Of a stretch of 64,000 bases of DNA, positions 1-64,000 are shown piece by piece; the first letter of the stretch is position 1; each line of letters opens with the position of its first letter. Made by a program: the position numbers and the translations under genes. Under the pieces are notes generated by a model. That model saw only the letters and a program-made list of their open reading frames with translations. It was not told where the DNA came from and did not search any database. The stretch is from an uncultured bacterium. GTDB lineage: Bacteria > Bacillota > Clostridia > Oscillospirales > Oscillospiraceae. The stretch is taken from the NCBI GenBank assembly GCA_946548895.1, contig CAMNQF010000010.1:1-64000 (forward strand), written 5' to 3'.

Positions 1-36
1 TTCTGTCCCTTATTCCGGCCTTTTCCTCTGGCTGAA

Positions 37-1620
37 CTAAAGGGATAACCACATATTGATTTTCACCGGCGGCAGGTCCCCCGCCTGTGCCGTCGTACTC
101 GCCTCCACCGGCGCGCCGTCGTAGTCCACCTCTACTGGAACGGGTTTGGCCGCGGTATCCCAGGAAAGGCCGGGCTTATCCTGCTCCACAGTGTAAGTCT
201 TGACAAAGGTTCCGTTGAAGGTGATGCCGGCGACCGTTACGGTAGCCTGACCGGCATCGGTGATGGAGTGGATGTCCACCGAATAGTCCGTTCCCTTCAG
301 CAGCTCCCTGCCAGAGCCGTCGGTCAAAGTGACGGTAACCCTTACATCCTGCGGCTTAATGGTGCCGTCATAGACCAAATTCGCCAAATCGTCCTTGTTA
401 ACAACCACCGTGAGGCCATTGTCGCAGACGCAAGTCCCCGTCCCATCCTGGGCAAAGTTGAACGTACAGGGTTCCGGCCCGGTGAGTTTGCAGGCCGAAC
501 AAGTCCATGTGTGCGTGGTGGTGCCTGCGCTGTGCGTGTAGTTTCTATTCGAATGGTCTGTGCACTGGCTGACGGTGATCTTTTTGGCCGCCGCCATCTC
601 TGCCGGCGGGATGCGATTGCCGGCGCCGTCATAACAGGTATAGCCCGGCTCCAGCAGAGCGCCAAAATCGCTATCCCCCGCCCGAATCGCGGCAATTGTT
701 CCGGAATAGGTGCCGGCGGAGAGGTGTACCTCCGCGCCGGAGGCCACGTCCAGGGCATACGTGGTGCCGGTGATGGTTATACTTGGGTCCGCGACGCTCA
801 GGAAACCACCGGACTGAACTTCCACACCCGCGCCGTTTTCGGAGATGACCGCGCCGGTTCCCACGATGTACAATACGCCTGTCCCGGTGACCTGGATGGC
901 ATTTGACTGCTGCCCGGTCAAGGTATACCCCTCTGTGAACAAGGTCATGGATTTATCCACCAGATAGGGGATCTTAAAGCTCATGTTGCCTGGGAGTTTA
1001 AACTCCACGGAAGTTGAGTCAGGGCCGTCGGCCAGCGCCGCGGAACCCATCCCGTCCATCTGGTCCAGCAGGGCCGCGCAGGGCGACAAGTCCACTTGCT
1101 GCTGCTCCTCGCCGGACAGCTGGTCATACAGGGCGTAGATTTCACTGAGCTGGGCCTGGACCTGCTCCAAATTGCGCGCTGAAACGCTGCCGGGCAGTTT
1201 GCCGATCAGGTCCTCAATGGGGCAGACACGGCAGGTAAACGTACACGGCGCGCCGGGATTTCCCGCCACGTAGCCGCAGTCATCGTCGTGCTCGTGCGGG
1301 CAGGACAGCGTTCGGGTGACGCAGCCGCTGTCCTGCGTACACGTATGCGTACATGAAACCGGCCCGTCCACCCTATCCGGGTAGCATTCGGCCGTATGCG
1401 TATGAATACAGTTCGTTTCCGTTGTATAGCAGCCATCGTCGTGGCTATGAGTACATTCCCGCTCCAATACCGGCGAAACATACCCGCACGCATCCGTATG
1501 TGCCGGATGATGTGGGCACAGCCCGCCGCCCGTTCCTATACCGGCGGCAAAAGCCTGCACAGGGAACAGGTTCAGGCACAGCGCCAGGGCGGCGGCCAAG
1601 CTTAGTACTCTGCGTTTCAT
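37..1620 (-). CDS. Secreted Cys/His-rich surface protein, possibly C-terminally truncated
   Basis: The ATG at 1620 is preceded by GGGAGG at a good distance and starts a clear signal peptide (MKRR, hydrophobic core, cleavage near AFA, residue 25). An in-frame ATG 15 bases upstream lacks a ribosome site. Residues about 30-135 hold repeated units of the form C-x-H-x-H-x3-C-G-Y or C-T-H-T/S-H, seen in large surface proteins of gut Firmicutes and suggestive of metal binding or disulfides. A short Gln/Glu-rich helix (about 150-180), a beta-rich stretch with a WTCSACKLTG motif, and an Ig-like module follow. The product ends abruptly in MWLSL. Another frame stays open across the stop to the window edge (reading QYVVIPLVQPEEKAG), so a frameshift is plausible. 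No enzymatic role is visible; adhesion or surface structure is my inference. Confidence 0.7.
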   Translation of the reverse strand: MKRRVLSLAAALALCLNLFPVQAFAAGIGTGGGLCPHHPAHTDACGYVSPVLERECTHSHDDGCYTTETNCIHTHTAECYPDRVDGPVSCTHTCTQDSGCVTRTLSCPHEHDDDCGYVAGNPGAPCTFTCRVCPIEDLIGKLPGSVSARNLEQVQAQLSEIYALYDQLSGEEQQQVDLSPCAALLDQMDGMGSAALADGPDSTSVEFKLPGNMSFKIPYLVDKSMTLFTEGYTLTGQQSNAIQVTGTGVLYIVGTGAVISENGAGVEVQSGGFLSVADPSITITGTTYALDVASGAEVHLSAGTYSGTIAAIRAGDSDFGALLEPGYTCYDGAGNRIPPAEMAAAKKITVSQCTDHSNRNYTHSAGTTTHTWTCSACKLTGPEPCTFNFAQDGTGTCVCDNGLTVVVNKDDLANLVYDGTIKPQDVRVTVTLTDGSGRELLKGTDYSVDIHSITDAGQATVTVAGITFNGTFVKTYTVEQDKPGLSWDTAAKPVPVEVDYDGAPVEASTTAQAGDLPPVKINMWLSL

Positions 1621-1936
1621 GCGATTACCTCCCAAAACTCATGAGAAAGCTGCGCCCAGGGCGCAATCCCACAGTTTAATCCTCTTCATTTTACCATTAG
1701 AAATCTAAATTGTCCACAGCTGAATGAGCGATATTGATATTTCTCTTTCGCCGCGGCAGCAAAGCCCATCAGGCCACGGCCACCGCTCTGTCCCGGGATA
1801 TCCCGTGGATGGAGCGGTGGCCGTGGCCTGATGGGTCCCGTCGCCTCTCTGTGTTGCTTTTACTATGGAACAGCGCAATATGTGGGCCGGTTCACGTCAA
1901 TAAGTAATATTTCTCCGCGGCTTATCAATGCCGCTT
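1621..1936. other. Intergenic region with long inverted repeat
   Basis: No gene is supported here. It holds a 24-bp perfect inverted repeat, arms 1765-1788 and 1812-1835, separated by a 23-base loop that itself contains the 12-bp palindrome CGGGATATCCCG. Neither side carries a T-run, so it is not a canonical intrinsic terminator. It lies upstream of the secreted-protein gene and downstream of the SASP frame, both on the minus strand. Confidence 0.8.
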
Positions 1937-2047
1937 TTAAGATGGCGTAGGTACGTCAAAGTCGTTGGCCGCCTCCATCTTGAACTTATCCATGGCCTCA
2001 CGGGCGCCGGGGACCACCAGACGGTTGGAATTATTGGTGTTAGACAT
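1937..2047 (-). pseudogene. Truncated alpha/beta-type small acid-soluble spore protein
   Basis: This short frame has a good ribosome site (AAGGAGAACAAGG before ATG). It encodes 36 residues opening MSNTNNSNRLVVPGAREAMD and continuing KFKMEAAN, the classic N-terminal half of DNA-protecting alpha/beta SASPs. Full members run to about 60-70 residues and need a second conserved block (GGxMV-K/R-MI), which is absent: the frame stops after DVPTPS and no other frame downstream shows that block. An upstream sigma-G-like promoter is intact. It is either a pseudogene or a degenerate short paralogue. The family identity is clear; its present function is doubtful. Confidence 0.72.
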
Positions 2048-2111
2048 ATCCTTGTTCTCCTTTTCGAATCTTGATCGTTTTGTCGTTTTGGTTGGATCGG
2101 GAATCCGAGCA

Positions 2112-2140
2112 TAGTTTGAGCCGGCCCGGTTTTTCTATGC
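2112..2140 (-). promoter_or_regulatory. Sigma-G-like forespore promoter of the SASP frame
   Basis: On the minus strand a -35 GCATA (2136-2140) and a -10 CAAACTA (2112-2118) are separated by 17 bases. This resembles the known sigma-G pattern (GMATA, 17-18, CATnnTA) and lies about 65 bases before the SASP start. Confidence 0.55.
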
Positions 2141-2237
2141 GGCGGCGGCGCTGGTAAATTCCGCTTGCGCTGGAAAGCAGCGTTCCGGGTCCTTTTTTAA
2201 GATTTGCTGTTTTAGAATTGCGGGCGGGGCGGGCGCG

Positions 2238-2271
2238 GAAAAGCCCCGGCCTCCCGCGGGAGACCGGGGCT
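2238..2271 (-). terminator. Intrinsic terminator of the AGCS gene
   Basis: A GC-rich hairpin (AGCCCCGG ... CCGGGGCT) is followed on the minus strand by a short T-run, immediately after the stop codon of the amino-acid carrier gene. Confidence 0.75.
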
Positions 2272-2275
2272 GCGC

Positions 2276-3691
2276 TCACTCGTTTTTGCGCTGTTGTATG
2301 GTTTCTTCGTAGTCCTTCAGGGCGGCCAGCGCCTGCGCCGACATGGGAAGGATGACGATGATGTTGAACACGGTCATCAGCCCCACGCCCACGTCCCCCA
2401 GGTCCCACACAAAGGTATACGCCGCCAGCCCGCCCACGAACAGCATGGCCAGGGCCACCACCTTATACAAAGTCTGGGACAGCCAGTTGTCCCCAAACAG
2501 GTAGGCCACATTGGAACGGGCATAGAACAGGATGCCCACGAAGGTGGAAAAGCTGAACAGCCACAGGATCAGCGCGATGAACACCACCCCGAACTGGCCC
2601 AGGTGGTGCCCCATGGACGCCTGGAGCAGATCCATGCCCTCCAGCCCGGCGGTCTTTTCCGCGGGAGTCACCAGGATGATGAAGGCGGTGCAGCTGCAAA
2701 TGACGATGGTGTCGATGAACACGCCCAGTGCCTGGAGCAGGCCGGTCTTGGCGGGGTGGGAGGTGTCCCCCGCCGCCGCGGCGCAGGGGGCGGAGCCGGA
2801 GCCCGCCTCATTGGAGAACAGCCCCCGCTTCACCCCGTTCATGATGACGGCGCCGAAGCCCCCCGCCACCGCCTGCCGGATGCCGAAGGCCTCCTCAAAA
2901 ATACGGCGGAACACATCGGGCAGCACGGTGATGTTCATGCCGATGAGAATGAGGGTGATGACGAAATAGCACGCCGCCATGATGGGCACCAGGATGTCCA
3001 GCACCCGGACGGTGGCGTTTTTCCGCAGCACGATGACGGCGGACAGGGCCACCAGGACGACGGTGGTGTAAATGGGCTTGATGTGGAAGGCGTTCTGGAA
3101 GGCGGAGGAGACGGAATTGCTGATGACCTGGCTGATGCCGCACCAGCAGATGAGGCCGGACACGGCGAACAGCACGGCGATGACGGAGTACCGCCCGATT
3201 TTCCCGCCCCGCTTCTCCTTGACAAAATTGTGGATATAGTAGGCCGGGCCGCCCCGCCAGCCGCCGTACAGCGGGTCCTTCTCCTTGTGGAGCTGGGCCA
3301 GGGTGGCCTCGATAAAGGCGGTGGACGAGCCGATCAGCGCCGTGATCCACATCCAGAACACCGCCCCCGCCCCTCCGGCGGAGATGGCCGCCACCACGCC
3401 GATCAGGTTGCCCATGCCCACCCGGGTGGCGGTGGACACAATGAGGGCCTGGACGCCGGAGATGGCGTCGCCCTCCCGGTTGGTCCGCTTTTCCGCCGTC
3501 ACCCGGAGCATTTCCGGGAACAGGCGGACGGGGAGGAACCGGGTGCGGATGGTAAAAAAGATGCCGGTGGGGATGAGCAGCAGCACCAGCAGGGATACGC
3601 CCAGCGACCCGCCGCCGGGAAGGGGGATGACAAACAGGTCGCCCCACAGCCAGTTGTAGACGGCGGTGATGATGTTGACGATGAGCTCCAT
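2276..3691 (-). CDS. Sodium:alanine/glycine symporter (AGCS family)
   Basis: The 471-residue product has about ten hydrophobic helices and the AGCS signatures: a GVQALIVSTATRVGMGN-type region near residue 80 and the conserved NEAGSGSAP motif near residue 295. Family members import alanine or glycine with Na+ (rarely H+) across the cytoplasmic membrane. The length is typical. The start at 3691 has GGAGG about seven bases upstream, and a sigma-A promoter precedes it at 3732-3760. The gene is monocistronic, with its own terminator. Substrate preference cannot be read from the sequence. Confidence 0.93.
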   Translation of the reverse strand: MELIVNIITAVYNWLWGDLFVIPLPGGGSLGVSLLVLLLIPTGIFFTIRTRFLPVRLFPEMLRVTAEKRTNREGDAISGVQALIVSTATRVGMGNLIGVVAAISAGGAGAVFWMWITALIGSSTAFIEATLAQLHKEKDPLYGGWRGGPAYYIHNFVKEKRGGKIGRYSVIAVLFAVSGLICWCGISQVISNSVSSAFQNAFHIKPIYTTVVLVALSAVIVLRKNATVRVLDILVPIMAACYFVITLILIGMNITVLPDVFRRIFEEAFGIRQAVAGGFGAVIMNGVKRGLFSNEAGSGSAPCAAAAGDTSHPAKTGLLQALGVFIDTIVICSCTAFIILVTPAEKTAGLEGMDLLQASMGHHLGQFGVVFIALILWLFSFSTFVGILFYARSNVAYLFGDNWLSQTLYKVVALAMLFVGGLAAYTFVWDLGDVGVGLMTVFNIIVILPMSAQALAALKDYEETIQQRKNE

Positions 3692-3731
3692 GGCAGGGCC
3701 TCCTTGCTCCGCGGCTGTTTTGTCGAATTCC

Positions 3732-3760
3732 AGTATATCGGATTATGCCGCGTTTGTAAA
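3732..3760 (-). promoter_or_regulatory. Sigma-A promoter of the AGCS gene
   Basis: Minus strand: TTTACA (3755-3760), a 17-base spacer, TATACT (3732-3737). It lies about 40 bases upstream of the start codon. Confidence 0.75.
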
Positions 3761-3776
3761 GGAATATGATTGTGCG

Positions 3777-6200
3777 TCAGGACGCGCCGCCGCCAGCCAT
3801 ACGCCCGGCTATCCGCAGCAGCAGCTCCGTGCCGCCGGCCCGGTAGCCCCCGGCGCTGTACACCGCCCGTCCCGCGCCGTCGCACAGTACCGCCAGGGGC
3901 GGGCTGTCCGGGTCTCGGCCCAGGTGGCGGGCCACCGCTTCCAGGTCATAGGCCCAGTCGTCCAGCAGGGGCCGGACGCCGTCCAGCGTCTCCATTGCCG
4001 CCGCCAGGGTGGGCTGGCCCAGGCTGTCCCGCCTCCGCAGGAGGAACACCGTGGGGACGGGCAGGGGAGCCCTGCGGTCCATCAGCTCGTTGAGAAGGTG
4101 TTCGGTGGGCTCGCCCCCCTCCTCCAGCCAGAGGGCCAGCAGGGGCCCCTCCCCCATGCGGAACAGGTCGGGGACGGTTTCTCCCTCTAAAGTGCGGGCG
4201 GAGAGGGCGGACAGCTCCTGGCGGGTGAGCAGGTCATCCAGCGCCCAGGGCCGCAGCCGCAGAGGGACGGAGCGGCAATCGCCGGGGGCGAGGGACAGCG
4301 TGCGCCGGCAGGCCAGCTGGTCCCCGCTGGGGAGCCGCACCGAGGTGGTGAGGCGGTACTGCCCGGCGGGGAGGGTCAGGACGGCCGCGCCGTCCCGCGG
4401 GCTCTCTTCCAGGCGGAGGGGGAGCCAGCCGCACGTTGTCCGCCGGGAGATGGTCCAATCCTGGCCGTACCGGGCGGCGGGGCCGGTGACGCGGAGAGTC
4501 CCCGTCTCCTCCGGCAGGACGGGCCGGAAGCCGTCCCCGGCCCAGTACTCCGGCGCGCCGTCCAGCGGCCGCAGTCGGGCGGGGACGCCCAGCGCCCGCA
4601 GGGCGGCGGTGAGCAGCAGGAGGCGGCTCCGCCCGTCGCAGGCCTTGGCCCGGAGGGCCCACTCCGGGGTCCAGCACAGGTTCCCATAGGCGGGAGGGCG
4701 GAGGGCCGTCTCCGCCCGGACGCGGTCCCAAAGGGCGGCGGGGTCCTCCGGCCGGCCCGCCAGCCAGGACAGCACCGCCCCCCGCCAGGGAGTGAGGGGC
4801 TCCAGCCAGATCCGGGGGCAGGCGGCGTACCGCCAGTAGACCTCCTCCGGCACGCCGGGAAGCTCTGGGGGCAGGAGGGCCAGGTGGTCCTCCAGAGTGT
4901 CCGCCGCCGCGTCCCGAAGGTCCTTGGCGGACAGGGTGCGGACCAGCCGCTCCCGGCGGTCCCGGTCCGGGCCCTCCAGGAAGCGGAAGATCTGGTCCCA
5001 GTTGCCCCGGGCGTTTTGGCGCAGGTCCTCCCACTCCCTCCGGCCCGGACGGGAGTATCCGGCCATGCGGGCCTGCCGCAGCCCGTTCCCCCGCAGCAGC
5101 GTGTCCGCCCGCTCCCGTTTCAGCGTCTCGCACAGCAGGCCGGGGGCGGGGCGGAGGTCCGCCGGGGCGCGGAAATCAAAATCAATCCAGGGGGGTTCGG
5201 ACATCTCCGGCGGGGCCAGGCGGAGGGTCAGGCCCTCCGGGCCGCAGTCCCCCTCGGCGGTAAGGCCGTCCCGCTCGGCCAGCACATGGACGCTCCCCCG
5301 GCCCAGAGCCGCCCGGGCGGTTCCGTCCGCCCCGGCGGTGAGGACGGCGATGGTGCGGAACGCCGCCTCGTTGAGAACTTGCAGGTGGAACCGGGTTCCG
5401 GCGGCGGGGGAGCCGTCCGCCAGCAGGGCGCGGAAGGCATATACGGCGGTGTCCGCGTACCGGGCGGTCTGGTTGAACCAGGTCACATCCCCCTGAGGGC
5501 CCAAGGGCTCCCCGTGGAGGGGGGAGGGCTCCGCCTTTCCAAAGACCCGGCTGTGGACCAGCATCGCCCGGGAGGCGGCGGTGGTGAACCAGCCCCGGTC
5601 CAGGACCGGCTCCGGCTCGCAGGCCCCCAGATAGCGCCAGCGGCCTCCGCACAGGGCCTCCGCCCAGGCGTGGTTGTCGCCGCAGTGGGACCACCGGGGG
5701 GCGTACACCTGCCGGGCGGCGATGCCCACGCTGCGCAGGGCGGAGACCAGGAAGGCGGACTCCTCCCCGCACCGGCCGCTGCCGCAGCGGTACACCGTGA
5801 GGGGGGAGGCGGTGCGGTCGTCCTGGGCCTGGTAGGAGGCGTGCTCCTGGCACCAGCGGTTTACCTCCAGCACCCGGTCCTCCTCCGTGGGCAGTCCCTC
5901 CACCCTGGGCCAGAGGGACTGATAAAAAATATCCCGGTGGAAGGACAGGTCCTCGTCGTTTACCCGGGGGAACAGCACATAGTGGGCGAACAGCTCCCAG
6001 TCCAGCGCCCCGCACCAGGGCGCCCGCTGCCGCAGGTCCAGGGCGTGGCCGGCAAAGCGCAGGAACAGGGCCGGGGGATAGCAGTCCAAATCGCTGGCCG
6101 GCAGATGGGCCAGCAGGAATTCCATGGCTTTTCGCCGCTCTCCCGCCAGTTCGGCCAATAGCGCGGCCCAGTCCGGGCGGGCCGCCGGATGAAGTGTCAT
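3777..6200 (-). CDS. Transglutaminase-like protein with two core-like segments
   Basis: The 807-residue product has a transglutaminase/protease-like core at about residues 100-210: Cys144 in GRCGEESAF, His177 in NHAWAE and an acidic residue in the following GACEP strand. This is the thiol-protease-like triad of the PF01841 superfamily. A second, weaker copy occurs near residues 510-555 (ACDGRSRLLLLTAALRALG) but lacks a convincing NHAW motif, suggesting an internal duplication with a degenerate second site. No signal peptide or TM segment is evident, so a cytoplasmic location is likely. GGAGG lies about ten bases before the ATG. The gene is divergent from cutC and apparently monocistronic. The substrate is unknown; peptidase, deamidase or crosslinking activity are all possible. 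Confidence 0.78.
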   Translation of the reverse strand: MTLHPAARPDWAALLAELAGERRKAMEFLLAHLPASDLDCYPPALFLRFAGHALDLRQRAPWCGALDWELFAHYVLFPRVNDEDLSFHRDIFYQSLWPRVEGLPTEEDRVLEVNRWCQEHASYQAQDDRTASPLTVYRCGSGRCGEESAFLVSALRSVGIAARQVYAPRWSHCGDNHAWAEALCGGRWRYLGACEPEPVLDRGWFTTAASRAMLVHSRVFGKAEPSPLHGEPLGPQGDVTWFNQTARYADTAVYAFRALLADGSPAAGTRFHLQVLNEAAFRTIAVLTAGADGTARAALGRGSVHVLAERDGLTAEGDCGPEGLTLRLAPPEMSEPPWIDFDFRAPADLRPAPGLLCETLKRERADTLLRGNGLRQARMAGYSRPGRREWEDLRQNARGNWDQIFRFLEGPDRDRRERLVRTLSAKDLRDAAADTLEDHLALLPPELPGVPEEVYWRYAACPRIWLEPLTPWRGAVLSWLAGRPEDPAALWDRVRAETALRPPAYGNLCWTPEWALRAKACDGRSRLLLLTAALRALGVPARLRPLDGAPEYWAGDGFRPVLPEETGTLRVTGPAARYGQDWTISRRTTCGWLPLRLEESPRDGAAVLTLPAGQYRLTTSVRLPSGDQLACRRTLSLAPGDCRSVPLRLRPWALDDLLTRQELSALSARTLEGETVPDLFRMGEGPLLALWLEEGGEPTEHLLNELMDRRAPLPVPTVFLLRRRDSLGQPTLAAAMETLDGVRPLLDDWAYDLEAVARHLGRDPDSPPLAVLCDGAGRAVYSAGGYRAGGTELLLRIAGRMAGGGAS

Positions 6201-6251
6201 AAATATGCCTCCTCTCCGGGCTGGCGGCGTTCGGGAGGCGGCGGCCTCTCC

Positions 6252-6280
6252 TTGACAATATCCCGGTGAAAATCTATAAT
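6252..6280 (+). promoter_or_regulatory. Consensus sigma-A promoter of cutC
   Basis: TTGACA (6252-6257), a 17-base spacer and TATAAT (6275-6280): a perfect consensus match in the divergent region between the transglutaminase-like gene and cutC. Confidence 0.92.
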
Positions 6281-6312
6281 TAGGAGCATCAAATAGTTGG
6301 AGGGATGAAGCG

Positions 6313-7065
6313 ATGGGCAGAGCCTTGCTGGAGGTGTGCTGCGGCAGCGCGGACGACGTGATTCAGGCCCAATGGGCCGGGGCGGACCGGGTGGAGCTGA
6401 ACAGCGACCTGTTCCACGGCGGCCTGACCCCCACCCTGGGGGCGCTTATTGTGGCGAAACGGGAGACGGGCATACAGGTTATGGCCATGGTCCGGCCCCG
6501 GGAGGGGGGATTCTGCTACACCCCGGCGGAGTTCGACACGGCGGTGGAAGACGCAAAGCTGCTGCTGGACTACGGGGCGGACGGGCTGGTGTTCGGCGTA
6601 CTCCAGCCGGACGGAACGCTGGATAAAGGACGCACGCGGGTGCTGGTGGAGCTGTGCCGGTCGGCGGGGCAGGAGGCGGTGTTCCACCGGGCCATCGACG
6701 TGGTCCCCGACTGGCGGGAGGCCTTTGACGCGCTCATGGACCTGGGGGTGGACCGTGTGCTCACCAGCGGCCAGCAGCCCACGGCGCCCCAGGGGGCGGA
6801 TACCATCCGGGAGATGGTCCGGTACGCCGCCGGACGCATGGAGATTCTCCCCGGCGGGGGGATCAACGCCCGGAACGTGAACTGGGTTCTGGAGCAGACC
6901 GGGTGCACACAGGTCCATATGTCCGGGCACCGCCAGAAGAGGGACCCTTCCGCCGCCAATGACCGGGGCATCCACTTCGGGAGCTGCCTCTACCCGCCGG
7001 AGGACCAGTACCGAATGGTGAACAGCAGCTATATTGAGGAAGTGGCCTCCCTGCTGGACGAATGA
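6313..7065 (+). CDS. cutC: CutC family protein
   Basis: The 250-residue product matches CutC over its length: N-terminal LLEVCCGS, GADRVELNS, GGLTPTLG, MVRPREGGFCY, a GADGLVFGVL strand and the LTSGQ motif. CutC forms a TIM barrel historically linked to copper homeostasis in E. coli, though the direct role in copper handling is disputed. The ATG at 6313 follows a GGAGGG site. A perfect promoter precedes it and a symmetric terminator follows, so it is a single-gene unit. No copper-responsive operator is visible. The function is named from the family; the real activity is uncertain. Confidence 0.93.
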   Translation: MGRALLEVCCGSADDVIQAQWAGADRVELNSDLFHGGLTPTLGALIVAKRETGIQVMAMVRPREGGFCYTPAEFDTAVEDAKLLLDYGADGLVFGVLQPDGTLDKGRTRVLVELCRSAGQEAVFHRAIDVVPDWREAFDALMDLGVDRVLTSGQQPTAPQGADTIREMVRYAAGRMEILPGGGINARNVNWVLEQTGCTQVHMSGHRQKRDPSAANDRGIHFGSCLYPPEDQYRMVNSSYIEEVASLLDE

Positions 7066-7066
7066 G

Positions 7067-7104
7067 AAAAGGCGGACCGAATGGCGTTCGGTCCGCCCTT
7101 TTTA
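7067..7104. terminator. Bidirectional terminator between cutC and the nucleotidyltransferase gene
   Basis: An 11-bp perfect stem (GGCGGACCGAA / TTCGGTCCGCC) with a five-base loop is flanked by A4 on the left and T5 on the right. It can serve the two convergent genes. Confidence 0.88.
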
Positions 7105-7108
7105 CCGG

Positions 7109-8020
7109 TCAGGGCCACAGCTGGCCGGGGTAAAGGCCCGCTTCGGTCATCCGGGCGATGGCGGCGGCCACGGCGGGCTTGTCCTCCTGGTAGGTGACGC
7201 CGTACCACTTGTCGCCGGAGGAGAGGGCCCGCACCCGGGCCGCCCCCTCGGAGATCAGGCTGCCCACCAGGGTGGGCAGCAGGTATTCCGCTTTCATGGG
7301 ATTCTCCGCCAGGGCCTGGTCCAGGAAGCCGGGGAACCGGGCCCGGGCCTGGTCCAGCAGGGTGGGGGTGAAGCCCCAAAAGTTCATGGACACCATGGTG
7401 CCGCCGGAGAGGGCGGTCCAGGTCTGTCCGCCGTCCTCGGTGAACCGGGGGGGTGGGCCCTTCTCAATGCGGGTGCGCTCCACAATGCCGGTGAGATAGC
7501 CGTCCTCCCCCACCTGGCATACCCCCCGGGCCACATGGCCGTGGTCGGTGACGGTGTTCTCCAGGCGGTAGGCCACCATGGCGTACTCATCCCCGTCGGG
7601 GTGGGCGCACAGGTAGTCATAGATGACCCGGAAAGCGGACTGTCCGTAATAGTCGTCTGCGTTGATGATGGCGAAGGGCCCGTCCACAAAGGGCCGGGCC
7701 GCCAGCGCCGCCTGGGCGGTGCCCCAGGGCTTGGCGCGGCCCGCCGGGACGGCGTAGCCCGCCGGCAAGCTGTCCATGCGCTGGAAAGCGTACCGCACGT
7801 CCATGCGGCCCTCAATGCGGGCGCCGATGCGCTCTCTGAAATCCGCCTCAATCTCGTCCTTGATGACGAACACCACCGTCTCGAAGCCCGCACGGCGGGC
7901 GTCATAGACGGAGTAATCCAGAATGACCTGGCCGAAGCCGCCAACGGGATCCATCTGCTTGAGCCCGCCATACCGGCTGCCCATGCCCGCGGCCATGATG
8001 ACCAAAACCGGCTTTTTCAT
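7109..8020 (-). CDS. Sugar-nucleotide-type nucleotidyltransferase
   Basis: The 303-residue protein opens MKKPVLVIMAAGMGSRYGGL, the Gly-rich nucleotide-binding loop of the NTP_transferase fold, followed by a DPVGG(F) segment, FVIKDE, and an IINADDYYG motif in which the Asp pair probably holds the catalytic metal. Such enzymes activate sugar or alditol phosphates with NTPs; the substrate cannot be assigned here. The start is set at 8020 because GGAGG lies eight bases upstream; the open frame extends further but runs into the next gene. It sits 34 bases downstream of the Ca2+/Na+ antiporter gene, probably in one transcript. Confidence 0.86.
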   Translation of the reverse strand: MKKPVLVIMAAGMGSRYGGLKQMDPVGGFGQVILDYSVYDARRAGFETVVFVIKDEIEADFRERIGARIEGRMDVRYAFQRMDSLPAGYAVPAGRAKPWGTAQAALAARPFVDGPFAIINADDYYGQSAFRVIYDYLCAHPDGDEYAMVAYRLENTVTDHGHVARGVCQVGEDGYLTGIVERTRIEKGPPPRFTEDGGQTWTALSGGTMVSMNFWGFTPTLLDQARARFPGFLDQALAENPMKAEYLLPTLVGSLISEGAARVRALSSGDKWYGVTYQEDKPAVAAAIARMTEAGLYPGQLWP

Positions 8021-8054
8021 GGGGAGTACCTCCTTATTGGGGCCTGCGGCCCGG

Positions 8055-9023
8055 TCAGATGGTGAATTGGATGGCGCAGAAGGCGCCGTAAACCAGCAGC
8101 AGGACCACGCCCTGGGGACGGCTGAGTTTCCCGCGCTTGAGGGCGGGGAGGGTGAGCAGGGCCATGACAAAGAACATCACCGGGATATCCAGCACCAGCG
8201 AGGTGTTGCGGCCCGCGATGGTGGAAGTCTGGGGGATGGAGAAGGGGGCCAGCGCCACGGACACGCCGGACACCAGCACCAGGTTAAACAGGTTGGCCCC
8301 GATGACATTGCCCAGGGACAGGGCGCCGTGGCCCTTGAGCAGGGAGGTGATGGCGGTGACCAGCTCGGGCAGGGAGGTGCCCAGGGCCACGAAGGTGAGG
8401 GCGATCACCGACTCGGGCACGCCCAGGGCCTGGGCGATGCGGGTGCCGTTGTCCACCAGCAGGTCTGCCCCCACGGCGATGAGGGCCGCCCCCGCCACGA
8501 GCAGGACCGCGTCCTTGAGCATGGAGTTCTGCTCCGCCTCCGGCTGGGGCGCGGCGGGGCGGGCGGCGGCCTGGGATTTCATTTGCGCCACCGTGGCGGC
8601 CATATAGGCGAGGAACATGGCCAGCAGGAGGAAGCCGGTGATCCGGCTGAAATAGCCGGTGGTATAGGCCACCCCGGCGTAGATGGCGGCGGCGGTGAAG
8701 AAAAAGGCCACCGGCAGGCGCAGGCTCTTGGGGTCCACCGCTCCGGGGCGGACGGCCACGGTGATGGCGGCGATGAGGGCGGTGTTGCAGATGACGGAGC
8801 CGATGGCGTTGCCATAGGCGATCTCGCCGTGGCCGCTGAGGGCGGAGGTGGTGGACACCATCACCTCGGGCAGGGTGGTGCCGATGGACACCACCGTGGC
8901 CCCGATGAGCAGCTCGGGCAGGCGGAACCGGCGGGCGATGCCGGTGGCGCCGTCCACGAACCAGTCGCCGCCCTTGATAAGAAAGACCAGCCCCACGGCG
9001 AACAAGAGGACCGGGACAAGCAT
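8055..9023 (-). CDS. Calcium/sodium antiporter (CaCA family, YrbG-like)
   Basis: The 322-residue protein has ten or so hydrophobic helices arranged as two inverted halves, each with the alpha-repeat signature of the CaCA superfamily: VVSIGTTLPEVMVS...GNAIGSVICN in the first half and FVALGTSLPELVTAI...GNVIGANLFN in the second. Family members exchange Ca2+ for Na+ or H+ at the cytoplasmic membrane. The internal ATG at 9023 is chosen because GGAGG lies seven bases before it; the two upstream ATGs are too close to that site. The gene is followed 34 bases later by the nucleotidyltransferase. Confidence 0.92.
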   Translation of the reverse strand: MLVPVLLFAVGLVFLIKGGDWFVDGATGIARRFRLPELLIGATVVSIGTTLPEVMVSTTSALSGHGEIAYGNAIGSVICNTALIAAITVAVRPGAVDPKSLRLPVAFFFTAAAIYAGVAYTTGYFSRITGFLLLAMFLAYMAATVAQMKSQAAARPAAPQPEAEQNSMLKDAVLLVAGAALIAVGADLLVDNGTRIAQALGVPESVIALTFVALGTSLPELVTAITSLLKGHGALSLGNVIGANLFNLVLVSGVSVALAPFSIPQTSTIAGRNTSLVLDIPVMFFVMALLTLPALKRGKLSRPQGVVLLLVYGAFCAIQFTI

Positions 9024-9173
9024 GGGCATACCTCCCAAAACCGCGGCGCCGGGCCGTGGTCAGGCTCTGATGGGACAAGCAAATAAGACTGACTATCATT
9101 TAAACACGCTTCCCCCGATTTGTCAATGGTTGGATGGAGGATTTAAAGTACATGAAATTCTTCATATTTTATA

Positions 9174-9202
9174 TTGCCTTTGGGGAGGCGGAAGTATATA
9201 AT
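9174..9202 (+). promoter_or_regulatory. Promoter of the rhamnosidase/glucuronidase operon
   Basis: TTGCCT (9174-9179), a 17-base spacer and a perfect TATAAT (9197-9202), about 30 bases before the first ATG. No clear operator palindrome is seen nearby. Confidence 0.75.
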
Positions 9203-9231
9203 CAAAGGACTTTGAAAGGAGGCGGGGCGTT

Positions 9232-11382
9232 ATGGCGGAACGGGGCTGGATGACCATCCGGTCGTGGAGGAATGTCCGGCAGGCGGACGTGTTTCACCGG
9301 GAACGGGAGGAGGGTCCGGCGCCGGAGACGGGGGCGCCCCAAAACCTCCACGTGCTGGCCCGTGGGCGGGTAAAGCTGCCCCCGGGGCCCTGGGTGCTGC
9401 GGATCAGCGCCGACGACTACTACCACGCCTGGCTGAACGGAGAGTGGCTGGGCCAGGGGCCCGCCCCCGCCTACCACGACCGCTGCTATTACCAGGAGTA
9501 CCCGGTGGAGGGGGGGCGGACGGTGACGGTGGCCCTCCACCTCTACTATCAGGGGCTGGTGAACCGGGTGTGGAACAGCGGGGACGGCCGGTTTGCCCTG
9601 TGGGCGGAGTTTGTCCGGGACGGCGGGAAGCCGGACCGGCGCGGCATTGACTGGCGGTATCAGGTGTGCCGGGCCTACTCCGGGGGCGCGGTGGGATATG
9701 ACACCCAGTTTCTGGAGAACTTCGACAGCCGCCGCTGGCCCGAGGGCTGGGAGCGCCCCCATTTCAGCGGGCGGGGCTGGGGCCGCATGGAGCCGGCGGA
9801 GTGGGCGGATTACCGGCCGTCCCCCCAGCCCACCGCCAATCTCCGGCGGAACAGGGTGGACCCGGCGGAATGCCGCCCGGTGCCCGGCGGCGTCCTGCTG
9901 GACTTCGGCCGTGAGCGGACAGGCACCCTCCACGCCGCCGCCCGCGGCCGGGCGGGGCAGCGGATCACCCTCCGCTTCGGCGAGGAGCTGGACGGGGCGG
10001 GCCGGGTGCGGTTCGACCTGCGCTGCGGCTGCCGCTATGAGGAGTTCTGGACTCTCCGGGAGGGGGAGAGCGTCCTCCACCAGTACGACTACAAGGCGTT
10101 CCGCTACGTGGAGGTGCTGGGGCTGGAGGACGGCGCGGAACTGGCCCGGTGCTGGGTGTGGGAGCGGCACTACCCTATGGACGACGGGCTGTGCACCCTG
10201 TCCTGCGGGGCGGACCAGCTGGAGGAGATCTTCCAGATCTGCAAGAACGCCGTGCGCTGCGGGAGCCAGGAGGGCTACCTGGACTGCCCCAGCCGGGAAA
10301 AGGGCCAGTACCTGGGGGACGCGGTGGTCACCGCCCGGAGCCAGGTGTGGCTGACGGGGAAGACGGACCTGCTGCGCAAGTGCGTCCGGGACTTCATGGC
10401 CTCCGCCCGGGTGGCGCCCTCCCTGCTGGCGGTGGCCCCGGGGTCGCTGATGCAGGAGATCGCCGACTACTCCCTGCTGTTCCCCGCCCTGCCCCTGACG
10501 GACTACGACTTCACCGGGGACCGGGATTTCCTGCGGGAGTGCTGGCCCGCCGTGGAGGGCATCGCCGGGCAGTTTACCCCATACCAGCGCCCCGACGGCC
10601 TGCTGGAAAACGTGTCCCACAGCTGGAACCTGGTGGACTGGCCGGAAAACTACCGGGACGGCTACGACTTTCCCCTCACCCGCCCGGAGGTGGGGAGGGG
10701 GTGCCATAACGTGGTCAACGCCCTGTGGTTCGGCTTCCTGCTGATGAAGGAGAAGCTGGAGCGGCTGTTGGACCTGCCACGGACCCACCAGTCCCAGCGG
10801 GTGGGGACGGCGTTCCTGAAAACCTTCTGGCGCTGGGACCAGAAGCTGTTCGCCGACAGCGAGGGCAGCGCCCACTGCTCCCTCCACGCCAACCTGTACC
10901 CCGCCTGCTTCGGGCTGACCCCCGCCGTGGGGGAGGACGCCTACGAGCGGCTGCTGCTCACCCCCGGCCGGGCCTGCGGGCCGCTGCCCATGTACTTCGC
11001 CCTGCGGGGGCTGGGCCGGATGGGGCGGTATAAGGCCCTGTACCGGCTGCTCACCCGGGAGGACCAGTACGGCTGGCGCAATATGCTCCGGGAGGGGGCC
11101 ACCGCCTGCTTTGAGGCCTGGGGGAAGGACCAGAAGTGGAACACCAGCCTGTGCCACCCCTGGGCCAGCGGGGCCATCCCGCTGATGATCGAGGAGCTGG
11201 CGGGGGTGAAGCCGGACCCGGACTGGCCCAGCGGCTTCCGCTTCCAGCCCAGGCTGCCCGCCAAACTGGAGAACTTCCGCCTTCAGGTTCCCCTGCGGGG
11301 AAACCTGGTGCGGGTGGAGCAGCAGGAGTGGCGGGCCGCGCTGACGGTGACGCCGGTGAATCAGAACAGGAGAGGAGAATGA
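9232..11382 (+). CDS. Alpha-L-rhamnosidase-like glycoside hydrolase (GH78 type)
   Basis: The 716-residue protein shows the modular pattern of bacterial alpha-L-rhamnosidases: N-terminal beta-sandwich modules (ISADDYYHAWLNGEWLG at about 55-75; FGRERTGTLHA near 225), then an (alpha/alpha)6 barrel with the conserved DCPSREKGQYLGDA segment (residues about 349-362), which holds the acidic active-site cluster, and a Trp-rich NLVDWPENY region. No signal peptide is present, so it probably acts on short glycosides inside the cell. It is the first gene of an operon: the next start is only three bases after its stop. Family members usually release terminal alpha-L-rhamnose; linkage specificity cannot be determined here. 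Confidence 0.85.
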   Translation: MAERGWMTIRSWRNVRQADVFHREREEGPAPETGAPQNLHVLARGRVKLPPGPWVLRISADDYYHAWLNGEWLGQGPAPAYHDRCYYQEYPVEGGRTVTVALHLYYQGLVNRVWNSGDGRFALWAEFVRDGGKPDRRGIDWRYQVCRAYSGGAVGYDTQFLENFDSRRWPEGWERPHFSGRGWGRMEPAEWADYRPSPQPTANLRRNRVDPAECRPVPGGVLLDFGRERTGTLHAAARGRAGQRITLRFGEELDGAGRVRFDLRCGCRYEEFWTLREGESVLHQYDYKAFRYVEVLGLEDGAELARCWVWERHYPMDDGLCTLSCGADQLEEIFQICKNAVRCGSQEGYLDCPSREKGQYLGDAVVTARSQVWLTGKTDLLRKCVRDFMASARVAPSLLAVAPGSLMQEIADYSLLFPALPLTDYDFTGDRDFLRECWPAVEGIAGQFTPYQRPDGLLENVSHSWNLVDWPENYRDGYDFPLTRPEVGRGCHNVVNALWFGFLLMKEKLERLLDLPRTHQSQRVGTAFLKTFWRWDQKLFADSEGSAHCSLHANLYPACFGLTPAVGEDAYERLLLTPGRACGPLPMYFALRGLGRMGRYKALYRLLTREDQYGWRNMLREGATACFEAWGKDQKWNTSLCHPWASGAIPLMIEELAGVKPDPDWPSGFRFQPRLPAKLENFRLQVPLRGNLVRVEQQEWRAALTVTPVNQNRRGE

Positions 11383-11385
11383 ACG

Positions 11386-13179
11386 ATGCTTTACCCGAAA
11401 TTGAACAGCGCCCGGATGGCCGTTGACCTGGGGGGCGTGTGGGACTTCCAGACCGCCGGGGCGGACCAATGGCCCCGGCAGTGGGCGGACGGCCCCCTGC
11501 CGGAGCCCATGACCATGGCGGTGCCCGCCTCCTACAACGACCAGAAGGACCACGTGAACCTCCGCGCCCACTACGGCTGGGCGGTGTACCAGCGGACTTT
11601 CACCCTGCCCCGGCCCATGGCGGGGGAGCGGGTGGTGCTGCGCTTCGGCGCTGTGACCCACGCCGCTCAGGTCTATCTCAATGGCAGGAGCCTGGGGGAG
11701 CACAGGGGGGGGTTCCTGCCCTTTGAGTTTGAGGTGGACGAGCACCTGGTTCCGGGGGAGAACCGGCTCACCGTGGCGGTGGACAACCGGGTGGACTTCT
11801 CCACCCTGCCCGTGGGCAACGAGGGGGGCGTGGCCTTCTTCGGCTCGGACAACCCCGGCATTCCCTCCATCGAGCTGGCCAAAACCCGGTGCAGGCCCCA
11901 GAACCGGCCCAACTTCGACTTCTTCAACTACGCGGGCATCACCCGGCCCGTGACGCTGTACACCACCCCCCGGGCGTACATCAAGGATGTCTCCATTGTC
12001 ACGGACGTGGACGGCAGGGACGGCGTGGTGGACTACGCCGTGGAGACGGTGGGCCATGGGGAGGTCTGCGTGTCCATCCTGGACCAGGAGGGCGCGGAGG
12101 CGGCCCGGGCCAAGGGGGCCAGCGGGCGGCTGGTTATCCCCGGGGTAAAGCTGTGGAACCCCGGCGCGGCCTACCTCTACCGGCTGCGGATCTCCTTCTG
12201 GGACGACGAGTATGAGCAGTCTTTCGGCGTGCGCACGGTGAAGGTGGAGGGAACCCGATTCCTCATCAACGGCAGGCCCTTCTATTTCAAGGGCTTCGGC
12301 AAGCATGAGGACTCCTTCTTCCGCGGCCGGGGGCTGGACCAGTGCCTCAACGTGAAGGACGCCTCCCTCATCCGCTGGCTGGGGGCCAACTCCTTCCGCG
12401 CCAGCCACTACCCCTACGCCGAGGAGATGTACGACCTGTGCGACCGGGAGGGCATTGTGGTCATCGACGAGGTCCCCGCCGTGGGCATCAACGCCGGGGG
12501 GGCCCAGAACCCCTACCAGGTTATGCGCGTCCAGGGCCACCACGGGGACGTGATCCGGGACATGATCGCCCGGGACAAAAACCATCCCTGCGTGGTGATG
12601 TGGTCCATCGCCAACGAGCCGGACACTGAGCACTTCCCCCAGGACGCCTATGACTACTTCCATCCCCTGTATGAGCTGGCCCACGCCTGCGACCCCCAGG
12701 ACCGCCCTGTCACCCTGGTGTGCTGCCAGAACGACTATACCAAGGACATCACCACCCGGACCATGGACGTGTGCTGCGTCAACCGCTATTACGGCTGGTA
12801 CAACCTCAGCGGCGACCTGGACGCCGCCTGCGACGCGCTGAACACCGAGCTGGACTTCTGGGCGGAGACCGGCAAGCCGCTGATGCTCACCGAGTACGGC
12901 GCGGACACCTATCCCGGCATCCACAACACCAGCGGCGAGATGTTCAGCGAGGAGTTCCAGGCGGACTACTACGCCCGGCTCAACGCGGAGCTGGACAAGC
13001 GGCCCTTCTTCATCGGCGAGCACGTGTGGAATTTCGCCGACTTTGCCACCATCCAAGGGCCCATGCGGGTGGACGGCAACAAAAAGGGGCTGCTCACCCG
13101 GGACCGCCGCCCCAAGCTGGCCGCCCACTACTTCCGCCGGCGCTGGAACAAAATTCCTAATTTCGGATACAAGGGGTAA
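11386..13179 (+). CDS. uidA: Beta-glucuronidase (GH2, gut GUS type)
   Basis: The 597-residue protein aligns well by eye with E. coli GUS: GFGKHED, RASHYPYAEEM, the acid/base Glu in WSIANEPDTE, the NRYYGWY substrate-binding tyrosines, the nucleophile Glu in MLTEYGADT, EHVWNFADFAT, and GNKKGLLTRDR. This last segment holds the Asn-x-Lys pair that recognises the glucuronate carboxylate and separates GUS from beta-galactosidases. The loop after EVPAVGIN is roughly a dozen residues shorter than E. coli Loop 1, so a mini-loop class is likely. It has no signal peptide. GGAG lies before the ATG. It is co-transcribed with the rhamnosidase and ends at a strong terminator. Confidence 0.93.
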   Translation: MLYPKLNSARMAVDLGGVWDFQTAGADQWPRQWADGPLPEPMTMAVPASYNDQKDHVNLRAHYGWAVYQRTFTLPRPMAGERVVLRFGAVTHAAQVYLNGRSLGEHRGGFLPFEFEVDEHLVPGENRLTVAVDNRVDFSTLPVGNEGGVAFFGSDNPGIPSIELAKTRCRPQNRPNFDFFNYAGITRPVTLYTTPRAYIKDVSIVTDVDGRDGVVDYAVETVGHGEVCVSILDQEGAEAARAKGASGRLVIPGVKLWNPGAAYLYRLRISFWDDEYEQSFGVRTVKVEGTRFLINGRPFYFKGFGKHEDSFFRGRGLDQCLNVKDASLIRWLGANSFRASHYPYAEEMYDLCDREGIVVIDEVPAVGINAGGAQNPYQVMRVQGHHGDVIRDMIARDKNHPCVVMWSIANEPDTEHFPQDAYDYFHPLYELAHACDPQDRPVTLVCCQNDYTKDITTRTMDVCCVNRYYGWYNLSGDLDAACDALNTELDFWAETGKPLMLTEYGADTYPGIHNTSGEMFSEEFQADYYARLNAELDKRPFFIGEHVWNFADFATIQGPMRVDGNKKGLLTRDRRPKLAAHYFRRRWNKIPNFGYKG

Positions 13180-13183
13180 AAAG

Positions 13184-13222
13184 CCGCGGGATTGTGGTAT
13201 TTCCACAATCCCGCGGTTTTTT
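13184..13222 (+). terminator. Intrinsic terminator of the rhamnosidase/glucuronidase operon
   Basis: A 14-bp perfect stem (CCGCGGGATTGTGG and its complement) with a five-base loop is followed by six Ts. Confidence 0.93.
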
Positions 13223-13248
13223 CGGCCCGCTTTTTGGCGGAACGGAAA

Positions 13249-13277
13249 TTGACAAAACGAGGGGGGCGGGCTATGAT
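13249..13277 (+). promoter_or_regulatory. Sigma-A promoter of the FakB/FabT-like operon
   Basis: TTGACA (13249-13254), a 17-base spacer, TATGAT (13272-13277). The expected transcription start falls inside the first of three operator palindromes. Confidence 0.9.
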
Positions 13278-13279
13278 AC

Positions 13280-13324
13280 TTTGAAAGTCAAATGATTTGA
13301 GATTCAAAATATTTGAGCTTCAAA
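13280..13324 (+). promoter_or_regulatory. Three tandem TTTGA-N3-TCAAA operators
   Basis: Three perfect 13-bp palindromes TTTGANNNTCAAA lie at 13280-13292, 13296-13308 and 13312-13324, with an exact 16-bp period, covering the start of transcription. The pattern equals the core of FabT sites known from streptococci (TTTGATTATCAAA). The gene for a MarR/FabT-type regulator is second in the operon, so autorepression is likely. Confidence 0.82.
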
Positions 13325-13347
13325 CGATCTTTTAAGGAGATGTTTTT

Positions 13348-14193
13348 ATGGTACGCATCATCACCGACGGCACCAGCGACCTGTCCGCCCAGCGGGCGGC
13401 GGAGCTCAACGTCCACGTCATGCCCATGCGGGTGTTCTTCGGCCAGGAGAGCTTTGTGGACGGGGTGGATATCACCCGGGAGGAGTTTTTCGCCCGGCTG
13501 GACTCCTGCCAGGAACTGCCCACCACCTCTCAGCTCAACCCCGACGACTTCCTGGAGGTGTTTCAGAAGTACGTGGACCAGGGGGATCAGGTGGTGGGCA
13601 TCTTCCTGTCCTCCGAACTGAGCGGCACCTGCCAGTCCGCCTGCATCGCCCGGGATATGGCGGAGGGCGGGGAGATCCACATCGTGGACTCCCGCACCGT
13701 CACCTTTGCCTTGGCCCTGCTGGTGGAGGAGGCGGCCCGTATGCGGGACAGGGGCCTGTCCGCCGCCCAGATCGCGGAGGCGGTGGAACAGCTGGCCCGG
13801 CGCGCCAAGCTGCTGGCCATCGTGGACACCCTGACTTACTTAAAGAAGGGCGGGCGCATTTCCGCCGCCACCGCCGCCGTGGGCGGGCTGCTGGGCATCA
13901 AGCCCATCGTGGAGGTGGACAGCCGGGGCACGGTGGAAGCCGTGGGCAAGGCCCGGTCCATGGCCTCCGGCCTGGAGTGGATCGCCCGGCACATTGAGCA
14001 GGCCCCGGCGGACCCCGCTTATGCCGTGGCCTACGGCCACTCCAACTCCCCCGAGCGGGTGCCCCTGTGCATGGAGGCGCTGAAGGATGTCCTGCCCCAG
14101 GGCCGGCCCCCGCTGATGGGGTCCATCGGCGCGGTGATCGGCACCCACGTGGGCCCCGGCGCGGTGGGCGTGGCCTACATCGCGGCGGAGTGA
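13348..14193 (+). CDS. DegV/FakB family fatty-acid-binding protein
   Basis: The 281-residue protein has the DegV layout: N-terminal VRIITDGTSDLS, PTTSQLNPDDF at about 51-61, the SSELSGTC loop, the DSRTVTFAL segment, a helix with TYLKKGGRIS and a C-terminal GAVIGTHVGPGA. DegV proteins bind a fatty acid, and several act as FakB, presenting it to fatty acid kinase FakA for phosphorylation before phospholipid synthesis. AAGGAG precedes the ATG. The MarR-type gene starts eight bases after its stop. The three operators and the FabT-like neighbour strongly suggest a fatty-acid uptake role. No fakA lies in this window. Confidence 0.92.
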   Translation: MVRIITDGTSDLSAQRAAELNVHVMPMRVFFGQESFVDGVDITREEFFARLDSCQELPTTSQLNPDDFLEVFQKYVDQGDQVVGIFLSSELSGTCQSACIARDMAEGGEIHIVDSRTVTFALALLVEEAARMRDRGLSAAQIAEAVEQLARRAKLLAIVDTLTYLKKGGRISAATAAVGGLLGIKPIVEVDSRGTVEAVGKARSMASGLEWIARHIEQAPADPAYAVAYGHSNSPERVPLCMEALKDVLPQGRPPLMGSIGAVIGTHVGPGAVGVAYIAAE

Positions 14194-14201
14194 GGGCGCC
14201 T

Positions 14202-14666
14202 ATGGAGGAAAACCGCAACTACGCCCGGGAGCTGAACGGCTTCCTGGTCGAGGTGTTCAACAATATTCTGAAAACGGAGGAGGCCTATGTCTCCCAGTGC
14301 TGCCCGGACCTGTCCCTCCGGGAGATGCACCTCATTGAGGAGGTGTGCCGGGCGGTGGACCAGGGGCGGGACAACCGCTCTTCGGCCATAGCCGCCGCCC
14401 AGCACGTGACGGCGGGCACCCTCACGGTGGCGGTAAACCAGCTGGAGGCCAAGGGCTATCTGGAGCGGGTGCGGGACGGCAGCGACAAGCGGTCTGTCCG
14501 CCTGCGGCCCACCCCGAAGGGGCGGGAGGCCGACCGCCGCCACGGTGATTTTCATCGGGAACTGGTGGAGGCCGCCGTGGAGCGGCTGACCGCTGAGGAG
14601 ACGGCGGTGCTGGCCCGGGGACTGAACGGCGTTGCCGCCTTCATCCAAGAGAAGTATTTCGCGTAG
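14202..14666 (+). CDS. MarR-family regulator, FabT-like
   Basis: The 154-residue protein has a MarR winged helix: LSLREMHLIEEV helix, AAAQHVTAGTLTVAVNQLEAKGYLERV recognition region and RDGSDKRSVRLRPTPKG wing. Length and gene partnership fit FabT, the fatty-acid-responsive repressor of Firmicutes lipid genes. The longer open frame overlaps the upstream DegV gene, so the ATG at 14202 is chosen, eight bases after that stop, with a modest GGAGTGAGG site. It is predicted to bind the TTTGA-N3-TCAAA sites upstream of its own operon. The FabT assignment rests on site type and neighbour, not on alignment. Confidence 0.82.
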   Translation: MEENRNYARELNGFLVEVFNNILKTEEAYVSQCCPDLSLREMHLIEEVCRAVDQGRDNRSSAIAAAQHVTAGTLTVAVNQLEAKGYLERVRDGSDKRSVRLRPTPKGREADRRHGDFHRELVEAAVERLTAEETAVLARGLNGVAAFIQEKYFA

Positions 14667-14675
14667 CCGGACGGT

Positions 14676-15458
14676 TTAAGAGATATCCTTCCGCCGGTAC
14701 CGCCACAGGCCGAACGCCGCTCCCAGCAGCCCCAGGCCGCAGCCCGCCAGCACGGGGCCGGCCAGGGGGTCCCCGGCAAAGACCCGGGCGGCGTCGGCGT
14801 AGTAATAAGGGGTGGCGAAGCGCAGCCAGTCCAGCCCCGGGTCCAGGTTGATGAGCAGCCCCGCGAAGTACAGCACCGCCGCCAGCCCCATGGCCAGCCC
14901 GAAGCTGGTCCGGCGAAGCAGGGCGGACAGCCCGAAGCACAGCCCGCCGATCTCCAGCTGCATCAGCAGCAGGGCGCCGTGGTAGGCCAGCAGCTTGGAC
15001 CAGTCCGCCTCCTCGCCGATGGCCAGAATGCCCCCCGCGCCGCAGGCCAGGCACACCAGGTTGAGGGCGGCGGTCAGGGCGGACAGCGCCGCCAGCTTCT
15101 CCCCGGCAACCCGCAGGCGGCTGACGGGATGGGTGAGGAGGAATTCCGCCGTGTGGCCCCCCTCCTCCCCGGCTAGCAGGCCCATGGCGGTGAGGGCGGC
15201 GTAGAACGCCCCGCCCAGGCCCAGGATGTTGCCGCACTCCGTGCCGTAGAAGCCCAGGACGGACCCGAATTGCAGCTTGTCCAGGCCAAAGGCGGCGGAG
15301 AAGCCCCCCATGCCGGCGAACAGGGCGGACACGTCGTCCATGGAGCTGGCGAAGGAGGGGTACAGCCCCACGCACACCGCCATCAGCCCGCCCACCACGG
15401 TGGACCACACCAGGAAGCTCACCGCGCCGGCCCGCAGCTCTTTGCAGAAAATGGTCAT
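14676..15458 (-). CDS. ABC-2 type transporter permease
   Basis: The 260-residue protein has six predicted TM helices and opens MTIFCKELRAG. A TAEFLLTHPVSR motif near residues 105-115 is typical of ABC-2 permeases of the bacitracin/multidrug type. It starts inside the end of the ATPase gene (ATGA overlap) and is the last gene of a TetR-ATPase-permease operon. It probably forms the membrane pore of an efflux or lipid-export pump. The substrate is unknown. Confidence 0.83.
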   Translation of the reverse strand: MTIFCKELRAGAVSFLVWSTVVGGLMAVCVGLYPSFASSMDDVSALFAGMGGFSAAFGLDKLQFGSVLGFYGTECGNILGLGGAFYAALTAMGLLAGEEGGHTAEFLLTHPVSRLRVAGEKLAALSALTAALNLVCLACGAGGILAIGEEADWSKLLAYHGALLLMQLEIGGLCFGLSALLRRTSFGLAMGLAAVLYFAGLLINLDPGLDWLRFATPYYYADAARVFAGDPLAGPVLAGCGLGLLGAAFGLWRYRRKDIS

Positions 15459-16147
15459 TGACCAGCCCTCCCCTCGTAGTAGTCGAAAAATTTGTTCTCA
15501 ATGTCCAGTTCCGCCGTGGTTCCCTCCACCACCAGGCGGCCCTCCCGGAGGATGGCTGCCCGGCCGCAGTACCGCTGGACCTCATAGAGCACATGGGAGG
15601 AGAGAAATACAGTGGCTCCCTCCTTTTGCCGCGTTTCCAGCTCGGCCCAGAAGGCCCGCTGGACCAGGGGGTCCAGGCCGCTGGTGGGCTCGTCCAGGAT
15701 GTACAGCCGGGGCCGGTGCTGCATGGCGCACACGATGGACACCTTCTTCCGGTTGCCCAGGCTCAGCTCCCGGACGCGCTTCCGGGGGTCCAGGTCCAGG
15801 GCCTGGCACAGTGTTTCGGCCTGGGCGGAGCAGTCACGCCGGCGCAGGCGGGCGGACAGCCGGATGACTTCCCCGGCCCGCATTTCGGGATAGAACATGG
15901 CCTCGGAGGGCATATAGCCCACCTGGGCCAATATTTTTTCCTTCTCCCGGGCGCAGTCCAGCCCCAGCACCCGGGCGGACCCGGCGGTGGGGGAGAGCAG
16001 GCCCACCAGGGTGCGGATGGTGGTGGATTTGCCCGCGCCGTTGGGGCCGATGAAGCCGAAGCAGCAGCCCTCCGGGACATGGAGGGTCAGGTCCGTCACC
16101 CCCCGGGCCCTTCCGTAGGTCTTGGTGAGATGGTCGATCTGGATCAT
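15455..16147 (-). CDS. ABC transporter ATP-binding protein
   Basis: The 230-residue ATPase has Walker A GPNGAGKST (about 35-43), a signature motif degenerated to LSLGNRKK, Walker B LYILDEPTSGLDP and the switch His in FLSSHVLYEV. It pairs with the ABC-2 permease, whose start overlaps its stop, and its own start overlaps the end of the TetR gene. This translationally coupled arrangement is typical of regulated efflux pumps. Confidence 0.92.
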   Translation of the reverse strand: MIQIDHLTKTYGRARGVTDLTLHVPEGCCFGFIGPNGAGKSTTIRTLVGLLSPTAGSARVLGLDCAREKEKILAQVGYMPSEAMFYPEMRAGEVIRLSARLRRRDCSAQAETLCQALDLDPRKRVRELSLGNRKKVSIVCAMQHRPRLYILDEPTSGLDPLVQRAFWAELETRQKEGATVFLSSHVLYEVQRYCGRAAILREGRLVVEGTTAELDIENKFFDYYEGRAGQ

Positions 16148-16773
16148 AGGTACTCCTCCTTGTAGAGAAATTGGCGCAGCATATCCGCGTTTTTTTTGTA
16201 CTCCTGGAACAGCTTGTTGATCTCTTCCGCCGTGCAGGCGCCGGTCTCCGCCAGCATCCCCTCGGCGGACAGGGTGAGAAGGCGGACCACCTGCCGGGGG
16301 TCCACGCCGTCCTTGAACTTGCTCAGGTCCATCCGGGCAAGGAAGGAGCCGGTGGACTGGGCCAGCACATCGTCCAGTTTTTTCCGCAGCTTGGGGGAGA
16401 GCACGCTGTCCCGCTCATAGTAGGCCCGCATGACGAAGCGGAACAGCCCGGGCATACGCAGCACCATGTCCATCTTGATTTTATGCCCCCGCTCCAGGGC
16501 GGAAAAGAAGTCCGTCTCCCCGTAGTAGCTCATCCGCTCCACCTGGCGGTTGAACACCTCCATGCAGGCGTCAATCGCGTACTGGAACAGGTAGGCGTAC
16601 AGCTCCCGCTTGTCCTTGAAGTAGTGGAACAGCAGGCTCTTGGACACTCCGGCCCGCTTGGCGATGGCGTCGGCGGAGGTTTTTTTGAAGGAGCCCTCGC
16701 CGAATTCGATCATGGCGCTGTTGCGGATGAGGTCCTGGCGCTCCGGGGGCAGGCTGAAAAACTTTATGTTCAT
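16144..16773 (-). CDS. TetR-family regulator of the ABC operon
   Basis: The 209-residue protein has an N-terminal TetR DNA-binding domain (residues about 14-60: FKKTSADAIAKRAGVSKSLLFHYFKDKRELYAYL) and a helical ligand domain. AAAGGAGG lies about seven bases before the ATG. It is the first gene of the operon, overlapping the ATPase gene by four bases. The promoter contains a 17-bp palindrome over the -35, expected to be its operator. The inducer is unknown. Confidence 0.92.
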   Translation of the reverse strand: MNIKFFSLPPERQDLIRNSAMIEFGEGSFKKTSADAIAKRAGVSKSLLFHYFKDKRELYAYLFQYAIDACMEVFNRQVERMSYYGETDFFSALERGHKIKMDMVLRMPGLFRFVMRAYYERDSVLSPKLRKKLDDVLAQSTGSFLARMDLSKFKDGVDPRQVVRLLTLSAEGMLAETGACTAEEINKLFQEYKKNADMLRQFLYKEEYL

Positions 16774-16798
16774 AGGGCGCCCTCCTTTCCGAGACCAC

Positions 16799-16825
16799 CA
16801 TACCGCCGTTGACCAAATCGGTCAA
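16799..16825 (-). promoter_or_regulatory. tetR promoter with overlapping operator palindrome
   Basis: Minus strand: TTGACC (16820-16825), 17 bases, TATGGT (16799-16804). The palindrome TTGACC-N5-GGTCAA (16809-16825) covers the -35 and is a natural TetR-type autoregulation site. Confidence 0.7.
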
Positions 16826-16910
16826 GACCCCAAAATGAATTTTGCGGGTGGGAGACGCCGCGGCCCTGGTCACGATTTCGTTTAGCGGTACAGTTCTCCC
16901 GGGCATAACT

Positions 16911-16944
16911 GGAACCACCCCGCCCATATTCAGACGGGGTGGTT
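16911..16944 (-). terminator. Hairpin after the ammonium transporter gene
   Basis: An 11-bp stem (GAACCACCCCG / CGGGGTGGTTC) lies 20 bases past the stop codon. It lacks a T-run on the transcribed side, so termination is probable rather than clear. Confidence 0.5.
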
Positions 16945-16962
16945 CAAAAATCTGCTGTGTTG

Positions 16963-18639
16963 TCACTCTTCCCCCTGGAGGGCGTCGTAGCCGGTCTCGC
17001 CGGTGCGGACCTTAACGGCATCCTCCACGCCGCACACAAAGATCTTGCCGTCGCCGATATGGCCGGTGTACAGCGCCTTGCGGGCGGCGTCCACCACCTG
17101 GGCCACGGGTACCTTGGACACCACCATGTCCACCTGGAGCTTGGGCAGCAGGTTCATGGACAGGGGCACGCCCCGGTAATACTCGGTGCGGCCCTTCTGC
17201 ACGCCGCAGCCCAGCACCTGGGTGACGGTCATGCCGGTGACGCCGATGTCGTTCATAGCGGCCTTGAGCTGCTCGAACTTGGCCTGATTGCAGACGATGG
17301 TCACCTTGGACAGCTTCACGTCAGAGGCGGGCACGCTGCCCGTGACCACCTGGACGGGCACCGCCTCGTCCACGCTCCGGCCGCTCTTGACCGCCACGGG
17401 CTCGGGGAAGGCGTTGGCGCCAGGCATGGCGGTGAGGGTGGTGGTGGGCATGAAGTCGGCGTAGGCGGAGGGCAGGCCGTGTTCGGTGGAATCCAGGCCG
17501 GAAATCTCCTCTTCGGCGGACACCCGCAGGCCGTTGGCGGCGCGGATGATGTGGAACACGATGGTCATGGTCACCACGGTGTAGGCGGCGATGGCCAGCA
17601 CGCCCAAACACTGCACCCCCAGCTGATGGAAGCCGCCGCCGTAGAGCAGCCCGCCGTCGGTGGCCAGCAGGCCGGTGAGGATGGTGCCGGTGAGGCCGCA
17701 GCCTCCGTGGACCGCCACCGCGCCCACCGGGTCGTCGATGTGGAGCCTGGTGTCTACCGTCTCCACGATTACCACCACCAGGACGCCGGTGACCACGCCC
17801 ACCACGGCGGAGCCCAGGGCGTCCAGGCTGGCGCACCCGGCGGTGATGCCCACCAGCCCCGCCAGCGGGGCGTTGAGGCACATACCCACGTCCGGCTTGC
17901 CGTTCTTGATCCAGGTGAACAGCATACAGGCTACCGTAGCCACGGCGGGGACGATGGTGGTGTTGCCCAGGATCTGGGCCATCTGGGCGGTATCGGAAGC
18001 CGCCGCGCCGTTAAAGCCGTACCAGCAGAACCAAAGGATGAAGGTGCCCATGGCCGCCAGGGGGATATTGTGACCCAGGATAGCCCTGGAGTTCCCCTTC
18101 TCGTCATACTTCCCGATGCGGGCCCCCAGCAGGATGGCCCCGATCAGGCCGGAGATGCCGCCCACCATGTGGATGACAGCGGACCCGGCGAAGTCGATGA
18201 AGCCCAGTTTGGCCAGCCAGCCCTGGGCGTTCCAAACCCAGCCCGCCTCGATGGGGTACACCACGGCGGAGATGACGGCGGAATAGATGCAGTAGCTGGA
18301 GAACTTGGTCCGCTCGGCCATGGCCCCGGACACGATGGTGGCGGCGGTGGCGCAGAACACCAGCTGGAAGAAGAAGTTGGACCAGTCGAAGGCGTAAAAG
18401 TCGGTGAACATCTGATACTCAGGCATCCCGATGAGGCCGAAGAAGTAGTGCTCGCTGTTCATGATGCCGTATCCCAGGGCCATGAACACCACGGTGCCGA
18501 TGCAGAAGTCCATCAGGTTCTTCATGATGATGTTGCCTGCGTTCTTGGCCCGGGTGAAGCCCGCCTCCACGGCGGCGAAGCCGCACTGCATGAAGAACAC
18601 CAAAATGGCGCCCACCAGATACCATACTGACATATCCAT
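16963..18639 (-). CDS. Ammonium transporter fused to a P-II (GlnK-type) domain
   Basis: The 558-residue product joins an Amt channel (residues about 1-400: eleven TM helices, a GFAAVEAGFTRAKN segment, the WFGWYGFN-like LWFCWYGFNG and the HGGCGLTG motif) to a C-terminal P-II domain (about 450-558: KVTIVCNQAKFEQLKAAMNDIG, the GRTEYYRG T-loop with the modifiable-type Tyr, and TGHIGDGKIFV). P-II proteins normally block Amt as separate subunits when nitrogen is plentiful, so fusion gives a built-in sensor. The start is at 18639, where GGGAGG is well spaced; the open frame upstream is untranslated leader. That leader carries a likely attenuator. Confidence 0.93.
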   Translation of the reverse strand: MDMSVWYLVGAILVFFMQCGFAAVEAGFTRAKNAGNIIMKNLMDFCIGTVVFMALGYGIMNSEHYFFGLIGMPEYQMFTDFYAFDWSNFFFQLVFCATAATIVSGAMAERTKFSSYCIYSAVISAVVYPIEAGWVWNAQGWLAKLGFIDFAGSAVIHMVGGISGLIGAILLGARIGKYDEKGNSRAILGHNIPLAAMGTFILWFCWYGFNGAAASDTAQMAQILGNTTIVPAVATVACMLFTWIKNGKPDVGMCLNAPLAGLVGITAGCASLDALGSAVVGVVTGVLVVVIVETVDTRLHIDDPVGAVAVHGGCGLTGTILTGLLATDGGLLYGGGFHQLGVQCLGVLAIAAYTVVTMTIVFHIIRAANGLRVSAEEEISGLDSTEHGLPSAYADFMPTTTLTAMPGANAFPEPVAVKSGRSVDEAVPVQVVTGSVPASDVKLSKVTIVCNQAKFEQLKAAMNDIGVTGMTVTQVLGCGVQKGRTEYYRGVPLSMNLLPKLQVDMVVSKVPVAQVVDAARKALYTGHIGDGKIFVCGVEDAVKVRTGETGYDALQGEE

Positions 18640-18757
18640 TTGAATTCCTCCCTGAAAGCAGATTGGGGCGCGTCCGTTCTCGCGGACACGCCCCTTTGCG
18701 TCGCAGAAAAAAGCGCCGGGAGCGGTGAGCTCTCCGGCGCCTTTGCCTGATGGGGGC
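18640..18757 (-). promoter_or_regulatory. Ammonium transporter leader with terminator-like and second hairpins
   Basis: On the minus strand, directly after the promoter, the hairpin GCGCCGG...CCGGCGC (18713-18740) is followed by T6 (18707-18712). A second hairpin lies at 18665-18694 with 11 of 12 pairs. Both are preceded by GCAAAGG. A terminator between promoter and gene implies conditional read-through. I do not recognise a known riboswitch class. Confidence 0.65.
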
Positions 18758-18786
18758 AGTATAGACCCCATTTTGAGATGTGTCAA
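18758..18786 (-). promoter_or_regulatory. Sigma-A promoter of the ammonium transporter gene
   Basis: Minus strand: TTGACA (18781-18786), a 17-base spacer, TATACT (18758-18763). Confidence 0.88.
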
Positions 18787-18902
18787 GCGTTTCCAACCGT
18801 TTTCAGAGAGAAGCGAAAATATTTTGCGCCGCGCTAGATGATTTTGAGCAATTTTGACGTTTTTCCACTGCCGTGACAGGGCGGGGAGAGAGAAGCTTTA
18901 CG

Positions 18903-18932
18903 TTGACGATTGCCCGCGCAATTTGGTATAAT
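18903..18932 (+). promoter_or_regulatory. Promoter of the glycosyltransferase-MarR gene
   Basis: TTGACG (18903-18908), an 18-base spacer, TATAAT (18927-18932). It is divergent from the ammonium transporter promoter about 120 bases away. Confidence 0.82.
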
Positions 18933-18976
18933 CCTGTTATGCCACAGCTATCTTGATGCCCAATAGGAGTGATGAT

Positions 18977-20302
18977 ATGTCTCCCTGCGTCACCATTATT
19001 GTACCCATCTACAATGCTCAGGCCACCTTGCGCCGCTGTGTGGAGAGCGTGCTGAATCAGGAATTCACCGATTTTGAGCTCATCCTGGCCGACGACGGCA
19101 GCCGGGATGGCTCCGGCGTCCTGTGCGACCAGTTTGCCCAGGCGGACAGCCGGGTGCGGGTGCTCCACAAGGCCAACTCCGGCGTGTCCGACACCCGGAA
19201 CCAGGCCATGGCCCAGGCCCGGGGGGAGTACCTCCAGTTCCTGGACGCCGACGACTGGATCACGCCCAACGCCACCAAGCTGCTGGTCCGCTCGGCCCGG
19301 CAGCACCAATGCGACCTGGTGGTGGCGGATTTCTACCGGGTGGTGGGGGAGCGGGTGTCCCCAAAAGGGGACATCGACGAGGACGGTCCCCTCACCCGGG
19401 AGGAGTTCGCCGCCCACATGATGGAAAACCCCGCCGATTTTTATTACGGTGTGCTGTGGAATAAGCTCTACCGTCGGGATATCATCGAGCGGCACCAGCT
19501 TCAAATGGACCCGGCCATCAGCTGGTGTGAGGACTTCCTGTTCAACCTGGAATACATCCGCCACGCCCAACGGTTTTTTGCCCTTCAGGTGCCCGTCTAC
19601 TACTATGTCAAGACCAAGGGTTCCCTGGCCAGCCAGGGGCTGAACATCTCCAAAACCGTGCGCACCAAGCTGATGCTGTTTGAGTACTACAATCAGTTCT
19701 ACAAGGCGGTGCTGGACGAGGCGGAGTACGAAAAGCGGCGGCTGAAGGTGTACCGTTTTCTCATCGACGCGGCCCAGGACGGCTCGGCGCCGCCCTTGCC
19801 CCTGGTGTCCACCCGCCTGGGGGAGGAGCGCACCCGGGCCCACGACCGCGCGCTGGAGGGAGAGGGAGCGCTGTGCGACCTCTACCGGGAGCGGAAGCTG
19901 CTGGAATACTATCTGGAGCCAGCCGCCCAGAAAAACGGCCTGACTGTTGCGGAGGCGGGCCTGCTGATCCATCTGCGCCAGTGCGGGGCGGGGACCCGGA
20001 GAGAGCTGGCGGACTTCGCCGGGGTCAGCCGGAGCAGCTTGTCCATGCTGCTTCAGCGGCTGGGGGCCAGGGGGCTGGTGTCCGCCGTGGAGGCCAAGGC
20101 GGGCGACGGCGGCAGGGAAAAGCGGCTGAACGTCACTTTTCTGCCCGCGGCGGAGCCGGTGCTGGCGGAATTGAAGCACGCCTATGAGGATTTTCAGGAG
20201 GCGCGGCTGTCCGGGATGGATGCCGGGGAACGGGCGCAGTACGGCGAGCTGGCCCGCCGGGTCCAGAACAATATTCGGGAGCTGTTGACCAGCCTATATT
20301 AG
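18977..20302 (+). CDS. Family 2 glycosyltransferase fused to a MarR-type winged helix
   Basis: The 441-residue product has an N-terminal GT-A glycosyltransferase domain (about 1-230): VTIIVPIYNAQATL, LILADDGSRDGSG, the FLDADDWI metal site and a WCEDFLFNLEYI region. Its C-terminal part (about 295-441) is a MarR-like domain: LTVAEAGLLIHLRQCG, GTRRELADFAGVSRSSLSML recognition helix, wing with GGREKRLNVTF, and a closing helix. GT2 enzymes transfer sugars from nucleotide donors to surface polymers; MarR domains bind DNA as dimers. The two in one chain is unusual. The ATG at 18977 is chosen because AGGAG is six bases upstream; an upstream TTG/ATG is badly spaced. The gene is monocistronic. Confidence 0.85.
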   Translation: MSPCVTIIVPIYNAQATLRRCVESVLNQEFTDFELILADDGSRDGSGVLCDQFAQADSRVRVLHKANSGVSDTRNQAMAQARGEYLQFLDADDWITPNATKLLVRSARQHQCDLVVADFYRVVGERVSPKGDIDEDGPLTREEFAAHMMENPADFYYGVLWNKLYRRDIIERHQLQMDPAISWCEDFLFNLEYIRHAQRFFALQVPVYYYVKTKGSLASQGLNISKTVRTKLMLFEYYNQFYKAVLDEAEYEKRRLKVYRFLIDAAQDGSAPPLPLVSTRLGEERTRAHDRALEGEGALCDLYRERKLLEYYLEPAAQKNGLTVAEAGLLIHLRQCGAGTRRELADFAGVSRSSLSMLLQRLGARGLVSAVEAKAGDGGREKRLNVTFLPAAEPVLAELKHAYEDFQEARLSGMDAGERAQYGELARRVQNNIRELLTSLY

Positions 20303-20402
20303 CGCATCTTCCGCCGGGAGGCAGACTTTTTCGACAGGCTGAGGGGGGACGGGCCATTGCCCGTCCCCCTGTTTTGCGCGGACCCGGCGGATGTGCGCCC
20401 GG

Positions 20403-20612
20403 TCAAAAATAGAACAGCTCCTCGAATTTTTTGTCCAGCGCCACGCACAGGATCAGGGCCAGCTTGGCGGTGGGGTTGAACTGCCCCGTCTCAATGGAGC
20501 TGATGGTGTTCCGGGACACCCCCACCAGTTCGGCCAGCGCCGCCTGGGACAGGCCCTTTTCGCTTCTGGCGTCCTTCAGGCGGTTTTTTAGGATTAAGGC
20601 TTCATCCATCAA
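20403..20612 (-). CDS. Small XRE/Cro-type HTH regulator
   Basis: The 69-residue protein is a lone HTH_3 domain: LKNRLKDARSEKGLSQAALAELVGVSRNTISSIETG, then a short tail (ALDKKFEELFYF) typical of compact Firmicutes Cro/CI proteins. Its start overlaps the end of the membrane-protein gene upstream (ATGA), so the two are translated together. Paired CCAAGT-N2-ACTTGG sites in the shared promoter are its likely operators. Confidence 0.9.
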   Translation of the reverse strand: MMDEALILKNRLKDARSEKGLSQAALAELVGVSRNTISSIETGQFNPTAKLALILCVALDKKFEELFYF

Positions 20613-20935
20613 AAGACCCCCAGCTCAAAGTGCAGGTAGAACACGAAAAAGCACACGCAGAATCCCCCGTACACCAGGCCCAGCAGCAGCTCATGACGGC
20701 GGCGCAGCTTGACGAATTTCACCAGCATAACGGTGGACAGCATACCAAACTGCACAATCCAGACGGCGAAATCCGGCTTGTCCCGGAATACGGCATGGAG
20801 CACACTGATGAGGGCGCACAGCAGCATACTCACGCTGAGGGCGATGTTGTTGGCCCTGTGGAGGGCTTCCAGCTCTACCAGGTCCCGGTCCCGGTTCTCT
20901 TCCCGGCTCTTTTTCAAAATTTCGTCTTTATCCAT
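20609..20935 (-). CDS. DUF6442-like small membrane protein
   Basis: The 108-residue protein starts MDKDEILKKSREENRDRD, a charged N-terminus of a type commonly encoded beside small XRE regulators, then has three hydrophobic segments (about 31-50, 55-73 and 84-105). GGGAGG sits eight bases before the ATG; the longer open frame upstream crosses the promoter and is not used. It is co-transcribed with the HTH gene. The function is unknown; the pair behaves like a self-contained regulated membrane module. Confidence 0.8.
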   Translation of the reverse strand: MDKDEILKKSREENRDRDLVELEALHRANNIALSVSMLLCALISVLHAVFRDKPDFAVWIVQFGMLSTVMLVKFVKLRRRHELLLGLVYGGFCVCFFVFYLHFELGVF

Positions 20936-20960
20936 GAGACGGACCTCCCAAACCATATTG

Positions 20961-21010
20961 CCAAGTTTACTTGGTATTTTCATCATAACGCTGCCAAGTG
21001 TACTTGTCAA
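20961..21010 (-). promoter_or_regulatory. Promoter with two XRE-type operators
   Basis: Minus strand: TTGACA (21005-21010), 17 bases, TATGAT (20982-20987). Operator palindromes CCAAGT-N2-ACTTGG (20961-20974, perfect) and CCAAGT-N2-ACTTGT (20994-21007, one mismatch) cover the transcription start and the -35, spaced 33 bp, about three helical turns. An 11-bp inverted repeat (21014-21039) lies just upstream. Confidence 0.82.
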
Positions 21011-21048
21011 TACATTTTGCAAAGTTTTCTTTGCAAAATTGGCGCCGG

Positions 21049-21669
21049 CTAGTTCAGGCTGTCCAGGTAGGCCCCCACATCGAAGGGCTCCAGGGAACTG
21101 TCTTTGCGCAGGTACAGCGGGTGGTGGGGATGGCCCGCCTTGGTCCGCTTCCCGGCGGAAAACCACCGGGCGCCGCGCTTTTCCCCCACCGCGATCATGT
21201 CCCGGACGCACCGGGGCAGGTAGTCCCGCTTTTCGATCACCGCTCCCCAGGCCGCCCACACCGCCGGAGCGCCCGCCCTGTCCAGGGACAGGGCGTAGTC
21301 AAAGGCCCGCATATTCTCCGCGTGGAGGGCTGCGTTGCAGGCGCGCTCCATGTCCTCGGGGCGGGTGGCCCGCTGGGCGTAGACGTTGAACATAATGAAG
21401 CTGTCGTAGCCGTTGTGGAGGGCCACCCGCTCCACCGATTTCAGGGTGGGGTCCAGGTCGCCGGGGGCGGCGGTGGAGGGGTTTACCCCGATGCAGATCA
21501 GGGGATGCTCCCCCCGTGTGCCCAGGATGTAACGGTACTCGCCGTAGCGGTTGGGGACATAGAGCCATTGGGCGGTGTCGTAATCCGCCGAGGGGGCCAG
21601 GGCGTTTTCCAGGGCGGTATCGAACGGGACCAGCTCCAGCAGGGCGGTCTCTCCCTTTGGAATGTGCAT
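21049..21669 (-). CDS. DUF1643 domain protein
   Basis: The 206-residue protein has the DUF1643 core: YRYILGTRG, CIGVNPSTAAPGDLDPTLKSVERVA, a FNVYAQRAT strand and a WAAWGAVI motif. The family is widespread in bacteria and phages and of unknown function. The ATG at 21669 follows GAGGTG; the codon before it is TTG. The gene has no clear operon partner. Confidence 0.88.
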   Translation of the reverse strand: MHIPKGETALLELVPFDTALENALAPSADYDTAQWLYVPNRYGEYRYILGTRGEHPLICIGVNPSTAAPGDLDPTLKSVERVALHNGYDSFIMFNVYAQRATRPEDMERACNAALHAENMRAFDYALSLDRAGAPAVWAAWGAVIEKRDYLPRCVRDMIAVGEKRGARWFSAGKRTKAGHPHHPLYLRKDSSLEPFDVGAYLDSLN

Positions 21670-21739
21670 CAAATCACCTCACGGGCCATTTTATCACAGA
21701 AAACGGAAAAAAGAAAGGCCGGACTGGAGCAAAAGCCTG

Positions 21740-21768
21740 TTGCGGGAGCACCCGCGATGTGATATGAT
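21740..21768 (+). promoter_or_regulatory. Promoter of the FUSC-sfsA-SprT operon
   Basis: TTGCGG (21740-21745), a 17-base spacer, TATGAT (21763-21768), 34 bases before the start codon. Confidence 0.65.
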
Positions 21769-21801
21769 ACTAAAATACTATAATTATCGCGGAGGTGCGA
21801 G

Positions 21802-22437
21802 ATGGAACAGTACACAGCCCAGGCCATGACCCCGGAGCACCGGCACTGGATTGGAATGCGCATCATCAAGACGGTGGTGGCGGTTTTTTTGTGCGGCCTG
21901 CTGGCCTTCTTCCGGGACGCGTCCGGCTTTTACTCCATGATCGCCGCCGTGGTGTGCATCCAGAACTCCGCCGGCAAGACCATTGAGTCGTCTGTCAACC
22001 GCATGATCGGCACTTTGATCGGCGGCGTGGTGGGGGTGCTGGTGGTGTACAGCCTGGACACCCTGGGCGTGCTGTATATGGAGCTGCTGCGTTACGCGGT
22101 GCTGTCGGTGATGCTCATCCCTATCATCAAGCTGTGCCTGGCCATTAAGAAGCCGGGCTGCGCCGCCATGGCCTGCATCGTGTTCCTGTGCGTCACCGTG
22201 AACCACAGCGCGGGAGACACCCCCGCCATTTACTCCATCGACCGGCTGTTTGAGACGCTGGTGGGGGTGGCGCTGGCCTGCGGCATCGACATCCTGCTGC
22301 CCTACCAGCCCATGCCCCAGCCCGCGCCGGCGGAGCCGCCCGTATCCGAAGGGGCCGGGGCCCAGGAGCCCGCCGCCGGGGAGGAGGGGCCCGGGACGGA
22401 AGAACCCGTCAGGGACAGCGGGGAGGAGGCAAAGTGA
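21802..22437 (+). CDS. FUSC / aromatic acid exporter N-terminal-type membrane protein
   Basis: The 211-residue protein has four or more TM helices with the FUSC/ArAE pattern: RIIKTVVAVFLCGLLAF, FYSMIAAVVCIQNSAGKTIESSVNRMIGTLIGGVVG, then a helical pair and a SIDRLFETLVGVALACGIDILLP ending. A Pro/Glu/Ala-rich cytoplasmic tail of about 45 residues follows. It is short compared with full ArAE exporters, being only the membrane domain, as is common in Firmicutes. Its stop overlaps the GTG start of sfsA. Transport substrate is unknown. Confidence 0.82.
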   Translation: MEQYTAQAMTPEHRHWIGMRIIKTVVAVFLCGLLAFFRDASGFYSMIAAVVCIQNSAGKTIESSVNRMIGTLIGGVVGVLVVYSLDTLGVLYMELLRYAVLSVMLIPIIKLCLAIKKPGCAAMACIVFLCVTVNHSAGDTPAIYSIDRLFETLVGVALACGIDILLPYQPMPQPAPAEPPVSEGAGAQEPAAGEEGPGTEEPVRDSGEEAK

Positions 22438-23153
22438 CCTACCGGGACATCCGCGCCGCCCGTTTTCTGGCCCGGCCCAACCGCTTCATTGCCCAGGTGG
22501 AGCTGGACGGCCGGACGGAAACCGTCCACGTGAAGAACACCGGGCGCTGTAAAGAACTTTTGCTTCCCGGCTGCACGGTGTATCTGGAGGGGAGCGCCAG
22601 CCCCGCCCGCAAGACAAAATACGATCTGGTGGCGGTGGAGAAGGCCAGGGAGGGCCTGCCTCCCCTGCTCATCAACATGGACGCCCAGGCCCCCAACAAG
22701 GTGTTTGCCGAGTGGATGGCGGCAGGGCGGGGGGAGGCGCTGGGCCTGCCCGCGCCCACTCTTCTGCGGCCGGAGACAACTTGGGGGAATTCCCGGTTTG
22801 ATTTCTACTGGCAGTTGTCGGAAAAGGACCGTGACCGCAAGGGATATGTCGAAGTCAAGGGCTGCACCCTGGAGGAGGGAGGTCTGGCCCTCTTTCCCGA
22901 CGCGCCCACGGAGCGGGGGGTCAAGCACCTGCGGGAGCTCGCCGCCTGCCATAGGGCGGGGTATGAGGCGGCTGTTTGCGTGGTGATACAGATGGCGGGA
23001 ATGACCGCCTTCGCCCCCAACGACCGAACCCACCCGGAATTTGGCGCGGCCCTGCGGGCGGCGGCTGAAGCCGGCGTGAAGGTGCTGGCGGTGGAGTGCG
23101 CCGTCACCCCGGGCAGCCTGTCCATGACAAAGCCGGTGCCCGTGCGGCTGTAG
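22434..23153 (+). CDS. sfsA: SfsA family nuclease-like protein
   Basis: The 239-residue protein matches SfsA: RFLARPNRFIAQVEL, HVKNTGRCKELLLPG, RKTKYDLVAVEK, SRFDFYWQ, YVEVKGCTL with the nuclease-fold Glu/Lys, FPDAPTERGVKHLREL and AFAPNDRTHPEF. SfsA carries an N-terminal OB fold and a restriction-enzyme-like nuclease domain; it is annotated as a DNA/RNA nuclease and was once linked to maltose metabolism. The start codon is GTG in a GTGA overlap with the upstream stop, behind GGGAGGAGG. It lies between the FUSC and SprT-like genes. Confidence 0.94.
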   Translation: MTYRDIRAARFLARPNRFIAQVELDGRTETVHVKNTGRCKELLLPGCTVYLEGSASPARKTKYDLVAVEKAREGLPPLLINMDAQAPNKVFAEWMAAGRGEALGLPAPTLLRPETTWGNSRFDFYWQLSEKDRDRKGYVEVKGCTLEEGGLALFPDAPTERGVKHLRELAACHRAGYEAAVCVVIQMAGMTAFAPNDRTHPEFGAALRAAAEAGVKVLAVECAVTPGSLSMTKPVPVRL

Positions 23154-23162
23154 GGGGTTCCC

Positions 23163-23684
23163 ATGACCCAGGAACACATCGACGGCCTGCTGGCCAAAGC
23201 CGTCGCCTTGGCCCGGGCGGTGCGCATCCCGGTCTCCCAGGAAATATGCCCCCAGGTTCAGATCAACCGCCGGGCCCGGACCCGGTTCGGCTGCTGCATC
23301 CGCCGGGACGGCCGGTACACCATTGAGCTGTCCGCCCAGCTGGCGGAGCAGGGGGACGAGCGGGCTGTCTTTCAGGTGCTGGCCCACGAGGTGCTCCACA
23401 CCTGCCAGGGCTGCGCCAACCACGGGGCCCGGTGGCGGGGCTACGCCCAGCGGATGAACGGGGCCTACGGCCTGGATATCCGGCGCGCCGACAGCTTTGC
23501 CGCCCTGGGTGTGGAGGACAGCCGCCCGGTGCGGTACTGGGTGGTGTGCAGCCGGTGCGGGCGGCGCATCCCCCGGATGAAGCGCTCCCCCCTGGTGGAC
23601 CACCCGGAGCGCTACCGCTGCGCCTGCGGCGGGGCCCTGCTGGTGGAGGCGGGGGACCAACAGGGAGAAAACGGGAAAGAGTGA
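23163..23684 (+). CDS. SprT-like zinc metalloprotease domain protein
   Basis: The 173-residue protein has a SprT-like core with the zinc motif HEVLH (in VLAHEVLHTCQGC, about residues 75-90) and a third ligand in NHGARW. A C-terminal zinc ribbon uses CSRCGR and RCACGG. SprT/Spartan-like proteins are thought to act on DNA-bound proteins. The gene starts nine bases after sfsA, in the same operon, and ends at a terminator. Confidence 0.85.
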   Translation: MTQEHIDGLLAKAVALARAVRIPVSQEICPQVQINRRARTRFGCCIRRDGRYTIELSAQLAEQGDERAVFQVLAHEVLHTCQGCANHGARWRGYAQRMNGAYGLDIRRADSFAALGVEDSRPVRYWVVCSRCGRRIPRMKRSPLVDHPERYRCACGGALLVEAGDQQGENGKE

Positions 23685-23686
23685 CG

Positions 23687-23712
23687 GCCGGGGGGCTTTT
23701 CCCCCGGCTTTC
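23687..23712 (+). terminator. Terminator of the FUSC-sfsA-SprT operon
   Basis: The 8-bp stem GCCGGGGG / CCCCCGGC with a six-base loop is followed by a short TTTC tract right after the last stop codon. Confidence 0.75.
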
Positions 23713-23768
23713 ATAGGTTATGACCGAAAAAAGGTGAAAAGCATTTTTATTTTTTGGGCAGAAAACCT

Positions 23769-23797
23769 TTGACGAAACGGGGAAAGCGGGATATACT
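23769..23797 (+). promoter_or_regulatory. Promoter of the glycogen phosphorylase gene
   Basis: TTGACG (23769-23774), a 17-base spacer, TATACT (23792-23797). Confidence 0.85.
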
Positions 23798-23840
23798 TTC
23801 CCTGTAGCCTGTAAAAGGCAAACCTTCCCATCCCCTGGTA

Positions 23841-23854
23841 TGGAAACGTTTCCA
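23841..23854 (+). promoter_or_regulatory. cre-like catabolite operator
   Basis: TGGAAACGTTTCCA is a perfect 14-bp palindrome that fits the CcpA cre consensus TGNNANCGNTNNCA. It lies about 40 bases downstream of the predicted transcription start, a position usual for CcpA roadblock repression; another LacI-family sugar regulator is possible. Confidence 0.8.
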
Positions 23855-23908
23855 AAGCCCGCCAACCGCAGGGCGGCATGACCGGACTTTTGAAAGGAGA
23901 TCGTGATT

Positions 23909-26227
23909 ATGGACGTCAAACAACGGATGCAGGAGCTGGCCCAGGCCAAATACGGCCAGGAGCTGTCCCAGTGCGGCGACGGCCAGCTCTACCACGTGCT
24001 GCTTCAGCTCGCCCAGGAGCTCTCCCAGACCCGCCCCGCCCCCGCGGGGGAGCGGAAGCTGTACTATTTCTCCGCGGAATTCCTCATCGGCAAGCTGCTG
24101 TCCAACAACCTGCTGGCCCTGGGCGTGTTCGACCAGGTGTCCCAAGTTCTGGCCGAGTGCGGCAAGACCCTGTCCCGCGTTGAGGAGATGGAGCCGGAGC
24201 CCTCCCTGGGCAACGGCGGCCTGGGCCGCCTGGCGGCCTGCTTCCTGGATTCTATCGCGGCCCTGGGCCTCAACGGCGACGGCGTGGGCCTTAACTACCA
24301 CTACGGCCTGTTTGAGCAGAAGCTGGAAAATAACAAGCAGAACGAGCGGCCCAACCCCTGGATTGAGGACGAGAGCTGGCTGATCCCCACCGGCGTGGAG
24401 TTTGAAGTGCCCTTCGGCTTTGGCCCGGTGAAGGCAAAGCTGTTTGATATCGCCGTTCCCGGCGCCCACCGGGACACCGCCAACCGTCTCCACCTCTTTG
24501 ACGTGGAGAACCCCGCCCCCGCCCCGGAGGGCGGCATCGACTTCGACAAGACCGACCTGCCCGCACGGCTCACCTCCTTCCTCTACCCCGACGACAGCGA
24601 CGAGGCGGGGCGGCTGCTCCGGGTGTACCAGCAGTATTTCATGGTGTCCGCCGGGGCCCAGCTGGTGCTGAAGGAGCTGGAGGAGCGGGGTTTTGACCCC
24701 CGTGACATCAGCGGCCACGTGGTGATCCAGATCAACGACACCCATCCCTCCATGGTCATCCCGGAGCTGGTCCGCCTGCTGGTGGGCCGGGGGCTGTCCA
24801 TGGACGAGGCGGTGGCCCAGGTGTCCAAGACCTGCGCCTACACCAACCACACCATTCTGGCCGAGGCCTTGGAGAAGTGGCCCCTGGGCTTCATTGAGAA
24901 GGTGGCCCCCCAGCTGGTGCCCATCCTCCGGGAGCTGGACCAGCGTGCCAGGGCGGCCCATCCCGACCCCGCCGTCGGCATCATCCAGACTTGGGAGAGC
25001 GCCGGTAAGGACGGCAAAAAGGTGGTCAACGAGACGGTCCATATGGCCCACCTGGACATTCACTACGGGTATTCTGTCAACGGTGTGGCCGCTTTGCACA
25101 CCGACATCCTCAAAGGCTCCGAGCTGAAGCACTTCCACACCATCTATCCCGATAAATTCAACAACAAGACCAATGGCGTCACCCTGCGCCGCTGGCTGGA
25201 GGTGTGCAATCCCCAGTTGGCCGCCCTGCTGGACGAGTGCGTGGGCGCGGAGTGGCGGCGTGATCCCGCCCGGCTGAACCGGCTGATGGACTTCTACAAC
25301 GACGGCGCCGTGCTGGACAAAATGGTTGCCATCAAGGCGGACAACAAGCGGGCGCTGGCCCAGGAGCTGCGCCGGGCCCAGGGCATTGAGATGGACCCGG
25401 ACTCCGTGTTCGACATCCAGGTGAAGCGCCTCCACGAGTACAAGCGCCAGCAGATGAACGCCCTGTACGTCATCCGCAAGTATCTGGACATCAAGGCGGG
25501 CAAAATCCCCGAGCGGCCCGTCACCGTCATCTTCGGCGCCAAGGCCGCCCCCGCCTACGTGATGGCCAAGCACATCATCCACCTGATCCTCTGCCTGCGC
25601 CAGCTCATTGAGAACGATCCCCAGGTCAGCCCCTGGCTGCGGGTGGTGATGGTGGAGGACTACAACGTGTCCTGGGCGGAAAAGCTCATCCCCGCCTGCG
25701 ACATCTCCGAGCAGATTTCCCTGGCTTCCAAGGAGGCCAGCGGCACCGGCAACATGAAGTTTACGGCCAACGGGGCGGTCACCCTGGGCACCCGGGACGG
25801 GGCCAACGTGGAGATTGCCGACCTGGTGGGGCCGGACAACATTTACACCTTCGGCGCGTCCAGCAACTGGGTCATTGAGCTGTACGGGCAGAAGGCCCGG
25901 GACCCCAAGATGGGATACCAGTCCGAGATCTACTACCGGCGGCCGGACGTGAAGCCGCTGGTGGATTTCCTGCTGGACCCGGCGCTCACCCAGTACGGCG
26001 ACTCCGCCGCGCTGAAGGCGCTGTGGACCGATATCACCGGCAAGGACTGGTTCATGTCCCTGCTGGACGTGGAGAGCTATATTTCCGCCCGGGACCGGGC
26101 CATCCACGACTACGGCGACAAGCCCTTCTGGGCCCGGAAAATGCTGGTGAACACCGCCCGCTGCGGATTCTTCTCCAGCGACCGCACCATCGCGGAGTAT
26201 AACCGTGACATCTGGCATCTGAAGTAA
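23909..26227 (+). CDS. glgP: Glycogen/maltodextrin phosphorylase (GT35)
   Basis: The 772-residue enzyme shows LYYFSAEFLIG, EPSLGNGGLGRLAACFLDS, GLNYHYGLF, VQINDTHPSM, IHYGYSVNGVAALH, FNNKTNGVTLRRW, VKRLHEYKRQQMN and EASGTGNMKF, which holds the PLP-binding lysine. It releases glucose-1-phosphate from alpha-1,4-glucans in the cytoplasm. It is shorter than E. coli GlgP, as is common in clostridia. The ATG at 23909 is preferred over the GTG six bases earlier because AGGAGA is nine bases upstream of the ATG. The cre site implies glucose repression. Confidence 0.96.
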   Translation: MDVKQRMQELAQAKYGQELSQCGDGQLYHVLLQLAQELSQTRPAPAGERKLYYFSAEFLIGKLLSNNLLALGVFDQVSQVLAECGKTLSRVEEMEPEPSLGNGGLGRLAACFLDSIAALGLNGDGVGLNYHYGLFEQKLENNKQNERPNPWIEDESWLIPTGVEFEVPFGFGPVKAKLFDIAVPGAHRDTANRLHLFDVENPAPAPEGGIDFDKTDLPARLTSFLYPDDSDEAGRLLRVYQQYFMVSAGAQLVLKELEERGFDPRDISGHVVIQINDTHPSMVIPELVRLLVGRGLSMDEAVAQVSKTCAYTNHTILAEALEKWPLGFIEKVAPQLVPILRELDQRARAAHPDPAVGIIQTWESAGKDGKKVVNETVHMAHLDIHYGYSVNGVAALHTDILKGSELKHFHTIYPDKFNNKTNGVTLRRWLEVCNPQLAALLDECVGAEWRRDPARLNRLMDFYNDGAVLDKMVAIKADNKRALAQELRRAQGIEMDPDSVFDIQVKRLHEYKRQQMNALYVIRKYLDIKAGKIPERPVTVIFGAKAAPAYVMAKHIIHLILCLRQLIENDPQVSPWLRVVMVEDYNVSWAEKLIPACDISEQISLASKEASGTGNMKFTANGAVTLGTRDGANVEIADLVGPDNIYTFGASSNWVIELYGQKARDPKMGYQSEIYYRRPDVKPLVDFLLDPALTQYGDSAALKALWTDITGKDWFMSLLDVESYISARDRAIHDYGDKPFWARKMLVNTARCGFFSSDRTIAEYNRDIWHLK

Positions 26228-26236
26228 TGGCAAACA

Positions 26237-26265
26237 GCGCCCCCGCCCTTTCGGGCGGGGGCGCT
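26237..26265 (+). terminator. Hairpin after the phosphorylase gene
   Basis: A 12-bp GC stem (GCGCCCCCGCCC with a TTTC loop) follows the stop codon by ten bases. No T-run follows, so it is less certain as a terminator. Confidence 0.6.
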
Positions 26266-26318
26266 CCGCGTTCATGCGCCGCTGGCACGTCTGGCGCGTG
26301 AAATAAAGAAATCTTAAA

Positions 26319-26347
26319 TTGCGCGCCGCCCGTCTAAGGTGTATACT
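26319..26347 (+). promoter_or_regulatory. Promoter of the AIM24-family gene
   Basis: TTGCGC (26319-26324), 17 bases, TATACT (26342-26347). Confidence 0.6.
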
Positions 26348-26397
26348 GCTCTGAGAGGGGGCGCTTGATCCCCCAAAAAAGAGCAGGAGGGAACCCT

Positions 26398-27072
26398 ATG
26401 CGTTACAATATTACCGGTGAGCCCATGCCCGTGGTGATCTGCGATGTGGAGGCTGGCGAATCCATGATTACGGAAAAGGGGTCCATGGTTTGGATGTCCC
26501 CCAACATGGATATGCAGACCAGTGCCGGTGGAATCGGCCGGGCTTTTGGCCGGATGTTCTCCGGCGAGTCCATGTTCCAGAACATTTACACCGCCAAAGG
26601 CGGCCCCGGCATGATCGCCTTTGCGTCCAGTTTCCCCGGTTCCATCCGGGCGGTGGATATCACCCCGAACCGGCCCATCGTGGTGCAGAAGTCTGGCTTC
26701 CTGGCCTCCGAGGCGGGAGTGGAGCTGTCGGTATTCTTCCAGAAGAAGGCGGCGGCGGGCTTCTTTGGCGGCGAGGGCTTCATTTTGCAGCGCCTCAGCG
26801 GCCAGGGCACCGCGTTTTTGGAGATTGACGGCTCCGCCGTGGAGTATGACCTCCAGCCGGGCCAGCAGATCGTGGTGGACACCGGCAACCTGGCTATGCT
26901 GGACGCCACCTGCACCGTGGATGTGCGTTCGGTGAAGGGGGTTAAAAATGTGCTGTTCGGCGGCGAGGGGCTGTTTAACACCGTGGTAACAGGTCCGGGC
27001 CGGGTGGTGCTCCAGACCATGCCCATCAGCAACTTCGCCATGTCCATCGCGTCCATCATGCCGTCCAATTAA
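26398..27072 (+). CDS. AIM24 / TIGR00266 family protein
   Basis: The 224-residue protein fits the AIM24 beta-helix-like family: VVICDVEAGESMITEKGSMVWMSPNM, a GGIGRAFGRMFSGESMF turn, a FASSFPGSIRAVDI strand, KKAAAGFFGGEGFILQRLSG, the VDTGNLAMLDATC strand and FGGEGLFNTVVTGPGRVVLQTM near the end. The family is broad and of unknown biochemical function (mitochondrial biogenesis factor in yeast). AGGAGG precedes the ATG. The last 22 bases of coding sequence are repeated downstream. Confidence 0.9.
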   Translation: MRYNITGEPMPVVICDVEAGESMITEKGSMVWMSPNMDMQTSAGGIGRAFGRMFSGESMFQNIYTAKGGPGMIAFASSFPGSIRAVDITPNRPIVVQKSGFLASEAGVELSVFFQKKAAAGFFGGEGFILQRLSGQGTAFLEIDGSAVEYDLQPGQQIVVDTGNLAMLDATCTVDVRSVKGVKNVLFGGEGLFNTVVTGPGRVVLQTMPISNFAMSIASIMPSN

Positions 27073-27180
27073 GAAAGTCCCCCGCCGCGGACGCGGCGGG
27101 GGGAAAATTCGGCGTGTGCGGCGCGTCCATCATGCCGTCCAATTGAGAACCCCCCCGCCGCGTCCGCGGCGGGGGGTTTT
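27049..27180. repeat. Duplicated gene end with two terminator hairpins
   Basis: The 22-base segment GCGTCCATCATGCCGTCCAA plus TT, which is the end of the AIM24 gene (27049-27070), recurs at 27123-27144. Each copy is followed by a near-identical GC hairpin (27079-27102 and about 27151-27176, the latter followed by T4). The unit looks like a tandem duplication of gene end plus terminator. The hairpins also separate the convergent peptidase gene. Confidence 0.8.
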
Positions 27181-27185
27181 GCCGT

Positions 27186-28250
27186 TCAGAGGATGATGAG
27201 CTGCTTGGGGGAGTGGGTGATGTCGATGCAGCCGCCCTCGGTGAGCATGACCACATCCTCAATGCGTACGCCGAACTTCCCGGGCAGGTAGATGCCCGGC
27301 TCGGCGGACAGCAGCGCCCCGGCGGGGATGGGCTTTTCGTTTCGGGTGTGGAAGCCGGGGTTTTCGTGGATCTCAATGCCCAGGGAGTGGCCGAAGCCGT
27401 GGCCGAAATACTCGCCATAGCCCGCGTCCTCAATGACCTTGGCGCCGGCCTCATGGACCTCCTTGCCGGTGACGCCCGCTTTTGCCACGGCGATGCCCGC
27501 CAGCTGGGCCTTGAGGACGGTGTTGTAGACGAACTCCATCTCCTCGGTGGGTTTGCCCACCGCCACGGTGCGGGTCATGTCGGAGCAGTAGCCCCCCACC
27601 TTGCACCCGAAGTCCATGGTGACGAACTGGCCCTTCTGGATCACGTCCGGGCCGGGGACGGCGTGGGGCTTGGAGCCGTTGGCCCCGCAGGCCACGATGG
27701 GGTCGAAGGAGTTGCGCTCCGCGCCCTTCCGGGCCATGATGTAGGTGAGCCGGGCGGCCACCTCCTGCTCGGTGAGGCCGGGCTTCAGGAAGTTCAGAAT
27801 CTCCAGCAGGGCCTCGTCGGTGATGCGCTGGGCCTCTTTCATGGCGGCCAGCTCGTCGGCGTCCTTCACCTGGCGCAGCTCGGTGAGCAGCTCGGAGGCG
27901 GGGACAAACTCGGCGTCCACTTCTTTGGTCCAGGCGGTGTGGCTGGCCACGGACATATATTGCTCCTCAAAGCCCAGCTTGGACACGCTGTTGTCCTTCA
28001 CCAGCTGGGCCACGGTCTTTTGATAGCCCAGGCCCTTGGGAGGCAGGGACACATCCGCACCGGGGATGAGCTGCTGGGCGGCTTCAATGTACCGGGAGTC
28101 GGTGTAGTACCAGGTCTTGCCCGGGGTGATGAGGGCCACGCCCTCCCCGTGGAAGCCCACGGCGTAGAACTCGCCGGGTTCGCTGGTGATGAGCATGGCG
28201 TCCAGGCCCTGGTCCTTCAGCTTCGCGGCAATTTTTTCAAAATGGGTCAT
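27186..28250 (-). CDS. M24 family aminopeptidase (Xaa-Pro peptidase-like)
   Basis: The 354-residue protein has an N-terminal creatinase-type domain (about 1-125) and a pita-bread M24 catalytic domain with all five metal ligands visible: Asp in MDFGCKV, Asp in SDMTRTV, His in GHGFGHSLG, Glu in SAEPGIYL and Glu in RIEDVV. Such enzymes remove N-terminal residues before proline in the cytoplasm using two Mn2+ or Co2+. The start is placed at 28250 because AGGAG is nine bases upstream; the ATG at 28259 would overlap that site. A small membrane-protein gene lies 35 bases upstream. Confidence 0.93.
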   Translation of the reverse strand: MTHFEKIAAKLKDQGLDAMLITSEPGEFYAVGFHGEGVALITPGKTWYYTDSRYIEAAQQLIPGADVSLPPKGLGYQKTVAQLVKDNSVSKLGFEEQYMSVASHTAWTKEVDAEFVPASELLTELRQVKDADELAAMKEAQRITDEALLEILNFLKPGLTEQEVAARLTYIMARKGAERNSFDPIVACGANGSKPHAVPGPDVIQKGQFVTMDFGCKVGGYCSDMTRTVAVGKPTEEMEFVYNTVLKAQLAGIAVAKAGVTGKEVHEAGAKVIEDAGYGEYFGHGFGHSLGIEIHENPGFHTRNEKPIPAGALLSAEPGIYLPGKFGVRIEDVVMLTEGGCIDITHSPKQLIIL

Positions 28251-28285
28251 CAAAACCATCTCCTATATAAATTGTAATGGGTATG

Positions 28286-28531
28286 TCAGTTCATTTGGGT
28301 GCTCAGATAGGTGACAACGGCCATGAGGATAATGAGCCCGCCCACCAGCCGGGCCGCCCACAGCGCCGATTTGGGCGGCTCCTTGCCGGGATAGTCCCGT
28401 CCGCCCCGGCCCCAGCGCAGGAACGCCTGGGGGTTGATGAGGATGAACAGCCCCGCGACCACCAGCAGCGCGGCCAGGGCGATGTACATCTTGGACGACA
28501 CCTGGATGCCGTACAGCGCGAGCTTCAGCAT
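28286..28531 (-). CDS. Small two-TM membrane protein
   Basis: The 81-residue protein has two hydrophobic helices (about 15-33 and 57-76) around a Gly/Pro-rich charged loop with YPGKEPPKSALW. GGAGGG lies before the ATG, and the start overlaps the end of the endonuclease IV-like gene by seven bases, so it is translationally coupled. It resembles DUF6199-type small proteins in layout only. The function is unknown. Confidence 0.75.
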   Translation of the reverse strand: MLKLALYGIQVSSKMYIALAALLVVAGLFILINPQAFLRWGRGGRDYPGKEPPKSALWAARLVGGLIILMAVVTYLSTQMN

Positions 28532-29394
28532 AAGCTCCCTCCTTGTCCCTCGAATTCCCGGTAGATTTTTTTCATGAGCAGCGCGTCCTCCGCCTGGGTG
28601 CCCGCCGATTCGCAGATAAAGGTGGGGCTCCAGCCCCGGCGGGCCACGGCGGCGGCCAAGGGGGCCCAGTCCGGGCCATACCCCCCGTCGTCGGCAAAGG
28701 TGCGGTGGCACTTTTCACCCCCGTTTGGGGTGAACTCAATGTGGGAAAAGTGGCTGTGGAACCGGGAAGCCCGGTCCCGGCCCAGGACCTCCTCCATGCG
28801 GTCCAGCATCCGTTCCATGGCTTCCGCGCCGTCGTCCGCGCCCAGGGAGCGGGCGTACAGGTGGCCGAAGTCCACGCAGGGGATGAGCCGCTGGTCCAGA
28901 GTGCACAGCTCCAGCACCTCGTCCAGGTCCCCCAGCTGGTTGATCTTGCCCATGGTCTCCGGGCACAGGGCGATGGAGCCGAAGCCCGCCCCGTCGCAGG
29001 CGGCCATGACCTCCCGCAGGGAGCGCAGCGCGGTATCCAGCGCCTCCCGGCGGGTGCGCTTCATCAGCGCCCCGGAGTGGATTACCACCCGCTCCGCCCC
29101 CATCCAGCCCGCCACCAGGCACGCCCCGGTGATATAGCCGGTGGTCTTTTGCAGGGCCTCGGGGTCCGGGTTGGCCAGGTTGATGAAGTAGGGGGCGTGG
29201 AGGGACAGGGTAATGCCGTGCTCGGCGGCCGCCGCGCCCACCTTCCGGGCGGTGGCCTCCCCCACGTGGACCCCCTTGCCGCACTGGTACTCATAGCAGT
29301 CCAGGCCGATCTCCCGCAGCCAGCGGGGGGCGTCCGCCGAGGACTTGTAGGGGAAATTTTCCGCGTTGCCCGCGGGACCGAACCGGGCGCTCAC
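28525..29394 (-). CDS. Endonuclease IV-like TIM-barrel protein
   Basis: The 289-residue protein has the AP-endonuclease-2 fold signatures: LSLHAPYFINLA near residue 70, HSGALMKR, the metal-binding ALCPETMGK, CVDFGHLYAR, and a FHSHFSHIEF segment, with a closing ICESAGTQAEDALLMKKIY. Several metal-ligand positions of Nfo are kept, so DNA repair at abasic sites is plausible, although sugar-isomerase relatives share the fold. The start codon is GTG in a GTGA overlap with the YqeG-like gene, behind GGGGGAG. Confidence 0.82.
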   Translation of the reverse strand: MSARFGPAGNAENFPYKSSADAPRWLREIGLDCYEYQCGKGVHVGEATARKVGAAAAEHGITLSLHAPYFINLANPDPEALQKTTGYITGACLVAGWMGAERVVIHSGALMKRTRREALDTALRSLREVMAACDGAGFGSIALCPETMGKINQLGDLDEVLELCTLDQRLIPCVDFGHLYARSLGADDGAEAMERMLDRMEEVLGRDRASRFHSHFSHIEFTPNGGEKCHRTFADDGGYGPDWAPLAAAVARRGWSPTFICESAGTQAEDALLMKKIYREFEGQGGSLC

Positions 29395-29894
29395 AGCCTC
29401 TCCCCCTTTCCCGACAGCAGCCGGAAGGGGACCTCCGCGGCGTACCGCAGATACCGCCCCGGATTGCCCGCCAGCCGGATGGGCTCCACCAGAATGGCGC
29501 TGACCCCCGCCAGGTTGCCCCCCAGCACATCGGTGAACACCTGGTCGCCCACAATGGCGGTCTGCTCCTTTGTCACGCCCATCCGCTCCATGGCCTTGTA
29601 AAAGGAGGGCGTTTTCGGCTTGCCCGCGTGGCCGGTGTAGGGCACGCCCAGGGCTTCGGAGAAGATCTGGGGGCGGCTCTGGTGCCGGTTGTTGGACAGC
29701 ACGAACAGCGTCACCCCATGGGCGCTGAGGTCGTCCCGCCACGCCTTCAGCTTTTCGTCCGGCCGGGGGACCCCGTAGGGGACCAGGGTGTTGTCCAGGT
29801 CGGCCAGCAGCAGCTTGAAGCCCCGGCGCTCCAGGGCGGCGCCGGTGATCTCATAAATGTCATGGGCCCTGAAGCGGGCCCGGAACCACGCCAT
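29391..29894 (-). CDS. YqeG-family HAD phosphatase
   Basis: The 167-residue protein has the HAD motif I LLADLDNTLVPYG, motif II LFVLSNN, a Lys in AGKPKTPSFYKAM and motif IV IVGDQVFTDVLGGN, matching YqeG (HAD subfamily IIIA). Relatives dephosphorylate phosphatidylglycerophosphate or unknown small phosphates. The ATG at 29894 follows GAAGGTGG; the open frame upstream shows no start signal and overlaps a divergent gene. It heads a coupled operon with the endonuclease IV-like and small membrane proteins. Confidence 0.9.
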   Translation of the reverse strand: MAWFRARFRAHDIYEITGAALERRGFKLLLADLDNTLVPYGVPRPDEKLKAWRDDLSAHGVTLFVLSNNRHQSRPQIFSEALGVPYTGHAGKPKTPSFYKAMERMGVTKEQTAIVGDQVFTDVLGGNLAGVSAILVEPIRLAGNPGRYLRYAAEVPFRLLSGKGERL

Positions 29895-29993
29895 AGTCCA
29901 CCTTCTATTCCGCCCGGGACGGGCATAGGATAGTGATAAGCACAGGGTGTATCTTATCACAATTTTATGCCTTCCACAAGGGGGAACATCCAA

Positions 29994-30764
29994 ATGAAAG
30001 AGCTGCTGCTTGCCCTGCCCGCCGGGCGGGACACCCGGGGGCGGGCCTTTGGGCTCACCCCCGCCCACATGGCCTACCGCATCGGGCCCGGGCCCAGGCT
30101 GCTGGGCATCCGCCTGTCCCAGGGCCTGCGGGGCGGGCTGATGCAGGTGGACTGCGCGGGCTTCGACGGGGCGGGGAACCCGGTGGACTGCTGCCGCCAG
30201 ATGCTGGGGGAGTGCCGCCGCCGGTCCTTTCGGGGTATCGTATGCGATTTCGAGGGGCCGCCCGCGGGCTGCCTGCCCAAGCTGGTGGAGATCCTGGACC
30301 GCAATTGCGCCGCCCAGGGCTGGACGCTCTACGTGCCGGAGGGGTACGCGGACCACGCCCCCCGGGCCCGGGTGCTGGTCCCCTCGGCGCTGACTCACGG
30401 CTCCCTGGAGCGGCGGCTGCGGGACGCGGCGGGGCGGTACGGGCAGGGGCGGGCGGCGCTGGCGGTGGAGTGGGTGCGGGAGGACCTGCCCCTCCCCGCC
30501 CAGGGCCGGGGGGAGCCCGTCTCCCAGGAGGCGCTGGAGGAGATGCTCCGCCGGCTGGAGCCTGCCGTGTTTTTCGACCGGGGGCTGTGCGCCCACTATT
30601 TCACGTACATGAAGGGCCCCCAGGCCCACTTTGTGCTGTTCGACAGCCCCCGTTCCATCCGGGAGAAGCTGGACCGGGCCAAGGCGCTGGGCCTGGCCGC
30701 CGCCCTGCTGCCCCAGCCGGAGGTGGAGGACCATCTGGAGGAGATTTTCGGCACGGAAGCGTAA
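29994..30764 (+). CDS. Unrecognised protein, possibly a degenerate GH18-like barrel
   Basis: The 256-residue product has no motif I can assign firmly. A GIVCDFEGPP strand near residue 80 and a closing HFVLFDSPRSIREKLDRAKALGL segment recall the DxE strand and the 'DDPRSI..K...A...GL' ending of spore-associated GH18 barrels such as YaaH/SleL relatives, but the full DxxDxDxE motif is not kept. No signal peptide is present. GGGGGAAC precedes the ATG at 29994, preferred over an ATG 27 bases earlier. It is divergent from the YqeG gene and ends at a strong hairpin. Confidence 0.65.
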   Translation: MKELLLALPAGRDTRGRAFGLTPAHMAYRIGPGPRLLGIRLSQGLRGGLMQVDCAGFDGAGNPVDCCRQMLGECRRRSFRGIVCDFEGPPAGCLPKLVEILDRNCAAQGWTLYVPEGYADHAPRARVLVPSALTHGSLERRLRDAAGRYGQGRAALAVEWVREDLPLPAQGRGEPVSQEALEEMLRRLEPAVFFDRGLCAHYFTYMKGPQAHFVLFDSPRSIREKLDRAKALGLAAALLPQPEVEDHLEEIFGTEA

Positions 30765-30802
30765 GCAAAGTCCGGCCCCGCGTCAGCGGGGCCGGACTTT
30801 GC
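30765..30802. terminator. Long symmetric hairpin between convergent genes
   Basis: A 17-bp perfect stem starting GCAAAGTCCGGCCCCGC with a GTCA loop separates the 29994 gene from the convergent 31250 gene. T-runs are short on both sides. Confidence 0.75.
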
Positions 30803-30803
30803 T

Positions 30804-31250
30804 TCATGCTTCGCCGGTACGGTGGGTAAACTGCTCCACATACAGCCGCTTATAAAAGTCAATCAGCTGCTGGTTGGTGGTCTCCCGGCAGCGGACGATG
30901 TCTCCCAGGGCCTCCGCCTTGGCCTGACCCATGAGGTTCCCCGGTGAGCCCGCCTCGCCGCTGTCCCCCAGGCCCATCCCGGCAAGCTGCTGGATAGTCT
31001 CGTGGAGATAAGCGGTGTCACTCTGAATGGCGGCGATCTGCTGGAGCAGCCAGCTCAGGTCTACTTGATTCTCGTTCATGGTTGTGTCCTCCAAACTTGT
31101 ATCTGGCGGGCACGCAAGGCATATCGTATCCTCCGAGATGAAGCGTGCCCTGCCGTGTTTCACAAGACCTCTGGCCCGTTTGGGCCAGGTCGCTTCGTAT
31201 ACGCTGCCCCGTTCGTCTACCACATGAATGTTTTTTTCGATGGGTGTCAT
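30804..31250 (-). CDS. Conserved clostridial hypothetical protein
   Basis: The 148-residue protein opens MTPIEKNIHVVDERGSVYEA followed by TWPKRARGLVKHGRARFI and TICLACPP. I recall this pattern from many unannotated clostridial proteins. The C-terminal half is predicted helical (LSWLLQQIAAIQ, a long helix to LYVEQF). AGGGGG precedes the ATG. No enzymatic motif, signal peptide or TM helix is visible. The function is unknown. Confidence 0.75.
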   Translation of the reverse strand: MTPIEKNIHVVDERGSVYEATWPKRARGLVKHGRARFISEDTICLACPPDTSLEDTTMNENQVDLSWLLQQIAAIQSDTAYLHETIQQLAGMGLGDSGEAGSPGNLMGQAKAEALGDIVRCRETTNQQLIDFYKRLYVEQFTHRTGEA

Positions 31251-31346
31251 CCCCCTGTTGTTAAGATTCGCGGGTGTTTGGACGCCGTTTTTTTGTGATG
31301 GGTGCCCGCCCCTGTCCAGGCTCAGTGTACCACCCGGCCGGGTGTC

Positions 31347-31375
31347 TTGTCAAGGCCGCCGCCCTGTGCTATACT
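31347..31375 (+). promoter_or_regulatory. niaR promoter with partial self-operator
   Basis: TTGTCA (31347-31352), 17 bases, TATACT (31370-31375). The stretch GGTGTCTTGTCA (31341-31352) over the -35 resembles the core of the large palindrome downstream (GGTGTCATGACA), suggesting autoregulation. Confidence 0.7.
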
Positions 31376-31406
31376 GTCCCCAAACAGACAAAGGAGGGCC
31401 GCCCAT

Positions 31407-31916
31407 ATGAACGCAGCGGAACGCCGGGGGCGCATTTTAGACTATCTGAGAGCCGCCGAGGGCCCTCTGTCCGCCACGGCCCTGGCACAGAAGCTGTCGG
31501 TGAGCCGGCAGATCATCGTGGGGGACGTGGCCCTGCTCCGAGCGGCGGGGGAAGCCGTCTCCGCCACGCCCAGGGGCTACGTGCTGGACGCCCCCCGGCC
31601 GGGGATGGTGGCCACCGTGGCCTGCGCCCACAGCGGGGCGGACATGGAGCGGGAGCTGACCCTGATGGTGGACCAGGGCTGCACGGTGGAGAATGTCATT
31701 GTGGAGCATCCTGTGTACGGCCAGCTCACCGGGCCGCTGGAGCTGTCCTCCCGGTACGACGTGTCGGAATTTATCCGCAGGGTGAAGGAGTGCGAGGCCC
31801 AGCCCCTGTCCGCCCTGACAGATGGGGTGCATCTGCACACCCTGCGCTGCCCGGACGAGGGGGCCCTGGAGCGGGTGCGGGCGGCGCTGGATGGGGCGGG
31901 ATTTCTGGTGAAATAG
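31407..31916 (+). CDS. niaR: NiaR/YrxA-type transcriptional repressor of NAD metabolism
   Basis: The 169-residue protein joins an N-terminal HTH_11 winged helix (residues 1-60: ILDYLRAAEGPLSATALAQKLSVSRQIIVGDVALLRAAG) to a 3H domain with conserved histidines (VACAHSGAD, VEHPVYGQL, LTDGVHLHTL) that bind Ni2+ in characterised NiaR proteins. NiaR represses NAD-synthesis and niacin-uptake genes when nicotinate is present. GGAGGG precedes the ATG. The next gene, a PTS_EIIC_2 transporter, has its own promoter with a 38-bp palindrome. Confidence 0.92.
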   Translation: MNAAERRGRILDYLRAAEGPLSATALAQKLSVSRQIIVGDVALLRAAGEAVSATPRGYVLDAPRPGMVATVACAHSGADMERELTLMVDQGCTVENVIVEHPVYGQLTGPLELSSRYDVSEFIRRVKECEAQPLSALTDGVHLHTLRCPDEGALERVRAALDGAGFLVK

Positions 31917-31947
31917 GTCAGCCCCCGGATTTTGGGCAAAAAGACGG

Positions 31948-31976
31948 TTGACATTTCTCCCCTGTCCCGGTATGAT
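31948..31976 (+). promoter_or_regulatory. Promoter of the PTS_EIIC_2-type transporter gene
   Basis: TTGACA (31948-31953), a 17-base spacer, TATGAT (31971-31976). The -10 touches the start of the large palindrome. Confidence 0.88.
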
Positions 31977-32012
31977 AGTCCGCACAGGTGTCATGACACC
32001 TGTGCGGACTAT
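31975..32012. promoter_or_regulatory. Perfect 38-bp palindrome, candidate NiaR operator
   Basis: The left arm ATAGTCCGCACAGGTGTCA (31975-31993) is exactly mirrored by 31994-32012 with no loop. It starts inside the -10 box and covers the transcription start. It would also fold into a 19-bp hairpin in RNA. The adjacent niaR and the related half-site in the niaR promoter make NiaR the likely ligand. Confidence 0.85.
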
Positions 32013-32036
32013 TTGATTGAGAGTTGAGGGATCAAT

Positions 32037-33134
32037 ATGGAAAAGCTCAAAGCGTTCCTGAAGCGCAAGGACATTGTGATCTCCGCCAAGCGGTACGGCA
32101 TCGACGCCCTGGGGGCCATGGCCCAGGGCCTGTTCTGCTCCCTGCTCATCGGCACCATCGTGAAAACCCTGGGCGAACAGCTGGGGCTGGCCTTCCTGGT
32201 GGACGTGGGCAATTACGCCTCCGCCATGAGCGGCGCGGCCATGGCGGTGGCCATCGGCTGGGCGCTGAAGGCCCCGCCCATGGTGCTGTTCTCCCTGGCC
32301 ACGGTGGGCTACGCCGCCAACGCCCTGGGCAGCATCACCCTGGACGGCGGCAAGGGGGCGGGCGGGCCGCTGGCGGTGCTGTTCATCGCCATCGTCGCCG
32401 CCGAGTGCGGCAAGGCCGTCTCCAAGGAGACGAAAGTGGACATTTTGGTCACTCCGCTGGTGACCATCCTGTCGGGCGTGGGGCTGTCCGCCCTGACGGC
32501 CCCGGCCATCGGCACCGCCGCCACCGCCATCGGGGCGGTCACCCGGCTGGCCACCGACGAGCAGCCCCTGCTCATGGGCGTGCTGGTGAGCGTGGTTATC
32601 GGCATGGCGCTGACCCTGCCCATCTCCTCCGCCGCCATCTGCGCGGCCTTCAGCCTCACCGGGCTGGCCGGGGGGGCCGCGGTGGCGGGCTGCTGCGCCA
32701 ACATGGTGGGCTTCGCCGTGCTGTCCTTCCGGGAAAACCGCTGGGGTGGCCTGGTGAGCCAGGGCATCGGCACCTCCATGCTCCAGATGGGCAACATTGT
32801 GAAAAACCCCCGGATCTGGCTGCCCGCCATCCTCACATCAGCCATCACCGGCCCCATCGCCACCTGCGTGTTCAAGCTGGAGATGAACGGCCCCCCCGTG
32901 TCCGCCGGCATGGGCACCTGCGGCCTGGTGGGGCAGATCGGCGTGTGGACCGGCTGGATCGCCCCCAGTGAGCAGGCCCTGGCCAACGGCGCCGCCGCCA
33001 TCGCGCCGGGTCCCTTTGAGTGGACGGGCCTGATCCTCATCTCCTTTGTCCTCCCGGCGGCGCTGTGCTGGGCCCTCGGCCTGCTGTTCCGCCGGATCGG
33101 CTGGATTCGGGAGGGCGACCTCAAGCTGGACTGA
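32037..33134 (+). CDS. PTS_EIIC_2-family membrane transporter, candidate niacin/NAD-precursor importer
   Basis: The 365-residue protein has about ten TM helices and the layout of the PTS_EIIC_2 family: DALGAMAQGLFCSLLIGTI, GWALKAPPMVLFS, an LMLAAPIGTAATAIG-like motif, SSAAICAAFSLTGLAGGAAVAGCCANMVGFAV and an NPRIWLPAILTSAITGP region. The family lacks the usual PTS phosphorylation partners. GAGGG precedes the ATG. Its promoter sits under a palindrome probably bound by the neighbouring NiaR, so uptake of a niacin-type vitamin is a reasonable inference, unproven by sequence. Confidence 0.82.
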   Translation: MEKLKAFLKRKDIVISAKRYGIDALGAMAQGLFCSLLIGTIVKTLGEQLGLAFLVDVGNYASAMSGAAMAVAIGWALKAPPMVLFSLATVGYAANALGSITLDGGKGAGGPLAVLFIAIVAAECGKAVSKETKVDILVTPLVTILSGVGLSALTAPAIGTAATAIGAVTRLATDEQPLLMGVLVSVVIGMALTLPISSAAICAAFSLTGLAGGAAVAGCCANMVGFAVLSFRENRWGGLVSQGIGTSMLQMGNIVKNPRIWLPAILTSAITGPIATCVFKLEMNGPPVSAGMGTCGLVGQIGVWTGWIAPSEQALANGAAAIAPGPFEWTGLILISFVLPAALCWALGLLFRRIGWIREGDLKLD

Positions 33135-33147
33135 TCCCGCGCTTCCG

Positions 33148-33177
33148 CGCCCCGCCCATCCGGGCGGGGCGTTTTTG
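33148..33177 (+). terminator. Terminator of the PTS_EIIC_2-type gene
   Basis: CGCCCCGCCC / GGGCGGGGCG stem with a four-base loop, followed by T5. Confidence 0.92.
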
Positions 33178-33287
33178 ATGGGGCCGGCGATGGCTTTCAT
33201 CCTGCCGCCGCCAGCATACGAAGCTGGAAGGGCGGCTTGGCGGAATGAATTAAATGCAATCCCGCATACCGCGAATGGAAAATAATC

Positions 33288-33316
33288 TCGACTTTACAAC
33301 AAAGATATGCTATACT
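33288..33316 (+). promoter_or_regulatory. Likely promoter of the HD-RyR/TIR/channel cassette
   Basis: TCGACT (33288-33293), 17 bases, TATACT (33311-33316). The -35 is a weak match. The MITE lies between this promoter and the first gene of the cassette. Confidence 0.5.
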
Positions 33317-33334
33317 AAATTTGCCGTATTTTAA

Positions 33335-33494
33335 GGAACCTCTGAACAAATGCGTCTGCGGCGCATTGCGGATCTTTTTCGCCACAACTTCGTTGTGATT
33401 TCTTGAAATAAACACAATTATTCCTGCGAAATCCCGCCTCGTTGCGGCGAAAAATCTCTCGCAAATCGCTCGTGCCGATTTATTCAGAGGTTCC
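33335..33494. mobile_element. 160-bp MITE with IS5-like ends
   Basis: Terminal inverted repeats GGAACCTCTGAACAAAT (left) and GGAACCTCTGAATAAAT (right end, complement) match at 16 of 17 positions. The element is flanked by TTAA on both sides (33331-33334, 33495-33498), a target duplication of the YTAR type made by IS5-family transposases. It has no coding capacity and contains several small inverted repeats. Confidence 0.85.
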
Positions 33495-33569
33495 TTAATT
33501 GTGGATATTTTGGCAAAGCGCGGAGACTGCGGAGCCCTTTGAGAAAAGAAAACTTCGTGGAGGTATGGC

Positions 33570-35579
33570 ATGGGTTACACAAACGTGAGAGAGCCGGCGA
33601 GGCAATACGAGGCTTTCAGCCTGGAGGGAGCCGCGTTGACGTTCCTTCGGGACCGTTGTGAGGGCTTGCGGTTCAGTGCCGGAAAGGCCGAGGAGGAAGC
33701 TCGGACGGGCAAACTGCTGGGGACCAGCCTCAAAAAGGGAGAAGTCCCTTATCATCAGCAGATGGACACAGACCGGCTGTGCCTGGAAAATGCCCTTCGG
33801 CGCTTCCTGCGTTCCGGGCGGAAGGAAGACGCCTTCGACGTGTATTTTTGCTACCTGGAGATGTTCGTGGGGGACTATAAAAAGGCGAAACGGATGATTG
33901 AACTGCTGTCAGAGTTTGAGGCAAATGGCAGCGGCCTCTTGATGAAGCACCGGGACCACTACGCCCACTCGGTCTATGTCTTCGCCCTGGGCCTGGCCGT
34001 CTATCAGACCAGCGAGGCCTACCGGAACGCCTATCAGGAGGCCTATCAGCTGGATGACAGCCATCCGGCTGCCTGCCACTTCCTGCGTTTCTGGGGTATG
34101 GCATCCCTTTTCCATGATATTGGCTACCCGTTTGAACTGCCCTTTGAACAGGTGGCTTCCTACTTCGAAGTGGAGGGAGAACCGCGGAAAAACCGGCCTT
34201 TCGTAGCCTACCGGGCGTTGGAGCCCTTTGTGAAGATCCCTGATTCCGTGGTAAAGCGGCTGGAAACCCTTTGCGGCGGCGCCGTTTACGAAACCACCGA
34301 CGGGCTGTTTGCCGGCCTTCTGGCTGAAAGGCTGGGAGAGAAGTACCGCTTTACGGAACTTCAGATGCTCCAGGTCCTTCGTGAGAAGCCTGCGGAACCG
34401 AATCGGTTCGGCTATTATATGGACCACGCCTATTTCAGCGCCACCGTGCTGTTTAAAAAGCTTTTCTGCGAACTGAACTGCCCCATGGAGCGGGAACACC
34501 TGGACGCGCTCACCGGCATTCTGGCCCATAATAGCCTCTACAAATTCAACATTGCGCATTACAAGGACAGGGGAAACACCCCGCTGGCCGCCTCTGACCA
34601 CCCGCTGGCCTATTTGCTGATGCTCTGCGACGAACTTCAGTGCTGGGACCGCACCGCCTATGGACGCAACTCTAAGAGAGAGCTGCATCCGATGGGGTGC
34701 CGGTTTGATTTCAGCGGCGGGGCCATCCGAGCCACCTACCTCTATGACAAGCGGGAGTTCGGGAAGATCAAGGTCTATCAAGACAACTACAAGGCCTGGA
34801 AGGACCGGGAACCGGCGGAGAAGAACTCGGAGGAGCACAAGCTCTGGGAGGATAAGAAGCCGGGACTGAAGGCGTATGCCAGTATGTACGAGATCAACAA
34901 GCAAGGCGTTTCCAGCTTTCAGGCGGACATTGAGCGGATCGTGGACCTGAGCGCCATCCGGCTCCAGGTGGGAACGGAGCTGGAAAAAAATGAGAAACAA
35001 CGCTGCTATCTCTCCGACAGCAGTTTTCTTGGGCTGTATAACTTTGCCATCGTGCTGAATGCCCGCTGGAGCAGCGGGGAGTGGAAACAAGCCCGGGCGG
35101 AGGGCCGGGAGGAGCAGTTCCTGCTGGACGAGAAAAACCTGGAGAGGTTCTCCGGCAGCTTCGAGGCCCTTTCCTTGGAATACCAGCTTTCCAATATCAA
35201 TCAGGCCAAGGCCTTTGCCCGGTATATGCAGGAAATCGGCTGCTTCTACACTGACCGGTCCGTGGACTTTGCGCTGGTGGACCGCTTTTCGGACGAGGAG
35301 CTGGATATCATCGGTCCTCTGGAGCACCAGCGCTGGCTCCAGGAACACTACGATATGGGCTGGACCTACGGCACCCCGGAGCGGGCGCAGCGGGAGCGGG
35401 TCCGGCAGCATTGGGATATGATCCCCGGCTGGACCGGGACGGTTGTCCCTATGGAGCTGGCAGAGAAAAATTACAGGCGTTTGAATCCCGATGAGCAGTC
35501 AAAGGACACCGAACCCATGGAATGTATGCTGGCGATGATGCGTATGTTTGACGGGCTGCGCATCTACCGGCTGTACTGA
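33570..35579 (+). CDS. HD-domain protein with C-terminal RyR domain
   Basis: The 669-residue protein has a complete HD-type metal-binding set: His in HRDHYAHSVYVF (about 131-142), the HD pair in SLFHDIGYP (about 187), His in GILAHNSLYKFN and Asp in LMLCDELQCWDR (about 350-360). The C-terminal 90 residues match a RyR domain: LEHQRW, MGWTYG, an H-x-DMIP segment and LAEKNYRRLNPDEQSKD. HD enzymes usually cleave phosphate esters of nucleotides; prokaryotic RyR domains are proposed nucleotide sensors. GGAGG is six bases before the ATG. The TIR gene follows 23 bases after the stop. The role as part of an immune-type system is inferred. Confidence 0.83.
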   Translation: MGYTNVREPARQYEAFSLEGAALTFLRDRCEGLRFSAGKAEEEARTGKLLGTSLKKGEVPYHQQMDTDRLCLENALRRFLRSGRKEDAFDVYFCYLEMFVGDYKKAKRMIELLSEFEANGSGLLMKHRDHYAHSVYVFALGLAVYQTSEAYRNAYQEAYQLDDSHPAACHFLRFWGMASLFHDIGYPFELPFEQVASYFEVEGEPRKNRPFVAYRALEPFVKIPDSVVKRLETLCGGAVYETTDGLFAGLLAERLGEKYRFTELQMLQVLREKPAEPNRFGYYMDHAYFSATVLFKKLFCELNCPMEREHLDALTGILAHNSLYKFNIAHYKDRGNTPLAASDHPLAYLLMLCDELQCWDRTAYGRNSKRELHPMGCRFDFSGGAIRATYLYDKREFGKIKVYQDNYKAWKDREPAEKNSEEHKLWEDKKPGLKAYASMYEINKQGVSSFQADIERIVDLSAIRLQVGTELEKNEKQRCYLSDSSFLGLYNFAIVLNARWSSGEWKQARAEGREEQFLLDEKNLERFSGSFEALSLEYQLSNINQAKAFARYMQEIGCFYTDRSVDFALVDRFSDEELDIIGPLEHQRWLQEHYDMGWTYGTPERAQRERVRQHWDMIPGWTGTVVPMELAEKNYRRLNPDEQSKDTEPMECMLAMMRMFDGLRIYRLY

Positions 35580-35602
35580 GCTATGGGGAGAGGAGGATGA
35601 AT

Positions 35603-37225
35603 ATGGCAGCGGAACTGGTTGGACTGGAATATTTGAGGCGAAACGAAATCAAGAACAAATCCTGTGACGCCTCACGTCCCTACGCGTTTATCAGCTACTC
35701 CCACGACCCCCGCGACGCCCAGATTGTGATGAACGTTTTCAATGTGCTCTATAACAAGGGCTACAATCTTTGGATCGACATCGCCAATATGCCCCACGAC
35801 GAGAACGCCTGGAGCGACTGCGCCATCGGGGCCCTGCGGAACAAAAGCTGTTCCTTCGCCTTTTTCTTCCGAAGCGAGAGCTCCATGAGCAAGGAGACCA
35901 TCGCCAAAGAATTGGAAACCATCAAGCGCCTCCGCCATGTGCGCCGTATTGTGACGGTGGATATCTGGCATGACGAGGAGAACACGGCGGACCGCTATTA
36001 CGATGAGCTGCTCAACAGCGATGACGACAGCGCCATGAAGTTCAAAGCCTGCGAACGCATCTGCAACATCGTCAGTATGGCCAATTCCGCCATCCGGCTG
36101 GCGGCGGATGTCCAGAACGATATCCCCAAGCTCGCGGAGTTCATGGAAGAGGAGCTGCTGGAACTGGGCGTTTTGCCCCTCACGCATGGCGATGGGCTTG
36201 ACAGCGGGGTGGAGGCAACGGGGATTAAGCGGGCGCGGCCGCAGCCCCTGGGGGCGGCGGCCAACGGGCAGGAGGCGCCCGCGGAAACGGCGCAGCCGCC
36301 TGTCCCGGCCGGTGAGGAAGCCAATCCGCCGGGGAACGGCGCAATTCGGACGATCACCTTGCCGGATTTCATGAGGCAATACGGCCCGAATACCTTTGTA
36401 AAGAACACATTTCACAGCGTCCGGCTGGTTGGCAAGGGGGAATATGCCAAATATAACTCCGGGTTCTACCAGTCAACCTATCCCCTGGTCTGGAACTTTG
36501 TCGAAGGCCTGCTGAAGGAGCGGGGCGCGGCGTACATTCGGTTTGTCAATGAGCGGAACGCCGGGAGCAAGAACCCGCCCTTCATTACGGCGGAGGAGCA
36601 GCGGCGGCGGAAAGCGGCGGGAAGCAATGTGGCCTACCGCTGTCTGGAGGTACCGGGGCTGGAGAGCTGGGCCATGTGCATCCACTATGGACAGTATGCC
36701 TGGATCAACGACGTTCTCCGCAAGCGGATGCTGGAGCTGGACCTGCCGCTGGACGGTTTTTCGCTGGAGCACACCACAGGCCAGACGGAGAAAAACAAAT
36801 CCACAGAGGTCACGGTGCCCGCCGGCGGCATCGCGGGGCCGGAGCATCTGGATGGCAAAGGCGGAAAACAGAGAAAACGGGCCCTGGAGGAAGGCGGCTA
36901 TCACATCACCCTGTTTGGGGAGTACTGCCCTGGGTTGAGCCTGAAAAATATGATGCTGGCTGTGTTCAAAAAAACGCTGGGCCGCCACCCGGACAAGCTG
37001 GACCTGCTGCTGGAGGATCTGCCCTGCCTGGGCGAAGGGATCGAAATCAGGCGTGACGCCCATCCCTCGACCTTCCGTTCCGGGGAATCCGTTGCAATTG
37101 GCGGCCGGAGCATATCAATTGGTACCTCTCTGGGCCAGTCCCAAGTGCTGAACTATATCGGCCGCCTGATGCAAATATGCGGCGAGCCAAAAGAAAACCT
37201 GGTCATCAGCGGCTATGACTACTGA
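35603..37225 (+). CDS. TIR-domain protein with unrecognised C-terminal domain
   Basis: The 540-residue protein has an N-terminal TIR domain (about 20-160): PYAFISYSHDPRDA, a GYNLWIDIANMP box, AWSDCAIGALRNKSCSFAFFFRSES and a following SKETIAKELETI helix that offers the Glu expected of NAD-cleaving TIRs. A Pro/Ala/Glu-rich linker (about 200-255) leads to roughly 285 residues that I cannot assign, beginning ITLPDFMRQYGPNTF and ending VLNYIGRLMQICGE. The start is taken as the ATG at 35603, six bases after AGGAGG; the ATG at 35597 abuts that site. It lies between two RyR-containing genes and may be the signal-making or NAD-depleting component. Confidence 0.82.
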   Translation: MAAELVGLEYLRRNEIKNKSCDASRPYAFISYSHDPRDAQIVMNVFNVLYNKGYNLWIDIANMPHDENAWSDCAIGALRNKSCSFAFFFRSESSMSKETIAKELETIKRLRHVRRIVTVDIWHDEENTADRYYDELLNSDDDSAMKFKACERICNIVSMANSAIRLAADVQNDIPKLAEFMEEELLELGVLPLTHGDGLDSGVEATGIKRARPQPLGAAANGQEAPAETAQPPVPAGEEANPPGNGAIRTITLPDFMRQYGPNTFVKNTFHSVRLVGKGEYAKYNSGFYQSTYPLVWNFVEGLLKERGAAYIRFVNERNAGSKNPPFITAEEQRRRKAAGSNVAYRCLEVPGLESWAMCIHYGQYAWINDVLRKRMLELDLPLDGFSLEHTTGQTEKNKSTEVTVPAGGIAGPEHLDGKGGKQRKRALEEGGYHITLFGEYCPGLSLKNMMLAVFKKTLGRHPDKLDLLLEDLPCLGEGIEIRRDAHPSTFRSGESVAIGGRSISIGTSLGQSQVLNYIGRLMQICGEPKENLVISGYDY

Positions 37226-37431
37226 GGAGAATACCCGGTGACCGGCCCTACCGGTACGCGCTTTCAGGAGCTAGCGGACCGGCGTTTTCACCATCGTGGG
37301 ACAGATAGATCCATGCGGAGCGCTGGCACAGTTTCCTCCTGAGGTAGCTGCCCGCTGCTCTTCCCCGCGGCGGCGGAGGCGGGCCTGGGCGTCAAGGACC
37401 TGATGGACCGCTATGGAAGGAGGCTTTGCGT
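37226..37431. other. Short gap with possible gene remnant
   Basis: About 200 bases between the TIR and channel genes. No convincing gene is present. One frame (37347-37440 region) reads LLFPAAAEAGLGVKDLMDRYG, protein-like but without a start, and may be debris. The channel gene's ribosome site AAGGAGG is at 37417-37423. Confidence 0.5.
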
Positions 37432-38826
37432 TTGCGCGGAATCGGGAAAATGCTGAAAAAATGGGCCCCTGTACTCAGCGTCTTGCCCTTTTTGCTGGGA
37501 TCGGTGGGCTACGCTCTGGCGGGGGAGCGTCCGTTGGACGCGATGTATGACAGCTTCAGCCTCTATTTTGTGAACCTGGTGTCAGACAGCTCCAACCCCC
37601 TTGTGGAGATAGCCCGCTGGACGGCGGCCCTGGTGACTACCGCCGCGGTAATGTACGTGCTGAAACAAGTTTGGACCCGGTTAAGCTGGGCGGTGCTGTG
37701 CCTGGGGCGGGACAGCGTAGCGGTATACTGCGATGGGGAAGAGCGTGTGCAATTCCCGGACAAGGAACACAGCGTCATCTATCCGGGCCGGGAGTTCCGG
37801 CCCGGCGCCAAGTCCCATATCATCATGCTGGAGAGCGACTGTGAGAGTCTGGCTTTCTATGAGGCCAACCGGGACCGGCTGCGGGGCCATTCGGTGTATA
37901 TCGGCCTGCGGGAGCTGGACAAGGGCTTTATGCGGGATGTTCCCGGCGTTGTCTTCTACGACATCAATGGCGCCGCGGCCCGGACGCTGTGGAAAACGCT
38001 CCGATTGTGGCGGCTGGGCCGTGAACGGCTCACTGTGGTAATCTGGGGCGGTGGACACCTGGGGCAGAATATCCTGGATTATGGGCTGCTGCTGAACTTA
38101 TTTGCCCCCGATCAGGAGATTGCGTATCATCTGGTTGGGGATACCGCGCTGTATCAGATTAACCGGGAGCGGTTCCTCAGCGGGAACGCGGATACGGTTT
38201 CCTTTCATGACTGGGACAGCGCCCCGGCCTGGGAAGCGGTCCGGCGGGCGGATGTTGTGATTCTGGCGGAGGAATCCCCGGCGGAGCGGCTCCAGGCGCT
38301 GCGGATTGCCTGCGAAAGCGGAGTGGTGTACTACTATGCCCCCCAGGAGGCGGATGTTGGGAGGTATTTCAATTTTTCTCGCCTGCACGCCTTTGGAAAA
38401 GGACTGTATACCGATGAGAACATCCGCGGCGAGGCGCTGACCCGGCAGGCCAAAGCCCAGAATTATGACTATGCCAAAACTTATGGGCATCTCGCGCCAG
38501 AGGAAACGGCGGACGGGGCCTGGAAGAAGCTGGACGGCTTTACCCAATGGTCCAACATCTCCTCCACGGACTTTCAGGAGGTACTTCCAGACATTCTGGC
38601 AGCTCGTCCGGCCTTGACCGAGGAGGCGCTGGCGAAGTTGGAGCACCTCCGCTGGTGCCGGTTTCACACCCTGAATGGCTGGCGATATGGCATTCCTGAG
38701 AGCGGGAGCCGGGATGTAGAGAAACGGCGCCACAAGTGCCTGTGTCCATATGAGGAGCTGGAGCCGGAAGAGCGGGAGAAGGACCGGCTGGTGGTGCGCC
38801 GGGCGCTTTCACACGTGCGCGGTTGA
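37432..38826 (+). CDS. Two-TM channel-like protein with RCK/TrkA-like and RyR domains
   Basis: The roughly 464-residue protein starts with two TM helices (about 8-27 and 60-80) around a short loop (DAMYDSFSLYFVNL), the TM-P-TM layout of simple ion channels without a recognisable TVGYG filter. A cytosolic Rossmann/RCK-like part follows: SHIIMLESDCESLAFY, then VVIWGGGHLGQNILDYGLLL with a nucleotide-binding Gly cluster. The C-terminal 70 residues are a RyR domain: LEHLRWCRFHTLNGWRYG, then PYEELEPEEREKDR. Start: TTG at 37432, eight bases after GGAGG; an ATG at 37450 is possible. It is likely a membrane effector gated by a nucleotide signal (inference). Confidence 0.75.
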   Translation: MRGIGKMLKKWAPVLSVLPFLLGSVGYALAGERPLDAMYDSFSLYFVNLVSDSSNPLVEIARWTAALVTTAAVMYVLKQVWTRLSWAVLCLGRDSVAVYCDGEERVQFPDKEHSVIYPGREFRPGAKSHIIMLESDCESLAFYEANRDRLRGHSVYIGLRELDKGFMRDVPGVVFYDINGAAARTLWKTLRLWRLGRERLTVVIWGGGHLGQNILDYGLLLNLFAPDQEIAYHLVGDTALYQINRERFLSGNADTVSFHDWDSAPAWEAVRRADVVILAEESPAERLQALRIACESGVVYYYAPQEADVGRYFNFSRLHAFGKGLYTDENIRGEALTRQAKAQNYDYAKTYGHLAPEETADGAWKKLDGFTQWSNISSTDFQEVLPDILAARPALTEEALAKLEHLRWCRFHTLNGWRYGIPESGSRDVEKRRHKCLCPYEELEPEEREKDRLVVRRALSHVRG

Positions 38827-38927
38827 AGACGGCGCCGCCATTCAGGGCCTGACATGGGCGGCCCCTGTTTTCGGGGCGTTTGGAATGCCCCGCATTTGGA
38901 ATGCCCCGGCCAAGGGCGGCAGGCAGA

Positions 38928-38987
38928 AAACGGCCCTACCCCACCCGAAGAACCGACAGGAAGCTTTGGGGTGGAGTAGGGCCGTTT
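38928..38987. terminator. Long hairpin between convergent genes
   Basis: AAACGGCCCTAC (38928-38939) pairs with GTAGGGCCGTTT (38976-38987), with further CCCCA/TGGGG pairing inside. It separates the RyR cassette from the convergent DUF1848 gene. Confidence 0.65.
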
Positions 38988-39924
38988 ACAGGTCAAACCG
39001 AAGCTGGTCCGCCTTGCAGGAGGCCATTTTCCGCGGGGTGATTTTGTCCTCCGGGCCCGCCGCGCCGATCAGCAGCGGGGAATCCGGGTCATGGAGGGCG
39101 CTCTGGCTGGCCACGGTTTTCTCGCTGTAATTGGCGTAGCAGTACCGGCAGCCGTTGCGGCAGGTGTTGTAGGCGCCCACGTCCAGGGCCTCCACGCACC
39201 CGCACTCAGCGCGCTGGTTCTTATCCTTCTTCACGTCCAGAGGGCAGCCCAGCAGCTGCTCCCAGAGGCGGGGGTCAATGCACCTGCCGTGCTCAATGCC
39301 GTACTGCTCCAGGTCGATGCCCTCCGCGCAGGTGTCCACCCGCAGGCCATAGCTGTGCGCCACCTCGGCCACGTGCTTGGCCATCTGGTTTTGCAGCTCC
39401 GGGGGAAAGGGGCTGGGGGCCAGGGGGGCAATGTTCCGCTTGGTTTTGTCGTAAAGGTCCAGGAAGCTGATGGTGCACTTCCGGGTATAGGGAGCCAGCC
39501 GCTTGGCCATGGCTTCGAAGTACCGAAAGTGATAATCCATGGTGTAGGCGGCGTTGAGAAAAATGGGGTCGTACCGCCAGATCACCCGGTCGGGGCCAAT
39601 GGCGTCTGACAGGCGTTGGAAAGCGGGGATGAGCACACCGCTTTTGCTGGGCAGGGCGCGCTCCACATCGGCGCCGTAGCTGGTGAGGGTGAACTGGAAG
39701 CAGTACATATAGTCCCGCAGCTCGTCCAAGCGGTCCAGCATAGGGACAGGGTTCTTGGTCCAGAAGACGATGCCGTCCACCACCTCCGGGGACAGGCTGA
39801 CCTGGCTGATCTGGCGGGGGTTCATGGGGTTGCGCACATAGACGAAGCCCTCCCGCAGGCGGTTGAAGAACCAACGGGAGTAGAAGGAGGGGATGTCGGT
39901 GCGGCGGCTGGCGCTGATAATCAT
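38986..39924 (-). CDS. DUF1848 family protein
   Basis: The 312-residue protein starts MIISASRRTDIPSFYSRWFF, the invariant DUF1848 opening, contains FWTKNP and FQFTLTSYG, and ends with a Cys cluster CGCVEALDVGAYNTC plus NGCRYCYANYS, which resembles an Fe-S or zinc site. The family is thought to be radical-SAM-like or a DNA-repair-like photolyase relative; its role is unproven. AGAGGA precedes the ATG. It is convergent with the RyR cassette. Confidence 0.9.
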   Translation of the reverse strand: MIISASRRTDIPSFYSRWFFNRLREGFVYVRNPMNPRQISQVSLSPEVVDGIVFWTKNPVPMLDRLDELRDYMYCFQFTLTSYGADVERALPSKSGVLIPAFQRLSDAIGPDRVIWRYDPIFLNAAYTMDYHFRYFEAMAKRLAPYTRKCTISFLDLYDKTKRNIAPLAPSPFPPELQNQMAKHVAEVAHSYGLRVDTCAEGIDLEQYGIEHGRCIDPRLWEQLLGCPLDVKKDKNQRAECGCVEALDVGAYNTCRNGCRYCYANYSEKTVASQSALHDPDSPLLIGAAGPEDKITPRKMASCKADQLRFDL

Positions 39925-40230
39925 GCGTGATTCCTCTCAAAGGTAAGAATGTTGTGGCAGAGCTGCGGCTCCGCTCATTTTAGCACATATGCCGGGGAAA
40001 CACAACTTCTTTGCGCGGGATCGCGCTTTTTTGTTTTGTATGGTACACGGGCAGGTCCGGCTGACGGATGATTCCAGCGAATGAATGCCGTCTGGCGGGC
40101 AAAATCCATCATATTTTTTGGATTAAATAAGGAAAGTATTGCGCACCCGGCAGGAAAATGGTATGATAAAAATAGAAAATGCCTCTACAGGTTTCGCGGA
40201 CAGCTCAATTAGGAAAGGAAGCTGAACATT

Positions 40231-43200
40231 TTGAAAAAACAATTTGTTACCAGTGTGCTGCTATGCCTTGCCCTGTTCCTGCTGACCGGCGCGCCATCTG
40301 CCAGGGCGTCGTATTGGCCGGCGGACGATGGAGCCATGCCTCTGGCGGAAGAGCAGGCGGGGCACCCCGCGCATGACGGCGGGATAGCTCTGACATCTCA
40401 AGGCGGGGCCCTTGTTCAGGGGGGAACGCCCCTCACGCTGCGTACACTTTATTTTCCGAGATACGCTCAAGGCAATCCTGGAGGCAAGTTTTATCAGGCG
40501 GAATGCTATATTTTGGAGGCAGGCAATTATTATCTTGACACAGATGTCACGATTCAGCACCCCATTATCATAAAGGGTGCGGTGAGTCTCTGCCTGAACG
40601 GGAACACCGTTACCTTGCAGGCGGCGGGTAAATTGGGCGCCGTATTCAAGCTTATAAAAGGCGCGTTGATTGACGGCACAACCGGAGAGGCTATTACACA
40701 GGCCAGCCTGAATTTATATGATTGCGCCGGCGGCGGCAAAATTACCGGCGGCCATGGCGCCCAGCGCTACGACCCTTATTCCGACAATATTTTTACGGAA
40801 GGCGGAGGCGTACAGGTAAGAGGCGAGCTTAACGATCAAAAAAGCATTATTTTTAATATGCACGGCGGTGAAATCTTCGGAAACCGCATGGACAGCAATG
40901 TAAATTCCGGCTATTCCGGCGGCGGCGGCGTGTGTGTTGACTATGCCGTATTCAATATGTACGGAGGAAAGATTTCAAATAATTCTACAATTGGCAACGG
41001 CGGCGGCGTAATGCTGTCAACCGGCACCTTTACCATGAGCGGAGGAGAAATTTCTGAGAATACGGCCGGGCAAAGCGGCGGCGGTATATACGCTTATGGC
41101 ACCACAATTCATATTTCAGGCGGGCAGATCAGCGGCAACTCCGCCCAGGGGAATGGAGGCGGCCTCTATACAGACCATTCGACCATGTATGTTGTTTCGT
41201 CGATCGCCGGAGGCCAGATTACCCGCAACTCGGCCGGAGGGCAGGGGGGCGGCGTATACATGAAGGCCAAATTCAGCATTTCCGGCGCCCCGCAGATTAC
41301 CGGCAACACAGCCGGCGATGCCTCCGCCAACCTGCTGCTCGTTATGGAAGACAAGTATGGGTATGGACGCCCCTGCCTCACAGTTGATCCGGGGCTGGAC
41401 CAGAGCGCAGTGATAGGAGTTAGCGTCTCTCCCGAAATTCACTCGGATTCCAGCGTGTGGGTTACACAGAAGGGTGGTACCCAGGACTATATGGGCTGCT
41501 TCCAATCTGACGACAGCGGCTACCGCGTCACATGGAACGAGACAGATCAGTATGTCCAGCTGACCAACGGAAACCGCCATATCCATGATGTGCCGGTAGG
41601 CTACGGGAGCGGTACGGAGGAGATCGAATTTAATCAGGTCATTACCAGCAATACGAAATCCCTCTCGCCGGGACATTATTACCTTACAGAGGATATTGAA
41701 TTAGACAATTCGATTAGTGTAACGATCAGCGATGAGCATGAGCGGGTTGATATTTGCCTGAACGGTCATGTCATTAAGCATAACTCCAGCAAAAATGGAT
41801 CTGTCTTTACTGTAAAGGACAAGGGTACGCTGAATCTGTACGACTGCACCCCGGAGAGAACGCATGACAACCTGCCTGAGGAGCTTGCGGGGATCACCGG
41901 AGGCATTATCACTGGCGGTAAAGGCAGCGATGGCGGAGGAATGAATGTATCTACTCTTTATGGCGTGACGTTTAATATGTATGGCGGTACAGTCGCCGGA
42001 AACTCTGCCACGGGATCTGGCGGCGGCGTATACATAAACAGCGCCGTTTTTAATATGTATGGCGGTGAAATCTCCAGAAACAGGCTGGAGAGCACATCAA
42101 CTGCTCCCTATGCCGGCGGCGGCGGCGTGAGTATCAAAGATGGAATCAATAAAGCCAGCACATTCAATATGTATGGAGGAAAGATTTCAAATAATAACGC
42201 GACGGCCAGCTGCGGCGGCGGTGTTCATGCGTCTGGCGACCTTGTAGCCATAAATATGGAGAGAGGAATCATTGAAAAGAATTCCGCTTATGCAGGCGGC
42301 GGCGTCTATCTCGATGAGGCCCGCCTGGACCTGTACGGTGGAGAAATAAGCGGAAACACGGCTCAGGACAACACCACATCTGGCGGTGAGGGCGGCGGTA
42401 TTCATGTACGCATGGGCAGCCTTTCTATGCACGGCGGCGCGGTTGAGAGGAATTCAGCGAGCTGGAGGGGCGGCGGCGTGTATGTGAATGGGGGAGACCT
42501 TACCCTGTATGATGGAAAAATCTGCGGCAATACCGCATACGGCCATACATTGCAGTACACCGGCCTGTACAGCGCAGGCGGCGGCATCTATGTGAGAAGT
42601 TCAACGGTCCCTGTTCAGATTCTTGGCGGAGAAATTTCCGGCAACACCGCGGAGCATTTTGGCGGCGGCTTCAGCGCATATTGGAGCAGCGGTAGTGCCG
42701 ATGCTGACCAGACGGTGATTACAGTTTCCGGCGGCCCGAAGATTTTCGGCAACTCTTCAGGAGATGACGGCCTGCCGGATAATGTCCGCCTCGGCGCAAC
42801 GGGCAACACGCCCCAATATTACCAATTGATAGCGGTTGGGGATGGAGGCCTTTCTGCCTCTGCCAGCATCGGCGTCACCTCATCGGCGGCCACCCTCCCT
42901 ATCCCCATAACAGAAGCGACCGACGAGGCATACGCAAACTGCTTCGCGGCGGATGACAGCAGCCTTTACCGTGTGGAATACGCGGATGGGCGTTTGCAGA
43001 TAACGCAGGGCGGCAGCCATATCCACGCCGGCGTAACGGAAGAGTTTACTGCGTTATCCTCTCTCAGCTCGCCTCTCAGCGCCGGGAATCATTACCTTAC
43101 CGGCAGTATGGTTTTAACGGATACGGTTGAGACTCCAAACGGTACCGTGCGCTTATGCCTGAACGGGAGAAAGCTGACCGCGCCGGAAGGCAGGCCGGTA

Positions 43201-46062
43201 TTCAAAATCCCTGCGGGGTCCCACCTGTACCTGAGCTCCTGCTCCCCGAAGAAGCTCTCCGAGCTGATCGGCGGCGGCAGCATTCTGATTGAGCAGGGCG
43301 GCAGCCTAACCTTGCTTGAGAATCAATCTCCCGGCGACACCGGCGCACAGCCGCGGACGATCACAGCCGCGGACGGCGCGATTCTGACGGGAGTTGACAA
43401 GAACGGGCAGATTACCAGCGGACACCAGAACCACAACGGCGTAATCTTTCATCAAATTTTTGACAAGAACAAGCTGTCGACCAAAAAGCCCGTGGCGCCT
43501 ATCCCGATCCGTCCTGACCATGAGGAGCTTTACTATTATCTCCCTGCCGGGAACTACTATATGGCCTCCGACGCCGAGCTGGATATGGCGATGGAGGTTC
43601 AGGGCGAGACGAATTTCTGCCTGTTCGATCACAGCCTGACCGCCTACAACGAGACCTGGGAGTACGATATGGACCACGTCTTCTGGGTTCCGGACAAGTC
43701 CGTGCTGAATGTGTATGACTGCGCCTGCGACCTGCGCGTTGTCTGGCTGTACGGCGGAAGCGTTCACCTGCGGGGCAGCGGCAAGTTCAATCTGATCACA
43801 GGTGAGAATGAGAAGTACTCCTTTGCCCTGGAGGGCGGGGATGATGTCAGCGGGACGTTTACCTTTGAAGAGGGCACCGGCACAGTATCGCTGCCCCCCA
43901 ATTCCGTCCTTACGCGGACAGTCGGCTCTCAGACGGCGGAGATTGCCCGGGGCGGAGAGACCGTCACCATTACCCCGGCGGGCGGTGGGCGTACCATCAG
44001 TCTTGACCTGCCTCAGGAAGGACAAGGAACGGGTCAGAATGTCGTCCTGCTCTCTCCCAACGACCAGGACGCGGATAAACCCTCAAAGGATGACCTGGTC
44101 CTGAAAATTCCGGCTGGGACCGGGATCCAGGCGGGACCGGACGCTCCCCGCATCGTTTTGGACGATGAGTCCGCCGAACCTGGGATGATTGACACAGCGG
44201 GCAATATTACCGCGAAAAAAATCACTGTGTCTGCCCCCGCTGATGAGGATACCCCGGCTGAGACGGTCTCGCAGGCTGTGATCGCGGCGCCGGGCGGCGA
44301 AACGCTGAAGGCGTCTGTCAATGGCACGGTGGATTTCCCCGCCGGAAGCACCATTACGACAGGAAAAATCTCGCTGACGGTGGAAACAGCCGGGGGGAGC
44401 GGGAGCGAGGGAGGCGGAAAATCCCAGACCGGCCAATTCAACGCCGGAGGGGTGATATCGCTTGCTCCAGGCAGCAAAATCGAGGCGGAAATTGCCGGCG
44501 GGGATCCGGGCGGAACGTCCGGCCGGACAATCGTGATTGCCCTGCCCGCCCAGGAGGGCGGTGGTTCCAGGGAGGAACTGTTCCTGGTGGATAATGGAAT
44601 TGAGCTGCCCGCCGGCTCTGAGCTCCAATTGAAGCGGCAGGGGAAAACGATAGTCATTGCCCTTCCATACCCGGAAGGGGGCGGCGACCAGCCGGTGTGG
44701 TTCGATGAGGGCAACAATCTGATCCTTCCGGACGGCACCACGATCACCGAAGATGGCGAGGAGCCCATTCAGATTACCCCAGAGAATAACACATTTAATC
44801 CGGAGACAGGCGAAGTCACCCATACGGAGGATGTTCCCGATATGCCGGACCGCCCGGTGGTGCCCGACCGGCCGCCCGAGCCCGAAGAGGATAAAAAGGA
44901 TATTCCTGCCGGCGGCAGCGTCACTGCGGAGGACGGCACAAAAATTGAGCGCTCTGAGGACGGCACCATTACCATTACGCCCCCCGGCGGCGGGGATGAA
45001 CCCGCGATTACCTTAAAGCCGCAGAATCCGGCGGACTCCGGCCCCGCACCAAAAGCCGACAAGGACGGCAATGTCTATGTTGAGGGCGCGTTCCAGGTAC
45101 AGACAGACGACGGCAAGCCGGAGATTACGGTAAAGCCTGCTCCTGGCGATAAGCCGGCGAAGGTGAGCCCGGAGGGCGCGGTAGAGCTTCCCAACGGGGG
45201 CGAGGTGACCGTACCGAAGCGGGGGGGCGACCCTGATACCCCAATTAAAATTGAGATTCCGAACGGAGGCGGGACAATCGTCCTGACGCCGGACGGCAAG
45301 ATCACCCTTCCGCCCGGTACCAAGGTCACCGTTGATGGGAATGAGGTCACGGTTCCCAGTGCCGGCGGGAGCGTTGACCCATCGACTGGAAAGGTAACCG
45401 TGGCTACGCCGCCCGGACCTGACCGGCCGGGTTACTCTGGCGGCGGCTCTGGCGGTGGAACGAACAGCAAGCCCTCCGAAACCAAAGGGACTGGAGATTG
45501 TCCGCGGGACAGGACCTGCCCGATTTGGCCCTATACGGACGCCGTTCCCAATGCGTGGTATCATGACGGCGTACATTTCTGCATAGAAGCAGGCCTGATG
45601 GTCGGCACCAGTACCAGCCCCGTCTTGCTGTTTGAGCCGGATATTCCCCTGACGCGGGCCATGGCCGTGCAGGTGCTGTACAACTGGGCCGGCTGTCCGA
45701 GGACTGACGGGGAAAATCCTTTCCGCGATGTGGCGCCCAGTGCGTGGTATGATCGGGCTATCACTTGGGCGGCTAAGGAAAAGGTCGTATTTGGCTATGG
45801 CGACGGACGTTTCGGCCCCGAGGACCCCGTCACGCGGGAGCAATTGGCGGCTATGCTCTGGCGTAACGCCAAACAGCCCGCGTCGCAGCATGGGCTGGCC
45901 TTCTCGGATTCTGACAGGATCAGCGGCTATGCGATTTCCGCCCTGCGCTGGAGCACCGAGAAGGAAATCGTATACGGCTATCCGAACGGTTTATTGATTC
46001 CCCAGGGCAACGCGACCCGCGCGGAGGCCGCGCAGATGTTCTATCGGTATTTCAACCGCTAA
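40231..46062 (+). CDS. Giant beta-helix surface protein with three SLH domains
   Basis: The 1943-residue protein uses a TTG start behind AGGAAAGGAAG and has a signal peptide (about 1-26). Four modules each begin with an L-x2-G-x-YYL strand, a CLNG (or CLFD) turn and an L-x-DC strand. The first two continue into long right-handed beta-helix arrays with repeated FNMYGG-x-IS-x-N and GGGVY steps (about 170-310 and 570-820). A tandem region of about 500 residues repeats acidic/Gly/Pro strands (TITPPGGGDEP type). Three SLH domains (about 1770-1943: AWYHDGVHFCIEAGL, AWYDRAITWAAKEKV, YAISALRWSTEKEIV) anchor it to secondary wall polymer. The helix-coding part is visibly less GC-rich than its neighbours. 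It is likely an adhesin or glycan-binding protein. Confidence 0.9.
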   Translation: MKKQFVTSVLLCLALFLLTGAPSARASYWPADDGAMPLAEEQAGHPAHDGGIALTSQGGALVQGGTPLTLRTLYFPRYAQGNPGGKFYQAECYILEAGNYYLDTDVTIQHPIIIKGAVSLCLNGNTVTLQAAGKLGAVFKLIKGALIDGTTGEAITQASLNLYDCAGGGKITGGHGAQRYDPYSDNIFTEGGGVQVRGELNDQKSIIFNMHGGEIFGNRMDSNVNSGYSGGGGVCVDYAVFNMYGGKISNNSTIGNGGGVMLSTGTFTMSGGEISENTAGQSGGGIYAYGTTIHISGGQISGNSAQGNGGGLYTDHSTMYVVSSIAGGQITRNSAGGQGGGVYMKAKFSISGAPQITGNTAGDASANLLLVMEDKYGYGRPCLTVDPGLDQSAVIGVSVSPEIHSDSSVWVTQKGGTQDYMGCFQSDDSGYRVTWNETDQYVQLTNGNRHIHDVPVGYGSGTEEIEFNQVITSNTKSLSPGHYYLTEDIELDNSISVTISDEHERVDICLNGHVIKHNSSKNGSVFTVKDKGTLNLYDCTPERTHDNLPEELAGITGGIITGGKGSDGGGMNVSTLYGVTFNMYGGTVAGNSATGSGGGVYINSAVFNMYGGEISRNRLESTSTAPYAGGGGVSIKDGINKASTFNMYGGKISNNNATASCGGGVHASGDLVAINMERGIIEKNSAYAGGGVYLDEARLDLYGGEISGNTAQDNTTSGGEGGGIHVRMGSLSMHGGAVERNSASWRGGGVYVNGGDLTLYDGKICGNTAYGHTLQYTGLYSAGGGIYVRSSTVPVQILGGEISGNTAEHFGGGFSAYWSSGSADADQTVITVSGGPKIFGNSSGDDGLPDNVRLGATGNTPQYYQLIAVGDGGLSASASIGVTSSAATLPIPITEATDEAYANCFAADDSSLYRVEYADGRLQITQGGSHIHAGVTEEFTALSSLSSPLSAGNHYLTGSMVLTDTVETPNGTVRLCLNGRKLTAPEGRPVFKIPAGSHLYLSSCSPKKLSELIGGGSILIEQGGSLTLLENQSPGDTGAQPRTITAADGAILTGVDKNGQITSGHQNHNGVIFHQIFDKNKLSTKKPVAPIPIRPDHEELYYYLPAGNYYMASDAELDMAMEVQGETNFCLFDHSLTAYNETWEYDMDHVFWVPDKSVLNVYDCACDLRVVWLYGGSVHLRGSGKFNLITGENEKYSFALEGGDDVSGTFTFEEGTGTVSLPPNSVLTRTVGSQTAEIARGGETVTITPAGGGRTISLDLPQEGQGTGQNVVLLSPNDQDADKPSKDDLVLKIPAGTGIQAGPDAPRIVLDDESAEPGMIDTAGNITAKKITVSAPADEDTPAETVSQAVIAAPGGETLKASVNGTVDFPAGSTITTGKISLTVETAGGSGSEGGGKSQTGQFNAGGVISLAPGSKIEAEIAGGDPGGTSGRTIVIALPAQEGGGSREELFLVDNGIELPAGSELQLKRQGKTIVIALPYPEGGGDQPVWFDEGNNLILPDGTTITEDGEEPIQITPENNTFNPETGEVTHTEDVPDMPDRPVVPDRPPEPEEDKKDIPAGGSVTAEDGTKIERSEDGTITITPPGGGDEPAITLKPQNPADSGPAPKADKDGNVYVEGAFQVQTDDGKPEITVKPAPGDKPAKVSPEGAVELPNGGEVTVPKRGGDPDTPIKIEIPNGGGTIVLTPDGKITLPPGTKVTVDGNEVTVPSAGGSVDPSTGKVTVATPPGPDRPGYSGGGSGGGTNSKPSETKGTGDCPRDRTCPIWPYTDAVPNAWYHDGVHFCIEAGLMVGTSTSPVLLFEPDIPLTRAMAVQVLYNWAGCPRTDGENPFRDVAPSAWYDRAITWAAKEKVVFGYGDGRFGPEDPVTREQLAAMLWRNAKQPASQHGLAFSDSDRISGYAISALRWSTEKEIVYGYPNGLLIPQGNATRAEAAQMFYRYFNR

Positions 46063-46085
46063 AGCCATAATGACCTCGCCTGTAC

Positions 46086-46259
46086 TTATCTTTGCGGCCT
46101 GCCTGGACATATCCCAGGCAGGCCGCCTGACACATCCACATTGGCGCCGATCATATGCGCCGCATAGCCGCTGGAGAGGTAGACGGCCATTGCCGCGATT
46201 TCCTCGGAGGCAGTCAAGTCGCTGATCTTACTTACTAACTCCGGTGAGATGTCCACATC
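46086..46259 (-). pseudogene. 3' remnant of a short-chain dehydrogenase (SDR) gene
   Basis: Minus-strand translation reads VDISPELVSKISDLTASEEI then AAMAVYLSSGYAAHMIGAN and VDVSGG, the standard C-terminal end of SDR oxidoreductases (EEIA..V.YL.S....I.G....V.GG). The remainder of the roughly 250-residue enzyme is missing; the frame starts at the junction with an IS256 remnant. A hairpin (46094-46127) overlaps the tail. Confidence 0.8.
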
Positions 46260-46261
46260 GT

Positions 46262-46389
46262 ACAGACTCCATCGCCTGCTGCAACACGTCCCGGAACATC
46301 TCTTTCATCACGTCTATAATCTCGGTGATGCTGTTGAATTTTTGGCTGTCCACATATGCTTTCAGCATTTCCTTCGGCGTCTGTTCCAT
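46262..46389 (-). pseudogene. N-terminal remnant of an IS256-family transposase
   Basis: The frame starts MEQTPKEMLKAYVDSQKF and continues ITEIIDVMKEMFRDVLQQAMES, the usual opening of IS256/mutator transposases. It then runs out of family at the junction with the SDR remnant. Normal transposases are about 400 residues. The other end of the element is not visible. Confidence 0.72.
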
Positions 46390-46570
46390 TATAATTCTTT
46401 CTTTCAATTCCTGCCTTTCTAAATTCAAATCTCTGATGGACGGTGAGAAACAACGCAAAATAGAAAACCACGGAACCGGCAGCGGTGGCCAGAAACGCCA
46501 GGGCATTGGAGCGCGGCAGGGCTTTTGCCGTGGCATCCACCTCCAAGGATAGATTCATGAGGAAAATCTA

Positions 46571-46600
46571 TTGACAGGACAACTTTTCAGGCTCTATAAT
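46571..46600 (+). promoter_or_regulatory. Sigma-A promoter of the chemoreceptor gene
   Basis: TTGACA (46571-46576), an 18-base spacer, TATAAT (46595-46600). Confidence 0.88.
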
Positions 46601-46660
46601 GGACACGAGCTCTCTAGGAAGAAATACGGCTTCGGCACAATTATGTTGAGGTGGAAAGAG

Positions 46661-48634
46661 ATGAAAAGTATTCGTAAAAAAATTACAGTATGCTTGATGG
46701 CAACCGTCCTGACCGCATTGATCGCGGTGGGGGCGGCCAGCAGCGCCCTGAGCTACCGAAACACTGTGGCCACGGTGGACCAGCTAATGAGCGAAACGGC
46801 CACTCTGGCGGCCCAGCGCGTAGAGCAGGAGCTGACCGCCTACAAAAACGTGGCCATGGACACCGGCTGCATCCCCCAGCTGTCCGACGGAGGCGTGGCG
46901 CTGGAGGAGAAGCGGGCCATCATTGACGAGCGGGTGTCCATGCACGGCTTCCAGCGCGGCAATGTCATCGGCGCCGACGGCATCAGTATTTTCGACGGCA
47001 AGGACTATTCCGACCGGGAATATGTGCGGCAGGCCATGCAGGGCAACGTTTACGTGTCCGAGCCGCTGGTCAGCAAGATCACCGGCGAGCTTTCCATCAT
47101 GGTGGCGGCGCCCCTCTACGCGGACGGAACCCGGGGGGCCGACATTGTGGGCGTGGTCTATTTCGTGCCCCAGGAGACCTTTTTGAATGATATCGTCTCC
47201 TCCATCCAGATTGGCGACAACTGCCGGGCCTACATGATTAACAAGTCCGGCGACACCATCGCCGACATTACCCTGGACACCATCACCACCCAGAACGTCG
47301 AGCGGGAGGCCCAGAGCGACTCCTCCCTGAAGAGCCGCGCCGCCATCCATGAGGCCATGCGCCAGGGCAAGACTGGCTTTGGCTCCATCCAGTCCAGCGA
47401 CGGTTCCCGCTATCTGGCCTATGCCCCTGTGGGCGGCACCGACGGCTGGAGCCTGGCTGTGGCCTCCCCCAAGTCCAACTATCTGGCGGATACATATTTC
47501 GGCATTCTCATCAGCGTGCTGGTGATCGTGGTGTCCATGATTGCCTCCACCGTGGTGGCTGTGCGGCTGTCCAACAGCATCAGCGTGCCCATGCGGTCCT
47601 GCGCCGCCCGGATGAAGCAGTTGGTGGAGGGCGATCTGAAGTCCCCCGCCCCCGAGGCCGTGGGCGAGGACGAAACGGCGGAGCTGACCCGCTCCACCGC
47701 GGCCATGGTAGCGGGGCTGAACACCATCATCGACGACATCAGCTATCTGCTGGGCGAGATGGCCAATAAGAATTTTGACATCCAGTCCCCCCACCGGGAC
47801 GCCTATGTGGGCGGTTTCCAGAGCATCCTGATGTCCATGCGCACTTTGAAGCTGGAACTCAGCGGCACCATGCGGCAGATCGACTCCGCCGCCGGTCAGG
47901 TCTCCTCCGCCAGCGGCCAGGTGTCCACCGGCGCCCAGACGTTGAGCCAGGGCTCCATGGAGCAGGCCAGCTCCATTGAGGAGCTGGCGGCCACCATAAA
48001 CGACATCTCCGCCAGTGCGAAAAAGACCTCCGCCGCCGCGGAGGAGGCGGGGAAATACGTGGGCCTGGCCGGCGCCCAGCTGGGCACCAGCGTAGAGTAT
48101 GTCAAGGAACTGAACACCGCCATGGAGCGCATCTCCAGTTCCTCGGAAGAGATCTCCAAGATCATCGCGGCCATTGAGAACATCGCGTTCCAGACCAATA
48201 TTCTGGCGCTGAACGCGGCCGTGGAGGCCGCCCGTGCGGGCTCCGCCGGGAAAGGCTTCGCGGTGGTGGCCGACGAGGTTCGCAACCTGGCCTCCAAGTC
48301 CGATGAGGCCGCCAAGGCCACCAAGGAGCTGATTGAGAGCTCCATCATATCCGTCTCGGAGGGCAGCCAAGTGGTGAACCGGGTTACCGAATCTCTGGAG
48401 CGGACCAATGAATTGGCAGGCAACGTATCTGTTCAAATGAATGTGGTGGTGGGGGCGGTGGAGAACCAGACCACCGCTCTGGCCCAGGTCACCGAAGGCA
48501 TTGAGCAGATCTCCTCCGTCGTGCAGACCAACAGCGCCACCGCCCAGGAGAGCGCCGCCGCCAGCGAAGAGCTGTCAGCCGAGGCGAACAGCTTGAAACA
48601 GATGGTGGATGGGTTTACTCTGGCTTCTGATTGA
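46661..48634 (+). CDS. Methyl-accepting chemotaxis protein with dCache-type sensor
   Basis: The 657-residue receptor has TM1 (about 8-28), a periplasmic-side ligand domain of double-Cache type (about 35-275, with [16 protein letters not shown] and GWSLAVASP), TM2 (about 283-305), a HAMP region and a long coiled signalling domain. The hairpin tip reads [21 protein letters not shown]...[15 protein letters not shown], the CheA/CheW-binding signature. The ATG at 46661 follows GAGGTGG; the open frame upstream crosses the promoter. No CheR-docking pentapeptide is seen at the C-terminus. The ligand is unknown. Confidence 0.94.
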
Positions 48635-48645
48635 CCAGCTGAACA

Positions 48646-48699
48646 ACCCTACCCAATCTGAACAAATTGTTGTCAATTGTTCGGACTGGGTAGGGTCGT
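48646..48699 (+). terminator. Hairpin after the chemoreceptor gene
   Basis: ACCCTACCCAATCTGAACAA (48646-48665) pairs imperfectly with 48677-48696 (19 of 20 pairs). A weak T-rich stretch follows. Confidence 0.7.
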
Positions 48700-48836
48700 T
48701 CTGTGCCTGCAGTCCCTCCATTTCAAAGGCTACAGGCTTTTTTTGACTTCGGATAACGCGCTTCCTTCCCAGCGCGTGTAAGTGCTGCCCCGGCTTTCGG
48801 CAATGCTCCGCGACATTCTGCCGGGGCATGGCTCAT

Positions 48837-49361
48837 TTATATCTGCCCCTTTCTCTTCTCAGCGTACGACCGGCGCGCCTCCTCGATCCCTTTTATAACT
48901 TCCGGGCTCTTGATGTACGCTTCGAAAAACTTCTGTACTTCCGGGCTGTTGACATCCACCTCCTGGACGGCCGTGTATTCGCCGGGGGCAAGCCATTTGC
49001 CATCTACCGTTAACGGCTCCTCGCCGCTGTTGCAGAACACGACGCAGGGGAAGTCCAGTTCCTCGTGGTGCACGCGGATGCCGTTGGGGCGGTGATCTCT
49101 GGAGCTGGGTCTGCTTTCGTGGAATGCCACCAGAGCGTCCCCGTCCTCGGACATTCGGATCACAGCCTCGTCCGCCCGGTCGCCATCGCTGAAGGTTTCC
49201 CAGAAAATCTCCTGGACACCGCCTCCGGGAATCAAAAGGCAGGCGTCCTCCAGCATGGCTTCCTGCGTTCGGTTCAGGCAGATGACGATCTTCTCCCCAA
49301 GCCCGAGTTCAGCGTCCCGCTGAATCTGATCAGTGATGCGTTTGATGTCCTTCGCGTTCAT
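48837..49361 (-). CDS. Unrecognised soluble protein
   Basis: The 174-residue product has no motif I recognise. It opens MNAKDIKRITDQIQRDAELG, has a central beta-rich part (FPCVVFCNSGEEPLTVDGKWL) and ends in a charged helix (EEARRSYAEKRKGQI). Signal peptide and TM helices are absent. GGAGGG precedes the ATG, and a sigma-A-type promoter lies about 190 bases upstream (49547-49575). It is flanked by non-homologous accessory genes. Confidence 0.7.
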   Translation of the reverse strand: MNAKDIKRITDQIQRDAELGLGEKIVICLNRTQEAMLEDACLLIPGGGVQEIFWETFSDGDRADEAVIRMSEDGDALVAFHESRPSSRDHRPNGIRVHHEELDFPCVVFCNSGEEPLTVDGKWLAPGEYTAVQEVDVNSPEVQKFFEAYIKSPEVIKGIEEARRSYAEKRKGQI

Positions 49362-49546
49362 ACTAATCCCTCCAATTTTTATTCAGAAGTGTGCCGTTTT
49401 CAAAAGAAAAGCCTGCTTTCCGATGGGCTTCCGAAAACAGGCAACAAAAAAGCGCAACAGCAAAACCCGTGATTCGGAAATCAAACTGGTTCGCCGCCTG
49501 CGCATGGCAAACACTATTAAATTGTCAGCACCGCTTCTATATTGAC

Positions 49547-49575
49547 AGGATAACATAATTCAGAGAATCTGTCAA
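49547..49575 (-). promoter_or_regulatory. Promoter of the 48837-49361 gene
   Basis: Minus strand: TTGACA (49570-49575), 17 bases, TATCCT (49547-49552). The long leader (about 180 bases, 49362-49540) shows no further gene. Confidence 0.55.
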
Positions 49576-49617
49576 GGTTTTTTAGCAGCTCTGCGGATTG
49601 GCGCTGCGAATTGGCCC

Positions 49618-49730
49618 TTGACAGCTCTGCCGCCCACATGGTATCCTGATGACGGGCACAGTGAACTTCACATCGGATCAGGCTTTATGCGGTCACGATT
49701 CTCCGTCAGCGGAGAGATCGTGACCGCTTT
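49618..49730 (+). promoter_or_regulatory. Promoter and leader hairpin of the 49754 gene
   Basis: TTGACA (49618-49623), 18 bases, TATCCT (49642-49647). Between it and the gene a strong hairpin forms: GCGGTCACGAT (49689-49699) with ATCGTGACCGC (49717-49727), inner CTCCG/CGGAG, followed by TTTATTTT. This is a terminator-like structure inside the leader, so attenuation is possible. Confidence 0.55.
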
Positions 49731-49753
49731 ATTTTGTGAAAGGAGAGCACACA

Positions 49754-50152
49754 ATGGGCAGGGAAGAACAGGATTTTTTCAAGAGCAACCCAGAGGGAGC
49801 CATCATCGTGGCCCTGGATGACCGAAAAGATGGGCTTCTGTTTGGCGCGGCGGAGCTGCGGAATGGCCAGGAGAGTTGGCTGGACTATGAACTGGAGTTC
49901 AGCCAGGATGGCAGCGCGGTTTCGCTGTTCCGGGGGGCGGAGGATACGCCCGCGGTGGAATACTGCGTCAGAGGACGGCGGGTGGACACCGTAACGCCGC
50001 CGGACCGGCTGCTGATCCTATGGAACCGCGGGCAGCGCGCGCTGGCCGTGGGCGGAGAGCCGCTCTCACCGGGGGCGATAACCGCCAGCGCCCCTCAGGG
50101 AGCCACTCCCTGGCTGCTGCGATTTGCCGGCTGGCTATCGGCGTGGGAGTGA
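49754..50152 (+). CDS. Unrecognised small protein
   Basis: The 132-residue protein opens MGREEQDFFKSNPEGAIIVA and is predicted beta-rich (DGLLFGAAELRNGQESWLDYELEF, RLLILWNRGQRALAVGGEPL), ending in an amphipathic helix. AAAGGAG lies six bases before the ATG at 49754; a GTG 18 bases earlier is less well placed. The gene downstream is debris. The function is unknown. Confidence 0.65.
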   Translation: MGREEQDFFKSNPEGAIIVALDDRKDGLLFGAAELRNGQESWLDYELEFSQDGSAVSLFRGAEDTPAVEYCVRGRRVDTVTPPDRLLILWNRGQRALAVGGEPLSPGAITASAPQGATPWLLRFAGWLSAWE

Positions 50153-50257
50153 TGCCGCTGGTGAAGCCGGTCACTGGGGCCATATCCCAAAACACCTGCT
50201 TGAGCGGTTCTTCCTTCCCCTCATTCGCGGAAACCACACGCGCAAAAGCGTTCGCAC

Positions 50258-50360
50258 ATGGCGCCTCGCCTGCCGCAGGCCGCGGCCTACTGCCGTGTCA
50301 GCATTAAGCATGAGGAGCAGCAGCACAGTTTGGCAGCCCAAATCAACTGCTATATCCCAA
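50258..50360 (+). pseudogene. N-terminal remnant of a serine site-specific recombinase
   Basis: The translation includes AAAYCRVSIKHEEQQHSLAA then QINCY, which matches the opening of large serine recombinases (A-YCRVS with the nucleophilic Ser, then Q-x-x-S-x-x-x-Q). Homology ends after about 30 residues; normal proteins have 450-700. It may be the last trace of an integrated mobile element. Confidence 0.72.
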
Positions 50361-50421
50361 TAAGCAAAAAGCCGAAGGGCTTGACTCGCGGACTTTTCGG
50401 GGATGCGTTTGGGCGAGATGT

Positions 50422-50466
50422 CCGCACCGCCCCCTCCTCCGAAAACGGAGAAGGAGGCGGTGCGAT
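50422..50466 (-). terminator. Terminator of the GH3 gene
   Basis: The hairpin CGCACCGCC...GGCGGTGCG with an inner CTCCG-TTTT-CGGAG stem lies 25 bases after the GH3 stop. The T-run is weak. Confidence 0.65.
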
Positions 50467-50489
50467 TGAAATTATGATTTGCGGTTGGA

Positions 50490-53459
50490 TCACGCCGCGT
50501 TTGCTTTTTTCTTCCGATAGCCGCGGATCAGGAGGACCTCCGCCAGGACCAGCGCCGCCACGACAACGCCCTCAACGATATAGGATATCATCAGCCAGGT
50601 GGGAATGGCGTTGGCCGCGTCGTTCTCATAGGCGGCGCTGTTCACGGTGGTGTAGAAGATGTCCTTGCACGCCTGGCGCATGGCCTGGAGGGAGGTGCCG
50701 CTGGTGGTGTCGGTGATGGAGGAGTTGCCCGCCACGTCCAGCATGATGTCGGTGCCGCCCCGGATAGCGCGCTCGGCGTTCATATAGCCGTAGTTGCCGA
50801 AGTAGTCGGACAGCACCATGCCCCGGAAGCCCCACTCGCCCCGCAGGACGTCCTTTTGCAGCTGGGCGCACTCCGCCGCCCAGACGGTGCCGATGTAGTT
50901 GTAGGAGCTCATGATGGCCAGCTTGCCGGGGGAGGCCGCCTTCACCGCCTCCTCGAAGGGCTTCAGGTAGACCTCCCGCATGGCCTGCTCGGTGGTCCAG
51001 GTGCACAGGATGCCGTTGCGGTTGGTCTCCTGGTCGTTCAGGGCGAAGTGCTTGATGTAGGGATACACGCCCTGCTCCTCACAGGCCAGCACCTGCTCCC
51101 GGGCCAGCTGGCCGGACAGGAAGCCGTCCTCAGAGTAGTACTCGAAGTTGCGGCCCGCGAAGGAGGAGCGGTGGATGTTCATGGAGGGGGCGTACCAGCC
51201 CACGATGCCCGCCTCATAGAATTCCTTGGCGATGCCTTGGGCGGCGCGGTAGGCCAGGTCCCGGTTCCAGGTCTGGGCAATGATGACGTTGCAGCAGTAG
51301 CCGGTGCCGAAGGCGCTCAGGGTGGGGGAGCTGAGTCCGGCGGGGCCGTCGGTGTCCAGGGTGCGCAGCTTGCCCACGGAGCGGATCTCCGCCGTCTGGT
51401 GGCCGCCGGTGGTGATGAGCTCCACCATTTCCTCCACGGTGAGCTGGTCCAGCAGGTCGTCCCAGCGGGGGTCGTCAAAGTCCGCGCCCCGCAGGTCGGC
51501 CAGCCTCATGCTGCCGGACGCGCCGGTGGTGGGGACGGGGTCGCTGGAGTCGTTGTGGTCCATCGGGTCCCAGGAGCCGTTGGCATAGACGGTGGTGGGG
51601 CGGTCAAAATTGGCGGGCGCGGCGGTGGCCTGGGCGTAGTTGGCGAAGCCGCCGGCCCGGGAGAGGTAGGTCACATCGCCCTCGGCGAAGTCGAACCGGC
51701 TGACAGCGGTGTCCACGTCGCCGTTGTGGGTATTGGAGCCGGTGTAGACCACCTCGTCCACCTGGATGGTCTCGCTGTCCACCACGGTGTGGGAGTCGGT
51801 GCGCAGGCTGATCTCGTAGTCGCCGCCCTCCAGGATGTAGCCGCCCACGCCGTGGGCGTCGAAGGAGGCCATATCCTCCAGCTCGAAGGTGAGGGTCACG
51901 TTCCGGGAATCGCCGGGCTGGAGCAGGTCCGTCTTATCGAAGGCGATGAGGTTCACCGCCGCCTTCTCAATGCCGCCGTTGGTATAGGGGGGATTGTAGT
52001 ACAGCTGTACCACGTCCTTGCCCGCCGTGGAGCCGGTGTTGGTGACGGTGACCTGGGCGGTTACAGTGGCGCCGGACACCGTCACGCTGTCCAGGGACTG
52101 TTCAAAGGTGGTGTAGGACAGGCCGTAGCCGAAGGGGTACATGACGGCGCTGTCGTAGTCAAAGCCCGCCATGCCGTCGGCGTGGGCCGTCTCATAGAAC
52201 TTGTAACCCACATAGATGCTCTCCACATAGTCCACAAAGGTGACGTAGCCGTCGGCGCGGGGCCAGACCTCCTTGGCGGCGGCGGCCACCGCCAGGGAAT
52301 CTGCGTCGGTGTAGTTGAAGTGGCCGATGTTGTTGTACCAGGGGGCGGCGGTCAGGTCGGTGGGCCAGATGTCCACGGTTTTGCCGGAGGGGTTCGCCTC
52401 GCCGGCGATGATCTGCCCCAGGGCGTTGAAGCCGGTGGCGCCGGGGCCCGCGCACAGCAGGACGCTCTTGATCTGCTCATAGTCCTCGGTCCAGCCCATC
52501 TCCATGGTGTTGGCGCCGTTGTAGACCACGATCACGTTGTCGAAGTTGGAGGTCACCAGGTCCATGAGGTCCCGCTCGGTGCGGCTCAGCTCCAGGTAGT
52601 GCTGGCCGTACTCGAAGTCGGCGTAGTCCTGGCTGTTGGGGGTGTAGAGGGCGTTGGTATACTTAGTGCCCTCCCAGTAGGAGCCCTGGGCGACGACGGG
52701 CTGGTCCCGCAGCTCGGTGTTGACGGAGCCGTCCAGCACCTTGCCCATGTCGTGGGGCAGGTCCGCGCCCTCGCCGCCGGAGCGGGCCAGCACCACGATG
52801 GCCCAGTCGGAGAAGTCCTTGGCATTGTCCATCAACTCCTGGGAGTAGCTGCCGGCTGTGGGCTCGGGCAGGGACCAGTCCTGGCCGTTGTTGATGCCGA
52901 TCACCGGGCGGTCGGAGCGGTACGCCTTGTATTTGTCCACCAGGTCCTGGTTGACGGAGAACCCGGCGTTCTCCAGGCCCTTGAGGATGTCCACGGCGGT
53001 GGACACGTCCACGGAGCCGGAGCCGGTGCCGCCGTAGATAGGGTTGGTGGAGGCCCAGCCGAACACGTTGATCTGGCCGTTGTTCAGGCTGGAGGGGGCC
53101 AGGGGCAGGCCGCCGTCGTTCTTGGCCAGCACGATGCCCTCGGCGGTGATCTCCTCCACCAGTTGGCGGGATTCCGCCTGGGTTTCGGCGCTGACCGCTC
53201 TGGAGTCGGCAAGTACGGTGTTCAGCGTGTTGTACAGCGGCCCGTTCAGCATCAGGGTGACCAGCAGGACGGTCACCAGCAGGAAGGCGACGACGGCTTC
53301 GCCGTTCACCAGGCCCTTCAGCGGGCGCTTCAGCTTGAGGGAGGAGTACACAATCGCGACGATGGCGAGGGCGAGCAACCCGCCGATGCCGATGAGATAG
53401 CCGGAAATCTGCTGGATGACGGCCAATACGTCTTCCATTGCCACAGTAACAGAACCCAT
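50490..53459 (-). CDS. Circularly permuted, membrane-anchored GH3 glycoside hydrolase
   Basis: The 989-residue protein has two N-terminal TM helices (about 18-42 and 53-75), then the GH3 C-terminal-type alpha/beta domain (about 100-420, with NNGQDWSLP and VVYNGANTMEMGW), a fibronectin-like module (about 450-580), and only then the GH3 catalytic barrel (about 660-940: TLDTDGPAGLSSP, KHFALNDQETNRNG, nucleophile Asp in GMVLSDYFGNYG). A final TM helix (about 955-980) with RGYRKKK follows. Normal GH3 order is barrel first, so this is a permuted type, known from some rumen and gut enzymes. It is probably a beta-glucosidase or related enzyme facing outward. Start at 53459: AGGAGG upstream; the longer open frame is leader. 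Confidence 0.88.
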   Translation of the reverse strand: MGSVTVAMEDVLAVIQQISGYLIGIGGLLALAIVAIVYSSLKLKRPLKGLVNGEAVVAFLLVTVLLVTLMLNGPLYNTLNTVLADSRAVSAETQAESRQLVEEITAEGIVLAKNDGGLPLAPSSLNNGQINVFGWASTNPIYGGTGSGSVDVSTAVDILKGLENAGFSVNQDLVDKYKAYRSDRPVIGINNGQDWSLPEPTAGSYSQELMDNAKDFSDWAIVVLARSGGEGADLPHDMGKVLDGSVNTELRDQPVVAQGSYWEGTKYTNALYTPNSQDYADFEYGQHYLELSRTERDLMDLVTSNFDNVIVVYNGANTMEMGWTEDYEQIKSVLLCAGPGATGFNALGQIIAGEANPSGKTVDIWPTDLTAAPWYNNIGHFNYTDADSLAVAAAAKEVWPRADGYVTFVDYVESIYVGYKFYETAHADGMAGFDYDSAVMYPFGYGLSYTTFEQSLDSVTVSGATVTAQVTVTNTGSTAGKDVVQLYYNPPYTNGGIEKAAVNLIAFDKTDLLQPGDSRNVTLTFELEDMASFDAHGVGGYILEGGDYEISLRTDSHTVVDSETIQVDEVVYTGSNTHNGDVDTAVSRFDFAEGDVTYLSRAGGFANYAQATAAPANFDRPTTVYANGSWDPMDHNDSSDPVPTTGASGSMRLADLRGADFDDPRWDDLLDQLTVEEMVELITTGGHQTAEIRSVGKLRTLDTDGPAGLSSPTLSAFGTGYCCNVIIAQTWNRDLAYRAAQGIAKEFYEAGIVGWYAPSMNIHRSSFAGRNFEYYSEDGFLSGQLAREQVLACEEQGVYPYIKHFALNDQETNRNGILCTWTTEQAMREVYLKPFEEAVKAASPGKLAIMSSYNYIGTVWAAECAQLQKDVLRGEWGFRGMVLSDYFGNYGYMNAERAIRGGTDIMLDVAGNSSITDTTSGTSLQAMRQACKDIFYTTVNSAAYENDAANAIPTWLMISYIVEGVVVAALVLAEVLLIRGYRKKKANAA

Positions 53460-53662
53460 TTTTCTTCCTCCTATGATAATTTTTCCTCGTTTGCCGGCCT
53501 GTTCCGGATGTTGGGGGAAGTATACCACAGGAGTCGGGCTCGTGCGGCGGGGTGCGAAAATCGGTCGGTTTTCTGCGGGAATCGGCGTGATTGGAACATT
53601 TTGTGTTGTGATCCTGCACAAAAATGAGTTTACATTTTTGACACAAACAGCAGGGGGACGCG

Positions 53663-53697
53663 TATGGGAGGAACTTCGCAAGGAAGTTCCTCCCATA
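53663..53697. repeat. 14-bp inverted repeat upstream of the GH3 gene
   Basis: TATGGGAGGAACTT (53663-53676) and its complement (53684-53697) with a seven-base loop. The stretch 53460-53751 holds no gene. No T-run is present. Confidence 0.7.
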
Positions 53698-53751
53698 CCA
53701 TGATCGCTGGAGCCGGTGCGGCGGCGCCTGTTCCGCTCCTGGCCCGCAGTT

Positions 53752-54207
53752 TTACCACCGACCGATGTTGAGGCCCAGCTCCGCTCCGCCCACAACGGCG
53801 GACAGGCGGCCCCACCACCACTCATGGCGGTAGGGCCAGATGCCCCGGCCCCAGTCCAGTAGGCCGGCGGCGCCGTCCAGGTCCGCCGTCAGGCCCCCGA
53901 AGCGGGCGAGACCGAAGGCCCGGTAGTAGTTCTCCTTGCAGTTGAGGTAGAACTGGCGGGGCTTGGTAAAGGGAGTGGCAATGGCCATTTTCTTCCTGGC
54001 CGGGTCGTTCTCCACATCCAGCCGGACTTCCGCCGCTCCCCACCGCCGGCTCTTCCCCTGGAAGGTGAGGTGCCGGGCCCGGTCCGTTACCTCGAAGCGC
54101 AGGAGGAAGTTTTCGTCCCGATACTCGTTGACGGAGGGAACCTCCGGGTCCCGGTCCAGGTCAAGGGAACGGAACAGGCGCAGACGCCCCTCCTCCCATT
54201 TCTCCCC
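53752..54207 (-). pseudogene. Internal fragment of a DUF2804 gene
   Basis: One continuous minus-strand frame reads RLFRSLDLDRDPEVPSVNEY then RDENFLLRFEVTDRAR, KKMAIATPFTKPRQFYLNCK and GLLDWGRGIWPYRHEWWWG, the centre of DUF2804 proteins. It stops at GLNIGRW, before the family's FGF/GYGFGD region, and its N-terminus is replaced by a transporter fragment in another frame. DUF2804 is of unknown function. Confidence 0.75.
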
Positions 54208-54850
54208 GATTGAAGGGGATGAAAAACATACAGCTCACCAGGCAGGCCAGCAGCAGCTCCTTGTTTTCCCTCCGGCCCCGGAGGGTGGAGAAGCGGAAGA
54301 TGGCGGTGAGCTGATCCCAGAAGGTACCCTCTCGGGCGGGCTGGAGGCTGGGAGCGTCCTTCATGAGGAACAGGGAGATGAGGCCCATAGCGATGACGAA
54401 CAGGCCCATCCCCAGAACAGCAACTGGTAGTTGTCCTGGGCGGGGGAGTAGGCGTTGTAGCCGCAGTCGCAGCCCATGGAGCCGAAGAAGCTCATCACCG
54501 CGTCAGCCAGCACCACCAGGAAGCCCAGCAGCGCCACCGACAGGGCGGGCAGGGAGGTGCGGGCGTACTCCGTCAGCCCGAAGAGGATGGTGGTGATCCC
54601 CCAGATGATGTAGCCGATGGAGACGTATTTTTTCCGCTTACCCGCCCGGTCAGACATGGTGCCGAACACGAAGGTGGATATGGTGGTCACCAGGGCGCTG
54701 ACGATGACCATGCAGGTGACGATGTTCACGTCCCCGGCGATCTTGGCGTAGACGAACGTGTTGAACCACTGGTTCTCCATGTTCCAGCAGAGCTGTCCGG
54801 CGATGCCCATGCCCCAGACCACTGCTCGTTCGGCGGCGGAGGATGAAGAT
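54207..54850 (-). pseudogene. Degraded GPH/MFS-type sugar transporter
   Basis: Two frames give transporter pieces: VVWGMGIAGQLCWNMENQWF, FVYAKIAGDVNIVTCMVIVS, FGTMSDRAGKRKKYVSIGYI in the first (54430-54850), and GLFVIAMGLISLFLMKDAPS plus ELLLACLVSCMFFIPFN in the second (54210-54415). A frameshift or deletion near 54405-54425 breaks the gene and its 3' part is lost into the DUF2804 fragment. Na+/sugar symporters of this class often accompany glycosidases such as the nearby GH3. Confidence 0.75.
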
Positions 54851-54987
54851 CCCGGCCGTCGTGTTTGCTTCCGTGCTAAAATGTGCAGTCGGGCCAGGTC
54901 AATATATGGGTCAAGCCCATTGTAACAGTCTGGGAAGAGATATGCAAGGAATTGGAAGAAATAGTGTGACTGGGGGCAGGGCAAGTT

Positions 54988-55305
54988 TTGGGGCGGTATG
55001 GCGTTTGGGCCGGATTGCCGCCGCTATTTTGCACGCTATATTATGGCCGGTACACCCTGAAATATTGCTTCACCGAGTTTTTGAAGGGCGGGCAAACTGA
55101 TTTGCGCGGGCATATTTTGAAAGCCGCCATGGATGACATCGCGCCGGAAGCTCAACTCAATTTTGATGCGAAAACCGGACAGGAGTATTTCGATGCGTGG
55201 AAGGACGCCGCAATATCCGTTGGGGAGCAGCATCATGATATGGAATGGATTGAAGAGAATCAACCGGCAATCTATCTGCTGCTCAGTATGTTTGGGGAGG
55301 TATAG
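54988..55305 (+). CDS. Hypothetical protein, possibly a truncated gene end
   Basis: The last 70 residues read like a real soluble domain (ILKAAMDDIAPEAQLNFDAK, TGQEYFDAWKDAAISVG, IEENQPAIYLLLSMFGEV). The N-terminal part and the start are doubtful, with no good ribosome site. A strong terminator about 70 bases after the stop supports transcription of something here. The function is unknown. Confidence 0.4.
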   Translation: MGRYGVWAGLPPLFCTLYYGRYTLKYCFTEFLKGGQTDLRGHILKAAMDDIAPEAQLNFDAKTGQEYFDAWKDAAISVGEQHHDMEWIEENQPAIYLLLSMFGEV

Positions 55306-55857
55306 ACGCCTCAAAACGAAAACAGCAGCTTTTGAGGCAGATAATTTATGTCATTAGACCTGATATAGTTGCTGAACACAGGCCACCCGCTATCATTTGG
55401 CAGGTGGCCTGTGTTTTGAAATTCACCTTATGGTCTGCTGGCTTTGCGTCCGTAATAGAGGCGCATAGTGGAGCAGTGGATTTCTCATACACATTTTTAC
55501 ATAGTCATGCGTCCTTGACAAAGGCTTTGGGGACATATATCTTGATAGAAGATGAATGAAATTTTGTTCCCCAGGAGGACGCCGCGGCGACACAGAGAAA
55601 ATGCGTGATCACTGTCTCAGGCATTGATGCCATGACCGGGGAGGAGCTGCTGCAGCTGGCAAAAGCGCAGGGGGGCTGCCCTTTGGGGACCACCTGCCTG
55701 AGCGGGCCACCGAAGCTTCCGGCCCGGTTCGTGTCCATGGCCTGGGCGGCATTCAAACAGCTGGCGGGCTGGAAATGGGGACGCAGGGGGGCTCCCCGCC
55801 AACTGAGCGGTGATGAAGACCTGCGGGGACAGTTTTTGACGCAGGGGTGAAGCATAT
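55306..55857 (+). other. Intergenic region with terminator and weak frames
   Basis: About 550 bases without a supported gene. It contains the terminator at 55376-55417 and a weak promoter-like TTGACA (55515-55520)/TATCTT (55538-55543). A frame at 55605-55850 has a GTG start without a ribosome site and resembles nothing I know. Confidence 0.55.
55376..55417 (+). terminator. Intrinsic terminator
   Basis: ACACAGGCCACC (55376-55387) pairs with GGTGGCCTGTGT (55403-55414), followed by TTTT. Confidence 0.88.
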
Positions 55858-57210
55858 ATGGAACGAAAGAAGTGCAGCGCGCTCATTTTTGTGATGACTG
55901 CGCTGCTCGGAATGGCGCTGTCCGGGTGCGGCGTGATCGAGTTTCAGATAGACAAATGGGAAATGAGGCAGAAGGCGTCAAAAGCGGCGCTGGCCTACGC
56001 CAAAGAGACCTATGGCGGCGGAGCCAAAGTGGTAAAGGTCGAGGTGGGTGTGAACGTGGCGGTGTTCCGCGGCACCTTGGCCGGCGACGCCCTGGTCACC
56101 ATGTCCCTGGACGGAGAGGAGTTCCAGGTCTATGTGGTGGGGGACTCCTGCAGGGACAACCGGGACGGCCTGGCGCTGGTCAAGGCGCTAGACGAGTATT
56201 TCCGGGGGCTCTATGGACTGCCTCCGGCGCTGGAGTACGACATCAATGTCCACTTTGAACGCAAGGAATTCTTCGCGTCCCATCCGTCGGAGCTGGGGTA
56301 TGAGTATAATTTCCTGGATTTCGACTATCACGGCCAGCCGCTGGAGGAGGTCCTGCCGCTGCTGGACAGCATCCACTTTGACTACCGGTATGTGGATGAC
56401 GGCGTCAGCCTGGACGGGATCGAGTTCCGAGCGGAGGACTGGGGCGGCGACCTGGAGCGCCTGGAAAGAGTGTGGATCAGCTGTTTCCGCTGCTATGACG
56501 AGGACAGTGAGGTCCCGCTGGGCATACAGCTGGTCAAGGGCCGGCCGGTCCTGATGGCGGAGGGGATGGAGTTTTCCCATAGCGAGCTCCAATACGCGGA
56601 TCTGAACAAGATCGCCTATGATATCCCCTATCTCTCCCTGCGGGAGAGGCTGAGGTTTTCGGGCAGGGAGATCGGCCGGGAGCGCTATACCATCACCCGT
56701 ATGGGGAACTTCTGGGTCAGCACCCAGGAGGGCTGGGACGCGGAGGAGTGCTTTGAGCTGCGGCCCTGCGAGCCGGACTGGGCAGATTCTATTGATCTGT
56801 TGTCTGAACCCTACGGGGTGTTCTACACCAAAGAGGAACTGGAGGGCGATACGGAGATGGACATTATCACCAGAAAGGCTCTGCTGCCCTTTGTGGATGC
56901 TCGGTTTGAGACGGTGGGGGAGAAGCTTTGTCTCCGAGAAGGTGTGGCGGAACGTATCCAAGATTGGGAAAAGCCGTACAGCTCGGCCTGGGGCCCGGTT
57001 CAAGTGACGGTCATCCCCTCCCTGATCTATCAATCTGACGCGCAGATGGCCATGGGCAAGATCCGGGAGGAGGGCGACGGGCCCCATCATGCCGCCAATC
57101 TCTATACATACTACCTGGACGAAGAGCGGTACTGGATGAGCGGGCTTTCGTTTCTATCGTTTTCTGCTTCCTATCACAATGAGCTTGTCCTGCTGCGTGT
57201 CATGGAGTAA
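55858..57210 (+). CDS. Predicted lipoprotein of unknown function (1)
   Basis: The 450-residue protein has a lipoprotein signal peptide ending in LSGC (Cys24). An amphipathic helix (about 30-50: RQKASKAALAYAKETYGGG) is followed by KVVKVEVGVNVAVFRGTLAG, a beta-rich body with many aromatic and acidic residues, and a C-terminal LSFSASYHNELVLLRV strand. No catalytic motif is visible. GGGGTGAAG precedes the ATG. A second lipoprotein gene follows 44 bases later, so the two probably share a transcript. Confidence 0.8.
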   Translation: MERKKCSALIFVMTALLGMALSGCGVIEFQIDKWEMRQKASKAALAYAKETYGGGAKVVKVEVGVNVAVFRGTLAGDALVTMSLDGEEFQVYVVGDSCRDNRDGLALVKALDEYFRGLYGLPPALEYDINVHFERKEFFASHPSELGYEYNFLDFDYHGQPLEEVLPLLDSIHFDYRYVDDGVSLDGIEFRAEDWGGDLERLERVWISCFRCYDEDSEVPLGIQLVKGRPVLMAEGMEFSHSELQYADLNKIAYDIPYLSLRERLRFSGREIGRERYTITRMGNFWVSTQEGWDAEECFELRPCEPDWADSIDLLSEPYGVFYTKEELEGDTEMDIITRKALLPFVDARFETVGEKLCLREGVAERIQDWEKPYSSAWGPVQVTVIPSLIYQSDAQMAMGKIREEGDGPHHAANLYTYYLDEERYWMSGLSFLSFSASYHNELVLLRVME

Positions 57211-57254
57211 ATGCGGCAAGCGGATGGAGGGCATATCAACAGGGGGTTGAGCCA

Positions 57255-58403
57255 ATGAAATTTGTGAAGCATCGTTCCGCCGCAGTGATAGGGCTGGCGG
57301 TACTGCTCCTGCTGTCCGGCTGCAACGAGGGGCCCTGGCTGTTCACCAGCGGGCAGGCCCGGGAGCATCTGGAGAACCGCTATCCCGGGGAAGAGATCGA
57401 GATGCAGGCCGACGGTCTGAACACCTGGCTGTGCTGGTTCAAGGACCTGCCGGAGGCCAAATTCCGGGTGGAGATGGTGACCCGGGGCGGCGACCCGGTG
57501 CCATATTACCATAATAGGTTGGACTCCAACGCCCCGGACGCGGTGTGGACCTACTACCTGGACGCCTACCGGAAGGAGGGCGGCCGCCTGGATGTCTGGG
57601 AGATCGGCAAAGCGAAATGGGCCGATGAGACCTGTATGGAGCTGGAGTATACCTCCATAGCCCAGGTACGGAAGGCGGCGGAGCAGCTGCAGGCGTTCTA
57701 CGACTGGACAGAAGGCAGGCCGCACAGGGAGTTTTTGGCCGAGGGACGGTATTACTACCTTTTTTCTGGTGCGCTCCCCTGGCAGACCAGCCTGGCGGAC
57801 AAGATCGATGTATGCACCCAGGGCCCGGAAGACAGTCTGGACGATGTGCTTGACCAGTGTGCCGGGGCGCTGATGGAGTATTACGCCTTTTACAACCTGC
57901 CCTGTGACGATTTCATGGCGGAGGAGCTGGCCGAGTACGCCCGGGAGCGCTGGGACTGGGTGACCATGTCCGGCTGCCCTGAGGTGTGGGACGGGGAGGA
58001 GCGGCTCCCGGGGGAGCTGTTCGCGGGGATCGGCGCGGACCACCTGCATATCAGCTATGGCGGGTTGTATGAGATGCTGGTTCGGCTGGATATGGCAGTG
58101 GAGGGTACGCCGGAGCACTTTTGGGTCACCGGCGCGGACGGAGCGGAATACGAGTTCTCCTATGACTTCCACCGCGAGGCGCATTCCAAAGAGGATGAGA
58201 CCCATATTATCTGGTATTTCCTTCGAAACGGGTACATGGTGGACACCTCCCATGAATCCGCCTGGTATCTCAGCTGGTGGGACTATGGGCCGCTTCTGAG
58301 GTTGGAGATGGGCCAGCACTATCAGATCGACGGGAACCATTTCAGGTGGGATACTATATCGGAGCTGATTACGGGGCTGAACTTCAGGAGAAGCGCACCA
58401 TAA
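57255..58403 (+). CDS. Predicted lipoprotein of unknown function (2)
   Basis: The 382-residue protein has a lipobox LSGC (Cys23) after a strong hydrophobic stretch. The mature part is rich in Trp/Tyr and acid residues (ENRYPGEEIEMQADGLNTWL near the start; HIIWYFLRNGYMVDTSHESA near the end) and resembles the upstream lipoprotein in style, possibly an old duplication, though I cannot align them by eye. CAGGGGG precedes the ATG. The function is unknown. Confidence 0.8.
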   Translation: MKFVKHRSAAVIGLAVLLLLSGCNEGPWLFTSGQAREHLENRYPGEEIEMQADGLNTWLCWFKDLPEAKFRVEMVTRGGDPVPYYHNRLDSNAPDAVWTYYLDAYRKEGGRLDVWEIGKAKWADETCMELEYTSIAQVRKAAEQLQAFYDWTEGRPHREFLAEGRYYYLFSGALPWQTSLADKIDVCTQGPEDSLDDVLDQCAGALMEYYAFYNLPCDDFMAEELAEYARERWDWVTMSGCPEVWDGEERLPGELFAGIGADHLHISYGGLYEMLVRLDMAVEGTPEHFWVTGADGAEYEFSYDFHREAHSKEDETHIIWYFLRNGYMVDTSHESAWYLSWWDYGPLLRLEMGQHYQIDGNHFRWDTISELITGLNFRRSAP

Positions 58404-58416
58404 AGGGGTCCACGTT

Positions 58417-58524
58417 TTGGAAGATCTTTTTGCTGGTTTGGCGGGCTTCGCGGTGTTGGTCCTCTGTTTGGCCTGCCTGATGGAGATGGGGCGGGAGGAG
58501 CCGGTATTCCACCCAGAGCGGTGA
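58417..58524 (+). CDS. Possible 35-residue membrane peptide
   Basis: A TTG start with AAGGGG eight bases upstream, 13 bases after the second lipoprotein gene, gives a peptide with one hydrophobic helix (FAGLAGFAVLVLCLACLMEM) and a short charged tail. It could be a small operon member or a leftover of a third lipoprotein. The following 120 bases hold no gene. Confidence 0.35.
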   Translation: MEDLFAGLAGFAVLVLCLACLMEMGREEPVFHPER

Positions 58525-58649
58525 CAGCCAGATAAGGATCGTGGATTTTGGCGGCGGCTATCTCCATCCAGCAGGGGGAAAGCCAGTACAGCCTGCCGCT
58601 CTGGACGCGGTCTGGGAGCCGGATTTCGCCCGCACTGCGGGGCGCTGTC

Positions 58650-60380
58650 TCAGCGCAGGGGATAGTAGACCACCTGGCGGCCCAGTGTGACGGCGATGTA
58701 GAGCTGCTCGCCGCTCTGAGCCAGGGAGTCGGGAATCTGAAAGACCAGTTCTCCGTCTTTGGAGCCGCCGGGCTCCACTGTCTTGCTGTTCAGGCAGGGA
58801 CTGTACATCATAACGTTAACACAGTCGTAGCGGTTCTCCTTGCCGGAGTCGGTGACATACAAGGTGGGGTCCTCGTTGGGATAATAGACCACAGGCAGGA
58901 AGGTATCTGAATTGAGGCCGCGGTTCGCGACAGTCAGGTCAGCGATGACACATTGCTTCCCCTCATCGGCGGAAAAGACGTACATACCGTACTCGAACTC
59001 AGAAACGATCCGGGCGGAGTGGTAGGTGATCTCCCAGCCGCCGAACTGGACCGGCTGGCCCGGCTCCACCGTGCTGCCGCTGACGGGGGTGTTGTCTACC
59101 AGGGAGATGTAGGCGCCGGGGTCATTGATGTTGTGGTACATATAGAGCAGCACATCCGACTTGGTGGGCACGGGGTATTGCAGGGAGGTGTCATCGTAGG
59201 AAGTGTAGACGGTATCCGGGGCCAACTCCCGGAGGTTGCCCAGGTGGCGGAGGAAGGCGCCGGTGGCCGCGTCGTACAGGTCCACCGAGGTGAGGGAGTT
59301 GACCTGCTGAGTGCCGGTATCCTTTCCGTTGGCGCCCTTGTAGAAATCGCCGCGTTCAAAGTGGGCCGTCAGCACCAGGTAATAGTCGGCCTCGGCGGGC
59401 GTGGCGGGAGCCTCCTCCTTCGGCAGGGCCAGCAGGAAACCGCCCATGAGCTGGAGAGAGGGAAGCTGATCGTCAAACTCTCCGGTGCCGGTGTTGTAAT
59501 AAAAGGCGGCGACGGTCTTTCCCTCCAGTTCGATGGTCTCGGGCAGGCCGCTGTCGGAGGGCTCCTGTAAGGAGAGGCTGTCGTTGTTGACGGCGATCAT
59601 CACAGAGGAGGAGAAATAGTCCTCGCCGGTGATCTCCGAGGGTTTGACCAGGGAGCCTGTGCCGTTCTTTTCCACCAGCGGCGGCAGCATCACATCGCGC
59701 AGATAGGCCACATAGCCAAAGGCGTCCTCCACGGTGTCCGCCTGGATGCGGTAAGAGTTGGTGGTGGGATGCAGAAAGGTGGAGGACCATTTGGAGATCG
59801 CCCATTCGTCGAAATAGCCGGCTTTCGTCAGGTCATCGCCGACGGCGGCAATCCTACCGGGGTTTTGCTCGACCCATTGGTCGATGGCCTCCTTGAACTG
59901 GGTCTTCCCGGGCGGGTCGCCCGCCAGGAGATTGACCAGGGTGGGTCCGTCCAGCTCCTTGGCGGCGGCGAATATGGGCGGGTAGCAGTCATAGGGGGAG
60001 AAGGCGTCCCCCATGGACGCCCAAAAGGCTTCGCTGTCGATGTTGACCTGGCTCAGGAAGCGGGTGGCATACTCAGAGCCAACAGGATAGCCGAACCGGA
60101 ACCGGCTGACGGTGGGGGTGGACTCATCCGCCAGGTCCTGCCGGTATTCTAGGGCGCAGAGGAGGGCGGTGGCCTTGAACTGCTGCTCCAGGTCACCTTC
60201 CTGAGCCTCCTGCTTCAAGGCTTCCATGTCGATGCTTTCCGCCTGCTCCTTGACATAGTCCTCCAGGCCGCCCGCCTTTTTCGCGGCGGCCCAGTGGGTT
60301 TCCGTGACGGTCTTGCCTTGACACGCGCACAGCAGGAGGAGCAGCAGGCAGGCGGTCAGAAGGGACAGCTTTCGTTTCAT
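58650..60380 (-). CDS. Predicted lipoprotein with C-terminal DUF4352-like domain (3)
   Basis: The 576-residue protein has a lipobox LCAC (Cys20). The N-terminal half is helical (about 25-220) and contains no enzyme motif. The last 150 residues (from about VSGSTVEPGQPVQFGGWEIT) fit the DUF4352/immunoglobulin-like extracellular fold: QCVIADLTVANRG, then SLAQSGEQLYIAV near the end. GAAGGATG precedes the ATG. It is convergent with the two other lipoprotein genes. The function is unknown. Confidence 0.8.
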   Translation of the reverse strand: MKRKLSLLTACLLLLLLCACQGKTVTETHWAAAKKAGGLEDYVKEQAESIDMEALKQEAQEGDLEQQFKATALLCALEYRQDLADESTPTVSRFRFGYPVGSEYATRFLSQVNIDSEAFWASMGDAFSPYDCYPPIFAAAKELDGPTLVNLLAGDPPGKTQFKEAIDQWVEQNPGRIAAVGDDLTKAGYFDEWAISKWSSTFLHPTTNSYRIQADTVEDAFGYVAYLRDVMLPPLVEKNGTGSLVKPSEITGEDYFSSSVMIAVNNDSLSLQEPSDSGLPETIELEGKTVAAFYYNTGTGEFDDQLPSLQLMGGFLLALPKEEAPATPAEADYYLVLTAHFERGDFYKGANGKDTGTQQVNSLTSVDLYDAATGAFLRHLGNLRELAPDTVYTSYDDTSLQYPVPTKSDVLLYMYHNINDPGAYISLVDNTPVSGSTVEPGQPVQFGGWEITYHSARIVSEFEYGMYVFSADEGKQCVIADLTVANRGLNSDTFLPVVYYPNEDPTLYVTDSGKENRYDCVNVMMYSPCLNSKTVEPGGSKDGELVFQIPDSLAQSGEQLYIAVTLGRQVVYYPLR

Positions 60381-60754
60381 CTAACATCCTTCTTTCTCAC
60401 GTCTTACTGGGGCTTAATGCCCTCTTTTGGCCAGGCCGGGTTTGCAGGGCCTGCCTATACTATAATATTGTTGAAATCCGGGTGTTTAGGGACTGCGAAA
60501 TAATAATGTGAAAGTTAATCCTGGCATGACCCCCGCGAGGACAGTATACACGGCCCGCTATCTGGCCACCGACGGCAGCGGTTATCCGTGCTCTGAACAG
60601 GCCATGTCCCGTGATCTTGGTCAGGACATGGTGGACGGTAAACTGGAGACGGGACGCCGGGTGCTCCGCATCCGGCTGATGGCACCTATACTCTACAAGT
60701 ATAGAGCGATTTCGCTCGGTTTGTCAAGGAGGTAGTGCGGAAAAATCAAAAAAA
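60381..60754. other. Gene-poor left flank of the mobile-element fragment
   Basis: About 370 bases without a supported gene. It contains an orphan minus-strand promoter with a palindrome (60686-60727) and an inverted repeat CATGTCC...GGACATG (60603-60630). The end of the mobile element probably lies here or just left; I could not find clear terminal repeats. Confidence 0.6.
60686..60727 (-). promoter_or_regulatory. Orphan promoter with palindromic -10 region
   Basis: Minus strand: TTGACA (60722-60727), 18 bases, TATACT (60698-60703). The palindrome CTATACT-N5-AGTATAG (60686-60704) overlaps the -10. The gene it once drove is missing; it now reads towards the lipoprotein gene at 60380. Confidence 0.72.
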
Positions 60755-61021
60755 TCAGGATGCGTCCAGATCGCGGCGGACAAGGCGGTTGATTTTGTCG
60801 CTCATGGTTTCCCTGCTGGTGGTGCTGAAATGGAACGACACCTCGTAGATGGTGTTGCCGATTTTCTGCACCAGGGCGGGCGGCGGCGCGTCCGGGGCGG
60901 GTGGAGCGTTGCCGCCCTCCGTCACGGGCAGGGGGATGGTCTTGTCCTCTCTGCTGGTGCTGTCGCTCCCCTCCGGGGCGGGGATAGTGCTGGTAATCGT
61001 CATGCTGGGGTCGTTGGTCAT
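60755..61021 (-). CDS. TnpW-like transposon-encoded small protein
   Basis: The 88-residue protein ends with VQKIGNTIYEVSFHFSTTSR and ETMSDKINRLVRRD, the signature of TnpW-type proteins of Tn4451-like mobilisable elements. The N-terminal half is a Ser/Thr/Pro-rich linker. AAAGGAGAG lies before the ATG at 61021, preferred over an ATG 15 bases upstream. The molecular function of TnpW is unknown. It lies downstream of the relaxase gene. Confidence 0.85.
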   Translation of the reverse strand: MTNDPSMTITSTIPAPEGSDSTSREDKTIPLPVTEGGNAPPAPDAPPPALVQKIGNTIYEVSFHFSTTSRETMSDKINRLVRRDLDAS

Positions 61022-61101
61022 AGGCTCTCCTTTCATCGTTCATCAAAGTTTGCCCAACGTGGCCGACAGAATGGCGGTCACGTTGGATAGGCGGGGACAC
61101 G

Positions 61102-62568
61102 TTACCGCTCTGCCTCCCGGCGTTTCTGCCGGGTCTGCTCCTGCTGGTGTATGGCGGTGTCGGCGTTGCGCTTCACCTGTTGAAGCCGCCGTAAATCGTC
61201 CTGGATGGGCTTGTATTGCTCATACTCGGCCTTGTACTCCTGTTGAAGCCTCGCCTGCTCCAGTTCCCACGCATGAGCGGGGATTTTACCAGCAGGGGAA
61301 CGGTGCTTGTCCAGCTTCCGGCGGGCCATGTGGAACGTCCTCAACTCGTTCTCATGCTCCCTCTCGAATTTTTCCCGCTTGCCCTTCCACTTGATACCCT
61401 GCAACTCGTCATAGACGGGCTTGGTGTCTCGGTAGAGGTCAACAAGGCGAAGCAGTTCCTTCAATTCGTTCAGACGGTCACGCTTCGCTTTCATGGATGT
61501 GTTGATGGCCTCCGTTCGTTCACTCTGGGCGGCGATATGGGTCTCTAAATCTTCCAGCGTAGCGATGCCCCTCTCGGTCAGAAAATTGATGGCCTCGGCA
61601 AAACCTTTAAGATTTCCAATCCTGGCGTTGCGGCTCCATGCTCCGGCGTTCCGGCCCTCATAGTAGTCGGTCAGCAGGGCGGCAAGGGTCGGGGCCTGGG
61701 GCTTGCTCAATTCTTCTTTTATGGCCTTAATCCAATCCGTCAGGCCGGCGATTTTCTTCCGAATATCCCGCAGAATGTTGTTGGCCTTTTTTATCCAGCG
61801 GTTCAGATCGCCCTTGTCGGTGGGGATGCCCTTGGCCTCCATCTGGCGGACGGCCACGCCCTCATGGACGGTGGGCAGCAGGTCAAGGCCCTGACGCTCA
61901 TAGGAGCGGTGGTCGATGCGGCAGGTCAGCCCCTTTTCCTCAAACTTGGCGTTCACCATAGCGGCCCACGCCTCCCGCCAATGTTCCAGTGTTTCCGGGC
62001 TTCCCCAGTCGGTAGTGGGAACAGCGTCAAAGAGGGGCTTGCCGTCCTCTCCCATAATGCGGTTCCCGTCCTCGTCCAGACGGTAGCGGCGGCGCTGCTT
62101 GCACCCCCATTTGCCGTCTGGCTCAATGGGCCGGATGGGGCAGAGAACATGAAAGTGCGGGTTAGGAATACCGCCGTCCTCCTTGTCCGGCTGGTGGATG
62201 GCAAAGTCGGCAATCATGCCCCGGCCCACAAGCTGCTCCGAAACAAATTGCCTTGCAAGAGCGATGTTTTCCTCCAATGAAAACTCGTTCTGCAAGGCAA
62301 TGTCAAAGCTATATGCAAGCTGGGCTTTCTTGCCGCGCTCGGCCTTCTCCACGGCGTTCCAGAGGGTGGCGCGGTCTTGGTACTGGTTGGGGGCCTGGGG
62401 CGGCAGGAGAATGTCTGTGCAGACCACGCCGCCCTTGTGGGTGTAGTCGCTGACCTCGCCGTAATACTCGCTATACAATTTCTCCCCGGCGCGGTAGGCG
62501 GCGGACGTGACAATGGACTGTCCTGCGCTCCGCTTGACCTGGGTGACGTGGAGATGGAACAGGGCCAA
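61102..62568 (-). CDS. MobA/MobL-family relaxase (TnpZ-like)
   Basis: The 488-residue protein has the MobA/MobL relaxase domain in the first 220 residues: AIFH-like ALFHLHVTQVKRSAGQS, SAAYRAGEKL, the candidate tyrosines of EYYGEVSDYTHK, and the HFHVL metal motif in PNPHFHVLCPIRP. A helical, highly charged tail follows, with long coiled coils rich in Arg/Gln/Glu. It would nick oriT to start conjugative transfer with helper machinery. The start codon is TTG, placed directly after the TAA of the DUF3847 gene, behind GGAGGG. The oriT lies about 550 bases upstream. Confidence 0.93.
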   Translation of the reverse strand: MALFHLHVTQVKRSAGQSIVTSAAYRAGEKLYSEYYGEVSDYTHKGGVVCTDILLPPQAPNQYQDRATLWNAVEKAERGKKAQLAYSFDIALQNEFSLEENIALARQFVSEQLVGRGMIADFAIHQPDKEDGGIPNPHFHVLCPIRPIEPDGKWGCKQRRRYRLDEDGNRIMGEDGKPLFDAVPTTDWGSPETLEHWREAWAAMVNAKFEEKGLTCRIDHRSYERQGLDLLPTVHEGVAVRQMEAKGIPTDKGDLNRWIKKANNILRDIRKKIAGLTDWIKAIKEELSKPQAPTLAALLTDYYEGRNAGAWSRNARIGNLKGFAEAINFLTERGIATLEDLETHIAAQSERTEAINTSMKAKRDRLNELKELLRLVDLYRDTKPVYDELQGIKWKGKREKFEREHENELRTFHMARRKLDKHRSPAGKIPAHAWELEQARLQQEYKAEYEQYKPIQDDLRRLQQVKRNADTAIHQQEQTRQKRREAER

Positions 62569-62862
62569 TTATCCGCCCTCCTGCTGGTCGGTGGCTCGGC
62601 TCACCAGGGCGGCAACTTCCGGCAGGGAAAAGATTTGCTCCACCAAAATTCTAAAGGCCGTTTGGCTCATGCTGCGCACCTCCGGGGCCACGCTTTCCAC
62701 ATCTGCACCACGGGTAATAAGGCGGTGGTTTCGCTTCTTCCTCTTGCCCTCGGTGTAGTAGCGGAGGCGGTTCTCCAACCGCTGGCATCTGTGTTGATAC
62801 TGCTCTAATTGGGCGTTGGCCTCGTCCAGTTCCTTTTGCAATTCCTCGCGTGTTTTCTCCAT
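62569..62862 (-). CDS. DUF3847 family protein
   Basis: The 97-residue protein begins with a coiled coil (MEKTREELQKELDEANAQLE then QYQHRCQRLENRLRYYTEGK) and continues RKKRNHRLITRGADVESVAP and SMSQTAFRILVEQIFSLPEV. This is the DUF3847 pattern that almost always precedes MobA/MobL genes in Firmicutes mobilisable elements; an accessory relaxosome role is likely. AGGAGG precedes the ATG. Its stop abuts the relaxase start. Confidence 0.9.
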   Translation of the reverse strand: MEKTREELQKELDEANAQLEQYQHRCQRLENRLRYYTEGKRKKRNHRLITRGADVESVAPEVRSMSQTAFRILVEQIFSLPEVAALVSRATDQQEGG

Positions 62863-63108
62863 CGTGGTTGACCTCCTTTTTCGCAAAATAAAAGACCGTC
62901 TACCTGCTGTGTCGGGTAAACGGTCAAGGGAACAGTATTCGGTTTTGGCCTCGCTGGAAAGGTGCAGCCGGGTCGCGGGTGTACCTTTCCAGCGAGAGCG
63001 CAGGGATAGCCGCGAAGCGGCGCAAGGGGGGCAGCCCCTTGTGCGGAGCGAAGCGACGCAAACGGCCCGGACTTTCGGAAGTCCGGGCCGGGCCTCGCAG
63101 AGCGAACG

Positions 63109-63152
63109 ATACATGGTCGCAGACCATGTATAGAAGTGCGCCCTTGCTTCGC
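63109..63152. other. oriT: Origin of transfer (IncQ-like nick region)
   Basis: The inverted repeat ATACATGGTC-GCA-GACCATGTAT (63109-63131) is followed at once by AGAAGTGCGCCCTTGC. The core AAGTGCGCCCT matches the nick region remembered for IncQ/R1162-type MobA origins. It lies upstream of the DUF3847-relaxase genes, as expected. Confidence 0.78.
63134..63152 (+). repeat. oriT core repeat, copy 1
   Basis: AAGTGCGCCCTTGCTTCGC; identical to the sequence at 63636-63654. This copy has the adjacent inverted repeat and is the functional-looking oriT. Confidence 0.9.
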
Positions 63153-63168
63153 GGCGGGATTTTTGGGG

Positions 63169-63351
63169 TCATGCGTTTTTCCGTCTTCTGTTGCGCTGGG
63201 ACACGGAACACTGAAATGCTTTGAACATTGCCGGAGACAGTTCGGGAGCATCTTCATCAAATTGAACCTCTCGTTTTGTTGCTGCCTTGACCTCATCCAA
63301 CTGCTCTTTTGTAGGTGTCTGCCCATCCTTAATTGTAAAAGTTCTGATCAT
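63169..63351 (-). CDS. Short antitoxin-like partner of BrnT
   Basis: The 60-residue protein reads MIRTFTIKDGQTPTKEQLDE then VKAATKREVQFDEDAPELSP and a basic end RNRRRKNA. It has the acidic 'DEDAPELSP' segment common to short BrnT partners but ends before any ribbon-helix-helix, so it may be a minimal antitoxin type. It overlaps the end of brnT by 23 bases with its own AAAGGAGG site inside brnT. Toxin before antitoxin is the usual BrnT order. Confidence 0.75.
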   Translation of the reverse strand: MIRTFTIKDGQTPTKEQLDEVKAATKREVQFDEDAPELSPAMFKAFQCSVSQRNRRRKNA

Positions 63352-63613
63352 AATAGAGCCTCCTTTCCTTCTCCGTTGCTAATCGCGCAGAAATCAGCCG
63401 AATGTTTTCCCCGCGCTCTGTAAAGACAACAAATAGCAAATCTCCGACCATCCCGATTGCGATATAACGATCCTCATCAATACTATGCTCAAAATCGTAC
63501 ATCTCTATATAGTATTCGTCCCGGAAAACATATGATGCAGTTTCAAATGATATGCCATGTTTTTCACGATTGATTTGGTCTTTTTCCTCATCCCATTCAA
63601 ATTTTAAGTCCAT
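63329..63613 (-). CDS. brnT: BrnT-family toxin
   Basis: The 94-residue protein has the BrnT pattern: FEWDEEKDQINREKHGISFE, a RDEYYIEMYDFEHS strand, EDRYIAIGMVGDLLFVVFTE and IRLISARLATEKERRLYY. BrnT is a RelE-fold ribonuclease inhibiting translation until bound by its antitoxin. AGGAAAG precedes the ATG. The gene pair is visibly lower in GC than the mobilisation genes and lies between two copies of the oriT core. Confidence 0.93.
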   Translation of the reverse strand: MDLKFEWDEEKDQINREKHGISFETASYVFRDEYYIEMYDFEHSIDEDRYIAIGMVGDLLFVVFTERGENIRLISARLATEKERRLYYDQNFYN

Positions 63614-63635
63614 AAATCTTTCCTCTTATTTGTAA

Positions 63636-63654
63636 AAGTGCGCCCTTGCTTCGC
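63636..63654 (+). repeat. oriT core repeat, copy 2
   Basis: AAGTGCGCCCTTGCTTCGC, identical to 63134-63152, but without the inverted repeat on its left. Sequence after both copies is also similar (GGGATTTTTG against GGGTTTTTCA). Confidence 0.9.
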
Positions 63655-63687
63655 TACGGGTTTTTCAACTCCACGTCAAACCGGAAT

Positions 63688-63999
63688 TTACGAATTAGTA
63701 ATCAAATCACAAAATGCTTGTATTTCATCAATTCTATCAGCAACTGCTTCTTTGTATTCTATAGAACACAATCCCAAATGACCTCTCGCTTCTATTTCCA
63801 AATGTCCGTAAAAATGTTCTATACTCCCGATTATCTTTTCACATTCTGGCATATTGGGGCCGGTTCTTAAAGCAATAGTGAATCCTCTCTTCCCACTTGA
63901 AATAGCTGCATGTGGTTCGTGTGTGTTACACCAAGGCGTACATCTATCTATAAATACCTTAAATTGTCCTGGAATGTCCGCCCAATATGATGGTGAAAC
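63688..63999 (-). CDS. AT-rich gene running off the right edge (partial)
   Basis: A minus-strand frame without a start in the window is open from the edge to a TAA at 63688-63690. Its 103 visible residues include SPSYWADIPGQFKVFIDRCT, TIALRTGPNMPECEKIIGSI and a helical end EAVADRIDEIQAFCDLITNS. Base use is much more AT-rich than the chromosome, pointing to recent acquisition. I do not recognise the family. It would be read into the brnT region. Confidence 0.65.
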   Translation of the reverse strand, partial: VSPSYWADIPGQFKVFIDRCTPWCNTHEPHAAISSGKRGFTIALRTGPNMPECEKIIGSIEHFYGHLEIEARGHLGLCSIEYKEAVADRIDEIQAFCDLITNS

Positions 64000-64000
64000 A

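What the first reader, a model, noticed from the sequence alone, without database searches (positions are those of the whole stretch)
33570..38826. HD-RyR / TIR / channel-RCK-RyR cassette: candidate nucleotide-signal immune system
Seen: three genes in one direction encode an HD-domain protein ending in a RyR domain, a TIR protein, and a two-TM channel-like protein with RCK/TrkA-like and RyR domains. Known: bacterial TIR enzymes cleave NAD and can make cyclic ADP-ribose-type signals (Thoeris); HD enzymes often act on nucleotides; prokaryotic RyR domains have been proposed as nucleotide-signal sensors in conflict systems. Inference: TIR makes a signal, the RyR-channel senses it and disrupts the membrane, and HD-RyR senses or degrades it. 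I recognise no named system with this gene set. It lies beside a MITE in an accessory region.
Basis: partly seen in the sequence, partly recalled or inferred. Interest (0 to 1): 0.92.

Follow-up and report, generated by a model that had tools for sequence, protein, structure and literature searches.

The report
Bacterial TIR and ryanodine-receptor-domain signalling operon
A gut bacterium carries linked genes for a TIR protein of the kind that makes NAD-derived alarm signals and for two proteins ending in a ryanodine-receptor (RyR) domain, one of them channel-like; because this pairing recurs in many bacteria, it looks like an unrecognised immune signalling system that may bear on how RyR domains sense such signals.

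Summary
In detail: three + strand genes encode HD-RyR (33570-35579), TIR (35597-37225) and two-TM/RCK-like/RyR (37426-38826) proteins. A pattern scan of 84,980 species genomes gave 291 stretches encoding relatives of gene 1. Of 83 gene 1 loci examined, 56 hold a TIR gene, 37 of 44 where 5 kb or more is held on both sides; 21 carry gene 3 relatives or other TM-RyR proteins. Drawn by RyR alone, TIR_2 lies within 10 kb in 6 of 9 Bacillota genomes and for 12 of 27 order-level RyR proteins, against about 1-3% expected. The gap between genes 2 and 3 holds remains of a PD-(D/E)XK gene that is intact in sister loci. A 2026 preprint shows phage RyR domains binding or cleaving 2'/3'cADPR (PMC13232231); its four pocket residues are conserved here. 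Best reading: a Thoeris-like system in which TIR makes an ADPR-type signal that RyR domains on an HD protein and a channel-like protein read. Ligand, activity and phage defence are untested; defence-island enrichment was not shown.

The parts
33273..33316 (+). conserved upstream block ending in a promoter-like site (TCGACT-17-TATACT with TG before the second hexamer)
   Evidence: 86% identical over 44 bp to L033 upstream of its HD-RyR gene; promoter-like match 33288-33316, a consensus match only
33331..33498 (.). 168-bp element with 21-bp terminal inverted repeats, lying between the conserved upstream block and gene 1
   Evidence: single copy in the draft genome; the spacer between the two conserved blocks is 228 bp here and 62 bp in L033, the difference fitting the element (coordinates)
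33570..35579 (+). gene 1: HD-RyR protein, 669 aa
33858..34979 (+). HD-type helical domain of gene 1 (about residues 97-470; H133, H182, D183, D354)
35001..35576 (+). RyR domain of gene 1 (residues 478-669; H586, W589, H614, D646)
35597..37225 (+). gene 2: TIR protein, 542 aa
35678..36016 (+). TIR domain; putative catalytic E105 (codon 35909-35911)
   Evidence: E at this column in 48 of 73 aligned TIR domains
36899..37213 (+). C-terminal unannotated domain of gene 2 (residues 435-539), found 1-3 times in 14 proteins of RyR loci
   Evidence: no PDB match, no Pfam match in the window copy
37226..37425 (+). remains of a PD-(D/E)XK nuclease gene that is intact at this place in sister loci
   Evidence: 3' end: 24 of 26 bases match L053's gene, score 42 against a maximum of 33 in 300 mononucleotide shuffles; N-terminal words in order in other frames, weaker: that half alone does not exceed its shuffles
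37426..38826 (+). gene 3: two-TM / RCK-like / RyR protein, 466 codons from TTG
37426..37701 (+). TM1 - short helix - TM2 (residues 1-92), no TVGYG filter
37708..38445 (+). RCK/TrkA-like Rossmann domain (residues 95-340)
38500..38823 (+). RyR domain of gene 3 (residues 359-466; H407, W410, H436, D453)

Best explanation
A Thoeris-like immune signalling operon that uses RyR domains as the signal receptor. Step 1 (inferred): the C-terminal part of the TIR protein senses an invader or a cell disturbance. Step 2 (inferred from the family and E105): the TIR domain converts NAD into an ADP-ribose-type signal, perhaps 2'cADPR or 3'cADPR. Step 3 (inferred from conserved RyDEP pocket residues and recurrent linkage): the RyR domains of the HD protein and of the channel-like protein bind it. 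Step 4 (inferred): the HD domain becomes an active nucleotide hydrolase and the two-TM/RCK protein opens or clusters in the membrane, so the cell stops growing or dies before a phage can spread. The PD-(D/E)XK nuclease of sister loci would be a third arm, lost here. Shown: gene structure, domain content, residue conservation, recurrent TIR-RyR linkage. Not shown: signal, binding, activity, phenotype.
For: TIR in 56 of 83 HD-RyR loci, 37 of 44 with 5 kb or more on both sides, 32 of 83 within 150 bp on the same strand (my own TIR profile, seeded with TIR proteins of RyR loci); after clustering gene 1 at 80% identity, 26 of 33 clusters with such flanks. RyR-only draws judged by Pfam alone: TIR_2 within 10 kb in 6 of 9 non-window Bacillota genomes and for 12 of 27 RyR proteins over the cut-off in the order (8 of 13 long, 4 of 14 short; distances read by hand), where 89 TIR_2 hits in about 72 Mb predict about 2.5% a site. 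TIR and RyR lie in one polypeptide in L018. RyR recurs on different outputs: HD, RCK-type channel, AAA, and one that reads as RelA/SpoT-like. Membrane proteins alternate: TM-RyR in 21 loci, SLOG-TM in 16, both in 0 of 83. H, W, H, D of the RyDEP pocket (PMC13232231) are invariant in 52 of 52 HD-RyR proteins; the four-residue pattern is in 16 of 21 TM-RyR proteins, two of the five misses being cut by contig ends. TIR sensor ends vary: LRR, WD40, TPR/Sel1, NACHT-type.
Against: No experiment. 7 of 44 well-flanked HD-RyR loci have no TIR found; one of them (L045) has a DUF4062-STAND protein instead. In the order sample 15 of 27 RyR proteins over the cut-off, and all five genomes with sub-cut-off matches only, have no TIR_2 within 10 kb; several proteins of about 580-640 aa stand without TIR (L155, L156, L157, L159, L161), as does a channel homologue (L123). 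HD-RyR and TM-RyR distances are not clearly correlated (Spearman 0.20, reached by 118 of 999 permutations), though TM-RyR and TIR are (0.42, 0 of 999). E at the catalytic column is absent in 10 of 56 TIR loci. PADLOC hits near the loci were not clearly more than farther off or in control regions. The K+ filter is absent, so the pore is inferred only. Human RyR3 Repeat12 has been solved with ATP, ADP and AMP-PCP (entry titles), so adenine nucleotides are alternative ligands.
Confidence: 0.6

Rival explanations
1. HD-RyR is an off-switch: its RyR domain holds, and the RyR or HD domain destroys, the TIR signal, so that only the channel (or SLOG-TM protein, or nuclease) is an effector.
For: RyDEP, a phage RyR protein, is a glycosidase that cleaves 2'/3'cADPR (PMC13232231), and its catalytic pair H/D is invariant in HD-RyR. 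HD enzymes hydrolyse nucleotides (general knowledge).
Against: Some loci hold HD-RyR and TIR with no other effector recognised nearby: 15 of 83 loci have TIR, 5 kb or more on both sides, and neither TM-RyR nor SLOG-TM by my clusters; two of the 15 (L037, L060) have the nuclease and one (L016) a broken TIR gene, which leaves 12; L120 and L121 are further pairs. Diverged effectors could be missed. The catalytic pair is reported as conserved in non-cleaving phage homologues too (PMC13232231), so it does not decide.
Confidence: 0.28
2. The RyR domains sense ordinary adenine nucleotides (ATP, ADP, AMP) and the system reports energy or NAD state; the TIR acts as a NADase or scaffold.
For: Solved RyR3 Repeat12 structures hold ATP, ADP or AMP-PCP (entry titles); GsuK, a structural relative of the channel, was solved with ADP or NAD (entry titles).
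Against: Does not explain the recurrent TIR linkage or the TIR-RyR fusion as well as a TIR-made ligand does.
Confidence: 0.12
3. A TIR-RyR signalling system with a role other than phage defence (plasmid exclusion, prophage control, stress or envelope response).
For: Defence-island enrichment was not shown; one HD-RyR copy is in an IMG/VR contig and one in an 8.3-kb unverified 'Bacteriophage sp.' record with an open TIR gene beside it.
Against: Patchy distribution (8 of 394 order genomes match gene 1, only 4 of them, the window's included, over long stretches), mixing of families and of phylum labels of MAGs on the tree, varied sensor-like TIR ends and a PADLOC candidate-defence nuclease partner look like defence.
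Confidence: 0.2
4. Chance neighbours with unrelated functions.
For: Single-genome view only; the exact order varies.
Against: Linkage counts in three separately drawn samples and a fusion.
Confidence: 0.02

Closest known systems
Thoeris (ThsB TIR + ThsA), types with SIR2-SLOG or TM-macro effectors
   Same: A TIR protein beside an effector that joins a nucleotide-sensor domain to an output; TM-macro ThsA is also a membrane effector (PMC11204291, abstract read).
   Different: Sensor here is RyR, not SLOG or macro; outputs are an HD domain and a two-TM/RCK channel-like protein; no SIR2, SLOG or macro family among the Pfam matches of the three proteins. SLOG appears in alternative loci (family f3). 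Other Thoeris types (one called type VI in PMC13232231) are described in a preprint that is not held.
RyDEP, phage RyR-domain anti-Thoeris proteins (PMC13232231)
   Same: RyR (PF02026) domain with the same H, W, H, D pocket residues; spacing in the L122 channel is identical (+3, +25, +42; counted by hand on the sequence).
   Different: RyDEP is a phage counter-defence protein; here RyR ends bacterial multidomain proteins beside a TIR gene.
GsuK, MthK, CASTOR, Trk/Ktr RCK channels and gating rings
   Same: Two TM helices with a short helix between, then an RCK-like Rossmann domain.
   Different: No TVGYG-type filter in 27 of 27 sequences; C-terminal RyR domain.
Animal ryanodine receptors (Repeat12 domain)
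   Same: RyR domain homology on a membrane protein.
   Different: Two-TM/RCK-like architecture of 466 aa, against chains of up to about 5000 residues (lengths).
PADLOC candidate PDC-S26
   Same: The PD-(D/E)XK protein of sister locus L038 matches PDC-S26 models, E 1.3e-31.
   Different: In the window only remains of this gene are left; genes 1-3 match no PDC-S26 model.

Membership tests
Thoeris | TIR (ThsB) protein encoded beside the effector | tested here: met
   TIR_2 E 2.5e-6; gene 2 starts 18 bp after gene 1
Thoeris | Effector (ThsA) with SIR2-SLOG or TM-macro domains | tested here: not met
   No such Pfam family in genes 1-3 at E up to 1; PADLOC gives ThsB-like hits for the TIR only
Thoeris | TIR makes an NAD-derived signal that the effector binds | not testable with these tools
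   needs enzymology; E105 present
Thoeris | Protects against phage | not testable with these tools
   no phage assay; defence-island comparison not discriminating
RyR domain family (PF02026) | Profile match, gene 3 | tested here: met
   34.3 bits, cut-off 27.4; E 2.4e-12 to RyR1 chimera by profile
RyR domain family (PF02026) | Profile and fold match, gene 1 | tested here: met
RyDEP-type RyR pocket | H75, W78, H100, D117 equivalents | tested here: met
   invariant in 52 of 52 gene 1 sequences; four-residue pattern in 16 of 21 TM-RyR proteins, window included
RyDEP-type RyR pocket | cleaves or binds 2'/3'cADPR | not testable with these tools
   needs protein
HD hydrolase superfamily | H...HD...D metal-site motif | tested here: met
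   H133, H182, D183, D354 invariant in 52 of 52
HD hydrolase superfamily | fold | tested here: inconclusive
RCK-gated K+ channels | RCK fold behind two TM helices | tested here: met
RCK-gated K+ channels | TVGYG selectivity filter | tested here: not met
   0 of 27 sequences, first 110 residues scanned

The most novel reading that the evidence does not exclude
Prokaryotic RyR domains are a general receptor for TIR-made ADP-ribose signals, carried on interchangeable outputs (HD hydrolase, RCK-type channel, AAA, RelA/SpoT-like, TIR fusion), and gene 3 is a bacterial cADPR-gated RyR-domain channel; [quoted passage not shown]
Probability: 0.3. Interest if true: 0.95.

Novelty: new variant of a known kind. 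Interest (0 to 1): 0.84.

Why it matters
It would add a receptor domain (RyR) and two outputs (HD hydrolase, RCK-like channel) to the TIR immune signalling known from Thoeris, explain what phage RyR sponges may be competing with, and give small, testable bacterial proteins for the old question whether RyR domains on channels respond to cyclic ADP-ribose.

Tried and rejected
Chance neighbours: rejected by linkage counts. A strictly co-inherited three-gene cassette: not supported; HD-RyR and TM-RyR distances are only weakly correlated, and arrangements vary. A K+-selective channel: filter absent. Defence-island enrichment: PADLOC at E 1e-10 on 89 near proteins, 89 far proteins and 89 proteins from 20 control regions gave hits in all three sets (28, 74 and 49 families, the first 25 shown of each), with no clear excess near the loci; inconclusive. 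(Pools were 109 near and 126 far; 90 of each were drawn, and I left one row out of each before scanning; the control set is 89 of 191, from six genomes and including two regions of the window's own contig.) Identity of the TIR-linked C-terminal domain: no PDB match; weak scattered Pfam hits only. Gene 1 on plasmids, gene 3 on plasmids, gene 2 in phage records, gene 3 in viral contigs: no match. Empty site: the gene after the operon has matches in 3 of 31 genus genomes, the window's included; I did not inspect those loci, so no empty site was shown. Literature: Burroughs 2015 (NAR) and Yirmiya 2025 (bioRxiv, TIR systems) are not held, so I cannot say that neither describes RyR partners. Library searches for RyR with TIR, Thoeris, SLOG or PF02026: none; PMC13232231 alone; with PMC8295901 (axon degeneration, listing only); with PMC7789669 (Pseudomonas putida, listing only); one search found 159 papers at 4 of 5 terms and listed 15, none on this subject by title. 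Other searches. Papers: PMC13232231 outline, parts 1-2 of 6 of the text, legends, first part of the references, and a term search; PMC9503650 passages by term search; PMC7159879 and PMC7824862 term searches with no RyR found; PMC11204291 abstract and outline.
Full report

A FOURTH GENE, LOST HERE. In 10 of 83 loci a 405-452 aa protein of one family follows the TIR gene; L038's copy is PD-(D/E)XK (PDDEXK_4 E 4.6e-14; PADLOC PDC-S26 E 1.3e-31). 8 of these 10 loci also have the RyR channel, in the order HD-RyR, TIR, nuclease, channel. The 200-bp gap between genes 2 and 3 of the window holds the 3' end of that gene (24 of 26 bases match L053; score 42, highest of 300 mononucleotide shuffles 33) and, in other frames, words of its N-terminal part (this half alone does not exceed its shuffles). 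So the window operon has most likely lost its nuclease by internal decay, while its other three genes keep the codon-position pattern of constraint.

LINKAGE. A pattern scan of 84,980 species genomes found 291 stretches encoding a relative of gene 1; 80 loci were kept. With the window, one IMG/VR locus and one more genome locus (L016) this gives 83 loci. My TIR profile, seeded with TIR proteins of RyR loci, finds a TIR gene in 56 of 83, in 37 of 44 with at least 5 kb on both sides, and within 150 bp on the same strand in 32 of 83. Clustering gene 1 at 80% identity leaves 56 clusters, 37 with TIR; of 33 clusters with well-flanked loci 26 have TIR there. TM-RyR proteins (19 gene 3 relatives, window included, and two others, L043 and L055) occur in 21 of 83 loci, 18 of these with TIR; the other three are L045, which has a DUF4062-STAND protein, and the short contigs L054 and L059. 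In four of the 21 the TM-RyR gene is on the opposite strand beside gene 1, yet still linked. On the gene 1 tree (quick method; 46 rows in neither group not counted) the TM-RyR loci and the SLOG-TM loci each need one change. Genomes have few TIR_2 genes: 1-3 in each of nine genomes with HD-RyR.

RYR DRAWN ALONE. To avoid choosing loci by gene 1, I searched for PF02026 itself and judged TIR by Pfam. In the phylum sample 10 of 398 genomes have RyR; in 6 of the 9 other than the window's a TIR_2 domain lies within 10 kb (G658, G720, G509, G704, G786, G536), two (G623, G742) have no TIR_2 match but a protein that reads as DUF4062-like near the RyR gene (named from its N-terminal sequence, not by Pfam), and in one (G554) the channel homologue stands alone. 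In the order sample 32 of 394 genomes have RyR; of 27 RyR proteins over the cut-off outside the window, 12 have TIR_2 within 10 kb: 8 of 13 long proteins and 4 of 14 of about 100 aa; 15 do not, and neither do the five further genomes with sub-cut-off matches only (distances read by hand). With 89 TIR_2 hits in about 72 Mb the chance for one site is about 2.5%, so about 0.7 of 27 would be expected. The sites include a RyR-TIR fusion (L018, RyR 4.2e-18 and TIR_2 8.8e-12); channel + TIR + AAA-RyR in one direction (L122); channel + TIR without HD-RyR in the DNA held (L153, L154); and HD-RyR + TIR pairs (L120, L121). The RelA/SpoT-like, SLOG and AAA labels of L119 and L122, and the LRR look of the L120 TIR protein, are read by eye from the sequences; AAA in the RyR protein of L017 is by Pfam.

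SENSOR ENDS AND OUTPUTS VARY. TIR proteins of gene 1 loci end in LRR, WD40, TPR/Sel1 or NACHT-type parts, or, as in the window, in a 105-aa domain found 25 times in 14 proteins of these loci and L122, 13 of them TIR proteins, which matches nothing in the PDB sequences and nothing in Pfam in the window copy. In 16 loci a protein of another family lies beside or near gene 1 instead; the copy tested (L097) is SLOG plus TM (YAcAr 7e-6, DUF4231 7e-5, both just under the Pfam cut-off). No locus of 83 has both it and a TM-RyR protein. This is the behaviour expected of a common signal read by exchangeable receptors.

LIGAND. PMC13232231 (preprint, May 2026) reports that phage RyR-domain proteins bind 2'cADPR and 3'cADPR, one of them cleaving both, with H75, W78, H100 and D117 in the pocket. 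In the L122 channel the equivalents have exactly the same spacing (+3, +25, +42; sequence, counted by hand); in the window channel they are H407, W410, H436 and D453 with four extra residues in one loop. Conservation cannot tell binding from cleavage, because the paper reports non-cleaving homologues of high sequence conservation.

MECHANISM AND WEIGHT. I put 0.6 on a TIR-made ADPR-type signal read by both RyR proteins, in defence. The HD protein as effector rests on loci where it and TIR stand without a recognised other effector: 15 well-flanked loci have neither TM-RyR nor SLOG-TM; two of them (L037, L060) have the nuclease and one (L016) a broken TIR gene, which leaves 12, and L120 and L121 are further pairs. 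The off-switch reading keeps 0.28. Results against: seven well-flanked HD-RyR loci without a TIR found, one with a DUF4062-STAND protein; RyR proteins without TIR; 10 of 56 TIR loci without Glu at the catalytic column; weak distance correlation of genes 1 and 3; and a defence-island comparison that did not discriminate.

NOVELTY. The plan of the system is that of Thoeris; the receptor and outputs are not those of the Thoeris types I could read about (PMC11204291 abstract). By that effector definition it is not a member; it may still work like one. In the held library, searches joining RyR to TIR, Thoeris, SLOG or PF02026 gave PMC13232231 and two papers seen only as listings, on axon degeneration and on Pseudomonas putida; the parts of PMC13232231 that I read and a term search did not mention RyR effectors of bacteria beside TIR genes. 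Two papers that could, Yirmiya 2025 and Burroughs 2015, were not held. The window genome is of the same genus as G019, whose contig equals that of Pseudoflavonifractor capillosus An386a in length and locus.

Noticed in passing
window 33331-33498: 168-bp element with 21-bp terminal inverted repeats between the conserved upstream block and gene 1; one copy in the draft genome, none in the other loci held at that time.
   Followed up: partly
L119 (9814-12408, -): 864-aa protein that reads as RelA/SpoT-like synthetase + SLOG + RyR, beside a small HD-like protein and near a TIR protein: a possible alarmone output under RyR control.
   Followed up: no
L018 (8796-10805, -): TIR and RyR in one polypeptide, with hydrophobic stretches.
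   Followed up: partly
window 36899-37213 and alignment A7: Unannotated 105-aa domain repeated 1-3 times at the C end of RyR-linked TIR proteins.
   Followed up: partly
L166 (MT836912.1) and L016: An 8.3-kb faecal 'Bacteriophage sp.' record carries HD-RyR with an open TIR gene (708 codons) beside it; the chromosomal locus L016, whose HD-RyR start looks closely similar by eye, has the TIR gene broken (stop inside) and lies beside what looks like a long repeat (CRISPR-like) region.
   Followed up: partly
(e.g. L163, L164, L165): Stand-alone RyR proteins of about 100 aa, some directly beside TIR genes (4 of 14 within 10 kb); host or prophage sponge-like proteins are possible.
   Followed up: no
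L155, L156, L157, L159, L161: RyR proteins of about 580-640 aa, hydrophobic at the N end by eye, with no TIR nearby.
   Followed up: no
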